Part shown: piece by piece, positions 1 through 64,000 of the stretch | How the letters are laid out: each line of letters opens with the position of its first letter | Numbering within the stretch: the stretch's first letter is position 1 | Assembly (NCBI RefSeq): GCF_037996825.1 | Contig: NZ_JBBNAC010000001.1 | Span: 744,001 to 808,000 of the forward strand | Length of the DNA: 64,000 nt | Source of the DNA: Bdellovibrio sp. BCCA | GTDB lineage: Bacteria > Bdellovibrionota > Bdellovibrionia > Bdellovibrionales > Bdellovibrionaceae | Direction of reading: 5' to 3' | Notes under the pieces: generated by a model | Database searches by the model: none | Seen by the model: only the letters and a program-made list of their open reading frames with translations | What the model was told of the DNA's origin: nothing | Translations under genes and position numbers: made by a program

Positions 1-1173
1 CATGCTCACGGCACGGCCGTTGGCTGCAAATGGGAAGCGAGAAACCAAAAGATCTGTGTGACCTTTCGCTTTGGCTTCCGCTTCTGTCATACCTGCAGAC
101 GCAATTTCTGGGTCTGTGAAGACAACGGCAGGAACTGTTTTCGCATCGTAAACGCGGTTTTGGCCTGCGATCACCTCAGCCACAAGAACACCTTCATGAG
201 ACGCTTTGTGTGCAAGCATTGGTTGGCCTGCGATATCGCCGATAGCGAAAATGTTTTGAACATTCGTTCGGCGTTGAGCATCTACTTTTACGAAACCGCG
301 CTCGTCAACAGCGATACCCGCTGCTTTCAAGTTCGCTTGGTCTCCGTTAGGACGACGTCCGACAGTCACAAGAATCTTGTCGCATTTAACGACTTCATCT
401 TTACCGTTGATTTCAACAGTGACTTCGTAACCATCTTTCACTTTTTTCTGACCTTTGGCTTTTGCGCCGTACATGATGTTCACGCCAGCTTTGTTCAACT
501 TACGAACAACGATCTGTGCGCAATCTGGATCAACAACGCCCGCAAGCAAAGAAGCCTGAGCTTCGATCACAGTCACTTCTGTGCCCAATTTTCTGAGATA
601 AGAAGAAATCTCTAGACCGATGTAACCGCCACCAATAACAGCAACGCGTTTTGGAATTGTATCAAATGCCAAAGCGCCTGTTGATGAACAGATATCTTTT
701 TCATCGAATTTGAAGCCAGGGATTTCAATAGGACGAGAACCTGTCGCCACGATGAAATACTTTGCTTGAACAGACTCTGTGCCAGCAGAAGATTTCACTG
801 TGATTTCTTTAGAAGTTTTAAACTCCGCTTCGCCCTTAAGAACAGTGACACCATAACCTTTAAGAAGTTGGCTTACTCCGCCTGACATTTTGTCAGAGAC
901 AGATTGTTTCCACTTCACAAGCTGTTTCATATCAACGTCGATCCCGCCTTTGATATTCAAGCCCATTTCTTTGAAGCCATGTTGAGCTTTGTGCAAAAGG
1001 TGAGTCGCTGTGATCATCGCTTTAGAAGGAATACATCCCACGTTCAAGCACACGCCACCTAAGAATTCTCTTTCAACGACAGCTGTCTTAAATCCAAGTT
1101 GTGCAGAGCGGATGGCAGCAACATAACCGCCAGGACCCGCACCAATTACTACTACGTCAAAATTTTGCGCCAT
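1..1173 (-). CDS. lpdA: Dihydrolipoamide dehydrogenase (E3), 3' end outside window
   Basis: This is the FAD-dependent E3 subunit that reoxidises dihydrolipoyl groups of 2-oxoacid dehydrogenases with NAD+. Reading from ATG at 1173, 391 codons are open to the left edge, so about 80 C-terminal residues (the dimerisation domain with the catalytic His-Glu) are missing. The N-terminus has an FAD-binding GxGxxG (VVIGAGPGGY), followed by the redox disulfide motif GGVCLNVGCIPSK near residue 40. A second nucleotide-binding glycine motif (VAVIGGGYIGLE) and the late FAD motif (IFAIGDIAGQPMLAHKA) are also readable. Its ATG overlaps the pdhC stop by one base (TAATG), so it is translationally coupled as the last visible gene of lipA-pdhC-lpdA. 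Confidence 0.96.
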   Translation of the reverse strand, partial: MAQNFDVVVIGAGPGGYVAAIRSAQLGFKTAVVEREFLGGVCLNVGCIPSKAMITATHLLHKAQHGFKEMGLNIKGGIDVDMKQLVKWKQSVSDKMSGGVSQLLKGYGVTVLKGEAEFKTSKEITVKSSAGTESVQAKYFIVATGSRPIEIPGFKFDEKDICSSTGALAFDTIPKRVAVIGGGYIGLEISSYLRKLGTEVTVIEAQASLLAGVVDPDCAQIVVRKLNKAGVNIMYGAKAKGQKKVKDGYEVTVEINGKDEVVKCDKILVTVGRRPNGDQANLKAAGIAVDERGFVKVDAQRRTNVQNIFAIGDIAGQPMLAHKASHEGVLVAEVIAGQNRVYDAKTVPAVVFTDPEIASAGMTEAEAKAKGHTDLLVSRFPFAANGRAVSM

Positions 1174-2813
1174 TAAATCAACTCCACCAACATTTTACCT
1201 GGGTTTTCAATACGAGCAATGAACGCTGCCAAGAAACGAGCTGCAACCGCGCCGTCGATCAAACGGTGGTCCGCTGTCATTGTGTAGTTCATCACTTTGA
1301 TTGCTTTCAACTGGCCATCTTTGATAACCGGTTTTTCGTCGATCTTGTACATACCAAGAATCGCCACTTCAGGATGGTTGATCACTGGAGTTGCGTAAGT
1401 GCCACCGATAGAACCGATGTTCGTCACAGTGATAGTTGCACCCTTCATTTCATCTGGTTTCAACTTACCGTCACGCGCACGCTTAGAAAGATCCAAGATT
1501 TCCTTAGAAATTTCCAAGATAGATTTTTGGTCTGCATTCTTGATCACTGGCACAACAAGTCCGTTTGGAGTGTCTGCCGCGAAACCAAGATTGAAGTATT
1601 TTTTGTAAACGATCTCACCCGCCGCATCGTCGATAGAAGCGTTGAACATTGGGAATTCGCGGATGGTCGCGATCAAGGCTTTCATCACGATTGGAAGGTA
1701 GGTGATCTTCGTTCCGTGTTTCTCTGCGTGCTCTTTCAAAGATTCACGCATTGCCACCATCGCGTCCACTTTCGCTTCATCCATAATAGTGAAGTGAGGG
1801 ATCACGTGTTTAGAACGTTGCATATTTTCAGCAATCTTTTTACGGATACCAACAAGAGGCACACGCTCTTCAGCCGCGCCTGCAGGTCCTTGATAAGAAG
1901 GCTTAGGAATAGACATGCCCGGAGCCGCTGGAGCTTTTGCAGATACAGGAGCTGCGCCACCTTTAGCAGACAACACATCTTCACGAGTCACGCGACCCGC
2001 AAGACCTGAACCGCCAAGAGAGTTGATATCAACACCCATTTCACGCGCCAAACGACGAGTGGCTGGTGTTGCCAATACTTTTGAATCAGCGACAGGCGGA
2101 AAGATTCCACCCGTTGCTACAGTCGCAGCAGATGCCGCTTGAACTGGAGCAGAGTGAGCTGCTGCAAAGTTTGCATGAGCAGAAGCAGGAACTTCACGTT
2201 GAGCGCCTGCTGGAGCTTGAGGAGCTGGAGCTGCCGCGCCTGCGCCGCCTTCAAGAGTGATCATTGTTGAACCAACTTTAACAACTTCGCCAGATTTGAA
2301 TTTCAAATCTTTAACTACTCCAGCTACTGGAGTTGGAACTTCGACAGTTGCTTTGTCAGTCAAAACTTCTGCAATCGCTTGATCCGCTTTTACAGAGTCG
2401 CCTGGTTTTACCAACCATTTAACAAGTTCACCTTCAGTGACACCTTCTCCCAATTCTGGAAGTTTAATATCTTGAACTTTACCACCACCAGTTGCAGGCG
2501 CTGCTGCTTGAGGAGCAGATGCTGTAGGAGCTGCTGCTCCAGCTTTCGCGCCTGTCGGCGCTACAGCACTGCCGGCGTCCGCCGCGAGTGTAATCATCGT
2601 TGCTCCGACTTTCACAACATCACCAGATTTGAATTTTAAATCTTTAACCACGCCAGCGACTGGAGACGGAACCTCAACAGTTGCTTTGTCAGTCAATACT
2701 TCAGCGATAGGTTGATCTGCTTTTACAGAGTCACCTGGTTTTACCAACCATTTTACCAATTCACCTTCTGTAACACCTTCGCCAAGTTCGGGCAGTTTTA
2801 CGTCAGTTGCCAT
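1173..2813 (-). CDS. pdhC: Dihydrolipoamide acetyltransferase (E2 of pyruvate dehydrogenase), two lipoyl domains
   Basis: The E2 core transfers acetyl groups from lipoamide to CoA. The 546 residues show two nearly identical N-terminal lipoyl domains with the lipoylated lysine in TDKATVEVP at K43 and K154. Ala/Pro-rich linkers follow, then an E3/E1-binding domain (about 245-283, ATPATRRLAREMGVDI) and a C-terminal catalytic domain with the acetyltransferase motif DHRLIDG at about 515-521. The very similar lipoyl domains suggest a fairly recent internal duplication. lipA lies 30 bases upstream on the same strand and lpdA overlaps downstream. No E1 (pdhA/pdhB) is seen here, so E1 must lie elsewhere. 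A branched-chain E2 is the alternative; pyruvate is favoured by the lipA/lpdA context. Confidence 0.93.
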   Translation of the reverse strand: MATDVKLPELGEGVTEGELVKWLVKPGDSVKADQPIAEVLTDKATVEVPSPVAGVVKDLKFKSGDVVKVGATMITLAADAGSAVAPTGAKAGAAAPTASAPQAAAPATGGGKVQDIKLPELGEGVTEGELVKWLVKPGDSVKADQAIAEVLTDKATVEVPTPVAGVVKDLKFKSGEVVKVGSTMITLEGGAGAAAPAPQAPAGAQREVPASAHANFAAAHSAPVQAASAATVATGGIFPPVADSKVLATPATRRLAREMGVDINSLGGSGLAGRVTREDVLSAKGGAAPVSAKAPAAPGMSIPKPSYQGPAGAAEERVPLVGIRKKIAENMQRSKHVIPHFTIMDEAKVDAMVAMRESLKEHAEKHGTKITYLPIVMKALIATIREFPMFNASIDDAAGEIVYKKYFNLGFAADTPNGLVVPVIKNADQKSILEISKEILDLSKRARDGKLKPDEMKGATITVTNIGSIGGTYATPVINHPEVAILGMYKIDEKPVIKDGQLKAIKVMNYTMTADHRLIDGAVAARFLAAFIARIENPGKMLVELI

Positions 2814-2843
2814 GTTGAGAAAGTCCTTTCTGCATTTAGATAT

Positions 2844-3773
2844 CTAAAAAACGTTATTTAATTCTTTATTCAATTCCGCCGCTCTTCGCTTTTCGATGAT
2901 TCCCTTCATAAAGAATTCACCGGCACGGTAAGAGCTGCGCACCAACGGACCTGAAGCTACATACAAGTAACCCATGTCCTCGGCTACCTTTTGCCACTCT
3001 TGGAATTTTTCCGGAGTGACGTAATCCACTACTTTGAGATGTCTTGGTGTCGGTTGCAAGTATTGACCAAAAGTCACCACATCGCAGCCAACTCCACGAA
3101 GATCCTTCAGCGTTTGCAGAATTTCTTCGTCAGTTTCTCCAAGACCCAGCATGATGGAAGATTTCGTGTAGCGAGTCGCATCGCGCTCTTTCACCATCTC
3201 CAAAACACGCAAGCTTTGACGGTAGCCCGCTCGCGGGTCCCGCACCTTCGGTGTTAAGCGCTCAACAGTTTCTACGTTGTGCGCATACACATCAGGTTTT
3301 GCGTCCGTCAATTGGTTCACAAGGTTTTGATCGCCGCGGAAATCTCCCGCTAAAATTTCTACGATCAAATTCGGTGCGAGTTTTTTCAACGTCGTCACCG
3401 TGCGCGAGAAATGCTCAGCCCCTTGATCTGGCAAGTCGTCTCTGTCGACCGTCGTGATAACGATGTACTCAAGACTCATTTGCGAAACCGAGTAGGCCAC
3501 CTTTTCAGGTTCAAAAGGATCTAAAACTCCTTTTGGATTTCCGGTCTTCACATTGCAGAAGCGACAACCGCGAGTGCAAACCTCGCCCATAATCATGATT
3601 GTTGCCGTTCCGCCAGACCAACATTCGCCAATGTTTGGGCAGCGCGCTTCCTGACAAACGGTGGCCAGTTTCAAATCGCTCATCATCTCCTTGATGCGTG
3701 TGTAATTTTCGCCGGAAGGCGCACGCACTTTGAGCCACGAAGGCTTCGGAGTAATTGGCTTTTTGACCGTCAT
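2844..3773 (-). CDS. lipA: Lipoyl synthase
   Basis: LipA is a radical-SAM enzyme that inserts two sulfurs into protein-bound octanoyl groups to make lipoyl cofactors, here presumably those on the adjacent E2. From the start used here (309 aa) the auxiliary cluster cysteines are C40, C45 and C51 (CQEARCPNIGEC) and the radical-SAM cysteines are C66, C70 and C73 (CTRGCRFC). The C-terminal RSSY motif is present (VRSSYRAGEF). The frame stays open to an ATG at 3860, but the ATG at 3771-3773 has a good ribosome binding site (AAAGGA, 6 bases away) and gives the normal family N-terminus, so I use it. First gene of the lipA-pdhC-lpdA operon, divergent from sfsA. Confidence 0.95.
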   Translation of the reverse strand: MTVKKPITPKPSWLKVRAPSGENYTRIKEMMSDLKLATVCQEARCPNIGECWSGGTATIMIMGEVCTRGCRFCNVKTGNPKGVLDPFEPEKVAYSVSQMSLEYIVITTVDRDDLPDQGAEHFSRTVTTLKKLAPNLIVEILAGDFRGDQNLVNQLTDAKPDVYAHNVETVERLTPKVRDPRAGYRQSLRVLEMVKERDATRYTKSSIMLGLGETDEEILQTLKDLRGVGCDVVTFGQYLQPTPRHLKVVDYVTPEKFQEWQKVAEDMGYLYVASGPLVRSSYRAGEFFMKGIIEKRRAAELNKELNNVF

Positions 3774-3960
3774 AGTTTGTCCTTTATGAACACTCCCTTC
3801 TAGTCCCGTCATAGAGCATTTGCACTTAATTACGCCATGCATTAACGCGAAGAAATGCACGGGGTTTTTGCATTATTCGGGGTTCCAAGGAAAGCCGTCG
3901 ACAAAAATGCCGGAAAAAGACTAATTTGAGAGTGAAATTAAGGCCTTCGAAGGGACTCCT
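3774..3960. promoter_or_regulatory. Divergent intergenic region between lipA and sfsA
   Basis: A 187-base spacer between two divergent genes must hold the promoters of both. The minus-strand reading frame of lipA continues through its first 87 bases without a stop, but this stretch lacks a conserved protein sequence. I did not find an unambiguous -35/-10 pair for either direction. sfsA has a purine-rich binding site (AAGGGA) just before its ATG. Confidence 0.4.
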
Positions 3961-4689
3961 ATGAAATTTACTCGCAAGTTACAAGAAGGAATCTTCCTGC
4001 AACGCTATAAACGCTTCTTTGCCGACATTGAGTGGCAAGGGCAAAAAATTACAGCCCATTTGCCGAACACGGGGAGTCTGAAGAGTGTGAACAACCCTGG
4101 TCAGCACTGCCTGTTCTCTGAAAGTGACAATCCGGAACGTAAGCTTAAGTTCACATTGGAGATGATCAAGTCTCCGGCGGGAGCGTGGGTTGGAGTGAAC
4201 ACAGCGACACCGAATATTATTATGCGTGAAACCTTAGAGCGTGTCGTCGGTCATCCCGAAATCGTCGGCACGTTTGCACATTGGGCTCATTATGACGAAG
4301 CCAAAGCCGAATACAAAATCAATGGCGAAACCCGTTTGGATTTCGTTCTAAAAAAGAAGGGGAGCGACAAATATCACCACATCGAAGTGAAGAACGTCAC
4401 TTTGAATGAAGATGGTGTGGCTAAATTTCCTGATGCGGTTTCAGAGCGTGGGCAAAAACATTTGCGTGAGTTGATGTCGTTGCTTGATCAAGGTCACACC
4501 GCCGAATTGGTTTTTACAGTTCAACGTCATGACTGTGGAAGCTTTGCTCCGGCAGACCATATTGATCCTGATTACGGAAAATTATTGCGCGAGGCTTATC
4601 ATAAAGGCGTTAAAATTTCGCCTTTGCTGGTAGATCTCAGTCCCGAATCGGTGGAGTTGTCTGAAACTCTTTTACCTCTGAAATTTTAA
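3961..4689 (+). CDS. sfsA: SfsA family protein (sugar fermentation stimulation protein homologue)
   Basis: The 242-aa length and sequence fit SfsA: an OB-like N-terminal part (FLQRYKRFFADIEWQGQ, HLPNTGSL) followed by a nuclease-like fold region with the conserved ETRLDFVL, HIEVKNVTL and FPDAVSERGQKHLREL motifs. In these the acidic residues and lysine resemble a PD-(D/E)xK active site. The E. coli protein was described as a DNA-binding factor that stimulates maltose metabolism genes; the biochemical role is unsettled. It is a single gene, divergent from lipA and convergent with the CBS protein gene, with a shared terminator at 4693-4719. Nothing unusual in length or composition. Confidence 0.9.
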   Translation: MKFTRKLQEGIFLQRYKRFFADIEWQGQKITAHLPNTGSLKSVNNPGQHCLFSESDNPERKLKFTLEMIKSPAGAWVGVNTATPNIIMRETLERVVGHPEIVGTFAHWAHYDEAKAEYKINGETRLDFVLKKKGSDKYHHIEVKNVTLNEDGVAKFPDAVSERGQKHLRELMSLLDQGHTAELVFTVQRHDCGSFAPADHIDPDYGKLLREAYHKGVKISPLLVDLSPESVELSETLLPLKF

Positions 4690-4692
4690 TAG

Positions 4693-4719
4693 AAGGGCTG
4701 CATCGGCAGCCCTTTATTT
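4693..4719. terminator. Bidirectional Rho-independent terminator between sfsA and the CBS gene
   Basis: A perfect 9-bp stem (AAGGGCTGC / GCAGCCCTT) closes a 4-base loop and is followed by a T-rich stretch on the plus strand. It sits between two convergent genes and can serve both. Confidence 0.85.
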
Positions 4720-5136
4720 TTAGTGATGAGCGATATTGGAGAGAGTCTCGTGAGTGATTTGGGCGTCGTGCCCCTTGTTGGCCAAATCGCCTAAGCTCAC
4801 CATGCCTACCAGGCGTTTGTTTCTATCAACTACAGGCAAACGGCGGTGCTGACGTCCCGACATTTTTTTACTGACTTCTGCAATGTCGTCGTCGTCATAG
4901 CAGTAATTAATTCCTTCACTCATCACTTCTTGAACTTTTGTTTTTTTCGGATCTTTACCTTTGGCCACTACGCGAATCGCGATATCGCGGTCTGTGAGCA
5001 TACCGATCATTTTATCGTCTTTCTCAACCGGAATAGAACCGCAGTCCTCTTGTTCCATCAACCGCGCGGCTTCATCCACAGTGTGAGAAAAATTAATCAC
5101 CTTTGCTTTAGGATGCATGATTTCTCGAACGATCAT
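4720..5136 (-). CDS. Small protein of two CBS domains
   Basis: The 138 residues form a tandem CBS pair (Bateman module) and nothing else. The first CBS is at about 1-60 (IMHPKAKVINFSHTVDEAARLM ... GMLTDRDIAIRV in outline), the second at about 68-130 (VQEVMSEGINYCYDDDDIAEVSK in part, then LVGMVSLGDLA). Stand-alone CBS pairs usually bind adenosine nucleotides and act as energy or stress sensors; no partner enzyme is fused or adjacent, so the target is unknown. A strong AAGGAG site precedes the ATG. Two copies of the motif TTTC(A/G)GAGGGAAA lie 35-106 bases upstream in the same orientation. Confidence 0.85.
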   Translation of the reverse strand: MIVREIMHPKAKVINFSHTVDEAARLMEQEDCGSIPVEKDDKMIGMLTDRDIAIRVVAKGKDPKKTKVQEVMSEGINYCYDDDDIAEVSKKMSGRQHRRLPVVDRNKRLVGMVSLGDLANKGHDAQITHETLSNIAHH

Positions 5137-5170
5137 AGGGAATCTCCTTTTTGAAAAAAGAATAAGTCTG

Positions 5171-5183
5171 TTTCCCTCCGAAA
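5171..5183 (-). promoter_or_regulatory. Intergenic motif TTTCGGAGGGAAA, copy 1
   Basis: On the minus strand this reads TTTCGGAGGGAAA, 35 bases upstream of the CBS-protein start. Similar 13-mers occur at 5230-5242, 6176-6188 and 12426-12438, with a looser copy at 9542-9554. All are intergenic and point toward a downstream start. The role is unknown. Confidence 0.35.
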
Positions 5184-5229
5184 GATTCGTTTATTTGAGG
5201 TCTTTGTTAAGTGTCTAAAAACCTCACAC

Positions 5230-5242
5230 TTTCCCTCTGAAA
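5230..5242 (-). promoter_or_regulatory. Intergenic motif TTTCAGAGGGAAA, copy 2
   Basis: On the minus strand this is an exact match to the copy at 6176-6188. It lies in the divergent region between the CBS gene and the L,D-transpeptidase gene. Confidence 0.35.
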
Positions 5243-5276
5243 ACGTGTCGAGAATTCAGTCGTTTCCAAAAAGTTT

Positions 5277-5303
5277 TAAGTTTTAAAAATGAACAGCCGA
5301 TTT
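5277..5303 (+). promoter_or_regulatory. Candidate sigma-28 (FliA) promoter for the L,D-transpeptidase gene
   Basis: TAAGTTTT (5277-5284), an 11-base spacer and GCCGATTT (5296-5303) resemble the FliA consensus TAAAGTTT-N11-GCCGATAA in sequence and spacing. The start codon lies about 31 bases further on. In Bdellovibrio, FliA-type promoters are associated with attack-phase genes, which suggests expression in free-swimming cells. Confidence 0.6.
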
Positions 5304-5334
5304 GCTCTGTGTAACCACATGGAGGATTGGCACG

Positions 5335-6087
5335 ATGTCTTTCTCACCTACAAAAGTCTTGTTCGCAACAGCCATGATGCTCGCTCTTTCTGCCTGCGGT
5401 CCTGGCATTCCTGTTTTGCCGGATGATCCAAACAATGAACCAACCGCTTCAGCACCGAATGACACTAACAACGCAGAAGGTTCCACGGATATTCCATCGA
5501 CGACTGCGGAAGTTCCGGTTGTGAAACCGCCGACGACAGCGGATGCGCGCGAAGAAATTTTAAAACTTTATGATTACGTCGATCCGACGCATATTGTACC
5601 GACGCAGAAGCTGGAAGATGCCATCGTTTATTTTCATAAAAATAAAGCATCCTTTAAAAATCAGTCAGTGATTTCAGTGATTGATTTTAGTCAGAAGTCG
5701 ACGCAGAAGCGCTGGTACTTCATCAACATGAGCACGGGGAGTGTGTGGAATATTCACGTCGCTCACGGTAAAGGCTCTGACAGCAATCACGATGGATTTG
5801 CAGAGAAGTTTAGTAATGTCTCCGGTTCCAACGCGAGTTCTTTGGGTTTTTATAAAACGGCTGAGACTTATCAAGGAAGCAACGGTTATTCGTTGAAACT
5901 CGATGGACTTTCTTCGACAAATTCAAATGCGCGCCCGCGGGCGATTGTCGTGCACGGTGCGTCGTATGTGCAAGACTCCGCAGTAATTCAAGGTCGTAGT
6001 TGGGGATGCCCTGCCGTTTCAACAACGAATCGTGATAAAGTGATCAATATGATCAAAGGCGGAAGCCTTATTTACGCCGCAAACTAG
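5335..6087 (+). CDS. L,D-transpeptidase catalytic domain lipoprotein (YkuD_2 family)
   Basis: A 250-aa predicted lipoprotein. The signal peptide ends in the lipobox LSAC (cysteine near residue 21), followed by a Pro/Thr-rich spacer of about 60 residues. The catalytic domain ends in HGASYV...GRSWGCPAVS, the His/Ser/Cys motif of murein L,D-transpeptidases of the YkuD_2 type. Such enzymes make or exchange 3-3 crosslinks or attach molecules to peptidoglycan; this one would act from the outer or inner membrane in the periplasm. The ATG at 5335 is chosen over an in-frame upstream start because GGAGG lies 9 bases before it and it gives a normal signal peptide. A sigma-28-like promoter precedes it. 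Whether it acts on self or prey wall cannot be told. Confidence 0.85.
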   Translation: MSFSPTKVLFATAMMLALSACGPGIPVLPDDPNNEPTASAPNDTNNAEGSTDIPSTTAEVPVVKPPTTADAREEILKLYDYVDPTHIVPTQKLEDAIVYFHKNKASFKNQSVISVIDFSQKSTQKRWYFINMSTGSVWNIHVAHGKGSDSNHDGFAEKFSNVSGSNASSLGFYKTAETYQGSNGYSLKLDGLSSTNSNARPRAIVVHGASYVQDSAVIQGRSWGCPAVSTTNRDKVINMIKGGSLIYAAN

Positions 6088-6175
6088 TCTACCGGATTTT
6101 CGGCGACTCCCGAAATACCAACAAGACGCTTGCCGGGATCTCGGCAGGCGCCGTTTCATCTCAAAATAAAGCTGT

Positions 6176-6188
6176 TTTCAGAGGGAAA
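6176..6188 (+). promoter_or_regulatory. Intergenic motif TTTCAGAGGGAAA, copy 3
   Basis: Exact 13-base match to the complement of 5230-5242, here pointing toward the methyltransferase gene that starts 76 bases downstream. Confidence 0.35.
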
Positions 6189-6264
6189 AATCTTGGCATT
6201 GCCTGTGCTTTTAAGACTGTCATCACGTTGATCTGCAACGATCGACAAAAACTAGGAGACAGTT

Positions 6265-7032
6265 ATGAGAGCATATTATCAAGGTTACGTAGGTCGTCAC
6301 AACAGCCGCATTTCCAACAATCCAAACACTGTGAAAGAGACTTTGAAAAACATTCTGCCCCTTGGCGGATTGATGGAAAGAGATTGCGTTGATTATTTGC
6401 CTTCAGTTGTGAATGGATTTTTCCCTCATCCTGTAGGCATGAAAGCTTTGGATTTGGGCGCGGGTCACGGTGTCGCCGCAATGGCTTTGGCTGAACTTGG
6501 CTTTCAAGTCGCAGCGTTTGACATGCATCGCAGTTCGGTTTCCATCGTGCAAAAATTCGCCTTGAAACAAGAGCTGAATATCTCTTTCGGCATGGGTGGA
6601 ATCCTGCAAGTGGAGCAACTCAATCAAAAGTTTGATTTGATTCATGACTATGATTGTTTGACACAAATCACTTGTTCAGCAAAACGTGCACACTTTTTGA
6701 ATGCTGTCAGAAATTCTCTGGCGACAAATGGAAAGTTCGTTTTGAAGACAGCGGCTTTGAGCGCAGGTTTCAGTCCGGAAGACAGTTTCGAATCTATTTT
6801 TTTGGATGAGAACTACACATTGTGGAGACAAACTCCCGAGTGTGACGTGGAGGGAGTTGTAGAAAAAGGCGGAAAATTCTGGACAGCACAAAAACGTGTG
6901 GCTCCTGTAGAAATGATTCGCCAAGAACTCAAAGACGCGGGCCTTGAAATCGTGATGGAGGAAATCGAAACTCCTCGCGGAAATCATCCTGCGATTCTAA
7001 GACTTGTTTTGACTAGCGCCCTTGGGCGCTAG
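6265..7032 (+). CDS. Class I SAM-dependent methyltransferase, substrate unknown
   Basis: The 255-aa protein has the SAM-binding motif I LDLGAGHG near residue 70, an acidic residue at the end of the next strand (VAAFDMH) and a motif with HDYDCLTQI, the pattern of a Rossmann-fold methyltransferase. No signal peptide, so cytoplasmic. The N-terminal 60 residues (MRAYYQGYVGRHNSRIS) are not recognised. ATG is preceded by GGAG at a normal distance. The gene stands alone between the L,D-transpeptidase and a lipoprotein gene, and its TAG stop lies inside the terminator stem. The substrate cannot be inferred. Confidence 0.75.
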   Translation: MRAYYQGYVGRHNSRISNNPNTVKETLKNILPLGGLMERDCVDYLPSVVNGFFPHPVGMKALDLGAGHGVAAMALAELGFQVAAFDMHRSSVSIVQKFALKQELNISFGMGGILQVEQLNQKFDLIHDYDCLTQITCSAKRAHFLNAVRNSLATNGKFVLKTAALSAGFSPEDSFESIFLDENYTLWRQTPECDVEGVVEKGGKFWTAQKRVAPVEMIRQELKDAGLEIVMEEIETPRGNHPAILRLVLTSALGR

Positions 7033-7037
7033 TTTTT
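7012..7037 (+). terminator. Rho-independent terminator overlapping the methyltransferase stop codon
   Basis: ACTAGCGCCC and GGGCGCTAGT form a perfect 10-bp stem with a 2-base gap (in practice a 4-base loop), followed by TTTTC. The last codons and the TAG stop of the methyltransferase gene are inside it. Confidence 0.85.
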
Positions 7038-7052
7038 CTTTGCGAGATATTT

Positions 7053-8102
7053 ATGAAACACCTTCTTTTTCTTTTATCACTTCTAAGTTTGCTCGGTTGC
7101 GGTTCTTCTTCTCACCATGTACCCCTCCCGAAAAAAGCGCAGTTCGCATATATCTTAAATAGTGGTGACGATACGATCAGCCAATACAAAGTCTCTTTAT
7201 CCGGAGAGTTAATTCCTTTGGCGACAGGAACGGTGGCAACGGGTGCTTTTCCGGCCTCAATGGTGATGGATGGGAACCAAAAATATCTCTACGTTGCAAA
7301 TTCTAACGACGATACGATTTCACAATTTGTTATTGGCAGTGATGGTGCTTTGACGGCGTTGGGATCTCCCGTCGCGACAGGTTCAACGCCCCAAGGATTG
7401 AGTGTTTCGTCAGACGGTCGCTTTCTTTATGCAATGAATTTGTCGGGTGAAAGTATCACTCAGTATGCGATTGGTACTGGTGGTGAACTCAGTCTTGTAG
7501 CAACAAAGTCCCACGCAGAAGGCCCGATGAATTTAACTTTTTCTCCGTCAGGAAAGTTTGCTTACGTTGTGAATGGTGACACCAGCATTTCGCAATTTTC
7601 TGTGGCTTTAAATGGAACTCTTGCGCCTTTGACTCCCGCAACGATGGCCTCGTCGGGATGTCCTTCAGGTCCATTGGGTGCGACACAGACAGTGGCGGGT
7701 GAATTTATTTATGTTTTAAGCTGCTTCACGGAAGAAGTAGAGGTTTTTTTTATCGGAGCGAACGGCGGTCTCACTTCTCAGGAAATCGTGAAGACGGGAC
7801 TAAGCCCTCAAGGAATGATTGTCGCTGGAAAAAATCTTTATGTCGCAAATTCTGGTGAAGGCACGCTTTCAATGTTTGCAATCCAGACGAATGGAAAACT
7901 GGCGGCACTGGCTCAACCAACAGTGAGCGCTTCGTATGCACCTGAAACTTTGGCTGCGGATGACGTTTCAGCATACGTAATCGATTTTATGGACGGCAAG
8001 GTTCAGCAATACACGGTGAATGCAAACGGAGAGCTGACAGTTTCAGCTCATTCCGCGGTGGCAACAGGTGCAAATCCTATTCGAATTTTACTAAAGTATT
8101 AA
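7053..8102 (+). CDS. Beta-propeller (lactonase/YVTN-like) lipoprotein
   Basis: 349 aa with a short hydrophobic signal ending in the lipobox LLGC (cysteine near residue 16), so a predicted lipoprotein. The rest is repeats of about 45-50 residues with the pattern (F/L)YVANS-DDTISQF-I-DGAL--L---VATG--P, typical of YVTN/6-phosphogluconolactonase-type propellers (about seven blades). Examples are YILNSGDDTISQY, YVANSNDDTISQF and YVANSGEGTLSMF. Related proteins are often annotated as lactonases without proof; active-site residues cannot be confirmed here. It may instead be a surface or periplasmic binding scaffold. No strong ribosome binding site is seen. It ends one base before the convergent HEPN gene. 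Confidence 0.75.
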   Translation: MKHLLFLLSLLSLLGCGSSSHHVPLPKKAQFAYILNSGDDTISQYKVSLSGELIPLATGTVATGAFPASMVMDGNQKYLYVANSNDDTISQFVIGSDGALTALGSPVATGSTPQGLSVSSDGRFLYAMNLSGESITQYAIGTGGELSLVATKSHAEGPMNLTFSPSGKFAYVVNGDTSISQFSVALNGTLAPLTPATMASSGCPSGPLGATQTVAGEFIYVLSCFTEEVEVFFIGANGGLTSQEIVKTGLSPQGMIVAGKNLYVANSGEGTLSMFAIQTNGKLAALAQPTVSASYAPETLAADDVSAYVIDFMDGKVQQYTVNANGELTVSAHSAVATGANPIRILLKY

Positions 8103-8103
8103 A

Positions 8104-8481
8104 CTAGAGCAGGCGAAGCTGTTCGCCGACGAGTTTTTTAAGATTCTCAACGTAACCCACATACTCTTCCATATCCAGGCGCTCATCTTCATGAACGTGG
8201 GCGTTTGTTGCATTGTATGGAGTCAATTCAATCACGTCCGCATGAGAAGAAATCGCAGAGAAGTTGTGCTCTTCAAGAGTCGACATCAAAGCATCTAAAT
8301 CATGGTCGTCTTCCGGATATTGAAGACCGCGCATATCACAAAGAGCTTTCAAATATTTCTCGCAAGCTTGTGCCAAGTTGTAGCCGACAAGTTCGTGCTG
8401 CTTTTCATCGTGAAGATGTTTTTTCGCGAGATCGAGATCGTCTTGAGCTTTGAGGATAAGTGATTTTGCATGTGCGCTCAT
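8104..8481 (-). CDS. HEPN domain protein, orphan
   Basis: A 125-aa helical protein with the HEPN signature: an N-terminal AKSLILKAQDDLDLAKKHL helix and GYNLAQACEKYLKALC near residues 33-48, followed by a DHDLDAL helix. Many HEPN proteins are RNase toxins or partners of minimal nucleotidyltransferases (MNT), but no MNT gene is next to it. The catalytic RNase motif Rx4-6H is not evident, so RNase activity is doubtful. AAGGAG precedes the ATG. It is convergent with the propeller lipoprotein gene. Function unknown; it could be a nucleotide- or RNA-binding partner. Confidence 0.75.
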   Translation of the reverse strand: MSAHAKSLILKAQDDLDLAKKHLHDEKQHELVGYNLAQACEKYLKALCDMRGLQYPEDDHDLDALMSTLEEHNFSAISSHADVIELTPYNATNAHVHEDERLDMEEYVGYVENLKKLVGEQLRLL

Positions 8482-8567
8482 AGTGATCTCCTTGATGAGA
8501 AGGTTATGAAATCACTTTAAGCGGACTTGGTCTAGTTGGCAAAAAAAAACAGATAGTTAAGAAAAAC

Positions 8568-8590
8568 AAAAATCCCAGGATGGGATTTTT
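8568..8590. terminator. Terminator hairpin AAAAATCCC/GGGATTTTT
   Basis: A perfect 9-bp stem with a 5-base loop and A/T tracts on both sides, in the intergenic region between divergent or terminating units. It can act for transcripts arriving from the DsbA-like gene on the minus strand. Confidence 0.7.
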
Positions 8591-8610
8591 GCGCGCCAGC
8601 CCCGAAGGGG

Positions 8611-8630
8611 TTTTGGGCAGGAGCCCAAAA
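8611..8630. terminator. Hairpin TTTTGGGC/GCCCAAAA
   Basis: A perfect 8-bp stem with a 4-base loop, immediately next to a CCCC/GGGG mini-hairpin (8600-8610). It is the middle member of a row of hairpins at 8568-8656. Confidence 0.55.
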
Positions 8631-8634
8631 CAAA

Positions 8635-8656
8635 GCCCCCGGTTTTTGCCGAGGGC
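8635..8656 (-). terminator. Terminator of the DsbA-like lipoprotein gene
   Basis: On the minus strand the stem GCCCTCGG/CCGGGGGC (one mismatch) is followed by CTTTGTTTT about 30 bases after the stop codon of the DsbA-like gene. It is the first of several hairpins that a minus-strand transcript meets. Confidence 0.75.
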
Positions 8657-8687
8657 TTCGTAAGTTATTTTCTTTTAAGAAAACTTC

Positions 8688-9482
8688 TTATTTTCCACCT
8701 TTAAGGTGACGTTCGATGATTTCTTTGAATTCAGAGAACGGATAAGCACCACGAAGAGAAACACCGTTGATCAAGAAACCAGGTGTTCCAGAGAAGTCGA
8801 ATTTACGAGCTTCAGCCATGTCCGCTTCGATACGCTTAGTGATCGCTTCGCTGTTCAAGTCTTTTTCAACTTTTTTAACGTCCGCGCCTACTTTTTTAGC
8901 AGTCTCTTTCAAGAAAGCTTCTTTTTTGCTGCGAAGTTCGCCTTGGTTTTCGAATACGATGTTGTAGAACTTTTCAGCTTTTGCATGGTCTTGCATTGCA
9001 ATGGCTTCGAAGTATCTAGCCGCAGGCATTGCCATTGGGTGGAAATCCAAAGGAAGGTGTTTGTAAACAACACGTACGTCTTTTGGATAAGCTTTCATAA
9101 CTTCATCAACTGTCGCGTGACCTTTAGCGCAGTAGGGGCACTCGAAGTCAGAGTATTCGATGATAGTGATTTTAGCGTCTTTAGGTCCGAAGATAACGCG
9201 GCCGTCTTCAACAACAGCTTGCAATGGTTTTGCGAACTCTTCGTCACGCTTTTTACCTTCTTCTGCAACTGCTTTTTCTTGAGCTTTACGTTGAGCATTT
9301 TGAGCGGCTTTGTTGACCACTTCAATGAATTGCTCTGGATCTTTTTCGATAGCTACGAAAACGATGCTTGGATCTTTTTCAACAGCTTCTTTGAGTTGTT
9401 TTGCTGATGGAGCACAATTCACTAAAGAGAGTGATGTGACAACCGCGAGTGCGCTAATTCCAAAAAACTTAAGTGCTTTCAA
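8688..9482 (-). CDS. DsbA-like thioredoxin-fold lipoprotein (TTG start)
   Basis: 264 aa with a lipoprotein signal (lipobox LVNC, cysteine near residue 23), then about 70 charged helical residues rich in Lys and Glu. A thioredoxin-fold domain follows with the redox motif CPYC (YSDFECPYCAKGH, near residue 115) and a cis-proline loop (GTPGFLINGV, near 230). This matches DsbA/ScsC-type (thioredoxin_4) proteins that act on periplasmic disulfides. The start is TTG at 9480-9482, supported by GGAGG 6 bases upstream and by the signal peptide that begins there. The charged N-terminal helix may form a trimerisation stalk as in ScsC-like proteins, which is inference. Single gene with a strong terminator array downstream. 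Confidence 0.87.
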   Translation of the reverse strand: MKALKFFGISALAVVTSLSLVNCAPSAKQLKEAVEKDPSIVFVAIEKDPEQFIEVVNKAAQNAQRKAQEKAVAEEGKKRDEEFAKPLQAVVEDGRVIFGPKDAKITIIEYSDFECPYCAKGHATVDEVMKAYPKDVRVVYKHLPLDFHPMAMPAARYFEAIAMQDHAKAEKFYNIVFENQGELRSKKEAFLKETAKKVGADVKKVEKDLNSEAITKRIEADMAEARKFDFSGTPGFLINGVSLRGAYPFSEFKEIIERHLKGGK

Positions 9483-9541
9483 TGTTTCCTCCGAGATGGA
9501 TGATTAAAGTTTTAAGCCCTTTTATTTGACATTATTTTCAG

Positions 9542-9554
9542 TTTAGAGGGAAGG
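9542..9554 (+). promoter_or_regulatory. Loose copy of the GAGGGAA intergenic motif
   Basis: TTTAGAGGGAAGG keeps the core AGAGGGAA of the motif at 6176-6188 and points toward the secreted-protein gene that starts about 65 bases downstream. Confidence 0.25.
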
Positions 9555-9619
9555 AAAAAATCCCGGTCCAAAGTCCGGCTCATTCTGGCCTTGAATCACT
9601 CTGGCAGGTCTTTAAACTT

Positions 9620-10261
9620 ATGTTTATGAAAAAAGCAAATTTCCTTTTAACAATGTTCACCTTTGTATTTTGCATGCAAGCCCAAGCAGGTTTGCTCTTT
9701 AACTACTCTCAACTGGCACTGAAAGATTTGGATCAAATGAACAAACTGGTCAGTGACAAAGTGAAAGAATCTAAAAAGACGGGGAGCGGTAAAGCGGTGC
9801 CACTGAAAGAAGCACTGCAGGCTGTCTATTCGCGTCCGAACGATGATGACATGATTGAAAAAATTGTTGCTCCGTTGCGTAGCAATTTAGATGAATTGGA
9901 GTCCTGGGAAAAAACTGTCAGTCAATTAACTGACGAAGCAATCAATGCTTTGAAAAATCCTCGGGCTTTTAAACCGGTCGTGCAAGTGACCTATGTCATC
10001 TTCTTGGAAAATTTGATGGCAGAGATCAAGCCCTATCTGAAACAAGAAGGCTTCGAGAAGAAGATTGTCGAACGCATTCGTGATGCGAAGATCGAAGTTT
10101 CCAAAGAAGCCGCGAACGAACGCAAGTTGCGCATGATGAAGGACACGGGTTCTCCGTCGCAAATCGCAGAAAAAATCTTGAATCAAAGTAATGAAAAGCC
10201 TGCAACAGACACTTCGGCCGCTGCGGCTTCGTCTGAAAGTTCGTCAGAAATCGAAAAATAA
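9620..10261 (+). CDS. Secreted helical protein of unknown function
   Basis: 213 aa beginning with a signal peptide (MFMKKANFLLTMFTFVFCMQ, cleavage likely after AQA near residue 23). The mature part is rich in Lys, Glu and Leu and looks all-helical, with a Ser/Ala-rich tail (DTSAAAASSESSSEIEK). I recognise no family. Two ATGs two codons apart are possible starts (9620 or 9626); no strong ribosome binding site distinguishes them. It has its own terminator at 10263-10283. Likely periplasmic. Confidence 0.65.
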   Translation: MFMKKANFLLTMFTFVFCMQAQAGLLFNYSQLALKDLDQMNKLVSDKVKESKKTGSGKAVPLKEALQAVYSRPNDDDMIEKIVAPLRSNLDELESWEKTVSQLTDEAINALKNPRAFKPVVQVTYVIFLENLMAEIKPYLKQEGFEKKIVERIRDAKIEVSKEAANERKLRMMKDTGSPSQIAEKILNQSNEKPATDTSAAAASSESSSEIEK

Positions 10262-10262
10262 T

Positions 10263-10283
10263 TGCCGCTTTCGGCAGTTTTTT
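10263..10283 (+). terminator. Rho-independent terminator
   Basis: A TGCCG/CGGCA stem with a 4-base CTTT loop is followed by GTTTTTT, directly after the stop of the secreted-protein gene. Confidence 0.8.
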
Positions 10284-10377
10284 CCCTCGACCGGACTGGT
10301 CGTGAGTCCTTTTCGACTCTCGACCAGCGTCAAACGATAGATCTCCTCAACTCTCGAAAAATCGCCTCAAATTGACT

Positions 10378-10405
10378 CAAGTTCTAGTGAACTCCTACCG
10401 ATAAA
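10378..10405 (+). promoter_or_regulatory. Candidate sigma-28 (FliA) promoter for the CpaF unit
   Basis: TCAAGTTC (10378-10385), a 12-base spacer and ACCGATAA (10398-10405) resemble TAAAGTTT-N11-GCCGATAA. The first gene of the three-gene unit starts about 46 bases downstream. The spacing is one base longer than ideal. Confidence 0.5.
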
Positions 10406-10451
10406 AACAACATGGAGAGGGCTGGATGCCCCGAGCAATTAGGAGGATTCG

Positions 10452-10730
10452 ATGTTTCTTCAAGGCGATTTGCAAATAGTGTTTGATGCACTCTACTCAG
10501 TGGGCGCTATCGACCCTGTTTTGAAATTGGATTGGGCCGAAGTGACTAAAGAGATGATGTCCCAACCGCAAATCGTCAGCGATGCGTTTCAAATGATCAA
10601 CGCGTGCAAAGGAAACAAAGATCTTCTTATTCAAAAGCTCCACATGATGGATCCAAGATCCGTGAATTATATCGCTATGGAGGTTGCGCGTGAGTTCTGC
10701 GAATTTCAAGATCGTACAGAGTTGCACTAA
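10452..10730 (+). CDS. Conserved-looking 92-aa protein upstream of cupredoxin/CpaF genes, unknown
   Basis: A 92-aa soluble, mostly helical protein (MFLQGDLQIVFDALYSVGAI...) without signal peptide or membrane segment. GGAGG sits 5 bases before the ATG. Its last 41 bases overlap the next gene, and the ribosome binding site of that gene (GGAGG at 10679-10683) lies inside it, so the two are translationally coupled. I recognise no domain. By position it belongs to a unit with a cupredoxin-like secreted protein and a CpaF-type ATPase, and could be a cytoplasmic partner of the ATPase (inference). Confidence 0.7.
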   Translation: MFLQGDLQIVFDALYSVGAIDPVLKLDWAEVTKEMMSQPQIVSDAFQMINACKGNKDLLIQKLHMMDPRSVNYIAMEVAREFCEFQDRTELH

Positions 10731-11205
10731 GATTGCGTTGTTGCTTCTTCTTGCGGCTCCGTCGGCTCAAGCCCTCGAAGTCGACTTCTCTCGTCGCCAA
10801 GTGGATTTCAGCCGTGTGAAAAACGAAGATCGACTTCCTGCGAGCATTAAAGAAGATCAGTCCGATATTATTTTGAGCAAGGTGTTTGAGGCGGTCGAGC
10901 CGACTCAAGACATCGTGATCATGAATACCGACAAGGGCTTTGTCCCGGATACGGTTCGCCTTAAAAAGGGCAGCAACTACCGTATTCACGTCGTGAATGT
11001 GAACGGCAAAGAAAAGAACGTGAGCTTCGTGCTGGACGCTTTCTCTGAGCACCACAACACGGTTTTCGGTGAGCAAAAAACTTTTTATGTAACTCCTAAA
11101 ACAGATGGAATTTTCTCTTATCAATGCCCTGAAACAGCAGTGCAGGGAAAATTCATTATTTATTCTGATGTAGGAAACTCTGACAGAAAACCTGCTTCCA
11201 ACTAA
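10690..11205 (+). CDS. Secreted cupredoxin-like protein (GTG start)
   Basis: About 171 aa: a signal peptide (KIALLLLLAAPSAQA) followed by a linker and a C-terminal cupredoxin-like beta domain (about 75-165, GFVPDTVRLKKGSNYRIHVVNV ... GIFSYQCPE in outline). The usual blue-copper set Cys-His-Met is incomplete: a Cys occurs in YQCPETAVQGK, but the following His and Met are absent, so copper binding is doubtful. GTG at 10690 is chosen because GGAGG lies exactly 6 bases before it; an in-frame TTG at 10684 abuts that site. It overlaps the 92-aa gene and precedes the CpaF gene by 18 bases. It may be a periplasmic receptor or structural part of the same system. Confidence 0.75.
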   Translation: MSSANFKIVQSCTKIALLLLLAAPSAQALEVDFSRRQVDFSRVKNEDRLPASIKEDQSDIILSKVFEAVEPTQDIVIMNTDKGFVPDTVRLKKGSNYRIHVVNVNGKEKNVSFVLDAFSEHHNTVFGEQKTFYVTPKTDGIFSYQCPETAVQGKFIIYSDVGNSDRKPASN

Positions 11206-11223
11206 TTCTGGAGAAGTGCGCCC

Positions 11224-12333
11224 ATGTCGAACTCGGATGTTTTCAAACAGACCATTCAGCAGAATCTAGGTCCTGTTTTGAAGTACCTCGATGACAAAGG
11301 CGTCTCCGAAATCCTCGTCAACGGCCACAAAGAAATTTTCGTCGAAAGAAAAGGTAAACTCGAAAGAGTTCCGGAGTCTTTTCCCTCGGAAGATGATTTG
11401 CGTGCAGCGGTCAACAGTATCGCTCAAAGTGTCGGTCGTCGTATCGACGATGAATCGCCACGCTTGGATGCGCGTCTTCCCGATGGTTCCCGTATCGCAG
11501 CGGTGATTCCACCGATGTCGCGCAAGGGGACGACGTTATCCATTCGTAAATTTACCAATAACAAAATCACTTTTGCCGATTATATTAAATTCGGTGCGAT
11601 CACGGAAGATGGTGCAAGATTCTTGGACATCTGCATGTTCCTGGGAAAAAACATCATCGTGTCCGGTGGTACGGGTTCAGGTAAGACGACTTTGCTTTCA
11701 CTTCTTTGCACGCGCATTCCAAAAGGTCAGCGTGTGATGGTGATCGAGGACTCTTCGGAGCTTCAAGTGGATTACGAACACGTTGTGATGTTTGAAACTC
11801 GCCAGGCCGATCAAATGGGTAAGGGCGAGGTATCGATCAAAGATCTTTTAAAAAGTGCTCTTCGTCTTCGTCCAGACCGCATCATCGTCGGTGAGGTTCG
11901 TTCGAGCGAAGCCATGGAACTTTTGAACGCCATGAACACAGGTCACAAAGGTTGTATGGGTACGGTGCATGCGAACACCCCTGAAGACGCCATCGTGCGT
12001 TTGGAAGCCTTGGCTCAAGGTGGTGATGCGAAGATCAGTGAAAAAGCTTTGCGCTCGCAAGTCGTCTCCGCGATTGAAATCATCATTCAAGTATCGCGTT
12101 TCTCTGACGGCTCTAGAAAAATCTCCCATATCAGCGAAATCCGCGGATTCAATCCGGATGGCTCCTACAACGTCGTGCCTATTTTCGAAATGTCACGAAT
12201 GACTCGCCGTCCCGACGGAACTTTGGAAGGTCGACTTCAAGCCACAGGCAACATCCCGTTGTTCATGGACGAAATCATCGACAACAACCTCCCATTCCCC
12301 AAAAGCAAATTTAACAAGCCCCAAGCCGCTTAA
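11224..12333 (+). CDS. CpaF/TadA-type secretion ATPase
   Basis: 369 aa, close to the core of CpaF ATPases that power Flp/Tad pilus assembly and related secretion. The N-terminal domain ([20 protein letters not shown] region, [16 protein letters not shown]) is followed by Walker [10 protein letters not shown] at 148-156, an Asp-box/Walker B region ([13 protein letters not shown], about 215-227) and the His box ([11 protein letters not shown]). It is cytoplasmic and hexameric by family. It ends a three-gene unit with a 92-aa protein and a cupredoxin-like protein; no TadB/TadC platform, RcpA secretin, Flp pilin or prepilin peptidase is nearby. Its stop codon is part of a long inverted repeat. 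Confidence 0.85.
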
Positions 12334-12415
12334 AAGGTGCCTGCTTCTTTTTTCGGTCCACGTCGCGTCATCAGAATGACGCAGTGTAGACCCAAAAAAG
12401 AAGCAGGCACCTTTT
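12332..12415. repeat. 84-base long inverted repeat at the end of the CpaF gene
   Basis: Two perfect 22-base arms (12332-12353 and 12394-12415, starting AAAAGGTGCCTGCTTC) flank a 40-base centre that itself contains a GCGTCAT/ATGACGC hairpin (12365-12371 with 12376-12382) and a GGTC/GACC pair. The left arm includes the last two bases of the CpaF stop codon. It can work as a terminator in both directions because T- and A-tracts lie in the arms, but the size and nested structure also fit a dispersed palindromic repeat (REP-like). Copy number outside the window is unknown. Confidence 0.8.
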
Positions 12416-12425
12416 AAGGTGTTTA

Positions 12426-12438
12426 TTGCAGAGGGAAA
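12426..12438 (+). promoter_or_regulatory. Intergenic GAGGGAAA motif, copy upstream of the eno unit
   Basis: TTGCAGAGGGAAA differs by one base from the copy at 6176-6188 and lies 18 bases before the GTG start of the coiled-coil gene, in the same orientation. Confidence 0.3.
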
Positions 12439-12456
12439 TTACGCTAAGACTTCTTC

Positions 12457-14749
<2,293 letters not shown>

Positions 14750-14776
14750 TTGTTTCTGAGTAAAAGAATTCCAACG

Positions 14777-14807
14777 AAAAAGGCGATCTATCACAGATCG
14801 CCTTTTT
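14777..14807. terminator. Bidirectional terminator between eno and catalase
   Basis: A perfect 13-bp stem (AAAAAGGCGATCT / AGATCGCCTTTTT) with a 5-base loop lies between convergent genes. Confidence 0.92.
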
Positions 14808-14828
14808 TATTTTTCAGTCTTTGCAAAA

Positions 14829-16265
14829 TTATTTAATGCCTAACTTCGTCTGAATACGTGCACCGTAATCGGGATCACATTTCGCAAAATGTTTTATATT
14901 TTTAAGCTGCAACTCCACAGGTAAGCCTTTCATTGTGCCTGCGATATTGCTTGTTAAACGATCCTTTTCGGCTTCAGTAAGAATACGATACAAGTTTCCA
15001 GCTTGAGTGAAGTCGTCATTGTCTTTGTGGGAATCATAACGATCCACGGCACCACTTAAAGCCAAAGGTGGTTCACGGAAGCGTGACTCTTGAACAGGGC
15101 CATTGAACCCATTTGGTTCATAGCTGTCCTGTCTTCCGCCATTGCCATCAAAGCGCATGCTGCCATCACGGTGATAGCTATTCACCGGAGCTTGCGGACG
15201 ATTCACAGGCAGAGCTTGATAATTCACTCCCAAGCGATAGCGATGTGCATCGGGATAGGCGAACAGTCGTCCTTGCAACATTTTGTCAGGAGAAAATCCA
15301 ATTCCTGGCGGCACGTTGCTTGGAGAAAACGCGGCTTGTTCAACTTCCGCAAAATAGTTTTCAGGATTGCGGTTGAGTTCCAAGATTCCAACGTCAATTA
15401 ATGGAAAATCTTTATGTGGCCAGACCTTCGTAAGATCAAACGGATCAAAAGAAGTTTGTTCTGCCTGGCGCTCGGTCATGATTTGCACTTTCAAGGCCCA
15501 ACGCGGAAATTCTTTTCTCTCGATCGCTTCAAAAAGATCACGTCCCGCATAATCAGGATCTTTCCCGGCAAGCTCGGTCGCTTTTTCCACGGAAAGATTT
15601 TTAATCCCTTGCAGAGATTTAAAATGAAACTTCACCCACACGCGCTCATTATTGGCGTTAATCAAACTAAACGTGTGACTGCCGTAACCATTCATAAAAC
15701 GATAACCATCAGGAATTCCTCGGTCACTAAAGAGGATCGTAATCTGATGAAGAGCTTCAGGAGCCTTCGACCAATAATCCCACATGCGGAAAGGATTTTT
15801 ATATCCCGTTTGCGGATCACGTTTTTGTGAGTGAATAAAATCCGGAAACTTTAAAGGATCGCGCTCAAAAAACACCGGCGTATTATTTCCCACCAAATCC
15901 CAGTTGCCTTCTTCAGTATAAAACCTCAAAGCAAAGCCACGAGGATCACGTTCTGTGTCGGCCGACCCTTTTTCACCCGCAACAGTAGAAAAGCGCAAAA
16001 ACACATCGGTCTTCTTACCCATTTTTGAAAACACAGAAGCCTTCGTGTAACGACTGATATCGTGAGTGACAGTGAAAGTTCCATAAGCTCCGGACCCTTT
16101 CGCATGCACCACGCGCTCAGGAATGCGCTCACGATTAAAGTGCGCCAGTTTTTCAATCAAATGATAATCCTGAATCAAAACCGGTCCACGAGGCCCCGCC
16201 GTCTGCGAGTGTTGATTTTCAGAAACCGGAATACCCGCTGAAGTAGTTAGTGTTTTAGTACTCAT
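14829..16265 (-). CDS. katA: Monofunctional haem catalase
   Basis: A 478-aa small-subunit catalase that decomposes hydrogen peroxide. The active-site His is H54 in [16 protein letters not shown], the distal Asn lies in the [12 protein letters not shown] segment, and the haem-ligand Tyr is Y337 in [14 protein letters not shown]. Length fits clade 3 catalases without the flavodoxin-like extension. No signal peptide, so cytoplasmic. Its first 11 bases overlap the end of the ankyrin gene upstream, so the two are co-translated; in Pseudomonas an ankyrin protein encoded with a catalase is needed for full catalase activity. Confidence 0.96.
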
Positions 16266-16752
16266 GTTGTAGTTCTCCTTTAAAAGGTGTCAAAATTCGA
16301 AACCAAGCTTTCAAACGACGAAACGTTTTAGATTTCCGCGATTGCGGAAAAGAGCGAGTCAGTAAGCGAACCATAGACTCCCGCCCAAAAGCCTCCGCAT
16401 ACATAAGAGCAGTTTGATTGTTATTATTCTTAGCAAGAGGATCAGCACCAGCAGCTAAAAGAAGACGAGCAATCTCATCATGACCTTTAAACGCAACACC
16501 CATCAAAATAGTGCTGCCACCCAAATCACGAGAATTCACATCAGCCCCATAACGAATCAACTGAGGAACAAGAAGAAGGTGCCCATTGTAGGCAGCCAGC
16601 ATCAACAAAGAATGCCCTTTATGATTCTTAAGATTAGGATCTCCACCCTGAGCCAAATAAAAAATAACTCTCTCTACATTCCCATCCCGAACAAACCCAA
16701 AAACCTCAGGCTCAACCGAAACCGTCCGCAAATAATCAGCCCACTTCCTCAT
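16255..16752 (-). CDS. Ankyrin-repeat protein, catalase partner
   Basis: 165 aa with about four ankyrin repeats, for example [40 protein letters not shown] and [19 protein letters not shown], and a basic C-terminal tail. GGAGG lies 4 bases before the ATG. It overlaps katA by 11 bases and is transcribed first. The arrangement matches ankB-katB of Pseudomonas aeruginosa, where AnkB supports catalase activity; no signal peptide or membrane anchor is visible here, so a cytoplasmic chaperone or haem-loading role is the likeliest inference. Confidence 0.88.
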
Positions 16753-16807
16753 AAGACCTCCAAGTCACATAAGTAAGATCGGCGATTTAAGAACATAAAT
16801 CGAATCG

Positions 16808-16840
16808 ATAGTTTATATAAACGATATAGATTTAAACTAT
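16808..16840 (-). promoter_or_regulatory. AT-rich dyad, candidate operator/promoter of the ankyrin-catalase operon
   Basis: ATAGTTTA (16808-16815) and TAAACTAT (16833-16840) form an inverted repeat, and the perfect palindrome GTTTATATAAAC lies at 16811-16822. The dyad is 56-88 bases upstream of the ankyrin start, a suitable place for control by a peroxide regulator such as PerR or OxyR. It does not match either consensus closely. The rest of the 16753-17032 spacer shows nothing else I can name. Confidence 0.4.
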
Positions 16841-17032
16841 ATGGCGGAAAGCTCTGCTGAAAGAGCCCAGGGCACCTCCCAAAAGCGCAAGCCAGAAAAC
16901 CACGCAAAAGAAACACGAGATCCCGCAAACCCTGTGCACCATTTGTTCCTAATTTGTTTCTTACCGTGAAAAAGCCAATCAAGACTTCCGTCTCGTAGCC
17001 ACGGACCAGAAACCAAAGTTAGACTAACAAAT

Positions 17033-17338
17033 ATGTCGTACACAAAGTTCGCAGTAGGTCTCCGTCGTTTCTTAAATCATCCGGGTCGGGTGGCGGGCGT
17101 TTGCATGATCGTCTTCTCCGTCTCTATCGTTCTCAACGGAAACGTCTTCCGTCTGTGGGGCTTGCATCGAGATATGGATCGCATTAACGCAGAGATTCAG
17201 CAGACTCGCGAAAACATTGCGTCTCTTTCGGGACAGCTTAAGCAGGCCAAAGATCCAGCCTTTATCGAACGTCAGGCTCGCGATAAATTAGATCTGGCCG
17301 GTGAACACGACCTTGTCTTTGTTTTCCCTGAACAATAG
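17033..17338 (+). CDS. ftsB: FtsB/DivIC-type septum formation initiator
   Basis: 101 aa with a short cytoplasmic N-terminus, one membrane segment (about 20-40, VAGVCMIVFSVSIVLNG), a coiled coil (about 45-75, RDMDRINAEIQQTRENIASL) and the typical end AKDPAFIERQARDKLDLAGEHDLVFVFP in outline. This is the topology of FtsB/DivIC, which bridges FtsL and FtsQ in the divisome. In many proteobacteria it is found near eno, and eno lies 2.3 kb away here. No strong ribosome binding site is visible before the ATG. Confidence 0.88.
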   Translation: MSYTKFAVGLRRFLNHPGRVAGVCMIVFSVSIVLNGNVFRLWGLHRDMDRINAEIQQTRENIASLSGQLKQAKDPAFIERQARDKLDLAGEHDLVFVFPEQ

Positions 17339-17364
17339 TCCATAACCCATCGCATAAAAGCGTG

Positions 17365-17387
17365 CTAGTTGGATATAATACAACTAG
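17365..17387 (+). promoter_or_regulatory. Inverted repeat around a TATAAT box upstream of the HTH gene
   Basis: CTAGTTG (17365-17371) and CAACTAG (17381-17387) are perfect inverted arms around GATATAATA, which contains a consensus -10 box. It lies about 50 bases before the HTH-protein start and could be an autoregulatory operator. No good -35 box is seen. Confidence 0.5.
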
Positions 17388-17437
17388 TATTCTGACTCTA
17401 TTCGCCACTACTTTATGAAGTGAATTTAGGGGTTTAT

Positions 17438-17737
17438 ATGGTTGATAATCATTCATTGGACTGGAACAAAGAAGCTCTTCGCGCTCTACGCCTTCGCATG
17501 GGTTGGAGCAGATCAGATCTCGCTCGCAGACTTCATTGTTCTTCTGAAGAAGTCGACTCTTGGGAAGAAGGAATTTCCAATATCGAAGCCAATATCAAAA
17601 ACGAACTGGAGCTGATTCTTCGCCAAGCGGAAGAGTGCTGTGATGAAGTGATGTACACTCCCGCGGCAGAAAATGAGTGTGCTAAGCAAGCTCTCGCACA
17701 AATTGATTTTTCACGCGTCAAACTAGACTTAGAGTAA
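17438..17737 (+). CDS. Small XRE-type helix-turn-helix protein
   Basis: 99 aa; residues about 13-60 form a Cro/C1-type HTH (ALRLRMGWSRSDLARRLHCS, then VDSWEEGIS), followed by a short helical tail. The ATG at 17438 has AGGGG 5 bases upstream and is preferred over the in-frame GTG at 17420. A dyad with a -10 box precedes it, suggesting autoregulation. It lies 54 bases before polA, with a hairpin in between. Target genes unknown. Confidence 0.8.
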   Translation: MVDNHSLDWNKEALRALRLRMGWSRSDLARRLHCSSEEVDSWEEGISNIEANIKNELELILRQAEECCDEVMYTPAAENECAKQALAQIDFSRVKLDLE

Positions 17738-17750
17738 TCGACAACAAAGC

Positions 17751-17787
17751 TCTCCCAGTGTTAGGAATATGTTTTTGCACTGGGAGA
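17751..17787 (+). promoter_or_regulatory. Hairpin sequestering the polA ribosome binding site
   Basis: TCTCCCAGTG (17751-17760) pairs perfectly with CACTGGGAGA (17778-17787) over a 17-base loop. The right arm contains GGGAG, the polA Shine-Dalgarno sequence, 5 bases before the ATG at 17792. No T-run follows, so it is not a standard terminator. Confidence 0.65.
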
Positions 17788-17791
17788 CAAT

Positions 17792-20359
17792 ATGAAAAAA
17801 CTCTATCTCGTGGACGTCAGTGCCATGTTTTTCCGAGCGTATTACGCAATTCGCTCTTTGACGGCTCCATCGGGTTTACCTGTCAACGCCATCTACGGAT
17901 TTTTATCGATGATGATCAAGCTTCTCAAAGAAGAGAAGCCTGAGTACCTAGTTTTTTGCTACGATCGTAAAGAGCCTTCATTCCGCAAAGATTTATACGA
18001 CGGCTACAAAGCCCATCGCAATGAGATGCCGGAAGACTTGGCCAAACAAGTTCCTTACATCAAAAAAATCGCTGAACTTTTGGGAGTGCCTTCTTACGAA
18101 GTCGCGGGTTTTGAAGCCGACGACATCATTGGTTCACTGACGAAGTGGGGCCGCCATCACGACATGGAAGTTTTCATCGTGAGCGGTGATAAAGACTTCG
18201 GGCAGTTGATCAACAAGCACGTGTGGCTCTACGACACCATGAAAGACGTGCGCTACGACGCTCAAGGCGTTTTCGAAAAATGGGGCATCTATCCTGAGCA
18301 ATTTATCGACTATCTTTCTATTGTAGGCGACGCCTCTGATAACGTGCCCGGAGTTAAAGGTATTGGTGAAAAGGGTGCGATCAAACTTCTCGAGCAATTT
18401 AAAACGCTCGAAAATATTTACGAGAATATCGACAAGGTTGAGAGCAAAAGCGTTCGTGAAAAACTGATCGCTTCTAAAGACAATGCCTTCTTGTCAAAAA
18501 AACTAGTCACGATTTCCACGGATGTTCCTGTTTCCGATGACTATAACAGCTACAGATTGACGCCGTTGCATACAGAAGAATTGCGCGCGCTTTTGCACGA
18601 GCTGAACTTTAAATCATTCGAAAAAAGTTTATTCGGAGCCACGACTCCAGACGTAGCCGCTCCTGTTAAAAAAACAGTGGATATGCCAGCTGTCGGAGTT
18701 CCAGAAGGAGAGATTCAGCCGACTCTGGTAATTGCAAAAGACGATAAAGAATTCCAAGAAAGAACAATCACAACGAAAGAACTCGCTGCTGTTTTAAAAG
18801 AAAATCAAGTGCTTTGGGGTTTCTCGGATACACGGGGTGTGTTTGTTGGAACTGAACAAGAACTTTTTGAAGTTTCCGATTTTGAATACCTTGGAAAACT
18901 CACAGACACATTCCACATTCGTTGGAGCGGATTTGACCTAAAAACTTTCTGGCATAAAATCGGCGCCAAAGATCCGATCGCGGGATGGGATTCTCAGCTT
19001 GCAGCTTACGTGCTGAAAGCCGGTGATGCCGCAGACTTTGGCAAGATGTATACGAAGTACATGTTAGAAACTTTGCCGGACCTAGCTCCGCCCTCGGCTC
19101 TTTACAATGCACATAGAAATTTCGCAGCGACATTGTCAGGACGACTGAAGTCTCTTCACGGAGAAAAAGTTTACCAAGAGTTAGAGCTTCCTTTGGAGCG
19201 CGTTCTTCTTTCTATGGAACGCTGGGGAATTCGTATTGACAAAGATCTTTTGGCGAAACAAAGCGCAGAGCTTGAAACTGAAATCGCTGCTCTTGAAAAA
19301 CAAATCCACTCTGAAGCCGGAGAGGCTTTCAATGTTGGAAGTCCTAAGCAGTTGGGTGTTATTCTGTTTGAAAAACTGAAACTACCCGCAGGTAAGAAAA
19401 CAAAAACGGGTTATTCGACGGGAGAAGAAGTTCTTACAGAACTTGACCATCCTATTGCAAAACTGGTTTTGAAATGGCGTGAACTTTCTAAGCTCAAGTC
19501 TACTTACGTTGATGCCTTACCTGAAATGATCAATCCTAAAGATGAGCGTGTGCATACAAGATTTAATCAGGCGCTCACGATGACGGGACGCCTTTCAAGT
19601 ACAGATCCGAACCTACAGAATATTCCAATTCGTACGGCTCGCGGTCAGCAAGTTCGCCAGGCTTTTGTGGCGGCTCCAAGAATGAAATTATTGTCGGTGG
19701 ACTATTCACAGATCGAGCTTCGTATCTTGGCACATATTTCAGAAGATCCAAATTTGATCAAAGCCTTCCAAGAAGATTTGGATATTCACTCTGCCACGGC
19801 TGCGGAAATCTATGGCCTGCCTTTGACAGAAGTCACTTCAGAGCTTCGTCGTTCTGCAAAGGCGGTGAACTTCGGTATTGCGTACGGACAAGGGGCTTTC
19901 GGTCTTGCGGAAAATTTGGGAATTTCCCGATCCGAAGCCAAAGATATTATTGATCGTTATTTCGCGCGCTTTAAAAACGTGCGTGACTACATCGAAAGCA
20001 CAATCAAAACGGCTCACGAGCAAGGTTATGTAGAAACATTGTTTGGTCGTCGCCGTTACATCGAAGAACTTCAGTCTAAAAACATGATGCTGAAAAAATT
20101 CGGAGAGCGTGCTGCGATCAATGCGCCTATTCAGGGAACTGCGAGTGATCTGGTGAAAAAGGCCATGATCGAAGTTTACGAAAAAGTTCCAGTGCGTATG
20201 CTTTTACAAGTGCATGACGAATTGATTTTTGAAGGAACGGAAGAAGACTTGAATAAGCACACTCCAGAGCTTGTTTCCATAATGGAAAACGTCACTCAGT
20301 TGAAAGTGCCTTTGAAAGTAAATTACGCCATCGGAAACAACTGGGATGAGGCCCATTAA
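17792..20359 (+). CDS. polA: DNA polymerase I
   Basis: 855 aa in three parts. The 5'-3' nuclease (1-290) carries LVDVSAMFFRAYYA, FEADDIIGSL, SGDKDFGQL and GDASDNVPGVKGIG. A central 3'-5' exonuclease-fold domain (about 315-490) appears degenerate: its first acidic motif (DxE) reads WGFSDTRG, though WDSQLAAYVL resembles a later motif. The polymerase domain (500-855) has motif A with D637 (LSVDYSQIELR), motif B/O helix RRSAKAVNFGIAYGQG (about 686-701) and motif C QVHDEL (H808, D809). It repairs gaps and removes Okazaki primers. Proofreading is probably lost. GGGAG before the ATG lies in a hairpin. Confidence 0.96.
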   Translation: MKKLYLVDVSAMFFRAYYAIRSLTAPSGLPVNAIYGFLSMMIKLLKEEKPEYLVFCYDRKEPSFRKDLYDGYKAHRNEMPEDLAKQVPYIKKIAELLGVPSYEVAGFEADDIIGSLTKWGRHHDMEVFIVSGDKDFGQLINKHVWLYDTMKDVRYDAQGVFEKWGIYPEQFIDYLSIVGDASDNVPGVKGIGEKGAIKLLEQFKTLENIYENIDKVESKSVREKLIASKDNAFLSKKLVTISTDVPVSDDYNSYRLTPLHTEELRALLHELNFKSFEKSLFGATTPDVAAPVKKTVDMPAVGVPEGEIQPTLVIAKDDKEFQERTITTKELAAVLKENQVLWGFSDTRGVFVGTEQELFEVSDFEYLGKLTDTFHIRWSGFDLKTFWHKIGAKDPIAGWDSQLAAYVLKAGDAADFGKMYTKYMLETLPDLAPPSALYNAHRNFAATLSGRLKSLHGEKVYQELELPLERVLLSMERWGIRIDKDLLAKQSAELETEIAALEKQIHSEAGEAFNVGSPKQLGVILFEKLKLPAGKKTKTGYSTGEEVLTELDHPIAKLVLKWRELSKLKSTYVDALPEMINPKDERVHTRFNQALTMTGRLSSTDPNLQNIPIRTARGQQVRQAFVAAPRMKLLSVDYSQIELRILAHISEDPNLIKAFQEDLDIHSATAAEIYGLPLTEVTSELRRSAKAVNFGIAYGQGAFGLAENLGISRSEAKDIIDRYFARFKNVRDYIESTIKTAHEQGYVETLFGRRRYIEELQSKNMMLKKFGERAAINAPIQGTASDLVKKAMIEVYEKVPVRMLLQVHDELIFEGTEEDLNKHTPELVSIMENVTQLKVPLKVNYAIGNNWDEAH

Positions 20360-20422
20360 TCGCGAAGTTCACAGTTTGTGAACTTTTGATTTATTCCTCA
20401 TCGTAACGAAAATATTTGTTAT

Positions 20423-20450
20423 AAAAAGGGCTTCGCAAGAGGCCCTTTTT
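20423..20450 (+). terminator. polA terminator
   Basis: AAAAAGGGC/GCCCTTTTT stem (9 bp) with a 10-base loop, followed by CTTT, about 65 bases after the polA stop. Confidence 0.85.
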
Positions 20451-20535
20451 CTTTATATTCATTCTGGCAACCGTCTTTTCAGGCACAGCCATTGCTATTT
20501 TCCCGTATGAACTTAAACCTTAGAAGGAAATAGTT

Positions 20536-20985
20536 ATGAAATTTTTAAATAAAACTCTTTTAGGAATGGTCGCAGTAACGCTCGGCTTGGTTTCTTTTGC
20601 GAAGGCCGCTGAAATCGTCTGTGTAGGAACGGATGGTGTTGGTGAAAACTTTGCATTGCAACTGAAGTTGGAAAAAGGCATTCGCACGGCGAGTGGCGTT
20701 TTGAAAGCCAAAACAAACAAAGGCATTAAGGTTATTAGCAAGAAGGCAGGACTAGCGGACCTCTATGGCAAGGAACCTGACTGGGAGACATTGCGATTCG
20801 ACCGCGATCTTTATGTTGAATCTGATGAAGTATTTATGAACCTCTCAAAAGTTGCCCGTCAAAAATACGAAGGTGAACTGTGTGGCCAGCATAACAACGC
20901 CACGATTGGCGGCGTGCAATTCACATCGAATGATTGCTTGAACATCAGTTGTCGATCAAAGGGATTAAGCTCGTTAAGACAATAA
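20536..20985 (+). CDS. Small secreted protein, unknown
   Basis: 149 aa with a clear signal peptide (LLGMVAVTLGLVSFAKA, cleavage near residue 24) and a mature domain of about 125 residues. It contains five or so cysteines after cleavage (EIVCVG, GELCGQ, NDCLNISCRS), which suggests disulfides in the periplasm or outside. AGAAGGA precedes the ATG. A terminator shared with the convergent lipoprotein gene begins at the stop codon. No family recognised. Confidence 0.65.
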   Translation: MKFLNKTLLGMVAVTLGLVSFAKAAEIVCVGTDGVGENFALQLKLEKGIRTASGVLKAKTNKGIKVISKKAGLADLYGKEPDWETLRFDRDLYVESDEVFMNLSKVARQKYEGELCGQHNNATIGGVQFTSNDCLNISCRSKGLSSLRQ

Positions 20986-21013
20986 AAAAGGCGGCCTTGC
21001 GGTCGCCCTTTTT
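20985..21013. terminator. Bidirectional terminator
   Basis: GGCGGCC/GGTCGCC (7 pairs, one G-U) with a TTGC loop, flanked by A- and T-runs between convergent genes. Confidence 0.82.
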
Positions 21014-21014
21014 C

Positions 21015-21647
21015 TTATTCTGTTTCCCAACCGACAACTCTTCCGCCTTCAAAGTACACATAGCGTGTTTCTTTGCGGAAGCCTTGAGAGGTGGAAACCT
21101 GCCGCTGGTATTTCCAGCGCTCGTTTTTGTAAATCGGATTTCCCGAAACTTCGACTCCCATAGGCTCACCCCAAGAACGTCGAACGTAATCTTGTGGCAT
21201 ACCCACGGCGATATCCTGGGTTTCAATCAAATTTTTCATCTCTTCTTGGGGAGCTTGAGATCTCGACCAGATGTTATTGCGGTTGATCCATTGTTGGCGT
21301 CCCTCGATGGAAGGAATGGACAAAAAGCTGACTTTTTCAGAATCATTTTTAAGCCAAGGAAGGATCTTGGAATACTGTTCTCTTTCTTTTTTAGAACTGA
21401 GAGAGCGCTCCAACTGGCGAAGCTGTTGACGAGTTCTAATCTCTTCAAGGTCCTCAGAGTTTAAAGACGCCGGATCTTTTCCAAGTTCATAGGCTGTTTG
21501 ACGTGTCTGACGGTCATAGCCGGTATTACGATCTTTTTGTTCCACATAAGGAATGCCTTCTTGGTATCCACTTCCGGCAGATCTTTGAAATTGCGCGCAC
21601 CCTAATGTCGATAAAGCAACCAAAACAAACGGAAAAAAGGCTTTCAT
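21015..21647 (-). CDS. Lipoprotein of unknown function
   Basis: 210 aa with a signal peptide ending in the lipobox STLGC (cysteine near residue 17). The mature part is charged and Gln/Arg-rich (RQTAYELGKDPASL, RTRQQLRQLERSL), and the C-terminal 70 residues (IETQDIAVGMPQDYVRRSWG ... VYFEGGRVVGWE in outline) resemble the small SmpA/BamE-like fold seen in many outer-membrane lipoproteins, with the typical G-MP-E/D-V---WG-P pattern. That resemblance is suggestive only. ATG at 21645-21647 has GGGAGA upstream; the in-frame TTG one codon earlier is less likely. Confidence 0.7.
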   Translation of the reverse strand: MKAFFPFVLVALSTLGCAQFQRSAGSGYQEGIPYVEQKDRNTGYDRQTRQTAYELGKDPASLNSEDLEEIRTRQQLRQLERSLSSKKEREQYSKILPWLKNDSEKVSFLSIPSIEGRQQWINRNNIWSRSQAPQEEMKNLIETQDIAVGMPQDYVRRSWGEPMGVEVSGNPIYKNERWKYQRQVSTSQGFRKETRYVYFEGGRVVGWETE

Positions 21648-21750
21648 CAAACTCTCCCTAAGTATCCATCCTAGCCGATGGAGTCTCGTTTATAAATTGT
21701 TCTTGCGACGTATTTGGTTCTTTTCTTACAATCGTCTTGGGGAGATCAGC

Positions 21751-22734
21751 TTGGTAGACAACGAAAGTACGACCAAAGTAGAGGATGAAAAAAAGGACGG
21801 AGCGCCAGAGGCGGAATCTGAAGAGCTTCTCTCGCTTGAATCCTTGGACTCTATCATCGCCGATGCAGACCCGGAGTTTTCGCAAGCTTTGAATGAGATC
21901 GGCCCCGATGATCCCACGAATGTTGAAATCTACAATGAAGGCCTTGAATTAGAATACACCTTGGCCGACGAAGTGAAACTTTGGAAGACAACGCCTGGAT
22001 ATCGTCAGAAGCTTGTTAAGGTTTTTCCGTTTCTTCCTGCCATTTCCTTCAAAATAAAAATGAAGCGCACGGCGTTTCGTTTAAGCTGGGCGAAGTGGAA
22101 AGAACAAGCGATTTATAGAATTAAAAATGCCGGTCCATTATTGCTTGCATGGTTGAAAAATCAGCTTAAAAAAATAAAGACCGGATTGAATGCTGCGCTT
22201 GCAGTCTTTAAAGCTTTCTCGACAATTAAAAAAATCGCTTTTGTGGGATTGGTTGTGGTAACCGGGCTCGTCAGTTTTGTCTTATATAAAATGGCGACAA
22301 AAGGTCTGCTTCCTCCCGAAGAAGATCTTTTTATTTCTTCGATGGCCGATTGGTCTCAGCACAAAAATCAGTACGATCCGAAAACGGAAACAGAATCTTT
22401 TTACGAGTCCACGCGCACCTCGCAGAATATTCTCCTGATGAAAAAGATGACGGCGAACTTGCGCCGATCTGCAGAGTCGGGCCCGAATCCCATGGGAGCT
22501 TTTGAATTTTACGTGGAAGGCACGGCCTCTGAAGTCGTTGTCGAAATCAAAGACCGTGAACCTGAAATGGAAGATCTTTTCCTGCGGACGATCGAAGAGA
22601 TGACCTTCGATCAGCTATCCACAGGGGAGGGGAAAAAACTTCTTTGTGATAAGTTGCGCAAAGAAGTGAATAAGGTTCTGACAAAAGGTTATGTCAGAAG
22701 AATTTTTATTAAGACGGCGATTATTAAGCCTTAG
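21751..22734 (+). CDS. FliL-domain membrane protein (TTG start)
   Basis: About 327 aa. An acidic N-terminal region (about 1-70) and a basic amphipathic stretch (about 95-155) precede one membrane segment (about 160-182, KIAFVGLVVVTGLVSFVLY). A periplasmic C-terminal domain with the FliL pattern follows: FEFYVEGTASEVVVEIKDRE, FDQLSTGEGKKLLCDKLRKE and NKVLTKGYVRRIFIKTAI. FliL and FliL-like proteins associate with stators of flagellar or related motors. The start is placed at TTG 21751, which has GGGGAG 6 bases upstream; the frame is open to 21697. It is much longer than classical FliL (about 150-180 aa) and no flagellar genes are nearby, so it may serve another motor. Confidence 0.7.
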   Translation: MVDNESTTKVEDEKKDGAPEAESEELLSLESLDSIIADADPEFSQALNEIGPDDPTNVEIYNEGLELEYTLADEVKLWKTTPGYRQKLVKVFPFLPAISFKIKMKRTAFRLSWAKWKEQAIYRIKNAGPLLLAWLKNQLKKIKTGLNAALAVFKAFSTIKKIAFVGLVVVTGLVSFVLYKMATKGLLPPEEDLFISSMADWSQHKNQYDPKTETESFYESTRTSQNILLMKKMTANLRRSAESGPNPMGAFEFYVEGTASEVVVEIKDREPEMEDLFLRTIEEMTFDQLSTGEGKKLLCDKLRKEVNKVLTKGYVRRIFIKTAIIKP

Positions 22735-22788
22735 AAGCTGCTTCAGCATGCGCGCCCCAGCGCTTCGGCACTGCCCGCTACCGCGGCG

Positions 22789-24015
22789 TTAAACCTTAAA
22801 TTGCGAAATGTCGATGTCGTAGTATTTCAAACGGTCGTGCAAGGTGCTCTTCGGCATTCCTAAATCTTGCGCTGTTCTTCTTTGATTTCCTCTGTTAGCA
22901 GTCAGTCTTTTAATAATCATCTGCTTTTCAATTTCTTTGATCACAGGAATGTCGTTCACGACTTTTTCATCGCTCTTAAGCAAAGTTTTATCGATCAATT
23001 TTTCCACGTGAGACTCTAAAATCTGTTCGCGCGGATAAAGAGCGGCCGCCCGGCTCACAAGATTTTTAAGTTCACGAATATTTCCCGGCCATGGATGTTT
23101 TTTAAGTCTTGCAATCGCACCGAATGAAAAACGCACTCTCATTTTGCGCGCAAAACCATACAGAAGTTCTTCGAAATCCTCCATACGATAAGTCAAAGCG
23201 GGAGGAGACACCGTGATGACATTCAAACGGAAGTAAAGGTCCGAACGGAAAGCACCTTCTTTGATTTTATCGCTTAAGTTTTGATGAGTGGCTGCGATGA
23301 TTCGCACATCCGTTTTGATATTGCGATCAGCACCCACAGGACGAATTTCATTGTTTTCCAGAGCGCGCAGAAGTTTGGCCTGCAGGCTGTAGGAAAGATC
23401 CCCGATTTCGTCGAGGAACAATGTGCCGCCACGCGCGGCTTCGAAAGCTCCTTTACGGTCATTTATGGCTCCGGTGAAGCTTCCTTTAATATGACCGAAG
23501 AGTTCACTCTCAATCAGAGTTTCACTTAAAGCGCTGCAGTTCACACTGACAAACGGACCGCGCTCACGCTCACTGGTTTCATGAAGTTTTTGAGCGATGA
23601 TATCTTTACCTGTTCCGGAAGGACCTAGAATTAAAACAGGGAATTCAGTTTTGGCGACGTTGGCCAGAGTTTGCAACTCTTCATTCCAGACGTCGTTACG
23701 GCTTTTCATAGGAAAGGCGCCGTCTTGCTTTTGTTGTTCAAGGAAAATCATTTCGTGATGGCCGATGCGGATGATGTCGCCATCTTGTAAGTAGGCTTCC
23801 ATAATACGGGCGTCGTTAACATAGGTTCCACCGGCGGAACGCAGATCACGAATCAAATAAGCGCTCTCTTTTTTTTCAATGCGAGCGTGGCGATCGGAGA
23901 CCTCGGTGGTGTCGAGCTGAAGCTGACATTGAGTGTCTTTTCCGAGGGTCATAAAGTCGGTAAGGGGAAGAGTTCTCGTGTTTTCATTTAAAATTTTAAG
24001 GTGGGGTTGCTGCAT
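22789..24015 (-). CDS. FHA-domain sigma-54-dependent transcriptional activator
   Basis: 408 aa. Residues 1-95 are an FHA domain (SDRHARIE, DLRSAGGTYVN) whose first motif has LGK in place of the usual GR. An AAA+ sigma-54 activator domain (about 115-335) follows, with Walker A GPSGTGKD, the sigma-54 contact loop as GSFTGA instead of GAFTGA, Walker B GGTLFLDEIGDL and the arginine-finger region. The end is a Fis-type HTH (RRTAQDLGMPKSTLHDRL, about 378-396). In Bdellovibrio and myxobacteria FHA-type activators respond to Ser/Thr kinases. The target genes are unknown; no neighbouring -24/-12 promoter was identified. Confidence 0.9.
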   Translation of the reverse strand: MQQPHLKILNENTRTLPLTDFMTLGKDTQCQLQLDTTEVSDRHARIEKKESAYLIRDLRSAGGTYVNDARIMEAYLQDGDIIRIGHHEMIFLEQQKQDGAFPMKSRNDVWNEELQTLANVAKTEFPVLILGPSGTGKDIIAQKLHETSERERGPFVSVNCSALSETLIESELFGHIKGSFTGAINDRKGAFEAARGGTLFLDEIGDLSYSLQAKLLRALENNEIRPVGADRNIKTDVRIIAATHQNLSDKIKEGAFRSDLYFRLNVITVSPPALTYRMEDFEELLYGFARKMRVRFSFGAIARLKKHPWPGNIRELKNLVSRAAALYPREQILESHVEKLIDKTLLKSDEKVVNDIPVIKEIEKQMIIKRLTANRGNQRRTAQDLGMPKSTLHDRLKYYDIDISQFKV

Positions 24016-24170
24016 AAATGCCTCCTGTTATGGCAACTCCTCACTTCAAGAGCTTTGCCTCGCTTAAATCGAATTAAACGGGGTTTCGCGGGTTTCGACT
24101 CACCTTATTATTGGCTGAAGGACTAGCTTCTCAGAATTGAGAAAAGGGGTGAGCTCTGGTACCTTAAATC

Positions 24171-24745
24171 ATGCCTAAGACGATTCAATTCATCAAAAGT
24201 GCCGTTCTGGCAAAAGATTATCCCGTAAGTAGAAAAGCTGAAGTTGCCATCGCCGGACGCTCCAACGCCGGAAAGTCATCTTTCATCAACGCTCTTGCGA
24301 AAAACAAAGTTGCCAAAGTGAGTTCGACGCCGGGGAAAACCCGTCTTTTGAATTTCTTTGATATGGAAGATTCTTATAACTTGGTTGACATGCCTGGTTA
24401 CGGATTTGCTGCGCGTTCAGGCGACGAAATGAAAGAATGGCACATGATGATTGAGACTTATCTCATGACTCGTGAAAACCTGTGCGGACTTCTTTTGATC
24501 ATGGATATTCGCCGTGCGTGGACTCAAGACGAAGAGCTTCTTAAGGAGTTTTCTGATCGTCGTGGATTTCCGATGGCCGTCGTGCTGACTAAGGCCGACA
24601 AACTTTCTCGCAGCCAAATGTTGCAAGCGGTGGCGAAAATCAAAAAAACATCGGGCTTAAGTGCCGTGTTTCCGGTTTCTTCTTTGAAAAAAGAAGGACA
24701 GAACGCGGTTGAAGACTACATGTATGAAAATTGGGTGAAAGATTT

Positions 24746-24749
<4 letters not shown>
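24171..24749 (+). CDS. engB: Ribosome biogenesis GTPase EngB (YsxC/YihA)
   Basis: 192 aa, the usual length. G1 GRSNAGKS is at 29-36, G3 DMPGYG near 74-79 and G4 TKAD near 140, with the characteristic PGKTRLLNFF switch region. EngB helps assemble the large ribosomal subunit. It starts the engB-kdsB-pyrG-kdsD cluster and overlaps kdsB by 4 bases (ATGA). The ribosome binding site is weak. Confidence 0.95.
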
Positions 24750-27165
<2,416 letters not shown>

Positions 27166-27184
27166 TCAGGAAGGATTTTTGGCA

Positions 27185-28165
27185 ATGTCAAAAGTAGTTC
27201 AGCAAGGTCTTCGTGTTTTAGAAGTAGAAGCGCAAGCCATCATGGGATTGCGTGAACGCATTGGTGCGGAGTTTGAACAAGCTGTAAAGATGATTAAAGA
27301 GTGCCAGGGAAAACTTGTTCTTACCGGAATGGGTAAGTCCGGGCAAATCGCTCGAAAGCTTGCGAGTACTTTTTCTTCAACAGGAACTCCTGCTGTTTTC
27401 TTGCATCCTGCGGAGAGTTCGCACGGAGATTTAGGCCTTGTTGAAAGTGATGACGTTGTGATGGCGCTTTCTTATGGCGGGGAGTCTCCAGAGTTTTCTG
27501 GCATTTTAAGATTCGTGGCTCGCAAAGGAATTCCTTTGATTGCGATCACGGGGAAACCGGGTTCTTCGCTTGCAAAAGCGGCACAAGTCACTTTGAACGT
27601 GCATGTTTCTGAAGAAGCATGTCCTTTAGGTCTCGCACCTACGGCAAGCAGTACTGCGACTTTGGCGATGGGTGATGCTGTTGCGATGGCGGTGATGGCT
27701 GAAAAAGGATTTAGCTCTGAAGACTTTGCTGAGTTTCATCCGGGTGGCAGCCTCGGCTATCGTCTTTTGACTCGTGTGAAAGATGTGATGCACACGGGAG
27801 ACGCTTTGCCGACGGTGGGTCTTGAAGCTCCGATTCGTCAGGTGTTCTCGATTATGACTCATAAAGATGTTCGGGGTGCTGCAGGTATCGTGGATAACAA
27901 CGGTGATCTTGTCGGGGTTATTACCGATGGTCAGATTCGTCGTCGTCTTGAAAAAAGTGATGATCCTTTGACGGGTGTTGCGAAAGATTTAATGACAACA
28001 AATCCCCGCACGGTCGATGTGAATGAATTGGCGGAAAAAGCTTTGTTTGTGATGGAGCAATTCCAAATCAATATGCTTTTTGTGCTTGATAAGGAATCAT
28101 CGCAGCCCAAGAAACCAGTGGGCATTTTGCACGTTCAAGATCTTTTGCGTGCTCGTGTTCGTTAA
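27185..28165 (+). CDS. kdsD: Arabinose-5-phosphate isomerase (KdsD/KpsF family)
   Basis: About 326 aa: an N-terminal SIS sugar-isomerase domain (VLTGMGKSGQIARKLASTFS, HPAESSHGDLG, SYGGESPEF) and two C-terminal CBS domains (from about 205). KdsD converts ribulose-5-phosphate to arabinose-5-phosphate, the first step of KDO synthesis. ATG at 27185 is preceded by AAGGA; a TTG two codons upstream (27179) is also possible. It closes the engB-kdsB-pyrG-kdsD run and is followed by a hairpin. kdsA is absent here, unlike many related clusters. Confidence 0.93.
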   Translation: MSKVVQQGLRVLEVEAQAIMGLRERIGAEFEQAVKMIKECQGKLVLTGMGKSGQIARKLASTFSSTGTPAVFLHPAESSHGDLGLVESDDVVMALSYGGESPEFSGILRFVARKGIPLIAITGKPGSSLAKAAQVTLNVHVSEEACPLGLAPTASSTATLAMGDAVAMAVMAEKGFSSEDFAEFHPGGSLGYRLLTRVKDVMHTGDALPTVGLEAPIRQVFSIMTHKDVRGAAGIVDNNGDLVGVITDGQIRRRLEKSDDPLTGVAKDLMTTNPRTVDVNELAEKALFVMEQFQINMLFVLDKESSQPKKPVGILHVQDLLRARVR

Positions 28166-28179
28166 ACCTGTTGTTAAGG

Positions 28180-28204
28180 GGCAAGACCTGTCATGTGTCT
28201 TGCC
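28180..28204 (+). terminator. Hairpin after kdsD, weak terminator
   Basis: GGCAAGAC/GTCTTGCC, a perfect 8-bp stem with a 9-base loop, lies 15 bases after the kdsD stop. The following T-run is interrupted (AAGATCTTTGTC), so termination may be partial. Confidence 0.55.
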
Positions 28205-28219
28205 AAGATCTTTGTCTCT

Positions 28220-28233
28220 TTTATCTAGATAAA
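28220..28233 (+). promoter_or_regulatory. Perfect palindrome upstream of the RND transporter gene
   Basis: TTTATCTAGATAAA is a perfect 14-base palindrome. A TATAAA box follows at 28243-28248, so the palindrome covers the -35 position. It is a plausible repressor operator for the transporter; no regulator gene is adjacent. Confidence 0.45.
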
Positions 28234-28265
28234 TTTTGTTCCTATAAAATGTCGGAGAGGTGTCT

Positions 28266-31200
28266 ATGAGAATCTCCGACGTCTCTATTCGCAATGCCGT
28301 CTTTGCCTGGATGCTTTTTGCAGGCTTTCTTGTGTTTGGATTCATCTCTTTTCTGCGATTGGGAGTCAGTCAATTACCTGATGTCGATTTTCCCGTTGTT
28401 AACGTGTCTCTTACTTTGCAGGGGGCGGCTCCCGAGATTATGGAAACCAGTGTGGTCGATCCGGTGGAAGATGCCTTGTCTTCCGTGGAAGGAGTGGAGC
28501 GCATCAGTTCTATCAGTAAAACGGGAGTGGCAAACATCACCATTGAGTTTGAACTGGATCGCAATATCGATTCCGCTTTGCAAGAGGTACAGACAAAGGT
28601 TGCTCAGGCACAAAGACTGTTGCCTCCGAACGTGGATCCTCCTGTGATCACGAAAACCAATCCCGATGATCAACCGATCATTTGGCTTGCGCTGACTTAT
28701 GAGAAAAATGATCCGTATTTTTTAATGAGTTATGCCAAGGATTATTTGAAAGATCGTTTCACGATGGTGCCCGGAGTGGGTGACATAATACTTGGTGGTT
28801 ATACGGATCCCGCCATGCGTGTCTGGGTGGACTCCAAAAAATTGAAGAACAGAAATATGGCCGTCGGGGACGTGATGGATTCCATCCGTTCACAACATGC
28901 CGAGATTCCCGGTGGATTTATTCAAAACAAGACGAATGCTTTTAATGTTCGCACCTTAGGGGAATTTACCGATGCGGAGGGTTTTGACGATATGATTGTC
29001 AATCGTCGCGCCGGAATGAATATTCAAGATCCGTTGAACATCGTGCGTTTGAAAGATGTTGGATATGCCGAAGAGTCCCTGTCCGAAGTTTATCGCATCT
29101 CTCGTTTCGACGGCGTTCAGGCATTGGGTTTAGGTATTAAAAAACAATTAGGTTCCAATGCCGTGGCTGTTGCCACTGCAGTTAAAGAAAAAATAAAAGA
29201 CATTCAAAACGAACTGCCGCCGGGAATGAAAGTTCAGATTAACTTTGACTCCTCTCGTTTTATTGAACAGTCCATTCATGAAATGATTAAGCATCTGACC
29301 CTTGCCGTTTTGTTGACCTCTTTGGTCTGTTGGGTGTTTTTGGGAAGTTTCACGGCGACACTCAATGTGCTTTTGGCGATTCCAACATCCATCATGGGTG
29401 CTTTCATCGGAATTTATTTTTTTGGTTTTACATTAAACACGTTCACCTTATTGGGACTCACGTTGGCGATTGGTATTGTGGTCGACGATGCCATCATGGT
29501 TCTGGAAAATATTTTTCGTTACAATGAGCGGGGAATGGGGCCCATCGAGTCTGCCATTATTGGTGCGCGCGAAATCACGTTCGCGGCTCTTGCTGCCAGT
29601 ATCGCCATCATCGCGATCTTTTTGCCAGTCGCCTTTATGAAGGGTGTGATTGGAAAATTCTTTTTACAATATGGAGTGACAATTTCTTTAGCTGTGGCGT
29701 TGTCATTGATGGAGTCTTTAACAATCACGCCGATGCGTTGTTCAAGTTTCGTTCATCCAGGTCATCGCACCACCAAAATGGGACAAATGTTTGAAAAGTT
29801 TATGGATGCCTGGCGGAATTTTTACAGCCGCACTTTGAGTTGGACTTTGAATCATCGCTGGGGTGTTTTGCTGGGATCTTTGGTATTTGTCTTGGCATCT
29901 TTTTACTCCTTGAGTTTCCTCAATAAAGAACTCACGCCGGTGCAAGATCAGGGGCTGTTTATTTTGCGTTTAATGCTTCCGGTAGGTTCTTCTTTAGCAA
30001 ATACCAATAGCAAAGCTCACGAAGTAGAGAAATGGCTGCGCTCTCGGCCGGAGCTTGCGCATCTTTACGTTGCTGTTGGAGGACTTGGTGGTGCCGGAGG
30101 AAGCGATACTAATACGGGAGTGATGTTTGTGACTCTGAAAGATCAGGGGAAACGCGGAACGGACCCGCATACGGGAAAAGAGTTAACACAACAGGAATTT
30201 ATGGGAGTGGCGCGAAAAGAGCTGAGCAAAATTTCCGGTCTTAAAGTTTTTATGATGGACCTTTCAAGTCGCGGATTCTCGACGGGGAAAGGTTATCCTA
30301 TTGAGTTTGTCCTGCAGGGACCTGCCTGGGATAAGCTGGCGGATCTTAGTGAGAAGATGAAAACAGATATGAGAAATTCAGGTTTTATGGTGGACGTGGA
30401 TTCTGATTACCTCGAGGGAATGCCAGAGATTCGGATCACGCCCAATCGCGATCAGGCGGCCACCCGTGGAGTGAGTGTTGAAGATATTGGAACGACCATA
30501 CAAGCGATGATTGGTGGAGTGAAAAATGGTCAATACACAAAGAACGGACACCGTTATGACATTTACGTTCAGCTTAAAAAAGAACCCGATCCTCGTGTCG
30601 AATTCAAAGACATTCTTATTGCCAATGGCAGAAACAATTTGATTCCTCTTTCAAAAGTAAGTGATCTTGAAGAAAAACCAAGTCTTCAACAAATCACGCG
30701 CGTGAATCGTCAGCGCGCGATCACGATTTATTCGAACTTAGCTCCCGGTGCGTCCCAAGAGAAAGCGTTGCAGTTTGTGCAGGAAAAAGCGAAGGGTTTG
30801 CCGCCCACATACTTTGTCTCACAGTCAGGTGCCGCAAAAACTTTCCAAGAGTCTTTTAATAGTTTGATTTTCGCCTTGGCGCTCGGAATTTTAGTGGCCT
30901 ATATGGTTCTTGCAAGTCAGTTTAACTCTTTTCTAGATCCTTTAACGGTTCTGATGGCATTGCCTTTTAGTTTTAGCGGTGCTTTTTTTGCGTTAGTTTC
31001 GATGAAACAATCTATCAATATGTATTCGATGATCGGGGTTCTTCTTTTAATGGGGATCGTAAAAAAGAATTCGATCTTACTGATTGATTTCACCAATGCC
31101 GTCAGAGATCGGGACTCCTCGAAAGGAGCCAACGAAGCATTGAAAGAGGCCTGTCCGGTTCGTCTTCGTCCGATTATTATGACTTCATTTGCAACGATGG

Positions 31201-31499
31201 CAGCCGCTATACCTTCCGCCTTAGCCTCAGGAGCGGGCTCCGAAACTTTTAAACCTATGGCGATCACTTTGATCGGCGGTGTTTTCGTTTCGACGTTTCT
31301 CACTTTGTATGTTGTACCTGCTACCTATTCACTAGTGGAAAGATTTAGAAGACGTGATGTGCGTAAGAAAGAAGTTACGCAGGCTTTTGCAATAGTCGGT
31401 GATAAAGCGGGAATCAGTTTTCAGCCGATGCCCGATTTTATTGAGGACCAAGACAAACCGACTCCTAAAGAGACGGCTGTTTCACAAGATAAGACATAA
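28266..31499 (+). CDS. RND-family efflux transporter permease (HAE-1/AcrB-like)
   Basis: About 1077 aa with the two-fold RND layout: first membrane helix near residue 10-30, large periplasmic loop, helices 2-6 (about 335-480, including GIVVDDAIMVLENIFR with the paired Asp of the proton relay), a second loop and helices 8-12 (about 865-1030). It uses the proton gradient to export hydrophobic compounds across the envelope. ATG at 28266 is supported by GGAGAGG; a GTG at 28260 is too close to it. No periplasmic adaptor (MFP) or outer-membrane channel gene is next to it, so it must share partners coded elsewhere. Confidence 0.93.
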   Translation: MRISDVSIRNAVFAWMLFAGFLVFGFISFLRLGVSQLPDVDFPVVNVSLTLQGAAPEIMETSVVDPVEDALSSVEGVERISSISKTGVANITIEFELDRNIDSALQEVQTKVAQAQRLLPPNVDPPVITKTNPDDQPIIWLALTYEKNDPYFLMSYAKDYLKDRFTMVPGVGDIILGGYTDPAMRVWVDSKKLKNRNMAVGDVMDSIRSQHAEIPGGFIQNKTNAFNVRTLGEFTDAEGFDDMIVNRRAGMNIQDPLNIVRLKDVGYAEESLSEVYRISRFDGVQALGLGIKKQLGSNAVAVATAVKEKIKDIQNELPPGMKVQINFDSSRFIEQSIHEMIKHLTLAVLLTSLVCWVFLGSFTATLNVLLAIPTSIMGAFIGIYFFGFTLNTFTLLGLTLAIGIVVDDAIMVLENIFRYNERGMGPIESAIIGAREITFAALAASIAIIAIFLPVAFMKGVIGKFFLQYGVTISLAVALSLMESLTITPMRCSSFVHPGHRTTKMGQMFEKFMDAWRNFYSRTLSWTLNHRWGVLLGSLVFVLASFYSLSFLNKELTPVQDQGLFILRLMLPVGSSLANTNSKAHEVEKWLRSRPELAHLYVAVGGLGGAGGSDTNTGVMFVTLKDQGKRGTDPHTGKELTQQEFMGVARKELSKISGLKVFMMDLSSRGFSTGKGYPIEFVLQGPAWDKLADLSEKMKTDMRNSGFMVDVDSDYLEGMPEIRITPNRDQAATRGVSVEDIGTTIQAMIGGVKNGQYTKNGHRYDIYVQLKKEPDPRVEFKDILIANGRNNLIPLSKVSDLEEKPSLQQITRVNRQRAITIYSNLAPGASQEKALQFVQEKAKGLPPTYFVSQSGAAKTFQESFNSLIFALALGILVAYMVLASQFNSFLDPLTVLMALPFSFSGAFFALVSMKQSINMYSMIGVLLLMGIVKKNSILLIDFTNAVRDRDSSKGANEALKEACPVRLRPIIMTSFATMAAAIPSALASGAGSETFKPMAITLIGGVFVSTFLTLYVVPATYSLVERFRRRDVRKKEVTQAFAIVGDKAGISFQPMPDFIEDQDKPTPKETAVSQDKT

Positions 31500-31637
31500 A
31501 AATGATCTCCCGGCGATCGTCCGCTTAAAGGGGACAGCTCTGTGGTACAGAAATATGAAAACTGATCCAGTTTAGGCATTTAAACCCCGAAAAGAATATT
31601 AAGACGCGACATCTGAACGTTTTATGAGGGGCTTGAA

Positions 31638-34600
31638 ATGAAAATAATCCTGATGGGTTTGATATTTTGGGGATGTTGGGCTCACGCCAATCCGCTAAAT
31701 TTAACTTATCAAGGACGTATCGTTAAAGCGGATGGAACTCCTTTAGAATATTCCAATGTCAGCTTTCTTTTTGAAATCGCCAATCCCAACGGAAGCTGCG
31801 TGATCTATCGCGAGCAAATCGATGGTATCAATATGGCGAATTCCAAAGGTGTTTTTGATGTTCCTATCGGTGTGGGGACTCGTTTATTTCCGACGACTCC
31901 TGTTTATAAAATTTCAAGCGCTTTTGATAATTCTGTAATTCACAACTGCTATGGCGGAGCAACTTACACAGCTCTTGAAGATGACACTCGTGTTTTACGA
32001 GTGCAGTTTCATGATGGAATAGGTTGGAAACTAATCAGTCCTTCGAATGTGATTCGCTCTGTGCCTTACGCTTTGTCAGCGTTTTCAGCGACAAAGCTCG
32101 GAAGTTTAGGTGTTGGTGATTTTCTTTTAAAAACAAATCTTCCGGGTGCGGCCTGTGGAGCAGGAAAAGTCCTTACATTTGATGGAACAAACTTGAGTTG
32201 TGTTGTTGATGCTGGAGGATCTGGTGTTATTAATGATGTTCTTGCTGGAACGGGAATTAGTGTTTCGGGAACAACAACGAAAACTGTTTCTGTAAACATT
32301 GGTTCCACTGCGGGAACTGTAGCTGCGGGTGATGATTCGCGTTTTGCAAATGCACGTGCGCCTATCGGAGCGGCAAGTGGAGACTTGGCTGGAGCTTATC
32401 CGAATCCCTCCGTGGCGAAACTTCAAGGGGTGGCTGTTTCTAATGTGGCTCCGATGAGTGGGCACTTTTTCAAGTTTGATGGTGCCCAATGGAGTAGTGC
32501 TGCTATTGGTATGAGTGATGTTACAAACTTGAATTCTTCTTTGAGTAACTATCACACGGTGGCTGCGTTTAATACTGCTGTTGGAAGTGCGAACTGTGGT
32601 GCTCACCAGACGCCGTATTGGAATTCTGTCTCTAGCTCATTTCAATGTCAGTCGATCAATGTTTCTGTCGCGGGTGATGTGAGTGGAACTATTGGTGCTG
32701 TTTCTGTAAATAAAATCAAAGGTGTCGATGTTGATACGACGGGATTAGCTACTGGCCAAGTTTTAAAGTACGACGGAACTAAGTGGGCTCCTGCTTCTGA
32801 TAACAATGCTGGTGGTACTGTTACGAATATCGCGACAGGCACTGGTCTAACTGGAGGTCCGATCACTTCGACTGGAACTATTTCTTTAGCTAATACTGCT
32901 GTGACTGCGGGGCCCTATGGTTCAACAACTCAAGTTGGAACTTTCACGGTTGATGCTCAAGGACGTTTAACTGCCGCTTCCAATTCTGCAATTGCTTTTC
33001 CTGTGACTTCTGTCGCAACGAAGGGCGGTGCAGTAACTTTGGATTATGGTGATATCAATAATGCCGCTTCAAAATATTTAACTTACAAACCTAACAATGT
33101 TGCTTGTGCCGACGGCCAAGTCATTAAATGGATTGCTGCAAATTCTCGCTGGGAATGCGCGAATGATGTCGATACCAACGCTGGCGGTACTGTTACAAAT
33201 GTCACGAGTGCTAATAGTTATTTATCGGTAGCGACAGGGAACTCAACTCCTGTTCTTACTGTGAATGTAGGAACAGTTGCCAACACTGTTGCTGCTGGTA
33301 ATGACTCTCGCTTTACAGATGCTCGTACTCCAACAGGAGCTGCTGGTGGAGATTTAACTGGGACTTATCCAAATCCTACTTTAGCAACCACAGCAGTGAC
33401 TGCGGGAAGCTATGGTTCAACTACGCAAGTTGGAACATTCACTGTAGATAGCAAGGGTCGTTTGACAGCCGCTTCAAATGCGGCGATTGCGTTCCCTGTT
33501 ACTTCTGTTGCAACAAGAACTGGTGCGGTTGTTCTTGATTATGGTGATATCAACAATGGCGCTTCTAAATATCTGACTTACAAACCCAACAACGTCGCTT
33601 GTGCCGACGGCCAAGTCATTAAATGGATTGCTGCAAATTCTCGCTGGGAATGCGCAAACGACACTGACACAAACGCTGGCGGTACTGTTACGAATATCGC
33701 AACAGGTACTGGCTTAAGTGGTGGACCTATCACCTCAACAGGAACTATTTCTCTTGCAAACACAGCGGTCACTGCGGGTTCCTATACTCGCGCAAATATC
33801 ACTGTTGATGCTCAAGGTCGCTTGTCGGCTGCAAGCAATGGTGCCGCAATTAATCTTGCAACGGAAGTGACTGGTACTTTACCAATCGCAAACGGTGGCA
33901 CCGGACAAACAACAGCGATTGCTGCCTTCAACGGTCTCTCGCCAAGCACGACAAAAGGTGATTTGATCGCACACGATGGAACGAATGATATTCGTTTACC
34001 AGTCGGAACAAATGGACAAATTTTATCCGCGAACTCAGCGCAAGCATCGGGTCTTCAATGGATCACTCCAACAAATGGAACTGTGACTAATGTTACCGGA
34101 GCAGCTCCAATTGTTGTGGCGACAGGCTCAACAACTCCCGCAATTTCAATCAACGATGCAACCACTTCAACAAAAGGTGCCGTGCAAGTAGGTGCGGGTA
34201 TCGCTGTAACATCAGGAACTATCAGTGCCGACCCTGCGAACTTTCCTTCAGCGGTTCCCGTATCTAAAGGTGGTACGGGAGCAACCTCTTTGACGGCCAA
34301 TAGAATAATTGCCTCGAATGGGACAGGATCGGCTTTTACGACATTTAATTGTGCCGTTGGGCAAATGGTTTCATTCGATGCTACAGGCATGATGATATGT
34401 TCATCTTTTTCATCTGGATCAGTATTTCTAAACAATGGAAATTCATTTGCTGGAAATGCAGTGATTGGAACCAACGATAATTTCTCTTTCGAGATAGAAA
34501 CAAATGGTTCCACAAAGATGACGGTTCTTCCGAATGGGAACGTCGGTATTGGAACGGCATCGCCCAGCGAAAAATTGACGGTGAATGGAATGATTGAATC

Positions 34601-35549
34601 CACCTCCGGAGGAATTAAATTTCCAGATGGAAGTATTCAGACGAAGGCGACAGTCGCGGGCAACTTGGATATTCGTAGGGGATCTGCAGCACTTTTAACA
34701 GGTCTTAATTTAAACGGCAGTACGCCGACATACGACGTAGCTATTCCTGCGACTTTGCCGGAAGATACGCGGGCGATCATTATGATTGTTCAGTACAATC
34801 ATGGATCTTCGACGACGGGCACTCATGGATACATCACATTTAATGCTTATCAAACGGGAACCACTGCTGGCGAACCTGACTATAAGACCGCTTATACTAA
34901 GCAAAGTTTTAATGACTACGCTAATACTCATCAAGTCGAAATGTTAGTACCGTGGCGTCCTGCTTTGGCTGATAGGCTCACAGTACAAGTGACGTACTCA
35001 TATAATACCGATCCGCTGAATGTTTATAATATTTCCTATGGTGGTTATATTTCCGCAAGCGGTGGAGCGACACCGATAGGATCTTGGAATGAAGCCTCAG
35101 GAAATGCTTATCGATCCATTGGAAATGTCGGAATCGGAACGACGTCTCCTGCAGCAAAGTTAGATGTGCAAGGAGAAGTTAAATTCGGCAACACGGCATC
35201 GGCCTGCAGCGGAACGACAGAGGGGCAACAACGCTATAACTCAACGACAAAACAAATGGAATTTTGTAACGGCACTGCGTGGAAGTCATTCCGGCCTCAT
35301 GTCACAAGATGTAGCTATTCAACGGGAAACTCGACGACGAGTGGAACCTATTACAGCAGGACTTGGATTGCAGGAGATTGTTCAAATGGACTTCCATCGG
35401 CAAGCCTTACATATGATGCAATTGCAAACAGTCTTTCAAGTAATGGCTCTGTCACAAATGCTTCTTGCTATACGAATTATGGAAATGTTTATGCAAATGT
35501 GTCGGGCGTTAACTTTGTCGTTGAATGTCTTTACATTGAAAAACAATAG
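31638..35549 (+). CDS. Giant secreted fibre protein 1 (mosaic adhesive trimer/tail-fibre-like)
   Basis: 1303 aa. A signal peptide (about 1-17) precedes an N-terminal domain of about 180 residues (LNLTYQGRIV, EYSNVSFLFEIANPNGSCVI) shared with the next gene. The shaft is built of repeats seen in trimeric phage-type fibres, such as GSYGSTTQVGTFTVDAQGR, GDLTGTYPNPTL and GGTGQTTAIAAFNGL, including a 165-residue unit used twice. GNVGIGT-SP--KL-V motifs at about 966 and 1162 precede two distal domains (about 1010-1155 and 1180-1303); the last is Cys-containing (RCSYSTGN, ECLYIEKQ). Bdellovibrio MAT fibres described as prey-recognition proteins have this architecture. GAGGGG precedes the ATG. It has no phage neighbours. 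The binding target is unknown. Confidence 0.82.
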   Translation: MKIILMGLIFWGCWAHANPLNLTYQGRIVKADGTPLEYSNVSFLFEIANPNGSCVIYREQIDGINMANSKGVFDVPIGVGTRLFPTTPVYKISSAFDNSVIHNCYGGATYTALEDDTRVLRVQFHDGIGWKLISPSNVIRSVPYALSAFSATKLGSLGVGDFLLKTNLPGAACGAGKVLTFDGTNLSCVVDAGGSGVINDVLAGTGISVSGTTTKTVSVNIGSTAGTVAAGDDSRFANARAPIGAASGDLAGAYPNPSVAKLQGVAVSNVAPMSGHFFKFDGAQWSSAAIGMSDVTNLNSSLSNYHTVAAFNTAVGSANCGAHQTPYWNSVSSSFQCQSINVSVAGDVSGTIGAVSVNKIKGVDVDTTGLATGQVLKYDGTKWAPASDNNAGGTVTNIATGTGLTGGPITSTGTISLANTAVTAGPYGSTTQVGTFTVDAQGRLTAASNSAIAFPVTSVATKGGAVTLDYGDINNAASKYLTYKPNNVACADGQVIKWIAANSRWECANDVDTNAGGTVTNVTSANSYLSVATGNSTPVLTVNVGTVANTVAAGNDSRFTDARTPTGAAGGDLTGTYPNPTLATTAVTAGSYGSTTQVGTFTVDSKGRLTAASNAAIAFPVTSVATRTGAVVLDYGDINNGASKYLTYKPNNVACADGQVIKWIAANSRWECANDTDTNAGGTVTNIATGTGLSGGPITSTGTISLANTAVTAGSYTRANITVDAQGRLSAASNGAAINLATEVTGTLPIANGGTGQTTAIAAFNGLSPSTTKGDLIAHDGTNDIRLPVGTNGQILSANSAQASGLQWITPTNGTVTNVTGAAPIVVATGSTTPAISINDATTSTKGAVQVGAGIAVTSGTISADPANFPSAVPVSKGGTGATSLTANRIIASNGTGSAFTTFNCAVGQMVSFDATGMMICSSFSSGSVFLNNGNSFAGNAVIGTNDNFSFEIETNGSTKMTVLPNGNVGIGTASPSEKLTVNGMIESTSGGIKFPDGSIQTKATVAGNLDIRRGSAALLTGLNLNGSTPTYDVAIPATLPEDTRAIIMIVQYNHGSSTTGTHGYITFNAYQTGTTAGEPDYKTAYTKQSFNDYANTHQVEMLVPWRPALADRLTVQVTYSYNTDPLNVYNISYGGYISASGGATPIGSWNEASGNAYRSIGNVGIGTTSPAAKLDVQGEVKFGNTASACSGTTEGQQRYNSTTKQMEFCNGTAWKSFRPHVTRCSYSTGNSTTSGTYYSRTWIAGDCSNGLPSASLTYDAIANSLSSNGSVTNASCYTNYGNVYANVSGVNFVVECLYIEKQ
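33102..33160 (+). repeat. 59-base direct repeat in fibre gene 1, copy A
   Basis: This stretch, coding for CADGQVIKWIAANSRWECA in part, is identical to 33597-33655. Flanking sequence is similar but diverged at silent positions, so this part looks recently homogenised. Confidence 0.85.
33597..33655 (+). repeat. 59-base direct repeat in fibre gene 1, copy B
   Basis: Identical to 33102-33160, offset 495 bases (165 codons). The offset is one repeat unit of the fibre shaft. Confidence 0.85.
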
Positions 35550-35572
35550 GCCCTGAGCGAATGGAGCTTGTA

Positions 35573-38500
35573 ATGAAAACACTTTTGATAAGTTTGATAT
35601 TTGGGGGATGCTGGGCTCACGCCAATCCTCTTAATTTAACTTATCAGGGACGTATCGTTAAATCCGACGGAACGCCATTAGAATATAACAACGTTAGCTT
35701 TCTTTTTGAAATCGCCAATCCCAATGGCAGCTGTGTGATTTATCGTGAGCAAGTCGATGGAGTGAATATGGCCAGTTCCAAGGGTGTATTTGATGCTCCT
35801 ATTGGTTTAGGAACAAGATTGTTTCCAACAGGTCCTGTTTTTAAATTTTCTACTTCGTTTGATAATTCAATTTCTCATAGTTGTTATGGTGGCTCTACTT
35901 ACACTCCCTTGGAAGATGATAATCGTGTTTTGAAGGTGCAGTTTCACGACGGCGCAGGCTGGAAGCAAATCAATCCTTCAAATATCATTCGCTCGGTGCC
36001 TTATGCTTTATCTGCGTTGTCTGCTACGAAATTAGGAAGTTTAGGTGTCGGTGATTTTCTTTTAAAATCAAATCTTCCTGCTGCAGCTTGTGATCCGGGA
36101 AAAGTGATTACTTTTGACGGAGCAAATTTTAAATGCGTAGTTGATGCCGGTGGCTCGGGTGTTGTGAGTGATGTTCTTGCGGGGACGGGAATTAATATCA
36201 CAGGAGCTTCGACGAAAACAGTTTCTATCGCTACTAATGGAGTTACTACCACAGAACTTGCTTCAAATGCTGTGACTACCGGGAAAATTTCTGACGGCAA
36301 TGTGACAGGTGCAAAATTGGAGACTCTTGCAGGTCTTACAGCGGGTTCTTATGGTTCCGCGACAGTTGTTCCGTCCATCACTGTTGATACAAAGGGGCGT
36401 GTCACCGCGATTGCTACCAATGCTATCACAGGTCTTCTGCCTGCCGCGAGTGGCGTCGCAGGAAAATATCTTCAATCTGACGGCTCGTCTTGGTCGGCGC
36501 AAAATATAAAGTTTAATGATATCAAAAACAGTGTCGGGGCCAGTGCATTTAATACCAGTGCTTGTGCTGACAACCAAACTGTCAAATGGTCTGCGCTCAC
36601 TGACATGTTTGAATGTCAAAATATTGGATCGTTAGATGCGTCTGCAATTTCCTCAGGAACAATCTCTGCGGCTCGTCTTCCTCCCAGCGCTTCGATATGG
36701 CAAGATGGCGGTGCTGGTGCAATCTATTATAACAGTGGCAAAGTAGGAATTGGAACGGCAAGTCCCGCTTATTCCCTCGACGTGAACCGCGACGGCGGCA
36801 CCTACAGCGACATGGTCCGCATCCAGAACCGCAACAGCGCAGGAGGAAGTACGATCCTCTATGCTGACAACGCGGGCACGACCCAGGCGTTCACGGGCTA
36901 CGGAAACGCCGGCCTGGGCGGACCCTTCGCAAACACATTTTTCTTCGCGACCAATGCCAAACCTCTCACCTTTTTCACCGATGAGACCGGTGTCGGAGAT
37001 GGCATCGTCCGCATGACAATCAAACCCTCCACCGGCAATGTCGGAATTGGCACTAACAATCCTCAAGCCAAGTTAGATGTCAACGGCGTGATCCGTGCGA
37101 CAGATATTTGTGATGAGACGGGTGCAAACTGTAAGGACATCTCGGCGGGCTGGAGTTCTGGCGGTTCCGTGACGTCAATTGCGACCGGCACAGGATTAAC
37201 AGGCGGGATTATTACAACATCTGGAACGATTTCGATTGCAGCCGGAGGAGTGAGCGCAACTGAGTTGGCGACAAATGCGGTGACGACAGGAAAGCTCGCG
37301 GACGGCAACGTCACTGGCGCGAAGCTTGAGACTCTTGCGGGTTTAACTGCAGGTACTTACGGAACTGCAACAGCAATTCCTTCCGTGACTGTCGATACGA
37401 AAGGTCGTGTGACGGCGGTCACTACTAATAACATCACGGGTTTGTTACCAACTGCGGCGGGAGTCGGCGGCAAGTTTTTGAAATCAGATGGAACTAGTTG
37501 GGCTGGTGATTTTGTTAAATTCAGTGATGTGAAAAATTCTGTTGGCACTTCTGCATTTAATCTTGCAGGTTGCTCTGCCAGTCAGACCGTGGCATGGTCT
37601 TCGCTGACGGACATGTTCACTTGTCAAAGCATTGGATCTCTTGATGCGGCAGTCATTATCACAGGGACGATCGCTTCGGCGCGACTGCCTGCGGGTGCAT
37701 CGATGTGGCAAGATGGTGGCACTGGAAAAATTTATTATAATTTAGGCGGTGTTGGAGTCGGCACAGCGAACCCTCAAGGGCTGCTTGACGTCGCAGGTTC
37801 AAATCAATTTTATTTGGGAACAAATGGTGCTGCTTATCGAATGCTTGCCAGTGATGGGACGACTCTTTATTTAAGACCTCCTGTTGACGGGAATAACGTT
37901 GAAATTCGAGACGGAAATACGGCCAATGCACTTCAGTTTGTTGTGGGAAATTCGGCCCGAATTTCTGTTTCTACCCCCGTGGCTGGATTGGGAGATCTTG
38001 AATTTATCACGGATCCTGCAAGTGGAGACGATGGAGATTTTATTTTCAAAGGTGGCGCATCGAGCACAGAATCTGTTCGTATTAAAGGCAGTGGGAAAGT
38101 GGGAATCGGTACAACAAATCCGACGTGGATGTTAACGAATTCGTCTGCGGCTAATTTTACGGATCAATCTCCGTTAGGACTTGCTGGTGCTAGTTCATTT
38201 GTCTGGGAGCATCCATCCACTAACACGACGCTGGGTTACACTTCTGCGATTGTGAATAGCTATTCGGCAGCCAATGCATCAGGGTTGTTAATTAAAACAG
38301 CAGATACAAATTCGTCAACGCGGATTTTAACGGCAAATAGTGGAGGAATAGATCGATTGGTCATTCGCGGAGATGGAAGTGTTGGTATTGGTACTGCATC
38401 TCCTGCGGGACCGCTTGAGGTGGTTGGAGGATCGGCTTTCTTCACTCGCTCTCAGAATGATCAGTGGGGAAGTAATCTCGTAGTTCGAAAGGACAGAGCC

Positions 38501-39067
38501 GGAGCTGCCGTTCAGAACGCCGATGAAATTGGTTATGTTAATTTTGCTGCTTATGACGGCACGGCCTATAGAACGGCGGCTTCGGTGGCGGCACAAGTTG
38601 ATGGGGCTCCTGGTGCTAACGATATGCCGACACGTCTTGTTTTTGCGACGACTCCTGACGGTAGTGGTGCAACCGTTGAGCGCATGCGGATTACGAATGG
38701 CGGAAACGTTGGTATTGGTACAGCAAGTCCGGGCCAGAAGCTGACGGTCGCTGGAGCGATCGAATCAACAACAGGAGGCGTGAAGTATCCCGATGGAAAC
38801 ACGCAAACATCTGCGTTTCAAAAGACGATGACGATTCGGCAGAATTCGCCGGGAAACTTCAGTTTAGCGGATGGTGCGTCTGTTGGATATACGGCAAGTT
38901 GCAATGCTGGTGAAATTGCAACCGGTGGAGGTTGTGCAGATAGTGGGCATAAAATGTTCTACCAAATGATTCCGTCGCCAACAGGATATTCTTGCTATTG
39001 GTACAATACCTCTGGTGCAACGGTCACAATCACTGGGGCGGCGGTCTATGTGAATTGCCTCAAGTAA
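35573..39067 (+). CDS. Giant secreted fibre protein 2 (mosaic adhesive trimer/tail-fibre-like)
   Basis: 1164 aa, 23 bases after fibre gene 1. Signal peptide and N-terminal domain (to about residue 200) are close copies of those of fibre 1. The shaft has two copies of a unit starting TAGSYGSATVVPSITVDTKGR or TAGTYGTATAIPSVTVDTKG and ending IWQDGG-G-IYYN. Six GxVGxGT-xP turns follow, from about 36742 to 38704. The tip (about 1080-1164) differs from fibre 1 (SCNAGEIATGGGCADSG, VYVNCLK). ATG at 35573 has GGAG 6 bases upstream; the ATG at 35561 does not. An internal segment (36768-37047) is unusually G+C-rich. Likely exported and displayed with fibre 1; receptor specificity presumably differs. Confidence 0.82.
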   Translation: MKTLLISLIFGGCWAHANPLNLTYQGRIVKSDGTPLEYNNVSFLFEIANPNGSCVIYREQVDGVNMASSKGVFDAPIGLGTRLFPTGPVFKFSTSFDNSISHSCYGGSTYTPLEDDNRVLKVQFHDGAGWKQINPSNIIRSVPYALSALSATKLGSLGVGDFLLKSNLPAAACDPGKVITFDGANFKCVVDAGGSGVVSDVLAGTGINITGASTKTVSIATNGVTTTELASNAVTTGKISDGNVTGAKLETLAGLTAGSYGSATVVPSITVDTKGRVTAIATNAITGLLPAASGVAGKYLQSDGSSWSAQNIKFNDIKNSVGASAFNTSACADNQTVKWSALTDMFECQNIGSLDASAISSGTISAARLPPSASIWQDGGAGAIYYNSGKVGIGTASPAYSLDVNRDGGTYSDMVRIQNRNSAGGSTILYADNAGTTQAFTGYGNAGLGGPFANTFFFATNAKPLTFFTDETGVGDGIVRMTIKPSTGNVGIGTNNPQAKLDVNGVIRATDICDETGANCKDISAGWSSGGSVTSIATGTGLTGGIITTSGTISIAAGGVSATELATNAVTTGKLADGNVTGAKLETLAGLTAGTYGTATAIPSVTVDTKGRVTAVTTNNITGLLPTAAGVGGKFLKSDGTSWAGDFVKFSDVKNSVGTSAFNLAGCSASQTVAWSSLTDMFTCQSIGSLDAAVIITGTIASARLPAGASMWQDGGTGKIYYNLGGVGVGTANPQGLLDVAGSNQFYLGTNGAAYRMLASDGTTLYLRPPVDGNNVEIRDGNTANALQFVVGNSARISVSTPVAGLGDLEFITDPASGDDGDFIFKGGASSTESVRIKGSGKVGIGTTNPTWMLTNSSAANFTDQSPLGLAGASSFVWEHPSTNTTLGYTSAIVNSYSAANASGLLIKTADTNSSTRILTANSGGIDRLVIRGDGSVGIGTASPAGPLEVVGGSAFFTRSQNDQWGSNLVVRKDRAGAAVQNADEIGYVNFAAYDGTAYRTAASVAAQVDGAPGANDMPTRLVFATTPDGSGATVERMRITNGGNVGIGTASPGQKLTVAGAIESTTGGVKYPDGNTQTSAFQKTMTIRQNSPGNFSLADGASVGYTASCNAGEIATGGGCADSGHKMFYQMIPSPTGYSCYWYNTSGATVTITGAAVYVNCLK
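36768..37047 (+). other. G+C-rich module inside fibre gene 2
   Basis: Lines 36781-37020 contain 143 G+C in 240 bases (about 60%), while sampled flanking lines have 38-40%. Codon choice also changes (GAC, GGC, AAC, ATC instead of AT-ending codons). The segment codes for one shaft module between two GIGT turns, with SDMVRIQNRNSAGG and TNAKPLTFFTDETG. The frame is intact. This points to transfer of a module from a different source. Confidence 0.75.
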
Positions 39068-39090
39068 ATTTACGCAAATGGAGATGCCGG

Positions 39091-39972
39091 TTACTGAGTT
39101 TTCTCCAACTCCCGGGCAAGATTATAAAGTGAGTGGTCCCAAAACAAAGTGTGAGTGGGAGCTTCCTCAGCATATTTTTTCTGTATTTCGATGATTTTAC
39201 TGCGCGTTTCGGTGAAGAGTGCTACCACTTCTTTAACACCTTCTTTTGGCATGTTCATGACTTGTCTGTGTTCCGCATAGTTGTGCACTTTGGAGTGATA
39301 ATCCGGAGTTTTTAATATGTTCGGGAGTATTCCATAAAAAGGAACTTTAGTTCTTACAGTTAGGCCACGGGCTAAAGGAGCTTCTCTAAAGTCGTCCAGT
39401 TTAATTTTTACATCTTTTAAATATTTGTGCAGTTCCAGGGCTTTTTGAATATGTCTATCTAGCTCCTCATCACTTAACCCGCTGACAAACAAGCGAGAAT
39501 TCACCCAGGACGCCGTCGGCGAGAAGTGGGGCCAATCACACAGATGTAGAATGACGTAAAAATAAAGAGGATTTAGGTCCTCGTCTAAATCAAATGTCTT
39601 TGTTGGTATTGCGGTGTCTTTTTTTTCCTGGAACTTTAGTTCGGCTGTAATGGCATCAAGATTCTTTCGACAAATTTCGAAACTCCGTGTGTCCTGAACT
39701 AAAAGTGAGATCAATTTAAAAAGTAAATAAAATTCTTCCGTGATATTGAGTTCCAGCGTTTTTGAAACTCGTCCCAGATTTTCGAGTCCTAGATGACGGT
39801 CTTTGCGAAAAAGATTTTTGTAATAGCTTTGGGCCACGTTCGTTTTTCGGGCGGCAATGGCATAAGAAAAATTTTTCTTAACGGCTTTTAGATAACGAAA
39901 GCGCGCGGCCAAAAAATCCCTGTAATCAGAGTAATTCAAGATGCTCGGAGTTTCAGTCGAATTTACCAGCAT
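39091..39972 (-). CDS. TIGR02147/DUF4423-type putative regulator
   Basis: 293 aa. The N-terminus (ILNYSDYRDFLAARFRYLKA, FSYAIAARKTNVAQSYYKNL) and the following HTH-like segment match the TIGR02147 pattern, a family found mainly in Bdellovibrio and Fibrobacter: a leading DYR-FL motif, a Cro-like HTH, then a helical C-terminal domain (TEEFYLLFKLISL; here DUF4423-like, to about 290). The molecular function is not established; the HTH suggests gene regulation. Convergent with fibre gene 2 and divergent from a second member of the family. Confidence 0.75.
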   Translation of the reverse strand: MLVNSTETPSILNYSDYRDFLAARFRYLKAVKKNFSYAIAARKTNVAQSYYKNLFRKDRHLGLENLGRVSKTLELNITEEFYLLFKLISLLVQDTRSFEICRKNLDAITAELKFQEKKDTAIPTKTFDLDEDLNPLYFYVILHLCDWPHFSPTASWVNSRLFVSGLSDEELDRHIQKALELHKYLKDVKIKLDDFREAPLARGLTVRTKVPFYGILPNILKTPDYHSKVHNYAEHRQVMNMPKEGVKEVVALFTETRSKIIEIQKKYAEEAPTHTLFWDHSLYNLARELEKTQ

Positions 39973-40100
39973 GAACCTTATCCCCCCCTAAAACGCCAGC
40001 TTAGAAGAACTTTATTGTCCGCTACAAGCGATCAAAATAACGTGCATCTTGCGCTCTTGATTAATAAGCAAACAATTCTATGTACTTATAAAAAAATTGA

Positions 40101-40128
40101 AAGTGAACCCGTAGGTTTACTTTTTTTT
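40101..40128 (+). terminator. Terminator-like hairpin in the leader of the second DUF4423-type gene
   Basis: AAGTGAACC (40101-40109) pairs with GGTTTACTT (40114-40122, one mismatch) over CGTA and runs into a series of T (to 40128). It lies 25 bases before the ATG at 40153, so it could attenuate the gene or act as a protein-bound operator in the divergent spacer 39973-40152. Confidence 0.45.
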
Positions 40129-40152
40129 CAAGATGCTCTATATACGACGACT

Positions 40153-41001
40153 ATGGGAAAACAGCCACAAGACTATCGTGATCTTCTCAAAGCGCACATT
40201 CTTCAAAAAAAAGAAAAGAATGCTCGGTACACGCAATCCTATTTCGCCCAAAAGATGGATGTCTCCAAGAGTTATTTGGCGGCAGTACTGGCGTGCAAGA
40301 AACATCTTTCTGCTGACAAACTGGATATCCTTTGCAGGGCTCTTCAGATGAAACCAGATGATTGCATGTCTCTTTTAATTTCCTATGCATCTCAGGTTCA
40401 ATCACAAAAATATCTTATGAAAACTGTTGCGGCCCTTCACTATGAATATCGTCTGTATTCCGCCACTCGAGACCTCAGAAACATGTCACGAGCGGAAAAA
40501 GCTCTTCTAACGGATGAAGTGCGCAGCACTCTTTTTTCTTTGATGTCGAGCATTCCCAATGGCAACGTGCAAAAAGCTCATGCGACTTTGCGTAATAAAA
40601 AAATCTCTCTTGCTGAAGTGAAGAGTGCTTTAGCCTGGCTTGAAGACAATGATTTTCTGAAATTGGAAACTCACCGAGGAGGCAAAAAATACAAAGCCAT
40701 TCAATCCTATCTTCGTGGAAGTTCACAGCCCGGTCCACAAAAGTATATTCCATGGCTTGAAAATGCGATTGAGGTTTTAGAAAATCCGGAACAATATAGC
40801 CCCCTGCGCGTTCAGTCCTCTACCTTCTCTTTTGACGATAAAACCTTGCTGCAGTTGCAGGATGAGTACACAAAATTTCTTCAACGTACGAAGGAACTCA
40901 GTGATCAATCCAGCAATGAAGGAAAGGTCATTGTACTTTATCTTCAAAATTTGTTTTACACGCTCGCCGCCATCGACAATTCCATCGAGGACTCCAAGTA
41001 G
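40153..41001 (+). CDS. TIGR02147/DUF4423-type putative regulator 2
   Basis: 283 aa from ATG 40153, where the usual family start begins (MGKQPQDYRDLLKAHI). Residues about 25-75 form a Cro-like HTH (TQSYFAQKMDVSKSYLAAVL, LSADKLDILCRALQ), and the C-terminal part is helical with a winged-helix-like stretch (VKSALAWLEDNDFLKLETH) and a coiled end. An upstream frame extension to a TTG at 40015 lacks conserved sequence. Same family as 39091-39972 but quite diverged. A terminator-like hairpin lies in its leader. Convergent with the pilin operon. Confidence 0.7.
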   Translation: MGKQPQDYRDLLKAHILQKKEKNARYTQSYFAQKMDVSKSYLAAVLACKKHLSADKLDILCRALQMKPDDCMSLLISYASQVQSQKYLMKTVAALHYEYRLYSATRDLRNMSRAEKALLTDEVRSTLFSLMSSIPNGNVQKAHATLRNKKISLAEVKSALAWLEDNDFLKLETHRGGKKYKAIQSYLRGSSQPGPQKYIPWLENAIEVLENPEQYSPLRVQSSTFSFDDKTLLQLQDEYTKFLQRTKELSDQSSNEGKVIVLYLQNLFYTLAAIDNSIEDSK

Positions 41002-41021
41002 CGATACAAAATGAACATTTG

Positions 41022-42083
41022 TCACTCTTGGCAGCTCAAAGGGCGCTTCATGTTTAAATTCGGTGAAAAGACGGTGCGGCGACGAAGAATGTCTAGTTTC
41101 GTTTCGCCAATAGTATTTTGCTGAGTGCGATTGATAAAGCTTTGAGTGGCTTTTAAATACAGTTCGAGCAGGACCGTATTCACACAGTCCGCCGTGGTTC
41201 CCGTCATTGCGAATTGAAAGCTTGCGGGTTCCACGCGAACATTTCTTCTTGTTCCCATGTAGCCAACAACAAAACGATCGATTTCAAAGTCGGCGTTAGA
41301 GTTTGTAAGCAAGACAGTGACTTCTCGGGTCGCTTGATTGATTTTAATCAGACTGCGATCCGTTTTTCTAAGACAGACAAAGTAAGTGCGTGAATTATAA
41401 ACCTCGCTGCCAGTAACAAAAACAGAAGCTTTTTTATTCGTATTTTCGTTGGCGGCCCCTTTGGGATTGTTTAAGAAGACGCTTATATAATTAAAGAACA
41501 CGGGATTTCCGAAGCTATCGACCTTCGGTAAATCATCGTAAGGATCCGTCGGTGAATTCAAATGCATAACATGTCTGCTGACCTCATAACGGCGAATGTA
41601 ACGACGGTCGGCATCGACAATCACAATTTCTTTGGGTGCTTTACTTTGCGTGAACAAAGAAGTCGCGAGATTCTCCGTGCTGATGCGCAACTCATCTTTA
41701 GGAAGATTTTTTCCAGAACTATCGACCTCGGACCATGCTCTTAAGGCGCGTTCGGAAGGAGTTTTACGATCAAGGCTTGTGTAGCGAAGGACCGGAGCTC
41801 CGGTCGTGTTTAAGCATTCAGCAGGTTCTGACCCGGCATCAATAGATGTGATTCCAATGTAATCGCGCGAACTTTCTTCTTTAGGATCAATGCGAACCAC
41901 ATTGCGAAGATCGCCTTCGATATCTTTTAAGGCCGAAGACATTTCAAATTGGCCAGAGCTCCAGACTTCCAAATTTTTATGCTCTGAAAAGAACTGATGC
42001 AAAAGGTACGTCGCCGTGCTGATGACCAGAGCGGAAAGTCCAATTGCTAAGAGTAGTTCGACGACGGTGAAACCTTTTCTCAT
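41022..42083 (-). CDS. PilW/GspJ-like minor pseudopilin
   Basis: 353 aa with a prepilin N-terminus: short basic leader, cleavage site and hydrophobic helix (MRKGFTVVELLLAIGLSALV), with the Glu at +5 of the mature protein. The C-terminal globular domain is unusually large for a minor pilin. RBS AAGAGAT. Last gene of a three-gene operon, 2 bases after the upstream pseudopilin gene. Such proteins prime type IV pilus or type II secretion pseudopilus assembly; the choice between PilW and GspJ is not settled by sequence. Confidence 0.8.
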   Translation of the reverse strand: MRKGFTVVELLLAIGLSALVISTATYLLHQFFSEHKNLEVWSSGQFEMSSALKDIEGDLRNVVRIDPKEESSRDYIGITSIDAGSEPAECLNTTGAPVLRYTSLDRKTPSERALRAWSEVDSSGKNLPKDELRISTENLATSLFTQSKAPKEIVIVDADRRYIRRYEVSRHVMHLNSPTDPYDDLPKVDSFGNPVFFNYISVFLNNPKGAANENTNKKASVFVTGSEVYNSRTYFVCLRKTDRSLIKINQATREVTVLLTNSNADFEIDRFVVGYMGTRRNVRVEPASFQFAMTGTTADCVNTVLLELYLKATQSFINRTQQNTIGETKLDILRRRTVFSPNLNMKRPLSCQE

Positions 42084-42085
42084 GT

Positions 42086-42598
42086 TTATCTCTTAAAAAT
42101 AGTCATTTGACTGTGTAGAAGACTTTGTCCGGCGCCTTTGTTCTGAGCGCGCACATGTAAAACGACTTTGCGTAAATAATCCGAATAAACCGGAAGCTTT
42201 AATGAACTGGTGCTAAACGTGGCATCAGCTGAACCCGCGTTCGTTGTTTGCCAAATTATTTGGATTTCATTTTCCTGCGGATTCGCGATGCCGCACATTT
42301 CGGAATTTCCACTCACCAAAGTTTCAGAGACGAAGTTCCCCTGGAAATTATAAGTGCGATAAAGACATCTTCCCAAAGGAGGAAGGTCTGCGTATTGAAG
42401 ACCTTTTAATTCAATCACATTGTTAGTCAGAATTTCCTTTAAAAGAGTGGAGTGATCGATCTGAGACTTGTGTGTTCTGTTTGATAAAGTGAGAAATAAA
42501 AAGACGCTCACACTCACCATTGAAATTGCAACGGCAGCCATGACCTCGACGAGAGTCATTCCTTTTGTGTTATGGATCTTGAGTTGGAACTTCTTCAT
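42086..42598 (-). CDS. PilV/GspI-like minor pseudopilin
   Basis: 170 aa with an N-terminal leader and class-III signal KGMTLVEVMAAVAISMV. The mature protein has the Glu at +5 and a hydrophobic helix of about 22 residues followed by a small beta-rich domain. It sits 8 bases downstream of the 854-aa gene and 2 bases upstream of the PilW-like gene. Likely a minor pilin of the same tip complex. Confidence 0.82.
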   Translation of the reverse strand: MKKFQLKIHNTKGMTLVEVMAAVAISMVSVSVFLFLTLSNRTHKSQIDHSTLLKEILTNNVIELKGLQYADLPPLGRCLYRTYNFQGNFVSETLVSGNSEMCGIANPQENEIQIIWQTTNAGSADATFSTSSLKLPVYSDYLRKVVLHVRAQNKGAGQSLLHSQMTIFKR

Positions 42599-42606
42599 AA
42601 GGAATC

Positions 42607-45171
42607 CTAATTCGACTGCGCTTCAAGAATGGGTTGTTCAACACCGACAATAGAGCCGACGTCTCGATAGTTTAAAGCCGGAGAGCTTTGAATAAAGATA
42701 TAGCGACCATTGTTGACTGACGGTGTGGCGGCGCGAATATCAAATAAATCCGTGGGCGAAGATGGAACTCGGTAAGCCATATTGCTAGGCATGCAAGACG
42801 TGCCCTGTGGCACTCCTTGATAGTAGCTAGGAGAATCCCATGTGTAAGTTTTGTGAGAAAGATCGAAAGCATTGTAATCCGTATAACGACTTTCAGAACC
42901 TAGGTGAGAAGGGGAGCTAATATCCCTTTTCCCTGGCGGAGTTGCAGAATCAAAACTGAGATGAATACGAATGCCCGTGAAATAAACTTCCGATTCTTCG
43001 CGACTGCTTGTAAGTCCGCGCTGTTTCCAGAAAACTTCGGGATAATATATTCTCGGAAAATCATTGTTATTCCCGCCATAATAATTGGAGCCTTTAGGAG
43101 GAATGGGAGAGTTCGCCATGCTATGATAAGGAGGAATTTTCGCCGTTATCACAAAAGGCTGACTTGTGGAGCTGGGCTCTAAGGTGTATCCGCCGGTATT
43201 GATCATGCAAAGATTAGAGGGAAGTTGATCTGCAGAGGAGTCGGGACCACTCCAAAGCCCTCGAAGATAAAAAGGTTTTGTGGCACTCACGTTGGAACCC
43301 GTGATGATACCTATGTTGTTCAAAATAAACTTTCGATAACCGTATTTGAACCCGTCATCTTCATATCGCGTGTCTGTCAGGTTGTGATTGATGGGATGAA
43401 TTTTTCCCGAAGAGGACGGCCACATTTGATGCAGACGCGACGGCGTTAAAGGTTGATACTGTGGACTTAATAAATGAATTTGTTCCGGAGAAAGAATCAC
43501 CAAAGGCAAAGAGGCTTTTTGCGCCGCCGGTACAGGCGTACTAATATCTTGATTAAAGGCCACCTCACGCAGTCTTTGCGGATCGCTATTTAAAGGAGAC
43601 GTTAAATCTTGCTGAAACCCGCGAAGGGCTAAGGTGTCTTCGCTCACGATCCAAAGAGAAAGATTTTTTCGGGGAATATTATTCGGCAGTGCCGACATCA
43701 TCAAACCGCGGGCATCCGTTTGGGCAATTTCCGAAGGAACTTTAAGATAAACGATTCTTCTTAGAAGACGATCCTTTTTCGAAGGATCCGAAAGATCCGC
43801 CACGTTAAAATTACTAAGACCAATGGAATCCAAGTTAATGCGGGAAGTGGAAGAGCAAGCAAGACCTGCACCTTGAGATGCATATTTAGTAACAAATCGT
43901 TGATCCCAGATGTCGCAGTCCGAATAGGTATTTGTCGGATTGGAAATGACAATGCCACACTGTTTGGCGTCTTCTTCAAGGGCCTCAAGATTATCCCAAC
44001 TCATTTTTGGTGCGGGAATTTCTTCAGCATCTTTCGTAAAAAGAACTCCTTCGAGGCCCGCATTGCGTCTCCAGTTTGCAAATCCATTCGGAAAGTCTTC
44101 AGAATTTGAACAGTGTTTTTGGTTCGCTCCATCTTTCGCAAAGCACGTGTAGTCGGCACGCACGCCGTAATTGTTTAGTCCCGCATAAGCATAATTAAAA
44201 ATAGAATATCTGTCGGGGTTGTTAAAATACCCGCCAGAGTCTGTAGCCGACCACGCTTCCAGAGGCGGATTTCCACTAAAAAGAGCAATGGGATAAATTT
44301 CTTTACTCACCGAGGCTTGGGTTTGCGGAACCGGGCTTCCGGTTTTTACCTGGCTTTCTAAGTCCGTGGCCTTTTGCAAATCTTTGGTGATGATAGCGTA
44401 GCCCGGTCCAAATTGCGGATGATATTTCGGTTTAGTTCCCCACGGATAAGCGTAAGGCGCTAACAACGCGGTGAGATTGCCTTGGCCCGGATTCGGTTCA
44501 GGAACAGCATGCAGACGGTACTCAATGCCTCCGGCAAGCTGGACACGATCGCCTTGAATGATGGTTCCAAACTCAGCCGGCCATCCAGCGGGACTTCCGT
44601 TCCAGTCTAGCTCGGGGTTCGGGCGATGAATATTTCCTCCTAATTGGAGCAAGCCTTTAACATAGATACGACGATCACGAGCAATCAAAGCAGAAGGAGA
44701 GGTCGCACCATAAAGACGTTCGAGACTGACGTTTTGGTTATTGCCGGAGAAAAGCAAATAGTCGGAGACATCGAGAACTTTGATACGTTTTTTAAAAACA
44801 GCTTTAAGACCGGCATACTCACCGCGTGCAAGAAGCTCATAGTTTTTTGTGGAGTAGTTGTAAGTAGCGGTGACTTTCCAAGTAAGACCGTTGGGAAAAC
44901 TTCCTTCGGTTTCAAAATTTTCTGCTTTCAGGCATTGGTTGTCGGGTGGCGGATCCCATAAGCGACGAGCGAGAGCCGCTTCCATCACGGCAAAAGAGGA
45001 AATGGTCGCTTCATTCAAAAGGACTTGGTCGAAATCACGAGTTTTAAAAGTATAATCGCGCTTGAAGATATCAGCCGACGTCAGAATAAAAATAGAACCA
45101 ATAATACTGAGAACGGAAACCAACAGAATTGTTGTCTGTCCCTTTTTTCCGATGATACCAAAGATGCCCAT
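42607..45171 (-). CDS. PilX-like large envelope protein, first gene of the minor-pilin operon
   Basis: 854 aa. The N-terminus is one membrane segment (about 13-33, GQTTILLVSVLSIIGSIFIL) preceded by a short basic stretch, followed by a helix (RDFDQVLLNEATISSFAVME) as in PilX_N-type proteins (GspK/PilX role at the pilus tip). The remaining 750 residues form a large extracytoplasmic region with few cysteines and several Pro/Tyr-rich segments (ALLAPYAYPWGTKPKYHPQF). No VWA-type domain or PilY1 calcium site was recognised. The classical prepilin cleavage motif is not clear. Probably the tip or scaffolding component of the pseudopilin complex. Confidence 0.65.
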   Translation of the reverse strand: MGIFGIIGKKGQTTILLVSVLSIIGSIFILTSADIFKRDYTFKTRDFDQVLLNEATISSFAVMEAALARRLWDPPPDNQCLKAENFETEGSFPNGLTWKVTATYNYSTKNYELLARGEYAGLKAVFKKRIKVLDVSDYLLFSGNNQNVSLERLYGATSPSALIARDRRIYVKGLLQLGGNIHRPNPELDWNGSPAGWPAEFGTIIQGDRVQLAGGIEYRLHAVPEPNPGQGNLTALLAPYAYPWGTKPKYHPQFGPGYAIITKDLQKATDLESQVKTGSPVPQTQASVSKEIYPIALFSGNPPLEAWSATDSGGYFNNPDRYSIFNYAYAGLNNYGVRADYTCFAKDGANQKHCSNSEDFPNGFANWRRNAGLEGVLFTKDAEEIPAPKMSWDNLEALEEDAKQCGIVISNPTNTYSDCDIWDQRFVTKYASQGAGLACSSTSRINLDSIGLSNFNVADLSDPSKKDRLLRRIVYLKVPSEIAQTDARGLMMSALPNNIPRKNLSLWIVSEDTLALRGFQQDLTSPLNSDPQRLREVAFNQDISTPVPAAQKASLPLVILSPEQIHLLSPQYQPLTPSRLHQMWPSSSGKIHPINHNLTDTRYEDDGFKYGYRKFILNNIGIITGSNVSATKPFYLRGLWSGPDSSADQLPSNLCMINTGGYTLEPSSTSQPFVITAKIPPYHSMANSPIPPKGSNYYGGNNNDFPRIYYPEVFWKQRGLTSSREESEVYFTGIRIHLSFDSATPPGKRDISSPSHLGSESRYTDYNAFDLSHKTYTWDSPSYYQGVPQGTSCMPSNMAYRVPSSPTDLFDIRAATPSVNNGRYIFIQSSPALNYRDVGSIVGVEQPILEAQSN

Positions 45172-45287
45172 AGCTTAGATTAACATGAGCATGTTTGGTT
45201 CAGAAACTAATCTGCAAAAAACCGACTTGGAATGAGAATTCTAGACTTGAATTCGGATTTCTTTCGTTCCCAAAAATTATCGAACAC

Positions 45288-46457
45288 TTATGGATCAGTC
45301 AGCTTTCCTCTTAGATTCACGTACTCTTCCATCGCATTCACGATGTGATAAAGTGAGCTGGCCTTAGCGGTGTTCCCGTTGAATTCATCTTTTTCCGAAA
45401 GCATGTCGTACCAAAGACCTTTCTTTGGTGTTCCAAAGAACTTGAAAAGAGTTTCAAGGGCCTCATCAGCGGCTTTCGCATATTGAGGTTGTTCTTCTTT
45501 GGAGACTTCTGTTCCCAAACGAACTGCCGCTTTGATGCGCTCACATTGTGGCCAGAAGCGGGAAGATTGAGTTTTCGGAGTGTAGTCACTCCACATTTCA
45601 TCAAAAGCGATTTTTCTTGTCGGCGATGTTCCGTGTTTTTCAGCAAGTGAAAACAACTGATGGCGTATGGATTTTAAATTCTGACCTGTGAGTCCTTCGT
45701 AAAGGAACATCAACCAAGCCCACTCATACTGATGGCCTGGCTCATAAATGAATTTTCCGTTTTCGCGCAGATGATTCCAGTTTTCATCGAAGTATTCGCC
45801 TAAAACACCAGAACTTTTATCGATAAACTTGGTTGTCGCTAAAGTCACAAGTTCATGACCTAAATCTTTCCAGTCTTGATCATTGCGATCCACCGTCATC
45901 CACGCAATCGCGGATTCAAAAAGATGCATGTGTGGATTTGACTTGTAAGAGACGCCATTTTTTTCATCAATCTCTGTGTAACCGCCACCAGCGACTTTGC
46001 GATCTTTTTGCAAATAATGAAACAAAGCCTTTGCGCGGTCTTTGATCTCTTTATTGGGTTCAATCGCATAAGCTTGTGCCAATCCAAAAAGTGCAAACGC
46101 TTGCGTGTACAAATCAGGGTTTTTACTTTTAGGAGTTCCATCCGGATTGACAGAGTAAATAAAAGCGCCGGAAGGGCTTGAGAATTTTTCGATCATGTAG
46201 CGTGTTCCCTGACGAACAGCTGCGGCGGCGACTTCCTTAGAAACACATTCAAGGTTTGCGCCAGTAAGAAAAGAATAAATCTGACGAGCTTGCACCATCG
46301 CACGGCGAGGCACATCCATGGGTTCGCCTTCAAAAGTGAGACTTTCAACAAAGCCACCTTGTTTTGTATCAATGCCTTTAGAAGACCAAAGAGGATACAC
46401 GTCTTCAGTAAGCCACTTTTTAGATTTTTCGATAAACTGATTTGATTTTGCAGACAT
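45288..46457 (-). CDS. AGE-family sugar epimerase/isomerase
   Basis: 389 aa of the N-acylglucosamine 2-epimerase/YihS-type (alpha/alpha)6 fold: FIEKSKKWLTEDVYPLW, PRRAMVQARQIYSFL, HLFESAIAWM and PGHQYEWAWLM carry the conserved Arg, His and Glu of the family. It could be a GlcNAc 2-epimerase, mannose or cellobiose epimerase; the sequence does not decide between them. The ATG immediately follows the T-run of a strong terminator, with no ribosome binding site, so its expression mechanism is odd. Cytoplasmic. Confidence 0.85.
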   Translation of the reverse strand: MSAKSNQFIEKSKKWLTEDVYPLWSSKGIDTKQGGFVESLTFEGEPMDVPRRAMVQARQIYSFLTGANLECVSKEVAAAAVRQGTRYMIEKFSSPSGAFIYSVNPDGTPKSKNPDLYTQAFALFGLAQAYAIEPNKEIKDRAKALFHYLQKDRKVAGGGYTEIDEKNGVSYKSNPHMHLFESAIAWMTVDRNDQDWKDLGHELVTLATTKFIDKSSGVLGEYFDENWNHLRENGKFIYEPGHQYEWAWLMFLYEGLTGQNLKSIRHQLFSLAEKHGTSPTRKIAFDEMWSDYTPKTQSSRFWPQCERIKAAVRLGTEVSKEEQPQYAKAADEALETLFKFFGTPKKGLWYDMLSEKDEFNGNTAKASSLYHIVNAMEEYVNLRGKLTDP

Positions 46458-46461
46458 AAAA

Positions 46462-46511
46462 AACTCGCGCCAAAGTATGTTTGAGACTCTATCTCATCAT
46501 TGGCGCGAGTT
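46462..46511 (-). terminator. Terminator between lipoprotein gene and AGE gene
   Basis: AACTCGCGCCAA (46462-46473) and TTGGCGCGAGTT (46500-46511) form a perfect 12-bp stem with an internal TGAGA/TCTCA stem in the loop. On the minus strand it is followed by a run of T ending directly at the AGE start codon (46457). Confidence 0.85.
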
Positions 46512-46521
46512 GATGTCCACC

Positions 46522-47592
46522 TTATTTCAATTGAACTTGGGCGGAACGGATTTGGTTAATATAATTCACGATTTCTGTTTCTGTGGCCTGGCGCGCTGGA
46601 TTTGCGGATTTAGTGCTTTTTGCAACTTGACCATTTTTAACGATCTTCATAATGGTTTCATCCACAACGATATCGTGACCAGCGCGAGTTAAAATGGCGC
46701 GGGTATCCAGGACCGCTTTCACGTAGCGTTTCATCTCGGAAACTTCAACGTCATTGTATTTAGAGAAATCCAATGTCCATTTCATTCCCAAAAGACCTAA
46801 CTTGATTTTGTTTTTCCAGTCTTTATCCACATTGCTAGCCTTAGCTACAAGCATTGTCAGAATAAAGTTGTGGCGAGCTTGTAAGATTTGAATCAACTTT
46901 TGTTCAAAGCCTAAAAGGTCATAAGAAGAGTGCGACAACTGTTCGACAGTGAGTTTTCCCTGGTCCAAAAGAGTTTTCTCTTTCAAAGCTCTTTCAATCA
47001 AAGAAAGCATCGACATTTGCGGAATTGTTGTTTTATCCAGACGATTTTTTTGTTTGTCATTCACTTCATGCAGTGTTGTAACCAACGCTAAGAAGTTTTT
47101 CTCTTTATTGTCATCTGTTGTCGGAGAAATAAAATCTTCATTCGGTGCGTATTCGTGAATTTCACGGATGAATTCACGGGCCGCAGAAGAAGCAAGCTCT
47201 TCACGGCGGGCGTCGTTATCAAGACCTTGCATGGACCATAATTGGAATTCAAAAGCCCAGTAGTATTTTACACCCAAGGCTAATTTCTTCGGCATCTCTT
47301 TGGCTTCTGTCATTTGCTCTAGGAATTCTTTACGAAGGATGGCGGCATTTCCCTGTCTAAGAGCATCGTAAAGTTCTGCTGTCTTAGAATCCAAGGCTTC
47401 GGATTTTTTATCCAAATCGCTGGTTTTCTCTTCCATGCGTTTGGTTGTTTCACTCATATCCTTGGTCGTATCGCTCATTTCGACGGTGGCTTTGTGCATA
47501 TCATCGAGGTTCTTTTTCACCTCGCACGCCGACACCAAGCTGCCCACGCAGGCCAAGACCATTAGGGATTTCAGACGTGAGTCCCAAACCAT
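46522..47592 (-). CDS. Coiled-coil lipoprotein, unknown
   Basis: 356 aa. A signal peptide ends in the lipobox VSAC (cysteine near residue 23), followed by a heptad-rich coiled coil (about 28-80, MSDTTKDMSETTKRMEEKTS). The rest is an all-helical domain of about 260 residues. The ATG at 47590-47592 has GGAGG upstream; an in-frame TTG at 47604 would place that site inside the gene. It may be an envelope spacer or scaffold. Single gene with a strong terminator downstream. Confidence 0.75.
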   Translation of the reverse strand: MVWDSRLKSLMVLACVGSLVSACEVKKNLDDMHKATVEMSDTTKDMSETTKRMEEKTSDLDKKSEALDSKTAELYDALRQGNAAILRKEFLEQMTEAKEMPKKLALGVKYYWAFEFQLWSMQGLDNDARREELASSAAREFIREIHEYAPNEDFISPTTDDNKEKNFLALVTTLHEVNDKQKNRLDKTTIPQMSMLSLIERALKEKTLLDQGKLTVEQLSHSSYDLLGFEQKLIQILQARHNFILTMLVAKASNVDKDWKNKIKLGLLGMKWTLDFSKYNDVEVSEMKRYVKAVLDTRAILTRAGHDIVVDETIMKIVKNGQVAKSTKSANPARQATETEIVNYINQIRSAQVQLK

Positions 47593-47732
47593 AGAATCCT
47601 CCAAATAAGATGTTGAAGGGGACTAAGCAGGAAGGGTGCCATGGCGAGTAGAGCATTAAGTCTAATTGATTGAGTCAGGCTCACGTCTGCAATGTTTGTA
47701 ATGTCTGACTATTTGACAGTGGCGCAAAATTT

Positions 47733-48455
47733 TCAGAGGACTTTGCTCAGAAAATTGCGAGTCCGCTCATTCTGCGCGTGAGAGAAGATTGTCTCTGGCG
47801 TTCCTTCTTCCATAATCTGACCCGCATCCATGAAGAACACACGGTCACTGACCTGACGGGCAAAACCCATTTCGTGCGTCACGATGACCATGGTTTTTCC
47901 ACCGTGAGCGAGAGACTTGATAACATCCAAAACTTCGCCGACCATTTCTGGGTCCAGCGCTGATGTCGGTTCATCAAATAAAAGAACCTGCGGCTCCATA
48001 GCTAGCGCTCTCGCAATGGCAATGCGCTGTTGTTGTCCGCCGGAGAGTTCATTGGGGTAAGAGTCCGCTTTGTCAGAAAGGCCCACGCGTTTTAGAAGCT
48101 CGTGAGCTTTTTTTTCAGCCTCTGCGCGCGACATGTTTTTTACAGAGAGAGGTGCAAGGCAGATATTCTCAAGTGCTGTCATGTGCGGGAATAAATTGAA
48201 ACGCTGAAACACCATGCCCACGTGAGCGCGCAAAAGATTTAAATCTGTTTCGGGAGCTGTCACTGTAAAGCCATCGACTTTGACGAAACCACCATTGGCT
48301 GTTTCAAGAGCGTTTAAGCAGCGAAGAAACGTGCTTTTACCGGAACCAGAGGGGCCAATCACGCAGACGACTTCGTTGTCTTTGATTTCACAACTGACGT
48401 CTTTAAGAACTTGCTTAGAACCAAAAAATTTCTGCAGATCTTTTACTTGAATCAT
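47733..48455 (-). CDS. Polar amino-acid ABC transporter ATP-binding protein
   Basis: 240 aa: Walker [10 protein letters not shown], signature [15 protein letters not shown], Walker [13 protein letters not shown] and the H-loop VTHEMGF. The sequence and length are those of GlnQ/HisP-type ATPases. It overlaps the permease gene by 4 bases (ATGA) and is the last of three genes. Substrate likely glutamine, glutamate or cystine; not decided by sequence. Confidence 0.93.
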
Positions 48456-49195
48456 GAGTTCTTATACTTTCTTTCAAGAATATGAACGACGTAAGACATG
48501 CCGAGCGTGATAATCAAATATATGAAGGAAATAAAAAGATACGGCTCCCAATAACGAGAGTAGGCACCAGCCGCTGTTCTTGCCGCGTAAGCAAGCTCTG
48601 CTAGTCCGATGGCAGATACCAGAGAGGAATCCTTTAGTAACATAATCGCTTCATTTCCTAATGGCGGAAGCATACGGCGAAATGCTTGAGGAATAATCAC
48701 CGTTTTCATCGTTTGAAAATAGTTAAGCCCCAAAGATCTCGCGGCTTCGAATTGCCCGCGATCAATGGACTGAATTCCCGCGCGAAAGATTTCCGCGATA
48801 TATGCGCCAGAGTTTAAGCTCAATGCCAACGCACCAGAAATGAAGGCCCCATATTCACGCTTTAAATACAAAGCCAAATCGCCACTGATAAGAAGTCCAT
48901 TTTCCGGATGAATCAGCATCGGAACCAAGGCGAAATGAATTAATAGAATTTGAACGAAGAGAGGAGTGCCGCGAAAAAACGTGATGTAAAGTTGTGAAGG
49001 TGTTTTAACTAAAATTCTTAAAGGCCATTTCCAGGGACCGCGCTCTGCCTGGGCAATTTTACCCAATCCCAGCAGAAGTCCCAAGACTGTTCCAAAGAAA
49101 ACACCGATGATAGTCAGTTCGAGAGTGGTCCAAAGCCCTTGTAAAAACAAAGGCCAGTATTCAACGATGATGTCAGTGCGAAACCACGAAAACAT
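48452..49195 (-). CDS. Polar amino-acid ABC transporter permease
   Basis: 247 aa with about five membrane segments and the HisM/GlnP-type pattern ([53 protein letters not shown]). The ATPase-contact EAA-like motif lies in that last segment. A single permease gene suggests a homodimer in the inner membrane. The ATG overlaps the binding-protein stop by one base (TGATG). Confidence 0.93.
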
Positions 49196-49974
49196 CAGTT
49201 CTTTTTCTCACCAAAATAAGTCTTATAAATACGATCGTAAGTGCCATCCGCTTTGATAGCAGATAAACCATCATTGATCTTCTTTAGAAGTTCCGCGTTT
49301 CCTTTTTTAACAGCGATGCCGTAGTGCTCTTTCGAAAAGCTGGCATCAGAAATCGTTTTGAAAGTTTTTGGATTGTTGGCCAGGAAGTTGTTCACAACAC
49401 CATTGTCAGCAACAACGGCATCGACCCCGCCATTTTCTAGCTCTTGGAGGGCCAACGGTGTTCCTTCAAATCTTTTGATGTTGGGATTTGATTTGCCCAA
49501 AAGACGACTTGAAACCTCGTCTCCCGTCGTACCAGTTTGTACACCAATTTTAGAATTTTTCAATTCATCAAACTTTGTGACTTTCGAAGAAGCGGGCAGG
49601 GCGATCAATTGCACAGCTTCAAAGTAAGGTTCAGAAAAATCCATCACCTTTTTGCGCTCGTCATTGATGGTGATCGCCGACACCAAAATATCACGGTCGC
49701 CGGATTGAAGCTGGCTGAAAAGACCTTCCCAAGGTGTGTTCACGAATTTAAGTTTCAATCCCGATTTTTCAGCGATGGCCTTCAAAATGTCGATGTCAAA
49801 ACCTTGTACCGTTTTGTCTGCAGTTTCGCTTTCAAACGGAGCGTAAGCTGCATCTGTTCCGACCACGAGTTCTTGCTTGGCTTGACCGGAAGCAGTTCCT
49901 TCAGGACTTTCAGATTTTTTGGTGCATGAAGTGAGTGTCAGTAAAAGAACAAGACCTAGTAGAATGCTTTTCAT
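49195..49974 (-). CDS. Amino-acid ABC transporter substrate-binding lipoprotein
   Basis: 259 aa with a lipobox LTSC (cysteine near residue 17) and an SBP_bac_3 domain: VVGTDAAYAPFE, VQGFDIDILKAIAEK, SAITINDERKKVMDFS and GVQTGTTGDE. ATG at 49974 has GAGGAGA upstream and gives the proper signal; a start ten codons upstream is rejected. It would be anchored to the inner membrane and deliver amino acids to the coupled permease. First gene of the operon. Confidence 0.93.
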   Translation of the reverse strand: MKSILLGLVLLLTLTSCTKKSESPEGTASGQAKQELVVGTDAAYAPFESETADKTVQGFDIDILKAIAEKSGLKLKFVNTPWEGLFSQLQSGDRDILVSAITINDERKKVMDFSEPYFEAVQLIALPASSKVTKFDELKNSKIGVQTGTTGDEVSSRLLGKSNPNIKRFEGTPLALQELENGGVDAVVADNGVVNNFLANNPKTFKTISDASFSKEHYGIAVKKGNAELLKKINDGLSAIKADGTYDRIYKTYFGEKKN

Positions 49975-50053
49975 GGAAGTCTCCTCGCGTTCGTATAGAC
50001 TCACTTGACCATGAGCTGCATCGTTGAGTCAAATGTCATTTAAGGAGTATTTC

Positions 50054-50479
50054 ATGCGCGAAGCCCTGGGCAAAATCGCAGGTTCTATCTTGCGAAGCCT
50101 TTTTATTTCCATCGTCATGTTCGTCATAGTTTTTTCCGTTGTCACAGGGGAGTTCCCGCCGAACTTTGGGCGCATCAAAAAAACTTACGCCAGTCTTCAG
50201 CAGATGACTCAATTAAGCCGCCAAATTCATGAACAGCAAAAGGCCATGAAGCACCAGTACGCCAACTCCGGCGAAGTCGACGAACAAGACGTTGAAGCTT
50301 TGCAAGAACTCAATTTGAAGCGCGCGGAAATCGGCGCTGGAATCCTTGGTGATCCTAATGCTCCCTCGGCGGTGAGCGAAAGTGCGGACGTCAAAGAACT
50401 CAAAGAAAAAATCAAGGAAATGGAAGCGCAGCTTTATCGGTTGCAACATCGTGTGAGCGAATTGGAAGCTCGAAAGTAG
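50054..50479 (+). CDS. Membrane-anchored coiled-coil protein, unknown
   Basis: 141 aa from ATG 50054, which has AAGGAG 6 bases upstream. An N-terminal membrane helix (about 13-35, ILRSLFISIVMFVIVFSVVT) is followed by two charged helices (about 50-95 and 115-141, VKELKEKIKEMEAQLYRLQH) likely to form a coiled coil in the periplasm or cytoplasm. Not recognised as a family. Six bases before the thioesterase gene, so probably co-transcribed. Confidence 0.65.
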   Translation: MREALGKIAGSILRSLFISIVMFVIVFSVVTGEFPPNFGRIKKTYASLQQMTQLSRQIHEQQKAMKHQYANSGEVDEQDVEALQELNLKRAEIGAGILGDPNAPSAVSESADVKELKEKIKEMEAQLYRLQHRVSELEARK

Positions 50480-50485
50480 GACGTT

Positions 50486-51019
50486 ATGAATTTATTTTTC
50501 CGTCTTTTTTATATTCTTTTATTTTCCCGCTCCCGCAAGCCCGTTCAAATCATGGAGGAATGTGCCACTCCGTTTCGTGTATGGCCCACGGACTTAGATG
50601 TTTTACGACACATGAATAACGGCGTTTATTTTTCTCTCCAAGATTTGGCGCGCACGGATTATATGATTCGCGCGCAGGCGGCAAAAAAAATCGCAGAGCA
50701 GGGCTGGTATCCCGTTGTGGCTTCGGAGATGATTCGATTTCGCCGCTCACTTAAACTTTTTCAAAAGTTTGAACTCTGCACGCGTTTGATAAGCTGGGAT
50801 GATAAGTACCTTTATCTTGAGCATAAGTTTATCAGTCGCGGTGACGTGATCGCCGTGGGAATGATCCGCGCGCGTTTTTTAAGTAAAACGGGTGGAACTG
50901 TTTCGCCTCAAGACCTTTTGAAAGTGTTGGACCTCTCGTTGCAAGCTCCATCGTTTCCCGAGCATTTAGCTTCTTGGATTTCTGCGGATCAAACGCACTC
51001 GAAGAGTTTAGGTCTTTGA
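50486..51019 (+). CDS. Hotdog-fold acyl-CoA thioesterase family protein
   Basis: 177 aa. The segment FRVWPTDLDVLRHMNNGVYF (about 30-49) is the catalytic and substrate-binding stretch of 4-hydroxybenzoyl-CoA thioesterase-like (THEM6/YbgC-type) enzymes, with the Asp that acts as general base. Residues to about 140 fit a hotdog domain. It presumably hydrolyses acyl-CoA thioesters; chain specificity unknown. No signal peptide, although the first 15 residues are hydrophobic and may associate with the membrane. Confidence 0.8.
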   Translation: MNLFFRLFYILLFSRSRKPVQIMEECATPFRVWPTDLDVLRHMNNGVYFSLQDLARTDYMIRAQAAKKIAEQGWYPVVASEMIRFRRSLKLFQKFELCTRLISWDDKYLYLEHKFISRGDVIAVGMIRARFLSKTGGTVSPQDLLKVLDLSLQAPSFPEHLASWISADQTHSKSLGL

Positions 51020-51094
51020 TTTAAGCAACGCTAGACTTTTGTCTTGATTGTTATACAACCTTAAGTCCTGTATCAAGGTAGGGCACTTGCCCCC

Positions 51095-51625
51095 TTGTCT
51101 ATTCTTTTCCACAATGATTCAGTGGGATTAGAAATATCAAAATTGAAAAATATCAAGATGTTGGTCCTCGATGTGGACGGCGTCTTAACGGACACGCGTA
51201 TTTGGTTTGATGGCAAAGAATGGCGTCGATTCTTTTCTATTCGTGACGGCGTGGGCATCAAACGTCTTATTGATTCTGGCTATAAAATTGCTGTGATTAC
51301 GGGAACTAAGGCCGAAGACATTCGCACGCGTGTGAAAAATCTCGGAATTCAATATCTCTATGAAGGCGCTCTCGACAAAGAGCCCTCTTTCTTACAACTG
51401 CAACAGGAATCCGGAGTAAAGCCTGAAGAGATGGCTTACATCGGTGATGACATTTTTGACGTTCCTCTTTTGCAGACGGTGGCCTTTGGCGCGACTGTGC
51501 CAGAAGCCGTTGATGAAGTTCTTGAAATTGCTGATTACGTGACTCGCAGACCCGGAGGTATGGGCGCTGTGAGAGAAGTTTGTGATTACATCTATAAATA
51601 TGGGGCTTTTTCCTCAGGTAGGTAA
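51095..51625 (+). CDS. kdsC: KDO 8-phosphate phosphatase
   Basis: 176 aa HAD enzyme that removes phosphate from KDO-8-phosphate: motif I VLDVDGVLTDTR, motif II TGTKAED and motif III YIGDDIFDVPLL. The short, cap-less length is typical of the tetrameric KdsC. TTG at 51095 is used for the start, but a GTG at 51122 is in frame and no clear ribosome binding site separates them. It directly precedes the Glt/Agl operon (3 bases between stop and next ATG), so it is probably the head of that transcript. Confidence 0.88.
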   Translation: MSILFHNDSVGLEISKLKNIKMLVLDVDGVLTDTRIWFDGKEWRRFFSIRDGVGIKRLIDSGYKIAVITGTKAEDIRTRVKNLGIQYLYEGALDKEPSFLQLQQESGVKPEEMAYIGDDIFDVPLLQTVAFGATVPEAVDEVLEIADYVTRRPGGMGAVREVCDYIYKYGAFSSGR

Positions 51626-51628
51626 TTC

Positions 51629-52366
51629 ATGCTAAAAAATGGTTTCAAAGCCGTTATGATTATTGTTCTTGCCTTGTTGCTACACAAGGCGGCTTTTGCG
51701 GCTTCAGAGGTTGTCGAACTTCCTCCTGAAGAGTTGGCGCAAGAATCGGTTCTTCCGGTTTTTGATAAGCCAGTGAGCGTGAAAAACAGAAATGTGGTCA
51801 CGGCGGGAAAATTTGACGTCGACGTTTTTTACGGTTACGCGATGACGGAACCTATTGCGAACGTCAGCAAGCTTGGTTTGGGCGTATACTACAACTGGAG
51901 TGAAGAGCACGCAATTGGTTTGTTCTTTGCTAACAACATGTCAGGTCTTTCTGATTATGCAAAACAAATCGAAAAAACGCCAGCCACTCACTTGGATTTA
52001 TCTAAAGCTCCAATGCCGAAAAATACCATTATGGCTGATTACAACTTAAAAGCTTTCTACGGAAAGATGAGTATCACGAAGTCTTTGGTGTTTAATACGG
52101 TTCTTTACGGCTCAGGTTCTTTGGGTGTTGTTCAGTATGAACACAAAACTTATCCGGCTGTTGCTGTGGGTTTAGGTCAAAAATTTTACTTTAACAGAGA
52201 TTGGGCTTTGCGCTTTGATTTGCGTCTTTATGCGAATCAAGGTCCGGTGCCTTTTCTAGGTGGAAGTAAAATGCACGAAGGAACGCCAAGACCGTCATTC
52301 GATGAATTCCAAGAGAGAGTTCTTTACACGACCAATCTCGACATCGGTCTTTCGTATCTATTTTAA
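51629..52366 (+). CDS. Outer-membrane beta-barrel protein, GltA/GltB type
   Basis: 245 aa with a signal peptide (FKAVMIIVLALLLHKAAFA, about 1-25) and a beta-barrel-type sequence ending in the aromatic residue typical of outer-membrane proteins (GLSYLF). Repeated alternate-residue strands (FDVDVFYGYAM, LGLGVYYNWSEEHAIGLFF, YNLKAFYGKMSI) support about 8-10 strands. It belongs to the myxo-type barrel family (OMP_b-brl) found with gliding genes; in Myxococcus two such barrels, GltA and GltB, form the outer-membrane part of the Glt machine. First gene of the operon after kdsC. Confidence 0.75.
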   Translation: MLKNGFKAVMIIVLALLLHKAAFAASEVVELPPEELAQESVLPVFDKPVSVKNRNVVTAGKFDVDVFYGYAMTEPIANVSKLGLGVYYNWSEEHAIGLFFANNMSGLSDYAKQIEKTPATHLDLSKAPMPKNTIMADYNLKAFYGKMSITKSLVFNTVLYGSGSLGVVQYEHKTYPAVAVGLGQKFYFNRDWALRFDLRLYANQGPVPFLGGSKMHEGTPRPSFDEFQERVLYTTNLDIGLSYLF

Positions 52367-52379
52367 GGGGAGCTAAGGC

Positions 52380-53180
52380 ATGTTTATGAAAAAACAAACA
52401 TACATTTTTCTGATGCTGATGATGCTGGCTCCTTTGGGAGTGAAAGCACAATCAGAAACGGGTGATGATTTAGACGTGATTGAGTTGGAACTGGATAAAG
52501 CCGCTCCGGCAAAACAAGCTCCGGCGAATTCAGCTCCGAGCTACCAGGAGTCAACGGCACCCAGAGACAACACACTCACAGATTTCTCCGGTCTTGGAAC
52601 TTTGGCTCCGTTTAAAGAAATTTCTGTCATTCAAAAAAGATTCTTGCCAAAAACAGGTCGCTTCCAACTTTTTGGGGGTGCGACGGTCCTTACCAACAAT
52701 CCGTTCTTTAATACGATCGGTGGCGTGGCTAAGGCGAGTTACTTCTTAAGTGAGTCTTGGGGCGTGGAGCTGAACTATTTCGGTCTTACGACGTCTGAAA
52801 GACAAACAACCGAAGAACTTCGCGACATTCAGGGTGTGAGCACAGAAAACTTAGTTTATCCAAAATCTTTCATCGGTCTTGATCTGATGTACGTTCCTAT
52901 CTACGGAAAGATGACTTGGTTTAACGAAAAGATCGTACCTTTTGATCTTTATTTTTCTGCGGGATACGGAACAACGAATACGCAAGCTGGAGAGAACGCA
53001 GGAACACTGCACTTAGCAACAGGCCAGATTTTCGCTTTGACGAAGGCCTATGCCGTTCGTTGGGATTTTAGCTGGAACTTCTTTAACGCTAAAGGTATCG
53101 ACGGTTCACAAAATTCATTCAACAACCTCTTCCTCACTGTGGGTATGAGTTGGTTCTTTCCGGAGGCTAGTTACCGATGA
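52380..53180 (+). CDS. Outer-membrane beta-barrel protein 2, GltA/GltB type
   Basis: 266 aa with signal peptide (YIFLMLMMLAPLGVKAQ), a Pro/Ala-rich linker (about 30-65), and a barrel with aromatic-rich strands (FQLFGGATVLTNNPFFNTIG, SWGVELNYFGLTTSE, FLTVGMSWFF). The pair with 51629-52366 matches the GltA/GltB doublet in myxobacteria. GGGGAG precedes the start. Its stop overlaps the start of the next gene (ATGA), so coupling is likely. Confidence 0.75.
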   Translation: MFMKKQTYIFLMLMMLAPLGVKAQSETGDDLDVIELELDKAAPAKQAPANSAPSYQESTAPRDNTLTDFSGLGTLAPFKEISVIQKRFLPKTGRFQLFGGATVLTNNPFFNTIGGVAKASYFLSESWGVELNYFGLTTSERQTTEELRDIQGVSTENLVYPKSFIGLDLMYVPIYGKMTWFNEKIVPFDLYFSAGYGTTNTQAGENAGTLHLATGQIFALTKAYAVRWDFSWNFFNAKGIDGSQNSFNNLFLTVGMSWFFPEASYR

Positions 53181-54751
53181 GAAAATTATTACTACTCCTG
53201 ATAGCCACAAGTTTTACACTGCCGATTGCAAGTTCAGCCCAGCGAAAAACGTTGAAGCCTGCAAGAAAAGCAGCTCCAGTGTACAACAGCAATACTCGTG
53301 AAGCGACTCTGCGCAACCAGTTGAGCAACGCTCTTCGTATGGCGCAAAGCGGGCAATATGAATCCGCTGCGAATAATCTATTCTCACTCGCACGCCGTCC
53401 TGAATTAGCGGCAGATCGTCCACAGATTAAGTACATCTTGGGAACGATGTTGATTGAGCTCAAACTTTATCAAACAGCGGCTTTCCAGTTTGTCGATGTC
53501 ATCCGTTCAAAACATCCTAAATATTCCAAACTCGCGATCGAAAAACTTTCGATTGTGGCGGACACTTTAGGGGATGACACGATCTTGAATTACGCGATTT
53601 CTCGCGTGGATCTCAATGATTTCCCAAGTAACTTGAAAGACATGATCCACTTCCGTTTGGGAGAAATCAAACTTCGCAACAGAGATTTCTCCGGCGCCGC
53701 CGATCTTTTTGGTCGCGTGAGTTACGGAAGCAGCTATTACTTCCAAGCTCTTTACAACAAGGGTCTTGCGGAGCTTGAAGCGAATCAACCATCTTTGGCG
53801 ATTGGAACTTTCAATAAAATGTTGGACGCTCGTCGCAAAGCTCCGGTGACGGACACAAACAGAGTGGCGGCGCAAATGGGCTTGGCTCGTGCGCTTTACC
53901 AAAAACAAGATTGGGAGCAAGCGATTGAAGCCTATTCTCAGGTCCCGCGCGACACGCTCATGTGGCATGACGCGGTTTTTGAATCTAGCTGGGCCATGCT
54001 TCGCGCGGCCCGTTTCCGTTCAGCCCTCAGTAATTTCCAAACTCTCCACTCGGCATATTATGAAGACTTTTATATGCCGGAGAGTTTACTTCTGCGCGCC
54101 ATCGTTTACCTCTACATCTGTAAGTACGATGAAATGGAAAAGGTCCTAAGCTTGTTTGAAAAAACATACGGACCTGTGCGCACTAAAATCGGTGACTTCT
54201 TAAAATCGACAAACGAAGCCGGTGCTTTTTACTCAGAAATTGAAAAAGCTCACTTCATGAAAACCACGGACAAGAACGCCAACCTGCGTTTGCCTTACAT
54301 CGTTTTGCGCAATGTGCTCGATCAAGGGGACGTGAAGCGTTCTATGCACTATATCGAAAAACTCACTCAAGAGCGTGCGCGCGTGGAATCGAATTCTGCG
54401 TTCCGTGCTTCTCCATTGGGTCAATACTCTTTGAAAATTCTCGCAAACCGCAGCCGCAATGCGAAGTTTGCTGTGGGCGATATGGTGAAAGCGCATTTAC
54501 AAAACATGCGCGTGGAATTGCGTGATCTTTACGAGCAAGCCGGATTCATCCGTTACGAAATGATCACGGGCCGTAAAGAAAGCATTAAAAAGAAAATGGC
54601 TGGGAAAGATATCGGAACTGAACAAATCGACGAAAAAGTGGATCGTCAGTTCTACATCCAAAACGGTTACGAATACTATCCGTTCCAGGGAGAATACTGG
54701 TTGGATGAGGTTGGAAACTACCACTATCTTGGCAAACAAAGCTGCGAGTAA
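53177..54751 (+). CDS. gltC: Periplasmic TPR protein, GltC-like
   Basis: 524 aa with a signal peptide (about 1-20) and TPR-like helices over about 45-360 (LRMAQSGQYESAANNLF, AIGTFNKMLDARRK, ALYQKQDWEQAIEAYS). The C-terminal 150 residues are not TPR and end in a charged region. In Myxococcus GltC pairs with GltA and GltB, and here it also follows the two barrels. Assignment is by order and family. It is periplasmic. Confidence 0.65.
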   Translation: MRKLLLLLIATSFTLPIASSAQRKTLKPARKAAPVYNSNTREATLRNQLSNALRMAQSGQYESAANNLFSLARRPELAADRPQIKYILGTMLIELKLYQTAAFQFVDVIRSKHPKYSKLAIEKLSIVADTLGDDTILNYAISRVDLNDFPSNLKDMIHFRLGEIKLRNRDFSGAADLFGRVSYGSSYYFQALYNKGLAELEANQPSLAIGTFNKMLDARRKAPVTDTNRVAAQMGLARALYQKQDWEQAIEAYSQVPRDTLMWHDAVFESSWAMLRAARFRSALSNFQTLHSAYYEDFYMPESLLLRAIVYLYICKYDEMEKVLSLFEKTYGPVRTKIGDFLKSTNEAGAFYSEIEKAHFMKTTDKNANLRLPYIVLRNVLDQGDVKRSMHYIEKLTQERARVESNSAFRASPLGQYSLKILANRSRNAKFAVGDMVKAHLQNMRVELRDLYEQAGFIRYEMITGRKESIKKKMAGKDIGTEQIDEKVDRQFYIQNGYEYYPFQGEYWLDEVGNYHYLGKQSCE

Positions 54752-54754
54752 AAT

Positions 54755-57700
54755 ATGAAATTCAACAGGCATCAACTTCTTGTTTCAAGTCTCCTGACCG
54801 CTCTTTGTGTAAGCCCGGTGTTTGCACAAGCAAAGGTTGTTAAAACGACGACGAAGACTGTTAAGAAAAAGACGGTCGGTGAACTGTTGTCGCAAGCAAA
54901 CGAAGGCAGCCGCGGTGGACGTGTGCAAATGTCTAAAACGGACACGTCATTACCTTCTTCGAACTTAGGATTTAAAGACGACGTTAAAGGTTACAACTTA
55001 GAGTCGGTGAAACCACCACGCTCTTCTGAAATCATGCAAAGAGAAGCGGGCGGGGAGCAGGCGGAGTATGAAAGAGTTTTAGATCAACAGATCCGCGAAC
55101 TTTATAAGCTCACGCAAAAATTTAAAACAAGTCCGAACCGTGGTGAGTTGTGGCTTCGTTTGGCCGAGCTTTATGTAGAAAAAGCAAGCCTCATTGATGG
55201 TCGCAGACAAGATGAATACGATGCGAAACTGCGTGCCTTCCAGGCGGGAAAAACAAAGGTAAAACCGAAATTAGATACAGCGGAAGCTCGCGAATACAAT
55301 AAAAAGGCCGTGCAGCTTTACGAGTGGTTCCAACGTGATTTCCCTCGTGACGAAAAAATGAGCCAGGCACTTTTCTTCCTTGGTTATAACTATTTTGAGT
55401 TAGGCGAAGTGAAAAAAGGAGCTCAGTACTATGAGCAGCTCACCAAAGGGTATCCAAATTCTCCTTTCGTGGGTGAAGCCCACTTTGCCTTGGCCGAATA
55501 CTATTTTGAAAATGAAAAATGGGCGCAAGCCTATAAAGAATATTCTTATCTGATTAAAGAAAAGAAACACCGCCTGCACACGTTTGCTCTTTATAAAGGC
55601 GCATGGTGCTTATTCCGTTTAGGAAAGATCCAACAGGCGATGAATTATCTTGAGTTCATCATTAGAACCGGTAAATCCGAGACAGGTGAACAACTTGCGG
55701 GACGCAAAACGGTCAACCGAACACGTCTTGAGGGCGAAGCATTGCGCGATATCGTCGTGTTCTATGCTGAAGGTGGCGATCCGGCAAGAGCCGCTTCTTA
55801 CTTTAAAAACCTTGTGGGCGATAACACGGGTTCTTACTTAGAGCGTTTGGCTTATCAGTATTCAGACCGCGGAAACAAAGACGCTTCCAGAGAAGTCTTT
55901 AAGCTTTTGATTTCGCAAAATCCAAATTCTCCGAAGGCGTTTGAGTACCAATACCAGATCGTTCAAAACTATTACTATGCTAAGAACACGTCTCGTTTTA
56001 AAAACGAACTCTATAGCTGGGTGAAAGACTACGATTCGAGCAGTGCTTGGTATGCTGCCAATAAAAATAACAAAGACCTGATTGAGAATTCGTACAAACT
56101 TCGTGAAACGACGTTGCGCAATTACGTTTTGCAGCAGCATCAGACGGCACAAAACTCTCGCGCGCCTTATTCTCAAGCGCAGGCTAATGACGGATATCAA
56201 CTTTATCTCAAAGAATTTCCAGATTCAGCAACGGCTTCTGATATGCACTTCTATTACGGCGAGTTGCTCTATGATATGGGTAAATACGATGAAGCGGCGA
56301 TGCAGTACAAATGGGTTGTGGATAATGCTCCTCAATCGAAATTCTATGGCAAGTCCGCGCAGAACTTGATCTTGGCGGTGGAAAGAAGCATTCCGTCTGA
56401 TCAAGAAATGCAAAAGCGCGTAGGAAACTCTTTGGATCCTGTGCCTTTGGAGCCAAAAGTGGATCGCTTTATTAAAGCGGGCCAATGGTATGTGGAAAAG
56501 TTCCCAACGTCTGAAAAAGCGGTGGAAATCAAATTCCGCATGGGTCGTTTGTACTACCAAAGCAATCACTTTGACGAAGCGACAAAACATTTTCGCGAAA
56601 TCGTGCAACAGTATCCAAATACAAAATATGCGGAATATTCTGCGAATCTGCTTTTGGATATCTACAACTTAAGAAAAGACTATGTGGGATTGGAAAAAAC
56701 GGGAGCCGAGCTCTTGGCTGTCCCGTCCATCGCCTCTTCAAAAGCCGGATCTGATATTCGCGGTGTGATGGAAAAAGCGTCCTTCAAACGCGGTCAGGAT
56801 TTGGAGCTGGAGAAAAAATACGCAGACTCGGCTCAGGTTTACGATGCCTTTGCAAAACAGAATCCGAAATCAAGTCTCGCGATCACAGCTTTGTTTAATG
56901 CAGGTGTGAACTATGAGCGAGCGGGTATGAATGGACCTTCGATTCAAGCATATCAAGGTGTGCTTGCGTCTAAAGATCCATCTGCGGATAAGCTAAAACC
57001 AAAAGTGCGCCGTCTGCTTGCAAAACAATATCAAGACTCGGCTCAGTTTGAAGAAGCGGCGAAGCTTTACAAACAATCTGCTCAAGAAAATCCGACGGAC
57101 CCATTGGCTCCGAACTTGATTTACAACGCGGCTGTTTTATATGAAGCGCTTGGAAAGTCTGACGAGGCGATTCGTTCGTACACGGAATTTACAAAGCTCA
57201 ATAAAAAACACTCCGACAATATTGAAGCCGTTTACAGCATGGCCCAAATCCATCGCAAAGCCGGTCAAAACGGTGCCGCGATTGCGCGTTACACAGAATA
57301 TGTGGAAGGTGGCGGTCGTGATCAGGAAAAAGTGGTGGAAAGTGCTTACTGGGTGAGTGAGCTTTACGGCCGTCAAAGAGCGCTCACAAAATCCAATGAA
57401 TGGGCGCAAAAAACTTTGGCGATCCAAAGGCGTTTTGCACCAAATAAAAAAGGTGTAGGTGCTTCTTACGCAGCGAAATTGAAATTAGCCGAGGCCATGG
57501 GGACTTTCAAAGAAATGAAAGCGATTTCGTTCCCTAAAGACCCGAACAAACAAAAAGCGGCTGCTGATAAAAAAGTCGCCTTGTTGACAAAACTTACAAG
57601 CGAACTTGCGGATGTTATCAAGTACGACAGTGCTGAAGAAATTGTCAGTTCATTGAGTGTCTTGGGTGAAGCAAATCAGAACATGGCTCAGGCAATTTTA

Positions 57701-57958
57701 AATGCGCCACTTCCTCCAGGCTTGAACGCGGAAGAAACAAAACAATATAAAGCGGGTGTTGAAAAGTTCGCCGAACCATTCAATACCAAAGTCCGAGAAA
57801 GTTTCAAACTTGCGGTCGACCGTGGGTTGGAATTGGAAGTCTACAACGACGGATTTAAAACGGCTTACGAGTATATGAATAAGCTTGATCCGAAAACTTA
57901 CTACAACGGTGGTGAGATTGGTTCGGATATCCGCTTAGTGAATTGGATAGGTCAATAA
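54755..57958 (+). CDS. gltD: Large periplasmic TPR protein, GltD-like
   Basis: 1067 aa. Signal peptide (HQLLVSSLLTALCVSPVFAQ) then about a dozen TPR units spread over residues 115-930 (ELWLRLAELYVEKASL, ALFFLGYNYFELGEVKKG, EIKFRMGRLYYQSNHFDEA, IYNAAVLYEALGKSDEAIRS). This size and composition match the periplasmic TPR protein of the Glt gliding complex. The start lies 4 bases after the GltC-like stop and its stop overlaps the next start (TAATG), so the operon is tightly coupled. Likely a periplasmic scaffold. Confidence 0.72.
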   Translation: MKFNRHQLLVSSLLTALCVSPVFAQAKVVKTTTKTVKKKTVGELLSQANEGSRGGRVQMSKTDTSLPSSNLGFKDDVKGYNLESVKPPRSSEIMQREAGGEQAEYERVLDQQIRELYKLTQKFKTSPNRGELWLRLAELYVEKASLIDGRRQDEYDAKLRAFQAGKTKVKPKLDTAEAREYNKKAVQLYEWFQRDFPRDEKMSQALFFLGYNYFELGEVKKGAQYYEQLTKGYPNSPFVGEAHFALAEYYFENEKWAQAYKEYSYLIKEKKHRLHTFALYKGAWCLFRLGKIQQAMNYLEFIIRTGKSETGEQLAGRKTVNRTRLEGEALRDIVVFYAEGGDPARAASYFKNLVGDNTGSYLERLAYQYSDRGNKDASREVFKLLISQNPNSPKAFEYQYQIVQNYYYAKNTSRFKNELYSWVKDYDSSSAWYAANKNNKDLIENSYKLRETTLRNYVLQQHQTAQNSRAPYSQAQANDGYQLYLKEFPDSATASDMHFYYGELLYDMGKYDEAAMQYKWVVDNAPQSKFYGKSAQNLILAVERSIPSDQEMQKRVGNSLDPVPLEPKVDRFIKAGQWYVEKFPTSEKAVEIKFRMGRLYYQSNHFDEATKHFREIVQQYPNTKYAEYSANLLLDIYNLRKDYVGLEKTGAELLAVPSIASSKAGSDIRGVMEKASFKRGQDLELEKKYADSAQVYDAFAKQNPKSSLAITALFNAGVNYERAGMNGPSIQAYQGVLASKDPSADKLKPKVRRLLAKQYQDSAQFEEAAKLYKQSAQENPTDPLAPNLIYNAAVLYEALGKSDEAIRSYTEFTKLNKKHSDNIEAVYSMAQIHRKAGQNGAAIARYTEYVEGGGRDQEKVVESAYWVSELYGRQRALTKSNEWAQKTLAIQRRFAPNKKGVGASYAAKLKLAEAMGTFKEMKAISFPKDPNKQKAAADKKVALLTKLTSELADVIKYDSAEEIVSSLSVLGEANQNMAQAILNAPLPPGLNAEETKQYKAGVEKFAEPFNTKVRESFKLAVDRGLELEVYNDGFKTAYEYMNKLDPKTYYNGGEIGSDIRLVNWIGQ

Positions 57959-58809
57959 TGAAGAAGATCATTGTTTTACTTCCTGTTTTAACATTGGCAG
58001 CTTGTGCGACTCAGTCTGTGAATGAAACCGAAGCTCCGGCCCCTGCGGCGCCAACGGTGACCGAGGCTCCTGTTGTGCGTAAGGAAGAGCCGAAGCCCGT
58101 TGTTGTCGAGGAACCGGTGCGCCCGCAAATTCCGACAACACCGTCGCAATACGCGGCTTTAAATGAAGCGATCAAGTCCCAGAGCGATGAAAAGATCTAT
58201 CAAGCTTCAACGCAGATCTTGGCGCAATCATCTAACGACGCTAAAGCATTGAATGCTTTAGCGATGTACCACTATAAGCGTGGACGTTATGATCTTTGTC
58301 GTTACCTTTTAAGCAAGGCGATCGCTGGTAATCCAAGAATGGCAGAGCTTTACTCAAACATGGGTATTGTTCAGCTTGCGCAGAATGAAAAGCGCGATGC
58401 GATCAAATCTTTCCGTAAAGCTTTGGATATCAATAACGACGAAGCTGTAGCGGCAGCGAACCTTGGTGCCATTTACGTTCAAGAAAAAGATTATTCGAAA
58501 GCACAAGTCGTTCTTGAAACCGCTTACAGACGCGGAGTGAGAGATCCGAGAGTTCTCAACAACTACGCCATCGCTCTTACAGCTAACCGCAAATATGAAA
58601 AAGCGGAAGATTTATATAAGACGATTTTGAAAGATTCTGCGAGCAACAAAGACGCTCTTTATAATTATGCAACACTGTTGGTCGATAATATGGGTAAGTA
58701 CCAAGAGGGTTTGGAAGTAATTAACAGACTAAAGTTTGTAGGTGGGCCTGCAGATACTCGCAATCGAATTATTGCTTTGGAAAATAAGGCGAAAGCTGGT
58801 TTAAAATAG
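57958..58809 (+). CDS. gltE: TPR lipoprotein, GltE/AglT-like
   Basis: 283 aa with lipobox LAAC (cysteine near residue 15), a Pro/Glu-rich linker (about 20-55) and about five TPRs (LNALAMYHYKRGRYDLCRYL, AELYSNMGIVQLAQNEKRDA, AVAAANLGAIYVQEKDYSKA). In Myxococcus the corresponding TPR lipoprotein is GltE/AglT. The start at 57958 overlaps the GltD-like stop; an in-frame TTG at 57943 is less likely. Outer-membrane anchoring from the periplasmic side is the probable site. Confidence 0.75.
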   Translation: MKKIIVLLPVLTLAACATQSVNETEAPAPAAPTVTEAPVVRKEEPKPVVVEEPVRPQIPTTPSQYAALNEAIKSQSDEKIYQASTQILAQSSNDAKALNALAMYHYKRGRYDLCRYLLSKAIAGNPRMAELYSNMGIVQLAQNEKRDAIKSFRKALDINNDEAVAAANLGAIYVQEKDYSKAQVVLETAYRRGVRDPRVLNNYAIALTANRKYEKAEDLYKTILKDSASNKDALYNYATLLVDNMGKYQEGLEVINRLKFVGGPADTRNRIIALENKAKAGLK

Positions 58810-58825
58810 AGTGAAGGTGGAAACT

Positions 58826-59134
58826 ATGTTGCGATTCGTTAAACAATTTACAGTCGTGTTTGCAATGATCTGTGCTTTCGAAGTGGCATTTGCGCAGACA
58901 TCGAATCGTACTTCGACGACAACCACCACTACGACAACAACGACGACAAAAAGAAAGGCGACGTTGAACTTTGAAGATGAATTGATCGAAGGTTCAACGC
59001 AAAAGCCGGATCTTTTTTATCTCTTCCAAAAGAAGAATTTTAATTACAGTCGTTTGATTAAGCTTAGACAAAATTTTTTACCCGAGATGAGACGAACATC
59101 AGAAGATATACAGCGGGTTCGGGGTGGTAATTGA
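58826..59134 (+). CDS. Small secreted Thr-rich protein, GltF/CglF candidate
   Basis: 102 aa from ATG 58826 (AAGGTGG 5 bases upstream; GTG at 58811 less likely). Signal peptide (about 1-23, VVFAMICAFEVAFA), then an uninterrupted run of about twelve Thr (near residues 30-42) and a charged C-terminal region. By position between GltE and GltG it may correspond to GltF, but sequence similarity cannot be confirmed. The Thr codons alternate (ACG/ACA/ACC/ACT), so slippage of a pure repeat is unlikely. Periplasmic. Confidence 0.55.
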   Translation: MLRFVKQFTVVFAMICAFEVAFAQTSNRTSTTTTTTTTTTTKRKATLNFEDELIEGSTQKPDLFYLFQKKNFNYSRLIKLRQNFLPEMRRTSEDIQRVRGGN

Positions 59135-61224
59135 GAGCGCCTTTAATATTTAGAATTTTCAAAAACAATCAGCTCGTTGGTGTTAAACAGTTCGATCAAG
59201 ATCAGATCGTGATCGGACATAACGCCGAAGTGCATTTGGATTTAGACTCTGATCAAGTGTCTCCGATCCACTGTCTTATTGAGCTGCGTGATATGGGATA
59301 TTACGTCTGTGATTTGGGTTCCTCTTCAGGAACTTTCAAAAACGGACAAGCCGTTCTTGATGAGATGGTCTCTTCCGGAGACGAAATCGAAATCGGTCCT
59401 TTTAAGATTGCATTCTTCATTGGCGTTCCAAAACCAAAAGCAGCTCCGGGTGCGACTGTTGTTGCAACACCGGCTGTGATGCCAGCTCCGGTTGAAGTGA
59501 AAAAACCAGAGCCTGCACCGATGCCTCCTGCGGCAGTGGTCAAAACAGAAGAGATCAAAGTCGCTCCAACGCCTGTGATCCCTGTTGAACTACCAAAGGT
59601 GGAAGAAAAACCTGTGATCACGGCGGCTCCGGTTCGTCCTGAGATTCGTAAAGATCGCAGTGCTTATAAGAAAGTGAAGAAAGCAAAAACCTTTGCTCCT
59701 CCAAGTGAGGTTCAGGATTTAAGAACGTATCTGAAACCTGGCAAAGGTGCGACCGTTGAAGTGATCGTCGCGTGGAAAGAAAGAATTCTGAACACGTACC
59801 ACTTCAAGGGAAATAAAGCTGTTCGCGTGAACGCAGGTGACGGGCACATTGCTTTGCCTGACGGACTGGTGCCGCGTGGTTATCCATTACTGGACATGTC
59901 AGCGGGATTAAAGGTCAACACGACAGCAGAAATGAACGTGGAACTTGTTTCCTCTGCGGGTATTCAACCTGTGGAAGATCTGGCTCGCAACGGAAAAGCG
60001 CAAAAAGGCGGCCAAGGTTACAACGTTCGTGTTGATCAAAATGAAATGCTTTGCGTGACTTTGCCGGGCGGTAACATCACAGTTTATATCCGCTTTGTAC
60101 CGCAAGCTCCAATGGTGCCAATGCTTCCAATCATGCTCACGGGTTCTGAAATGACGGGCCTTGTGATGTCGTTGGTGCTTGTTGGTTTGTTGGCTCTTTA
60201 TATTTCTGCGACTCTTCCGAAAGATTGGCAGGAAAATAAGCAAGAGGAAGTTCAGCGTATCGCGCAGGTGATTTTCAATAAACCACCTCCAGCAGCGACG
60301 CCGGTGCCGACTCCTCCGCCGCCAACACCGCCTCCTGTGGCGACACCGACGCCGACTCCAACACCTCCACAAAAAGTGGTTGTGGCGGATCAGACGAAGG
60401 AAGCACAGAAAAAGGGCGAAAAAGGTCAGCAATCGCAAAAAGCCCAAGTGGCAGCGCGTGCTAGTGAAGTGGCACCGAAACCAAATGCAAAAGATCGTAC
60501 GAAGAAATTCACATCCACTCGTCAAGGCGGAGCGATCAAGACAGGGCAGACTGCAGGAGCCAATGCTCAGTCTTCGAATAAAGATCTTTCGAAGGTGGGA
60601 CTTTTCAGCGCCTTCGGTGGCGGCGGAAGTCGCGCGAATATCGACAAGGCTTATTCAGGAGCCGGTGAAGTTCTAGGTATGGCCGATAAAGCGACCGGAA
60701 CTGCGGGCTTCAATGAAGACCGTGCTGGTGATGATCTTGGATCTAAATTTAAAGATTCAGGCGCTGGTGGTAAAGGAACTGCGACTCAAGGGATCGCAGG
60801 GATCGGAACTAAAGGCCGTGGATCGGGTCAAGCTGCTTACGGCGCTGCGGATGGTTTTGGTAGCAAGACCACAGTGGCGATCGAAGGCGGTGGTTTTGAA
60901 GAATCCTTCGACGGAACAATTGATAAGGAAGCGATTCGTCGTGTGATCCGTGCGAAGAAGCACGAACTGCAAAGTTGTTATGAGCGTGTGCTCAACACTT
61001 TGGAAAAAGGTGCGAAGCTTGAAGGTAAAATAATTTTAGCATGGGAAATCGTTGAAAAAGGACAAGCGCGTAACGTGAAAGTGAAGAGTTCAACCTTGGG
61101 TAATCCTAAAGTTGAAAACTGCATTCGTGATCGTTTAGCAAGTTGGACTTTCCCGGAACCTCCACCAGGTCTTGTGGCCGAAGTGCAGGCGTATCCGTTT
61201 GTCTTGAACCCGGCTAATAACTAA
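59131..61224 (+). CDS. gltG: FHA/membrane/TonB-like protein, GltG-like (TTG start)
   Basis: 697 aa. Residues 1-100 are a cytoplasmic FHA domain (IHCLIELRD, DLGSSSGTFKNG) in which the usual Arg of the first motif is His (VIGHN). A Pro/Lys linker follows, then a beta-domain (about 195-325), one membrane segment (about 345-365, TGLVMSLVLVGLLALYI), a Pro/Thr-rich periplasmic stretch and Gly-rich region, and a C-terminal AgmX/PglI-type domain (about 590-697, RRVIRAKKHELQSCYERVL). This is the GltG layout: it could carry force from the motor across the wall. TTG start overlaps the previous stop (TTGA). Confidence 0.82.
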   Translation: MRAPLIFRIFKNNQLVGVKQFDQDQIVIGHNAEVHLDLDSDQVSPIHCLIELRDMGYYVCDLGSSSGTFKNGQAVLDEMVSSGDEIEIGPFKIAFFIGVPKPKAAPGATVVATPAVMPAPVEVKKPEPAPMPPAAVVKTEEIKVAPTPVIPVELPKVEEKPVITAAPVRPEIRKDRSAYKKVKKAKTFAPPSEVQDLRTYLKPGKGATVEVIVAWKERILNTYHFKGNKAVRVNAGDGHIALPDGLVPRGYPLLDMSAGLKVNTTAEMNVELVSSAGIQPVEDLARNGKAQKGGQGYNVRVDQNEMLCVTLPGGNITVYIRFVPQAPMVPMLPIMLTGSEMTGLVMSLVLVGLLALYISATLPKDWQENKQEEVQRIAQVIFNKPPPAATPVPTPPPPTPPPVATPTPTPTPPQKVVVADQTKEAQKKGEKGQQSQKAQVAARASEVAPKPNAKDRTKKFTSTRQGGAIKTGQTAGANAQSSNKDLSKVGLFSAFGGGGSRANIDKAYSGAGEVLGMADKATGTAGFNEDRAGDDLGSKFKDSGAGGKGTATQGIAGIGTKGRGSGQAAYGAADGFGSKTTVAIEGGGFEESFDGTIDKEAIRRVIRAKKHELQSCYERVLNTLEKGAKLEGKIILAWEIVEKGQARNVKVKSSTLGNPKVENCIRDRLASWTFPEPPPGLVAEVQAYPFVLNPANN

Positions 61225-61236
61225 GTTGTTTTATAC

Positions 61237-61256
61237 ACTCCGACTCTTGTCGGAGT
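61237..61256 (+). other. Hairpin between the GltG-like and AglR-like genes
   Basis: ACTCCGAC/GTCGGAGT is a perfect 8-bp stem with a TCTT loop, 12 bases after the gltG stop. A T-run begins 7-8 bases later, so it is not a typical terminator. It could stabilise the upstream message or cause partial attenuation. Confidence 0.55.
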
Positions 61257-61283
61257 AGAAAAGTTTTTTTAAGGAGGAGTTCC

Positions 61284-61949
61284 GTGAACCCAACAGTAAC
61301 AGCAGACAACATGAATTTCATCCAGCGCGCTTTCGCTGAAGGTGGTTTCGTCATGTACGTAATCGCAGTCATTGCTATTTTGGCAGTGTTTGTGATCGTA
61401 GAAAGATTGATGAAGCTAAAAAACCTTGCAGTGGATAAAAAAGAATTCACTGATCAAATTTTCAGAATGGTCGTATCTGGTGATTTGCGCCAGGCCATCA
61501 GCTATTGTGATGCGCGCCCAGCTCCTCTGACAAACACGGTAAAAGCAGGTCTTGTTCAAGCTATGAACAAACGCCCTGACGAAGAAGTGCAAGTGGCGAT
61601 GGACGCTGCCGTTATGAGAGAAATGCCAAAAGTAGAAGGTTGGGTTTCCTTCCTTGCTGTGTTTGGTAACGTGGCGGTTCTTGCCGGACTTCTTGGAACG
61701 ATCATCGGTATGATCGGTTCATTCCGCGCGGTGGCAGCAGCTGACCCAGCAACAAAAGCTCTTGAGCTTTCAAAAGGTATCTCACACGCCTTGAACTGTA
61801 CGGCGTTTGGTCTTTTGGTCGCGATCGTATCAATCGTCGCTTACGGTTTGTTCCAACACCGCATTCAAAAAACAGAGAATGAAGTGATTGAAACAAGCAT
61901 GAGTCTTTTGAACCTTGTTGTTGCGAACAGAGAAAAGATTAAAGACTAA
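61284..61949 (+). CDS. aglR: TolQ/ExbB/MotA-type motor subunit, AglR-like (GTG start)
   Basis: 221 aa with three membrane helices (about 23-43, 125-145, 165-190): FVMYVIAVIAILAVFVIVER, VFGNVAVLAGLLGTIIGMIG and HALNCTAFGLLVAIVSIVAY. This is the proton-channel subunit family of TolQ/ExbB. The very strong Shine-Dalgarno AAGGAGGAG lies 4 bases before the GTG. In Myxococcus, AglR with AglQ and AglS forms the proton-driven motor of gliding. The strong start suggests the motor is made in larger amounts than the upstream scaffold. Confidence 0.87.
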   Translation: MNPTVTADNMNFIQRAFAEGGFVMYVIAVIAILAVFVIVERLMKLKNLAVDKKEFTDQIFRMVVSGDLRQAISYCDARPAPLTNTVKAGLVQAMNKRPDEEVQVAMDAAVMREMPKVEGWVSFLAVFGNVAVLAGLLGTIIGMIGSFRAVAAADPATKALELSKGISHALNCTAFGLLVAIVSIVAYGLFQHRIQKTENEVIETSMSLLNLVVANREKIKD

Positions 61950-61972
61950 CAGGCTTAGACTAGAGGTTTTCT

Positions 61973-62449
61973 ATGGCTCACATAGATAGTGGCGATTCCA
62001 GCGGTAGAAAAAAGAATATCGAGCTCAATCTCGTGCCTTTCATCGACTTGATGAGCGTTCTCATCACGTTCTTGTTGATCACTGCCGTATGGACCCAAGT
62101 GTCTATGATTCAGATTGGTAGTTCTCTTTATGGGAAGAAGTCGGACACTCAACCGGCTCCAACGCCTCCACCGAACGCAGATGTTGTTTTGAAAGTGGAT
62201 GTGAAGGAAGCGGGTTACGTATTAACTGTTGGGAGACAAATCATCAGTCTTCCCATGGTGAACGAACAGTTTGACGAAGCCGGCCTGGTCGCTCAGTTGC
62301 AACGTGTGAAACAGCTTTATCCTGAAAAAGTGGATGCGGTTGTCAGCGTTGCCGACGCAATTCCTTATGAACAGCTTATCAAAGCAATGGACAACTGTTT
62401 AACCGCAGGTTTCTCAGCCATTTCCGTTGCAACAGGAGGGCCTAATTAA
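61973..62449 (+). CDS. aglQ: TolR/ExbD-type motor subunit, AglQ-like
   Basis: 158 aa: a basic cytoplasmic start, one membrane helix (about 18-38, LVPFIDLMSVLITFLLITAV) with the conserved proton-carrying Asp, a Pro-rich linker and a small periplasmic domain (about 65-155) with the ExbD fold. Overlaps the next gene by one base (TAATG). It is the first of two TolR homologues; a TolQ with two TolRs matches AglRQS. Confidence 0.85.
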   Translation: MAHIDSGDSSGRKKNIELNLVPFIDLMSVLITFLLITAVWTQVSMIQIGSSLYGKKSDTQPAPTPPPNADVVLKVDVKEAGYVLTVGRQIISLPMVNEQFDEAGLVAQLQRVKQLYPEKVDAVVSVADAIPYEQLIKAMDNCLTAGFSAISVATGGPN

Positions 62450-63039
62450 TGGCCATCTTTAGACCCGGTGAAAGACACCGTTATCACAACATCTTGAGTA
62501 AGCGTAAAGGGAAACGTGACGTTACGGCGTTGCTGTCATTGACGGCGATGGTGGATATGTTCACGGTTCTGGTGATCTTCCTTCTGCAAAACTACAACGC
62601 AACAGGAGAGATTCTTTACATCCCGAAGGAAGTCGTTCTTCCGAAGGCTTCCAGTGTGCGCGAATTAAAACCCGCTCACGTCGTGACGATTTCCAATAAA
62701 GAAATTCTTTTGGATAAAGACACCGTAGCGACATTTGATGAAGTGAAAGCCGCGGAAGATTGGAATATCGCCAATTTGAAAACGCAATTGCAAGAAGCTT
62801 TGGCAAAATCAAAAGCCGAGCAAGAAAGCAAACTGCAGAACAAGATCCGCGACGTGGTTGAATCCACTCGTGGTGAAGTTGAAGAAGATCCTAATGCATG
62901 GAGCAAAGTGACGATCCAAGCCGATAAAGGCGTGGACTTCCTGACTGTCAAAAAAGTTTTGTACACGGTCACTGAGGCAGGCGCTGGTGAAATTAATTTC
63001 GCAGTGACTAAACTTCCTCAAGAATCGACATCAAATTAA
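62449..63039 (+). CDS. aglS: TolR/ExbD-type motor subunit, AglS-like
   Basis: 196 aa with a basic N-terminus (RPGERHRYHNILSKRKGKRD), a membrane helix (about 25-45, LTAMVDMFTVLVIFLLQNYN) containing the conserved Asp, and a periplasmic domain larger than that of the previous gene with a charged helical insertion (about 105-145). Last gene of the motor triplet. The one-base overlap with the upstream stop indicates fixed stoichiometry. Confidence 0.85.
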   Translation: MAIFRPGERHRYHNILSKRKGKRDVTALLSLTAMVDMFTVLVIFLLQNYNATGEILYIPKEVVLPKASSVRELKPAHVVTISNKEILLDKDTVATFDEVKAAEDWNIANLKTQLQEALAKSKAEQESKLQNKIRDVVESTRGEVEEDPNAWSKVTIQADKGVDFLTVKKVLYTVTEAGAGEINFAVTKLPQESTSN

Positions 63040-63052
63040 AAGTCAGTTATGC

Positions 63053-63086
63053 TGCGCAGGACGTTAACCTTAACCGTGCCTGCGCA
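63053..63086 (+). other. Hairpin before lptC
   Basis: TGCGCAGG (63053-63060) and CCTGCGCA (63079-63086) form a perfect 8-bp stem over an 18-base loop that can pair further (TTAA/TTAA). It ends 11 bases before the lptC ATG and no T-run follows. It could end the aglS message or affect lptC translation. Confidence 0.5.
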
Positions 63087-63097
63087 CCACTCAAACT

Positions 63098-64000
63098 ATG
63101 GCTAAATTTAAGAACCTTATTTTTGTAGCTCTGCTGATCCTTTTGTTTGTAGAGGTTCTTATCGTATTTCCGTCTCGCCTTGAGCACGAAGACGAAGCCG
63201 CTGTTCGCGCCCGCGTTGAAGAACAAGATAAACGAGCTTTAGAAAAAGAAGAACGCATTAAACGCGGTGAAAAAGTGGAAGAGCCTTCCAGTCTTGCTGA
63301 ACAAAAAATGCAAGGCGTTCACTTGGTGGAAAGCCAGCAGGGAAATCGCGATTGGGAATTGTTCGCGGCAACAGCCGAGGGCAATCAAGGGCTTGGCAAC
63401 GTCAAACTCAAAAAAGTGAAAGTTCTTTTCTACAACAAAGAAAAAATTGAATTCACAGTGACCGGCGACACCGGAACGATGGATGCAAAAACCAAAGACC
63501 TGAGTGTTGTCGGCAACGTCGTTACACGCTCAGAAAATGGGTACGTGTTTCAAACGCCGTCGATTTTTTATTCTTCAAGAACGCGCATTATTGAAAGCCC
63601 CGAGCAAGTTTTGATGCAAGGACCGAAAGACACTTCGGGGGCTGGCATGTACTTAAAAGGCAATCGAATGAAAGCCTATGTGGATCAATCCAAAATGACC
63701 ATTTTGGATAAGGTCACAGCGCAGAAGCCGGAAAAAAACGGAAAGAAGTTTGAGATTGTCGCCGACGGTGCAGAATTTAGTGGGAAAAACCGCGAAGCAA
63801 AATTTTTGGGCACGGTTCGCATGAACTACGACAATATGAAACTGGAAGGACCGGAAGCTTCATTCTTGTATAAAGCCGGCGAAGATATTTTAAGTTCGGT
63901 TGCGGTCAAAGGTGGTGTGCGCGTGAGCGATGCGAGTAAGTATGCCACCTCTGAGAGTGTGAACCTGGACCTTTTGTCGAATAAGTACACATTCAAAGGA
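63098..64000 (+). CDS. lptC: LPS export protein LptC, 3' end outside window
   Basis: Open from ATG 63098 for 301 codons to the right edge. The N-terminal membrane anchor (about 5-24, KNLIFVALLILLFVEVLIVF) is followed by a charged stretch and a beta-jellyroll-type periplasmic region (KLKKVKVLFYNKEKIEFTVTG in outline, VGNVVTRSENGYVFQT, SIFYSSRTRIIESPEQV) with the repeated beta-strand pattern of LptC/LptA. It is already longer than ordinary LptC (about 190 aa), so it may carry an extra LptA-like repeat. No strong Shine-Dalgarno is seen. It belongs next to kdsC in many proteobacterial clusters and is separated from it here by the Glt/Agl operon. Confidence 0.82.
   Translation, partial: MAKFKNLIFVALLILLFVEVLIVFPSRLEHEDEAAVRARVEEQDKRALEKEERIKRGEKVEEPSSLAEQKMQGVHLVESQQGNRDWELFAATAEGNQGLGNVKLKKVKVLFYNKEKIEFTVTGDTGTMDAKTKDLSVVGNVVTRSENGYVFQTPSIFYSSRTRIIESPEQVLMQGPKDTSGAGMYLKGNRMKAYVDQSKMTILDKVTAQKPEKNGKKFEIVADGAEFSGKNREAKFLGTVRMNYDNMKLEGPEASFLYKAGEDILSSVAVKGGVRVSDASKYATSESVNLDLLSNKYTFKG

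Follow-up and report, generated by a model that had tools for sequence, protein, structure and literature searches.

The hairpin that precedes polA in the window (a stretch of 64,000 nucleotides from Bdellovibrio sp. BCCA) is real, and it probably acts as a translational insulator nested with the promoter of the gene. The hairpin, the covariation of its arms, the conserved boxes beside them, the abutting upstream gene and the lack of a terminator are all seen in the sequence. We infer the transcription start, the readthrough, the silencing and the purpose as follows: RNA polymerase that uses the polA promoter would start in the loop, at about position 17774, and produce an mRNA with an 18-nt leader and a free Shine-Dalgarno (SD) sequence, while polymerase arriving from the upstream HTH gene would copy both arms, so that the hairpin would fold and hide the SD. 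On such readthrough RNA polA would be translated poorly or not at all, and its translation would be essentially restricted to RNA of its own promoter.

The stem comprises ten perfect pairs between a left arm, TCTCCCAGTG (17751-17760, forward strand), and a right arm, CACTGGGAGA (17778-17787, forward strand), both read directly, and the minimum-energy fold adds an eleventh pair (U.G). An SD-like GGGAGA (17782-17787) lies within the right arm at a proper spacing from the polA ATG (17792-17794), with which the interval 17751-17794 closes. The sequence-only reading had placed the SD of polA in the right arm of a perfect 10-bp stem; this was confirmed by reading the sequence, and the sequestration of the SD is supported by the covariation tests given below. 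The gene itself (17792-20359, forward strand) encodes a DNA polymerase I of 855 amino acids with the Pfam domains DNA_pol_A and 5_3_exonuc. The fold of a 161-nt region around the hairpin has a z score of -2.65, and one of 200 dinucleotide shuffles was equally stable. For comparison we used a genome sample of 464 kb (the window and 20 stretches of 20 kb) with 276 called genes, whose starts come from a purpose-written simple caller and not from the annotation. The perfect SD-covering stem of polA is among the three longest of these 276 genes (10 bp; the others have 11 bp and 10 bp), and the cost of opening its SD (17.3 kcal/mol vs a sample mean of 5.1) is one of the two highest.

Each of the 24 genus genomes possesses polA, and in every one of them a hairpin can form directly before its start. 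On the second contig (C2, 209 kb, perhaps a plasmid) of G000, the genome of the window, there is also L025, a short partial match to the N-terminus of polA with 26% identity in a frame of 339 aa. The two arms of the hairpin vary in concert: where the window has CTCCC and GGGAG, L011 has GGCCT and AGGCC. Because the right arms stood out of register in a MAFFT alignment of the leaders (20 of the 24 sequences, the near-duplicates L004, L007, L012 and L022 being left out), we relied on arm swaps instead of pair counts or a covariance model: in this alignment-free test each left arm is paired with every right arm. Cognate arms reached a mean of -19.6 kcal/mol, compared to -12.8 +/- 0.98 for swapped arms (12 distinct groups), and none of 20,000 permutations matched the cognate pairing. 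With a uniform window and with our own sequence's group left out, the result was equally clear (z = -5.7, 0/20,000; 13 groups). Control starts in the same 24 loci showed no covariation, neither that of the HTH gene (z = +0.16) nor that of an ftsB/divIC-like gene (z = -1.2). The conservation of paired positions in relatives, which the sequence-only reading had proposed as a check, is therefore borne out. Left positions 11-14 and 21 each show four or five pair types, G.U included, across the 21 distinct elements, and this variety speaks for RNA and against a DNA site. The SD is predicted to be held in the stem in 19 of these 21 elements, with a mean probability of being unpaired of at most 0.26; for the element and opening-cost analyses L016 was given a GTG start that lies in frame 15 nt further upstream. 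Chance alone often yields SD-covering stems of 6-7 bp, and a functionless inverted repeat could be imagined on that ground, but covarying arms kept throughout the genus and the negative control starts make such a coincidence scarcely credible.

The left arm lies within the spacer of a predicted promoter. Just 5' of it stands TCGACA (17738-17743, forward strand), the predicted -35 box, which is identical in 24 of 24 genus genomes and corresponds in position to a TTGACA-like box in the order. A TA box follows 17 nt after TCGACA, or 18 nt in L001, L009 and L015, whereas the distance from TCGACA to the ATG varies from 37 to 68 nt with the loop and the right side (24 genomes in both cases). The near-fixed spacing between TCGACA and TA is the geometry of a putative promoter. 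In the window the predicted -10 box is a weak TAGGAA (17762-17767, forward strand), assigned from the TA spacing in the genus and from the homologous TA box in the order. The transcription start is predicted at 17774 (forward strand; +/- about 2 nt), a position within the loop that was set, by homology with leaderless relatives in the order, 12 nt downstream of the T in the TA box; in the other genus genomes it would fall in the loop or at the very beginning of the right arm and give leaders of 16-24 nt. A strict sigma-70 scan of 16700-17900 found no promoter; the -35 box deviates from TTGACA and the -10 box of the window is weak. Sigma-70 consensus promoters are functional in B. bacteriovorus (PMC12622784), and the published start map, which covers attack-phase promoters only, does not mention polA in its main text (PMC3627812).

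Alternatively, TCGACA and a downstream TGTA could form the operator of a transcription factor, perhaps of the neighbouring HTH protein, with the hairpin as a mere by-product. TCGACA and TGTAGA do resemble an inverted repeat with a near-fixed spacing of 15 nt in many genomes, and the HTH gene adjoins the site. A DNA site, however, leaves unexplained why the arms covary outside the boxes, and the relatives show the geometry of -35 and -10 boxes, so that we regard an operator as very unlikely. As a genome-wide operator pattern TCGACA-N15-TGTA was rejected: it has a single match, on the second contig, vs nine for the reversed pattern. The polA of the window reads TGTT and hence is no exact match.

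The promoter reading draws on the polA genes of the rest of the order, for which we used 77 loci: 38 of 42 genomes of the family outside the genus (three gave no match and G055 lacks the N-terminus) and 39 of 74 genomes of other families (40 were fetched, and L284 was too short). L036 and L265, whose starts are unresolved, are counted among the 77, and L051 is partly N. An SD precedes polA in 13 of these 77 loci vs 21 of 24 within the genus. In 28 of the 77 TA precedes the start by exactly 6 nt, and in another 14 by 7 nt (other offsets counted: 1-10 loci each). When the 52 loci in which TA precedes the start by 5-9 nt were aligned on this TA, the columns from -23 to -18 read T75 T56 G67 A56 C50 A37 per cent: a TTGACA-like -35 box at 17-nt spacing emerged, although it had not been used for selection. 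On average the best match to TTGACA covers 3.77 of 6 letters in these loci, compared to 2.2-2.7 at shifted positions, and TCGACA itself occupies the -35 place in five of them (L028, L040, L044, L269 and L270). Boxes so close to the start point to a sigma-70-like polA promoter that would begin transcription at or near the A of the ATG in much of the order, and the polA mRNA appears to be near-leaderless there (L026-L064, L248-L287). Judged by sequence only, polA of the order relatives has what characterizes leaderless genes: a -10 box some 6 nt ahead of the start codon and, mostly, no SD. Within the genus, L010 (G005), whose leader is predicted at about 2 nt, lacks the SD and nonetheless keeps the hairpin. 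Its state, close to leaderless, fits the promoter reading, while its hairpin is unexplained by an insulator function.

Upstream of the promoter lies the HTH gene (17438-17737, forward strand), a weak match to the Pfam families HTH_31/HTH_3, whose stop adjoins the polA promoter. It is co-directional with polA, and in each of the 24 genomes its end lies 0-29 nt upstream of TCGACA. With so short a distance and with no T run after the stem in any of the 24 genomes there is hardly space for a terminator; a terminator scan at the window locus found none either, and the hairpin itself was rejected as an intrinsic terminator on both counts. Since the predicted promoter overlaps the left arm, RNA begun at about 17774 would be devoid of this arm and unable to form the hairpin. 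The predicted costs of opening the SD differ in the same sense, at 11.4 kcal/mol in readthrough RNA vs 4.1 in RNA of the own promoter. The median difference is 8.1, and readthrough RNA has the higher cost in 22 of 23 genomes, L009 being the exception in which it is not raised. The separation is not complete: in L002, L007 and L024 the SD of the readthrough RNA is only partly hidden, and in own-promoter RNA the SD is still partly paired (mean predicted probability of being unpaired 0.28, vs 0.13 in readthrough).

The position of the HTH stop codon, 51-85 nt upstream of the annotated polA ATG, would also suit translational coupling, in which ribosomes ending the HTH gene open the hairpin and thereby link polA to this gene. 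A ribosome at the stop would mostly remain short of the left arm, though, the distance is variable, and a promoter of its own, as predicted, would make coupling unnecessary for polA; we consider coupling highly improbable.

The sequence-only reading had made the translation of polA dependent on an event that opens the hairpin. In its fullest form this reading implies a main polA mRNA whose 5' end precedes the left arm and whose SD is sequestered until it is released, by temperature, by a protein, by a small RNA or by RNA processing, when the predator replicates. The SD would indeed be hidden in any RNA that bears both arms, but the left arm is bracketed by conserved boxes of fixed spacing, and polA of other members of the order has homologous boxes. 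In addition, the stems are stable and of differing sequence, with no common ligand core besides the promoter boxes, and the window has no Rfam match at the gathering threshold, a result on which a known riboswitch or Rfam leader was rejected as well. Regulated sequestration on the main mRNA is therefore unlikely, and the dependence on an opening event is not upheld: with the predicted promoter overlapping the left arm, only readthrough RNA from the HTH gene would be able to fold. Temperature is an unlikely opener of stems that combine length and a high G+C content with mostly perfect pairing. An RNA thermometer was rejected: in the window, ten perfect pairs and an SD opening cost of 15.4 kcal/mol at 37 C are at odds with marginal stability. 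A caution follows for similar cases: a hairpin that covers an SD in genomic sequence may be absent from the relevant mRNA, and the promoter should be located first.

Under the insulator reading, the near-leaderless mRNAs of the order relatives, with their promoter at the start codon, would likewise be translated mainly as RNA of the own promoter, and Bdellovibrio apparently gained an SD-bearing leader together with an arm that preserves the older rule. We put forward only tentatively, and lean slightly against, the broader idea that one old Bdellovibrionales rule, translation of polA exclusively from its own promoter, is realized by two means (near-leaderless mRNA vs nested hairpin) and that the nested design recurs on other Bdellovibrio genes. 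If true, a gene of replication and repair has kept promoter-exclusive translation across the switch from a leaderless to an SD-led mRNA. Chromosomal neighbours without a terminator between them would then be insulated at the level of translation by an arm hidden in the promoter, and packed co-directional genes could be expressed separately without terminators. The arrangement may be connected with the predatory cycle, as the upstream operon might be on when polA is unwanted.

Several known systems resemble this arrangement in part. In RNA thermometers and translational riboswitches a stem likewise holds the SD; the stem of polA differs in being long and stable, in having no Rfam counterpart and in the promoter predicted over its left arm. 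The transposase genes of IS10 and IS50 are protected by fold-back structures against transcription from outside: as proposed for polA, their start is hidden in readthrough RNA and exposed in RNA of their own promoter, but they belong to mobile elements and the arm comes from the element's end. Leaderless mRNAs are matched by the relatives' polA, with its promoter predicted at the start codon, whereas polA of Bdellovibrio would have a short SD leader, except in G005. SD-sequestering leaders on long transcripts, with a late promoter in the 5' portion of the structure, are described for T4 gene e (lysozyme), soc, 49 and I-TevI and for mobE of phage Aeh1, and the long early RNA of gene e and I-TevI is poorly translated (PMC3014915, PMC2988022). 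As described there, the gene e type has the layout that we predict for polA: the SD is in the 3' arm and the promoter at the 5' part, the short RNA is free of the structure and the readthrough RNA folds. In contrast to the T4 genes, polA is a chromosomal housekeeping gene with a predicted sigma-70-like promoter, and its arrangement is conserved in the genus and apparently replaces the near-leaderless state of the relatives. The logic itself is known from phage; new would be its use on a chromosomal housekeeping gene, as a chromosomal counterpart of the T4 scheme. The open-access full-text literature searched yielded no chromosomal housekeeping counterpart, which is weak evidence of absence.

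Stems of at least 8 bp that cover an SD are in modest excess in the genome of the window and in G004, and hardly so in G013 or the outgroup. In the 464-kb sample they occur in 6 of 214 SD genes, compared to a mean of 1.7 and a maximum of 4 in 20 rounds with swapped upstream halves; against chimeric sequences the counts are 6/241 vs 1.6 in the own genome, 6/239 vs 1.6 in G004, 2/208 vs 1.4 in G013 and 3/166 vs 1.7 in the outgroup G044. Nested pairing behind promoter-like boxes gave p = 0.036 in the own genome, 0.70 in G004 and 0.022 in the outgroup, and for G013 0.18 when judged by energy and 0.003 when judged by stem count. Promoter-nested hairpins are unsupported as a genome-wide rule.

Four further genes, chosen for their SD stems in the genome of the window, were subjected to arm swaps without the window's group, and covariation held up in two of them. 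It is as strong as that of polA in a prolyl oligopeptidase gene (z = -5.1, 0/20,000; 13 loci, L137-L149), on which the nested design would recur clearly, and weaker in a tolC-like gene (z = -2.6, 179/20,000), on which it would recur in a patchy manner. Covariation was not upheld for pyrE (z = -1.6, 1,135/20,000) and for an ABC-F gene (z = -0.9, 3,650/20,000). Excluded from these tests were the orthologues L150-L154 and distant matches of the prolyl oligopeptidase (in L146 no start codon was found), L164 and L165 of the tolC-like gene (short flanks), and L133 and L134 of ABC-F (incomplete matches). In the prolyl oligopeptidase-like gene (L085, 7173-9296, reverse strand) the SD hairpin measures 11 bp, and a TAGAAT-like box is situated at its left arm. 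In the tolC-like gene (L074, 8102-9442, reverse strand; orthologues L163-L185) TTGACA is followed by the left arm, TATAAC and then the SD-bearing right arm; its promoter, of the type TTGACA-N16/17-AATAAT, is conserved, and the hairpin is present in some species only, e.g. L163, L169, L170 and L178.

Follow-up and report, generated by a model that had tools for sequence, protein, structure and literature searches.

An Agl/Glt/Nfs-class gene cluster with its own motor between Kdo and LPS-export genes in Bdellovibrio sp. BCCA

Introduction

The closest described system is the locus Bd0828-0838 of Bdellovibrio bacteriovorus HD100, which contains AglRQS, GltD, E, F, G, C, A and B, ends with aglS, has no GltH, I, J or K, and is one of four core clusters in that genome (Luciano 2011, PMC3169522). 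Locus content of this kind was thus already described in Bdellovibrio in 2010-2011 (Lambert 2010, PMC2797640; Luciano 2011, PMC3169522). The later of these studies proposed a single-region ancestral core and regarded GltH as recently acquired by myxobacteria (Luciano et al., 2011; PMC3169522).

The Agl/Glt gliding machine of Myxococcus xanthus is encoded in three clusters (G1, G2 and M1). AglR contacts GltG or NfsG in Myxococcus and the complex is driven by the pmf (Wartel 2013, PMC3858216), while GltA, GltB and GltC form an outer-membrane (OM) subcomplex (Jakobczak 2015, PMC4488436). The Nfs sporulation system of Myxococcus (nfsA-H) is a single region of barrel-barrel-C-D-E-F-G without I, J or K; it borrows AglRQS from elsewhere and has NfsH. 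Anaeromyxobacter has a contiguous set of barrels and C-D-E-F-G (L190), with its motor on another contig (L193).

The window analysed here is a stretch of 64,000 nucleotides (positions 744001-808000) of the 4.0 Mb genome of Bdellovibrio sp. BCCA. Like HD100 Bd0828-0838, it has no GltH or full-length GltJ and its cluster ends with aglS. It shares the homologous GltA/B-type barrels, GltC, D, E, F, G, AglRQS and the channel Asp residues with M. xanthus, but has them in one operon and without GltH and GltJ. Unlike Nfs and Anaeromyxobacter glt, with which its gene order agrees, the window carries its own motor next to the glt genes. From content and order, the cluster is most likely the orthologue of Bd0828-0838.

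Results

Layout of the cluster

Ten ORFs, all on the + strand, occupy positions 51629-63039, as in the preliminary description. They and the flanking genes are listed below. Assignments were made with Pfam and NCBIfam HMMs against curated cut-offs.

51095..51625, +, kdsC, Kdo-8-phosphate phosphatase (TIGR01670, 139.8 bits, cut-off 106.95)
51629..52366, +, barrel 1 (X1), GltA/GltB-type outer-membrane beta-barrel, 245 aa, signal peptide (TIGR04565 OMP_myx_plus, 106.3 bits, cut-off 60)
52380..53180, +, barrel 2 (X2), GltA/GltB-type outer-membrane beta-barrel, 266 aa, signal peptide (TIGR04565, 123.3 bits, cut-off 60)
53177..54751, +, GltC-like periplasmic TPR protein, 524 aa (NF033756 gliding_GltC, E 4e-59, profile positions 115-619, below the equivalog cut-off of 450 bits)
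54755..57958, +, GltD-like large periplasmic TPR protein, 1067 aa (TPR families; order-wide GltD profile)
57958..58809, +, GltE-like TPR lipoprotein, 283 aa, lipobox LAAC (NF033758 GltE, E 1.5e-7, weak and below cut-off; position and order-wide profile)
58811..59134, +, GltF/CglF small secreted protein, 107 aa (NF033764 CglF, E 4e-13, below cut-off)
59131..61224, +, GltG, 697 aa (NF033760, E 9e-72, positions 1-648, below the cut-off of 650; NF033768 myxo_SS_tail, 99.6 bits, cut-off 40; FHA PF00498, 49.9 bits, cut-off 20.7)
61284..61949, +, AglR, TolQ/ExbB/MotA-type proton-channel subunit, 221 aa (PF01618, 93.7 bits, cut-off 22.9; Agl clade in tree)
61973..62449, +, AglQ, TolR/ExbD-type subunit, 158 aa, transmembrane (TM) Asp25 (PF02472, 65.8 bits)
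62449..63039, +, AglS, second TolR/ExbD-type subunit, 196 aa, TM Asp36 (PF02472, 53.5 bits)
63098..64000, +, lptC, LptC and LptA-like domains, 340 aa, running past the window end (TIGR04409 LptC, 73 bits, cut-off 38)

Beyond the window, lptC is followed by lptB (TIGR04406, 367.8 bits, cut-off 240) and then rpoN (sigma-54). The end of kdsC lies 3 bases from the start of barrel 1, and kdsC is probably the first gene of the operon run; the gap from aglS to lptC is 58 bases. The genes had been described as following one another with overlaps of 1-4 bases. The packing is indeed tight, but only four of the nine junctions overlap (X2-gltC by 4, gltD-gltE by 1, gltF-gltG by 4 and aglQ-aglS by 1 bases), the other five being gaps of 1-59 bases (X1-X2 13, gltC-gltD 3, gltE-gltF 1, gltG-aglR 59 and aglR-aglQ 23). 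GC content is 45.7% in the cluster and 45.4% in the window.

Assignment of the components

Two paralogous OM barrels adjoin GltC, and both pass the OMP_myx_plus cut-off; profile scores did not settle which is GltA and which GltB. The order-wide GltD profile gave 405-478 bits against GltD of Anaeromyxobacter, Nfs and Hyalangium. GltG has a cytoplasmic N-terminal FHA domain, one TM segment, a Pro-rich periplasmic arm and a TonB-like C-terminal tail, and its alignment to NF033760 spans the full length yet stays below the equivalog cut-off. The GltC, GltE and CglF of the window likewise score below the curated equivalog cut-offs, and that for GltG was passed in none of 192 Bdellovibrionota genomes. 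Since these cut-offs appear to be tuned to myxobacterial sequences, the cluster is assigned to the wider Agl/Glt/Nfs class rather than to the gliding equivalogs. At that level the parts named earlier (two barrels, TPR proteins, a small secreted protein, an FHA/TonB-like protein and a TolQ-TolR-TolR motor) hold, with matches to the GltC, GltG, GltE and CglF models. A sequence search of the PDB returned FHA domains and TolQ/ExbB only, and no gliding-machine structure.

The phosphopeptide-binding Arg of the FHA domain is replaced by His in the window, so phospho-dependent binding by this GltG appears doubtful. By alignment, the Arg is lost from most GltG of the order Bdellovibrionales and kept in three loci (L061, L062 and L065); Myxococcus GltG has it and NfsG does not.

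GltH (NF033755) had no match genome-wide. Full-length GltJ (zinc finger, GYF and tail) was also absent from the genome, where only matches to the C-terminal tail (positions 550-671) and one inside GltG were found. GltI, a 4132-aa TPR protein, visibly matched only GltD, itself a TPR protein, and did so weakly; such TPR matches are non-diagnostic. The proposal of a smaller machine without GltH, GltI and GltJ therefore stands for GltH and full-length GltJ, while GltI could not be told apart among TPR proteins. Nor do the missing homologues lie just outside the operon, a possibility raised in the preliminary description: the 13 kb downstream of aglS (L028) held nothing resembling GltH or GltJ, only lptC, lptB, rpoN and genes without Glt similarity.

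The motor

AglR and two TolR-like subunits lie side by side. AglQ Asp25 aligns with the channel Asp of Myxococcus M1 AglQ (M. xanthus D28), AglS Asp36 corresponds to an Asp conserved across every motor aligned, and the channel motifs of AglR are conserved. The family-level matches to TolQ and TolR models are also what an ordinary Tol-Pal or TonB-ExbBD energiser merely resembling Agl would give. That reading is scarcely credible. All Tol/Exb equivalog cut-offs (TolQ, TolR, ExbB and ExbD) were missed by wide margins, and when AglR was placed in a tree together with other TolQ/ExbB-type proteins of Myxococcota, the Agl-type rows formed a separate group at 100/100; on these two results an unrelated Tol/Exb system, named beforehand as an outcome that would refute the assignment, was rejected. 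The motor is moreover accompanied by genes of GltC, GltG, CglF and OMP_myx_plus types, and by none for TolA, TolB or Pal.

AglR, AglQ and AglS were concatenated for a motor tree, and topologies were compared by AU p. The tree split into M1 and M2 sides (100/99) with the window on the M1 side, and grouping the window with M2 was rejected (AU p 0.0001). Motor profiles agreed: scores against Myxococcota M1-type motors were 206-229 (AglR), 58-106 (AglQ) and 57-121 (AglS), with the lowest AglQ and AglS scores from Sorangium, and all three subunits scored lower against M2-type motors (124-133, 42-60 and 36-53, respectively). This placement on the M1 and not the M2 side is new here. Within the M1 side, grouping with Myxococcota M1 (p 0.34) and with c1077-type motors (p 0.16) were both retained. 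The window motor alone was thus not confirmed as the M1 orthologue, and whether it is closer to Myxococcus AglRQS than to the paralogous c1077/c1522 motors of the same genome was not resolved. The AU result weakens somewhat the published view that, among the clusters, Bd0828-0838 stands nearest to aglRQS.

By its gene content the cluster of the window still stands out. Of four motor clusters in the genome, it alone combines a full-length GltG that carries an FHA domain with a pair of barrels and a match to GltE; the other three have no FHA-sized GltG, no GltE match and no second barrel match. In one paralogous cluster (L025:11299-11844, - strand) the AglQ-like subunit is without the channel Asp (PLLAVMV) and its AglS-like partner keeps the Asp. 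The closest kin of the window genes (~30-43% identity) form a motorless module, barrel-GltC-GltF-barrel, at 2.225-2.229 Mb (L027:7156-10552). This module (2.226 Mb) was considered as a conserved partner and rejected as accessory, a close match to its GltC (53%) being found in one of 59 other genomes of the order.

Gene order across relatives

Gene order was kept at all 12 loci from other genera of the order (L060-L071), which were picked by GltG match and are not a random sample. The gene cluster is real, and its arrangement is therefore not a matter of chance. Three of these loci (L061, L062 and L065) have no separate GltE and a GltD of ~1280 aa, probably a GltD-GltE fusion. The order barrel-barrel-C-D-E-F-G is identical in the window, in nfs (L176; Hyalangium L189) and in Anaeromyxobacter glt. 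Both the order-wide conservation and the order common to nfs and Anaeromyxobacter glt are new here.

Myxococcota genomes were collected through an MglA bait. In Myxococcus sp. CA023 the parts were on separate contigs: L216 (G1; partial GltJ, GltI of 4132 aa and GltG of 640 aa), L177 (G2; GltC, GltA and GltB) and L185 (M1). The earlier statement that the parts are spread over separate clusters in Myxococcus is borne out by these contigs and by the literature (PMC3169522). Motor and glt genes are neighbours in Bdellovibrionales, in families f14 and f22 (L073-L075 and L077), in f8 (L089) and in Nannocystis (L208). Contiguity is thus widespread, and the separation seen in Myxococcus looks derived; the order shared with nfs and Anaeromyxobacter glt likewise favours an originally contiguous block that was broken up in Myxococcus. 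Outgroup contigs of Geobacter/Geomonas (L213-L215) gave no matching cluster with these profiles. In families f9 and f20 (L072, L078 and L082) barrel-C-D-E-F-G with an FHA GltG was seen, with no motor genes within the stretch fetched.

The LPS-gene neighbourhood

lptC lies at most 4 kb downstream at 11 of the 12 other-genus loci, and is also 3' of aglS in a relative from the same genus (L079). At seven of the 12 loci the gene directly upstream is kdsC, and at three it encodes a KpsF/KdsD protein. kdsC adjoins lptC with no glt genes between them in Geobacter (L284) and in family f21 (L283), which points to a probable insertion of the machine into an LPS operon in the order's ancestor. The location would then be derived, however old the gene set. 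The suggestion that the one-operon form is closer to the ancestral machine, itself already in Luciano et al. (2011), thus gains from the recurrence of the X-X-C-D-E-F-G order in nfs and Anaeromyxobacter but does not extend to the probably derived kdsC-lptC location. The derived kds-lpt location, interrupting the kdsC-lptC pairing, is new here.

Discussion

The cluster likely encodes a trans-envelope, pmf-driven machine of the Agl/Glt/Nfs class for surface grip and movement and for holding prey. AglR, AglQ and AglS would form an ion channel-motor that engages GltG, whose arm would extend into the periplasm. GltC, GltD, the lipoprotein GltE and GltF would pass force to the pair of OM barrels, which would thereby shift a surface adhesin or polymer laterally, and the cell may use this movement for gripping and travelling over surfaces and for keeping hold of prey during attachment. 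What is observed here is the gene content, the class membership, the conservation of the channel Asp residues and the order-wide conservation; the assembly, the force path and a possible use for gliding in this organism are inferred. An insertion in Bd0838 (aglS) abolishes prey attachment, killing and rounding, and Bd0836 is also named as required (Duncan 2019, PMC6561027). The Bd0828-0838 locus is up-regulated in host-independent growth and not at 30 minutes of predation (Lambert 2010, PMC2797640). Several points count against this model: the surface-induced, cGAMP-dependent aglQ is bd1480 of another cluster (PMC9140294), the gliding and prey-grip machinery of Bdellovibrio is listed as unidentified in a 2026 review (PMC13104615), trees of GltG and GltC fail to join the cluster to gliding Glt rather than to Nfs, and GltH, GltJ and possibly GltI, which are needed for Myxococcus gliding, are missing.

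Some of these points would suit a machine that, like Nfs, transports or positions polymer at the surface, or material linked to LPS, for prey attachment, with gliding left to another cluster of the genome. Nfs has the same gene order, also lacks I, J and K, and is powered by AglRQS (PMC3858216); the position between Kdo and LPS-export genes, the attachment failure in the Bd0838 insertion and the surface induction of bd1480 fit as well. We regard this as rather unlikely, because the GltG of the window scores nearer to gliding GltG (151-158 bits with that of Myxococcus and Hyalangium) than to NfsG (76 bits), the GltG and GltC trees give no support for placement with Nfs, and loss of a gliding machine might also give attachment failure. 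A more specific and speculative proposal takes the placement among Kdo-synthesis and LPS-export genes as a working link: in Bdellovibrionales it would serve to move or pattern surface material linked to LPS for locking onto prey, the machine acting much as Nfs does with spore-coat polymer, and gliding would be a by-product or be run by another cluster. This is a long shot.

It is also conceivable, if quite improbable, that aglS insertions lower expression of lptC, lptB and rpoN, and that the published role in predation is one of LPS export and not of the motor. The position of these genes behind aglS, which recurs for lptC in the relative L079, and promoter-like sites that are rarer than chance in the region would allow such polarity. 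However, insertions ahead of a normally essential LPS-export gene were still recoverable in host-independent cells, and the requirement for Bd0836 argues against it. With lptC only 58 bases behind aglS, possible polarity on LPS export is a practical pitfall for any insertion made at this locus. The locus is a strong sequence candidate for the motor and adhesion machinery of Bdellovibrio, being intact at all 12 loci examined from the other genera.

Five genomes of family f15, in the same phylum, have a GltH (NF033755) that passes the cut-off; GltH is therefore not confined to Myxococcota, a finding that is also new here. This distribution argues against a recent myxobacterial acquisition of GltH, or for transfer. 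In two f15 loci (L238 and L239) GltH starts 2-3 bases after gltG. Across L237-L240 the set is D-F-LolA-G-H, with the GltH/CglE homologue directly 3' of gltG and a LolA-like gene before gltG.
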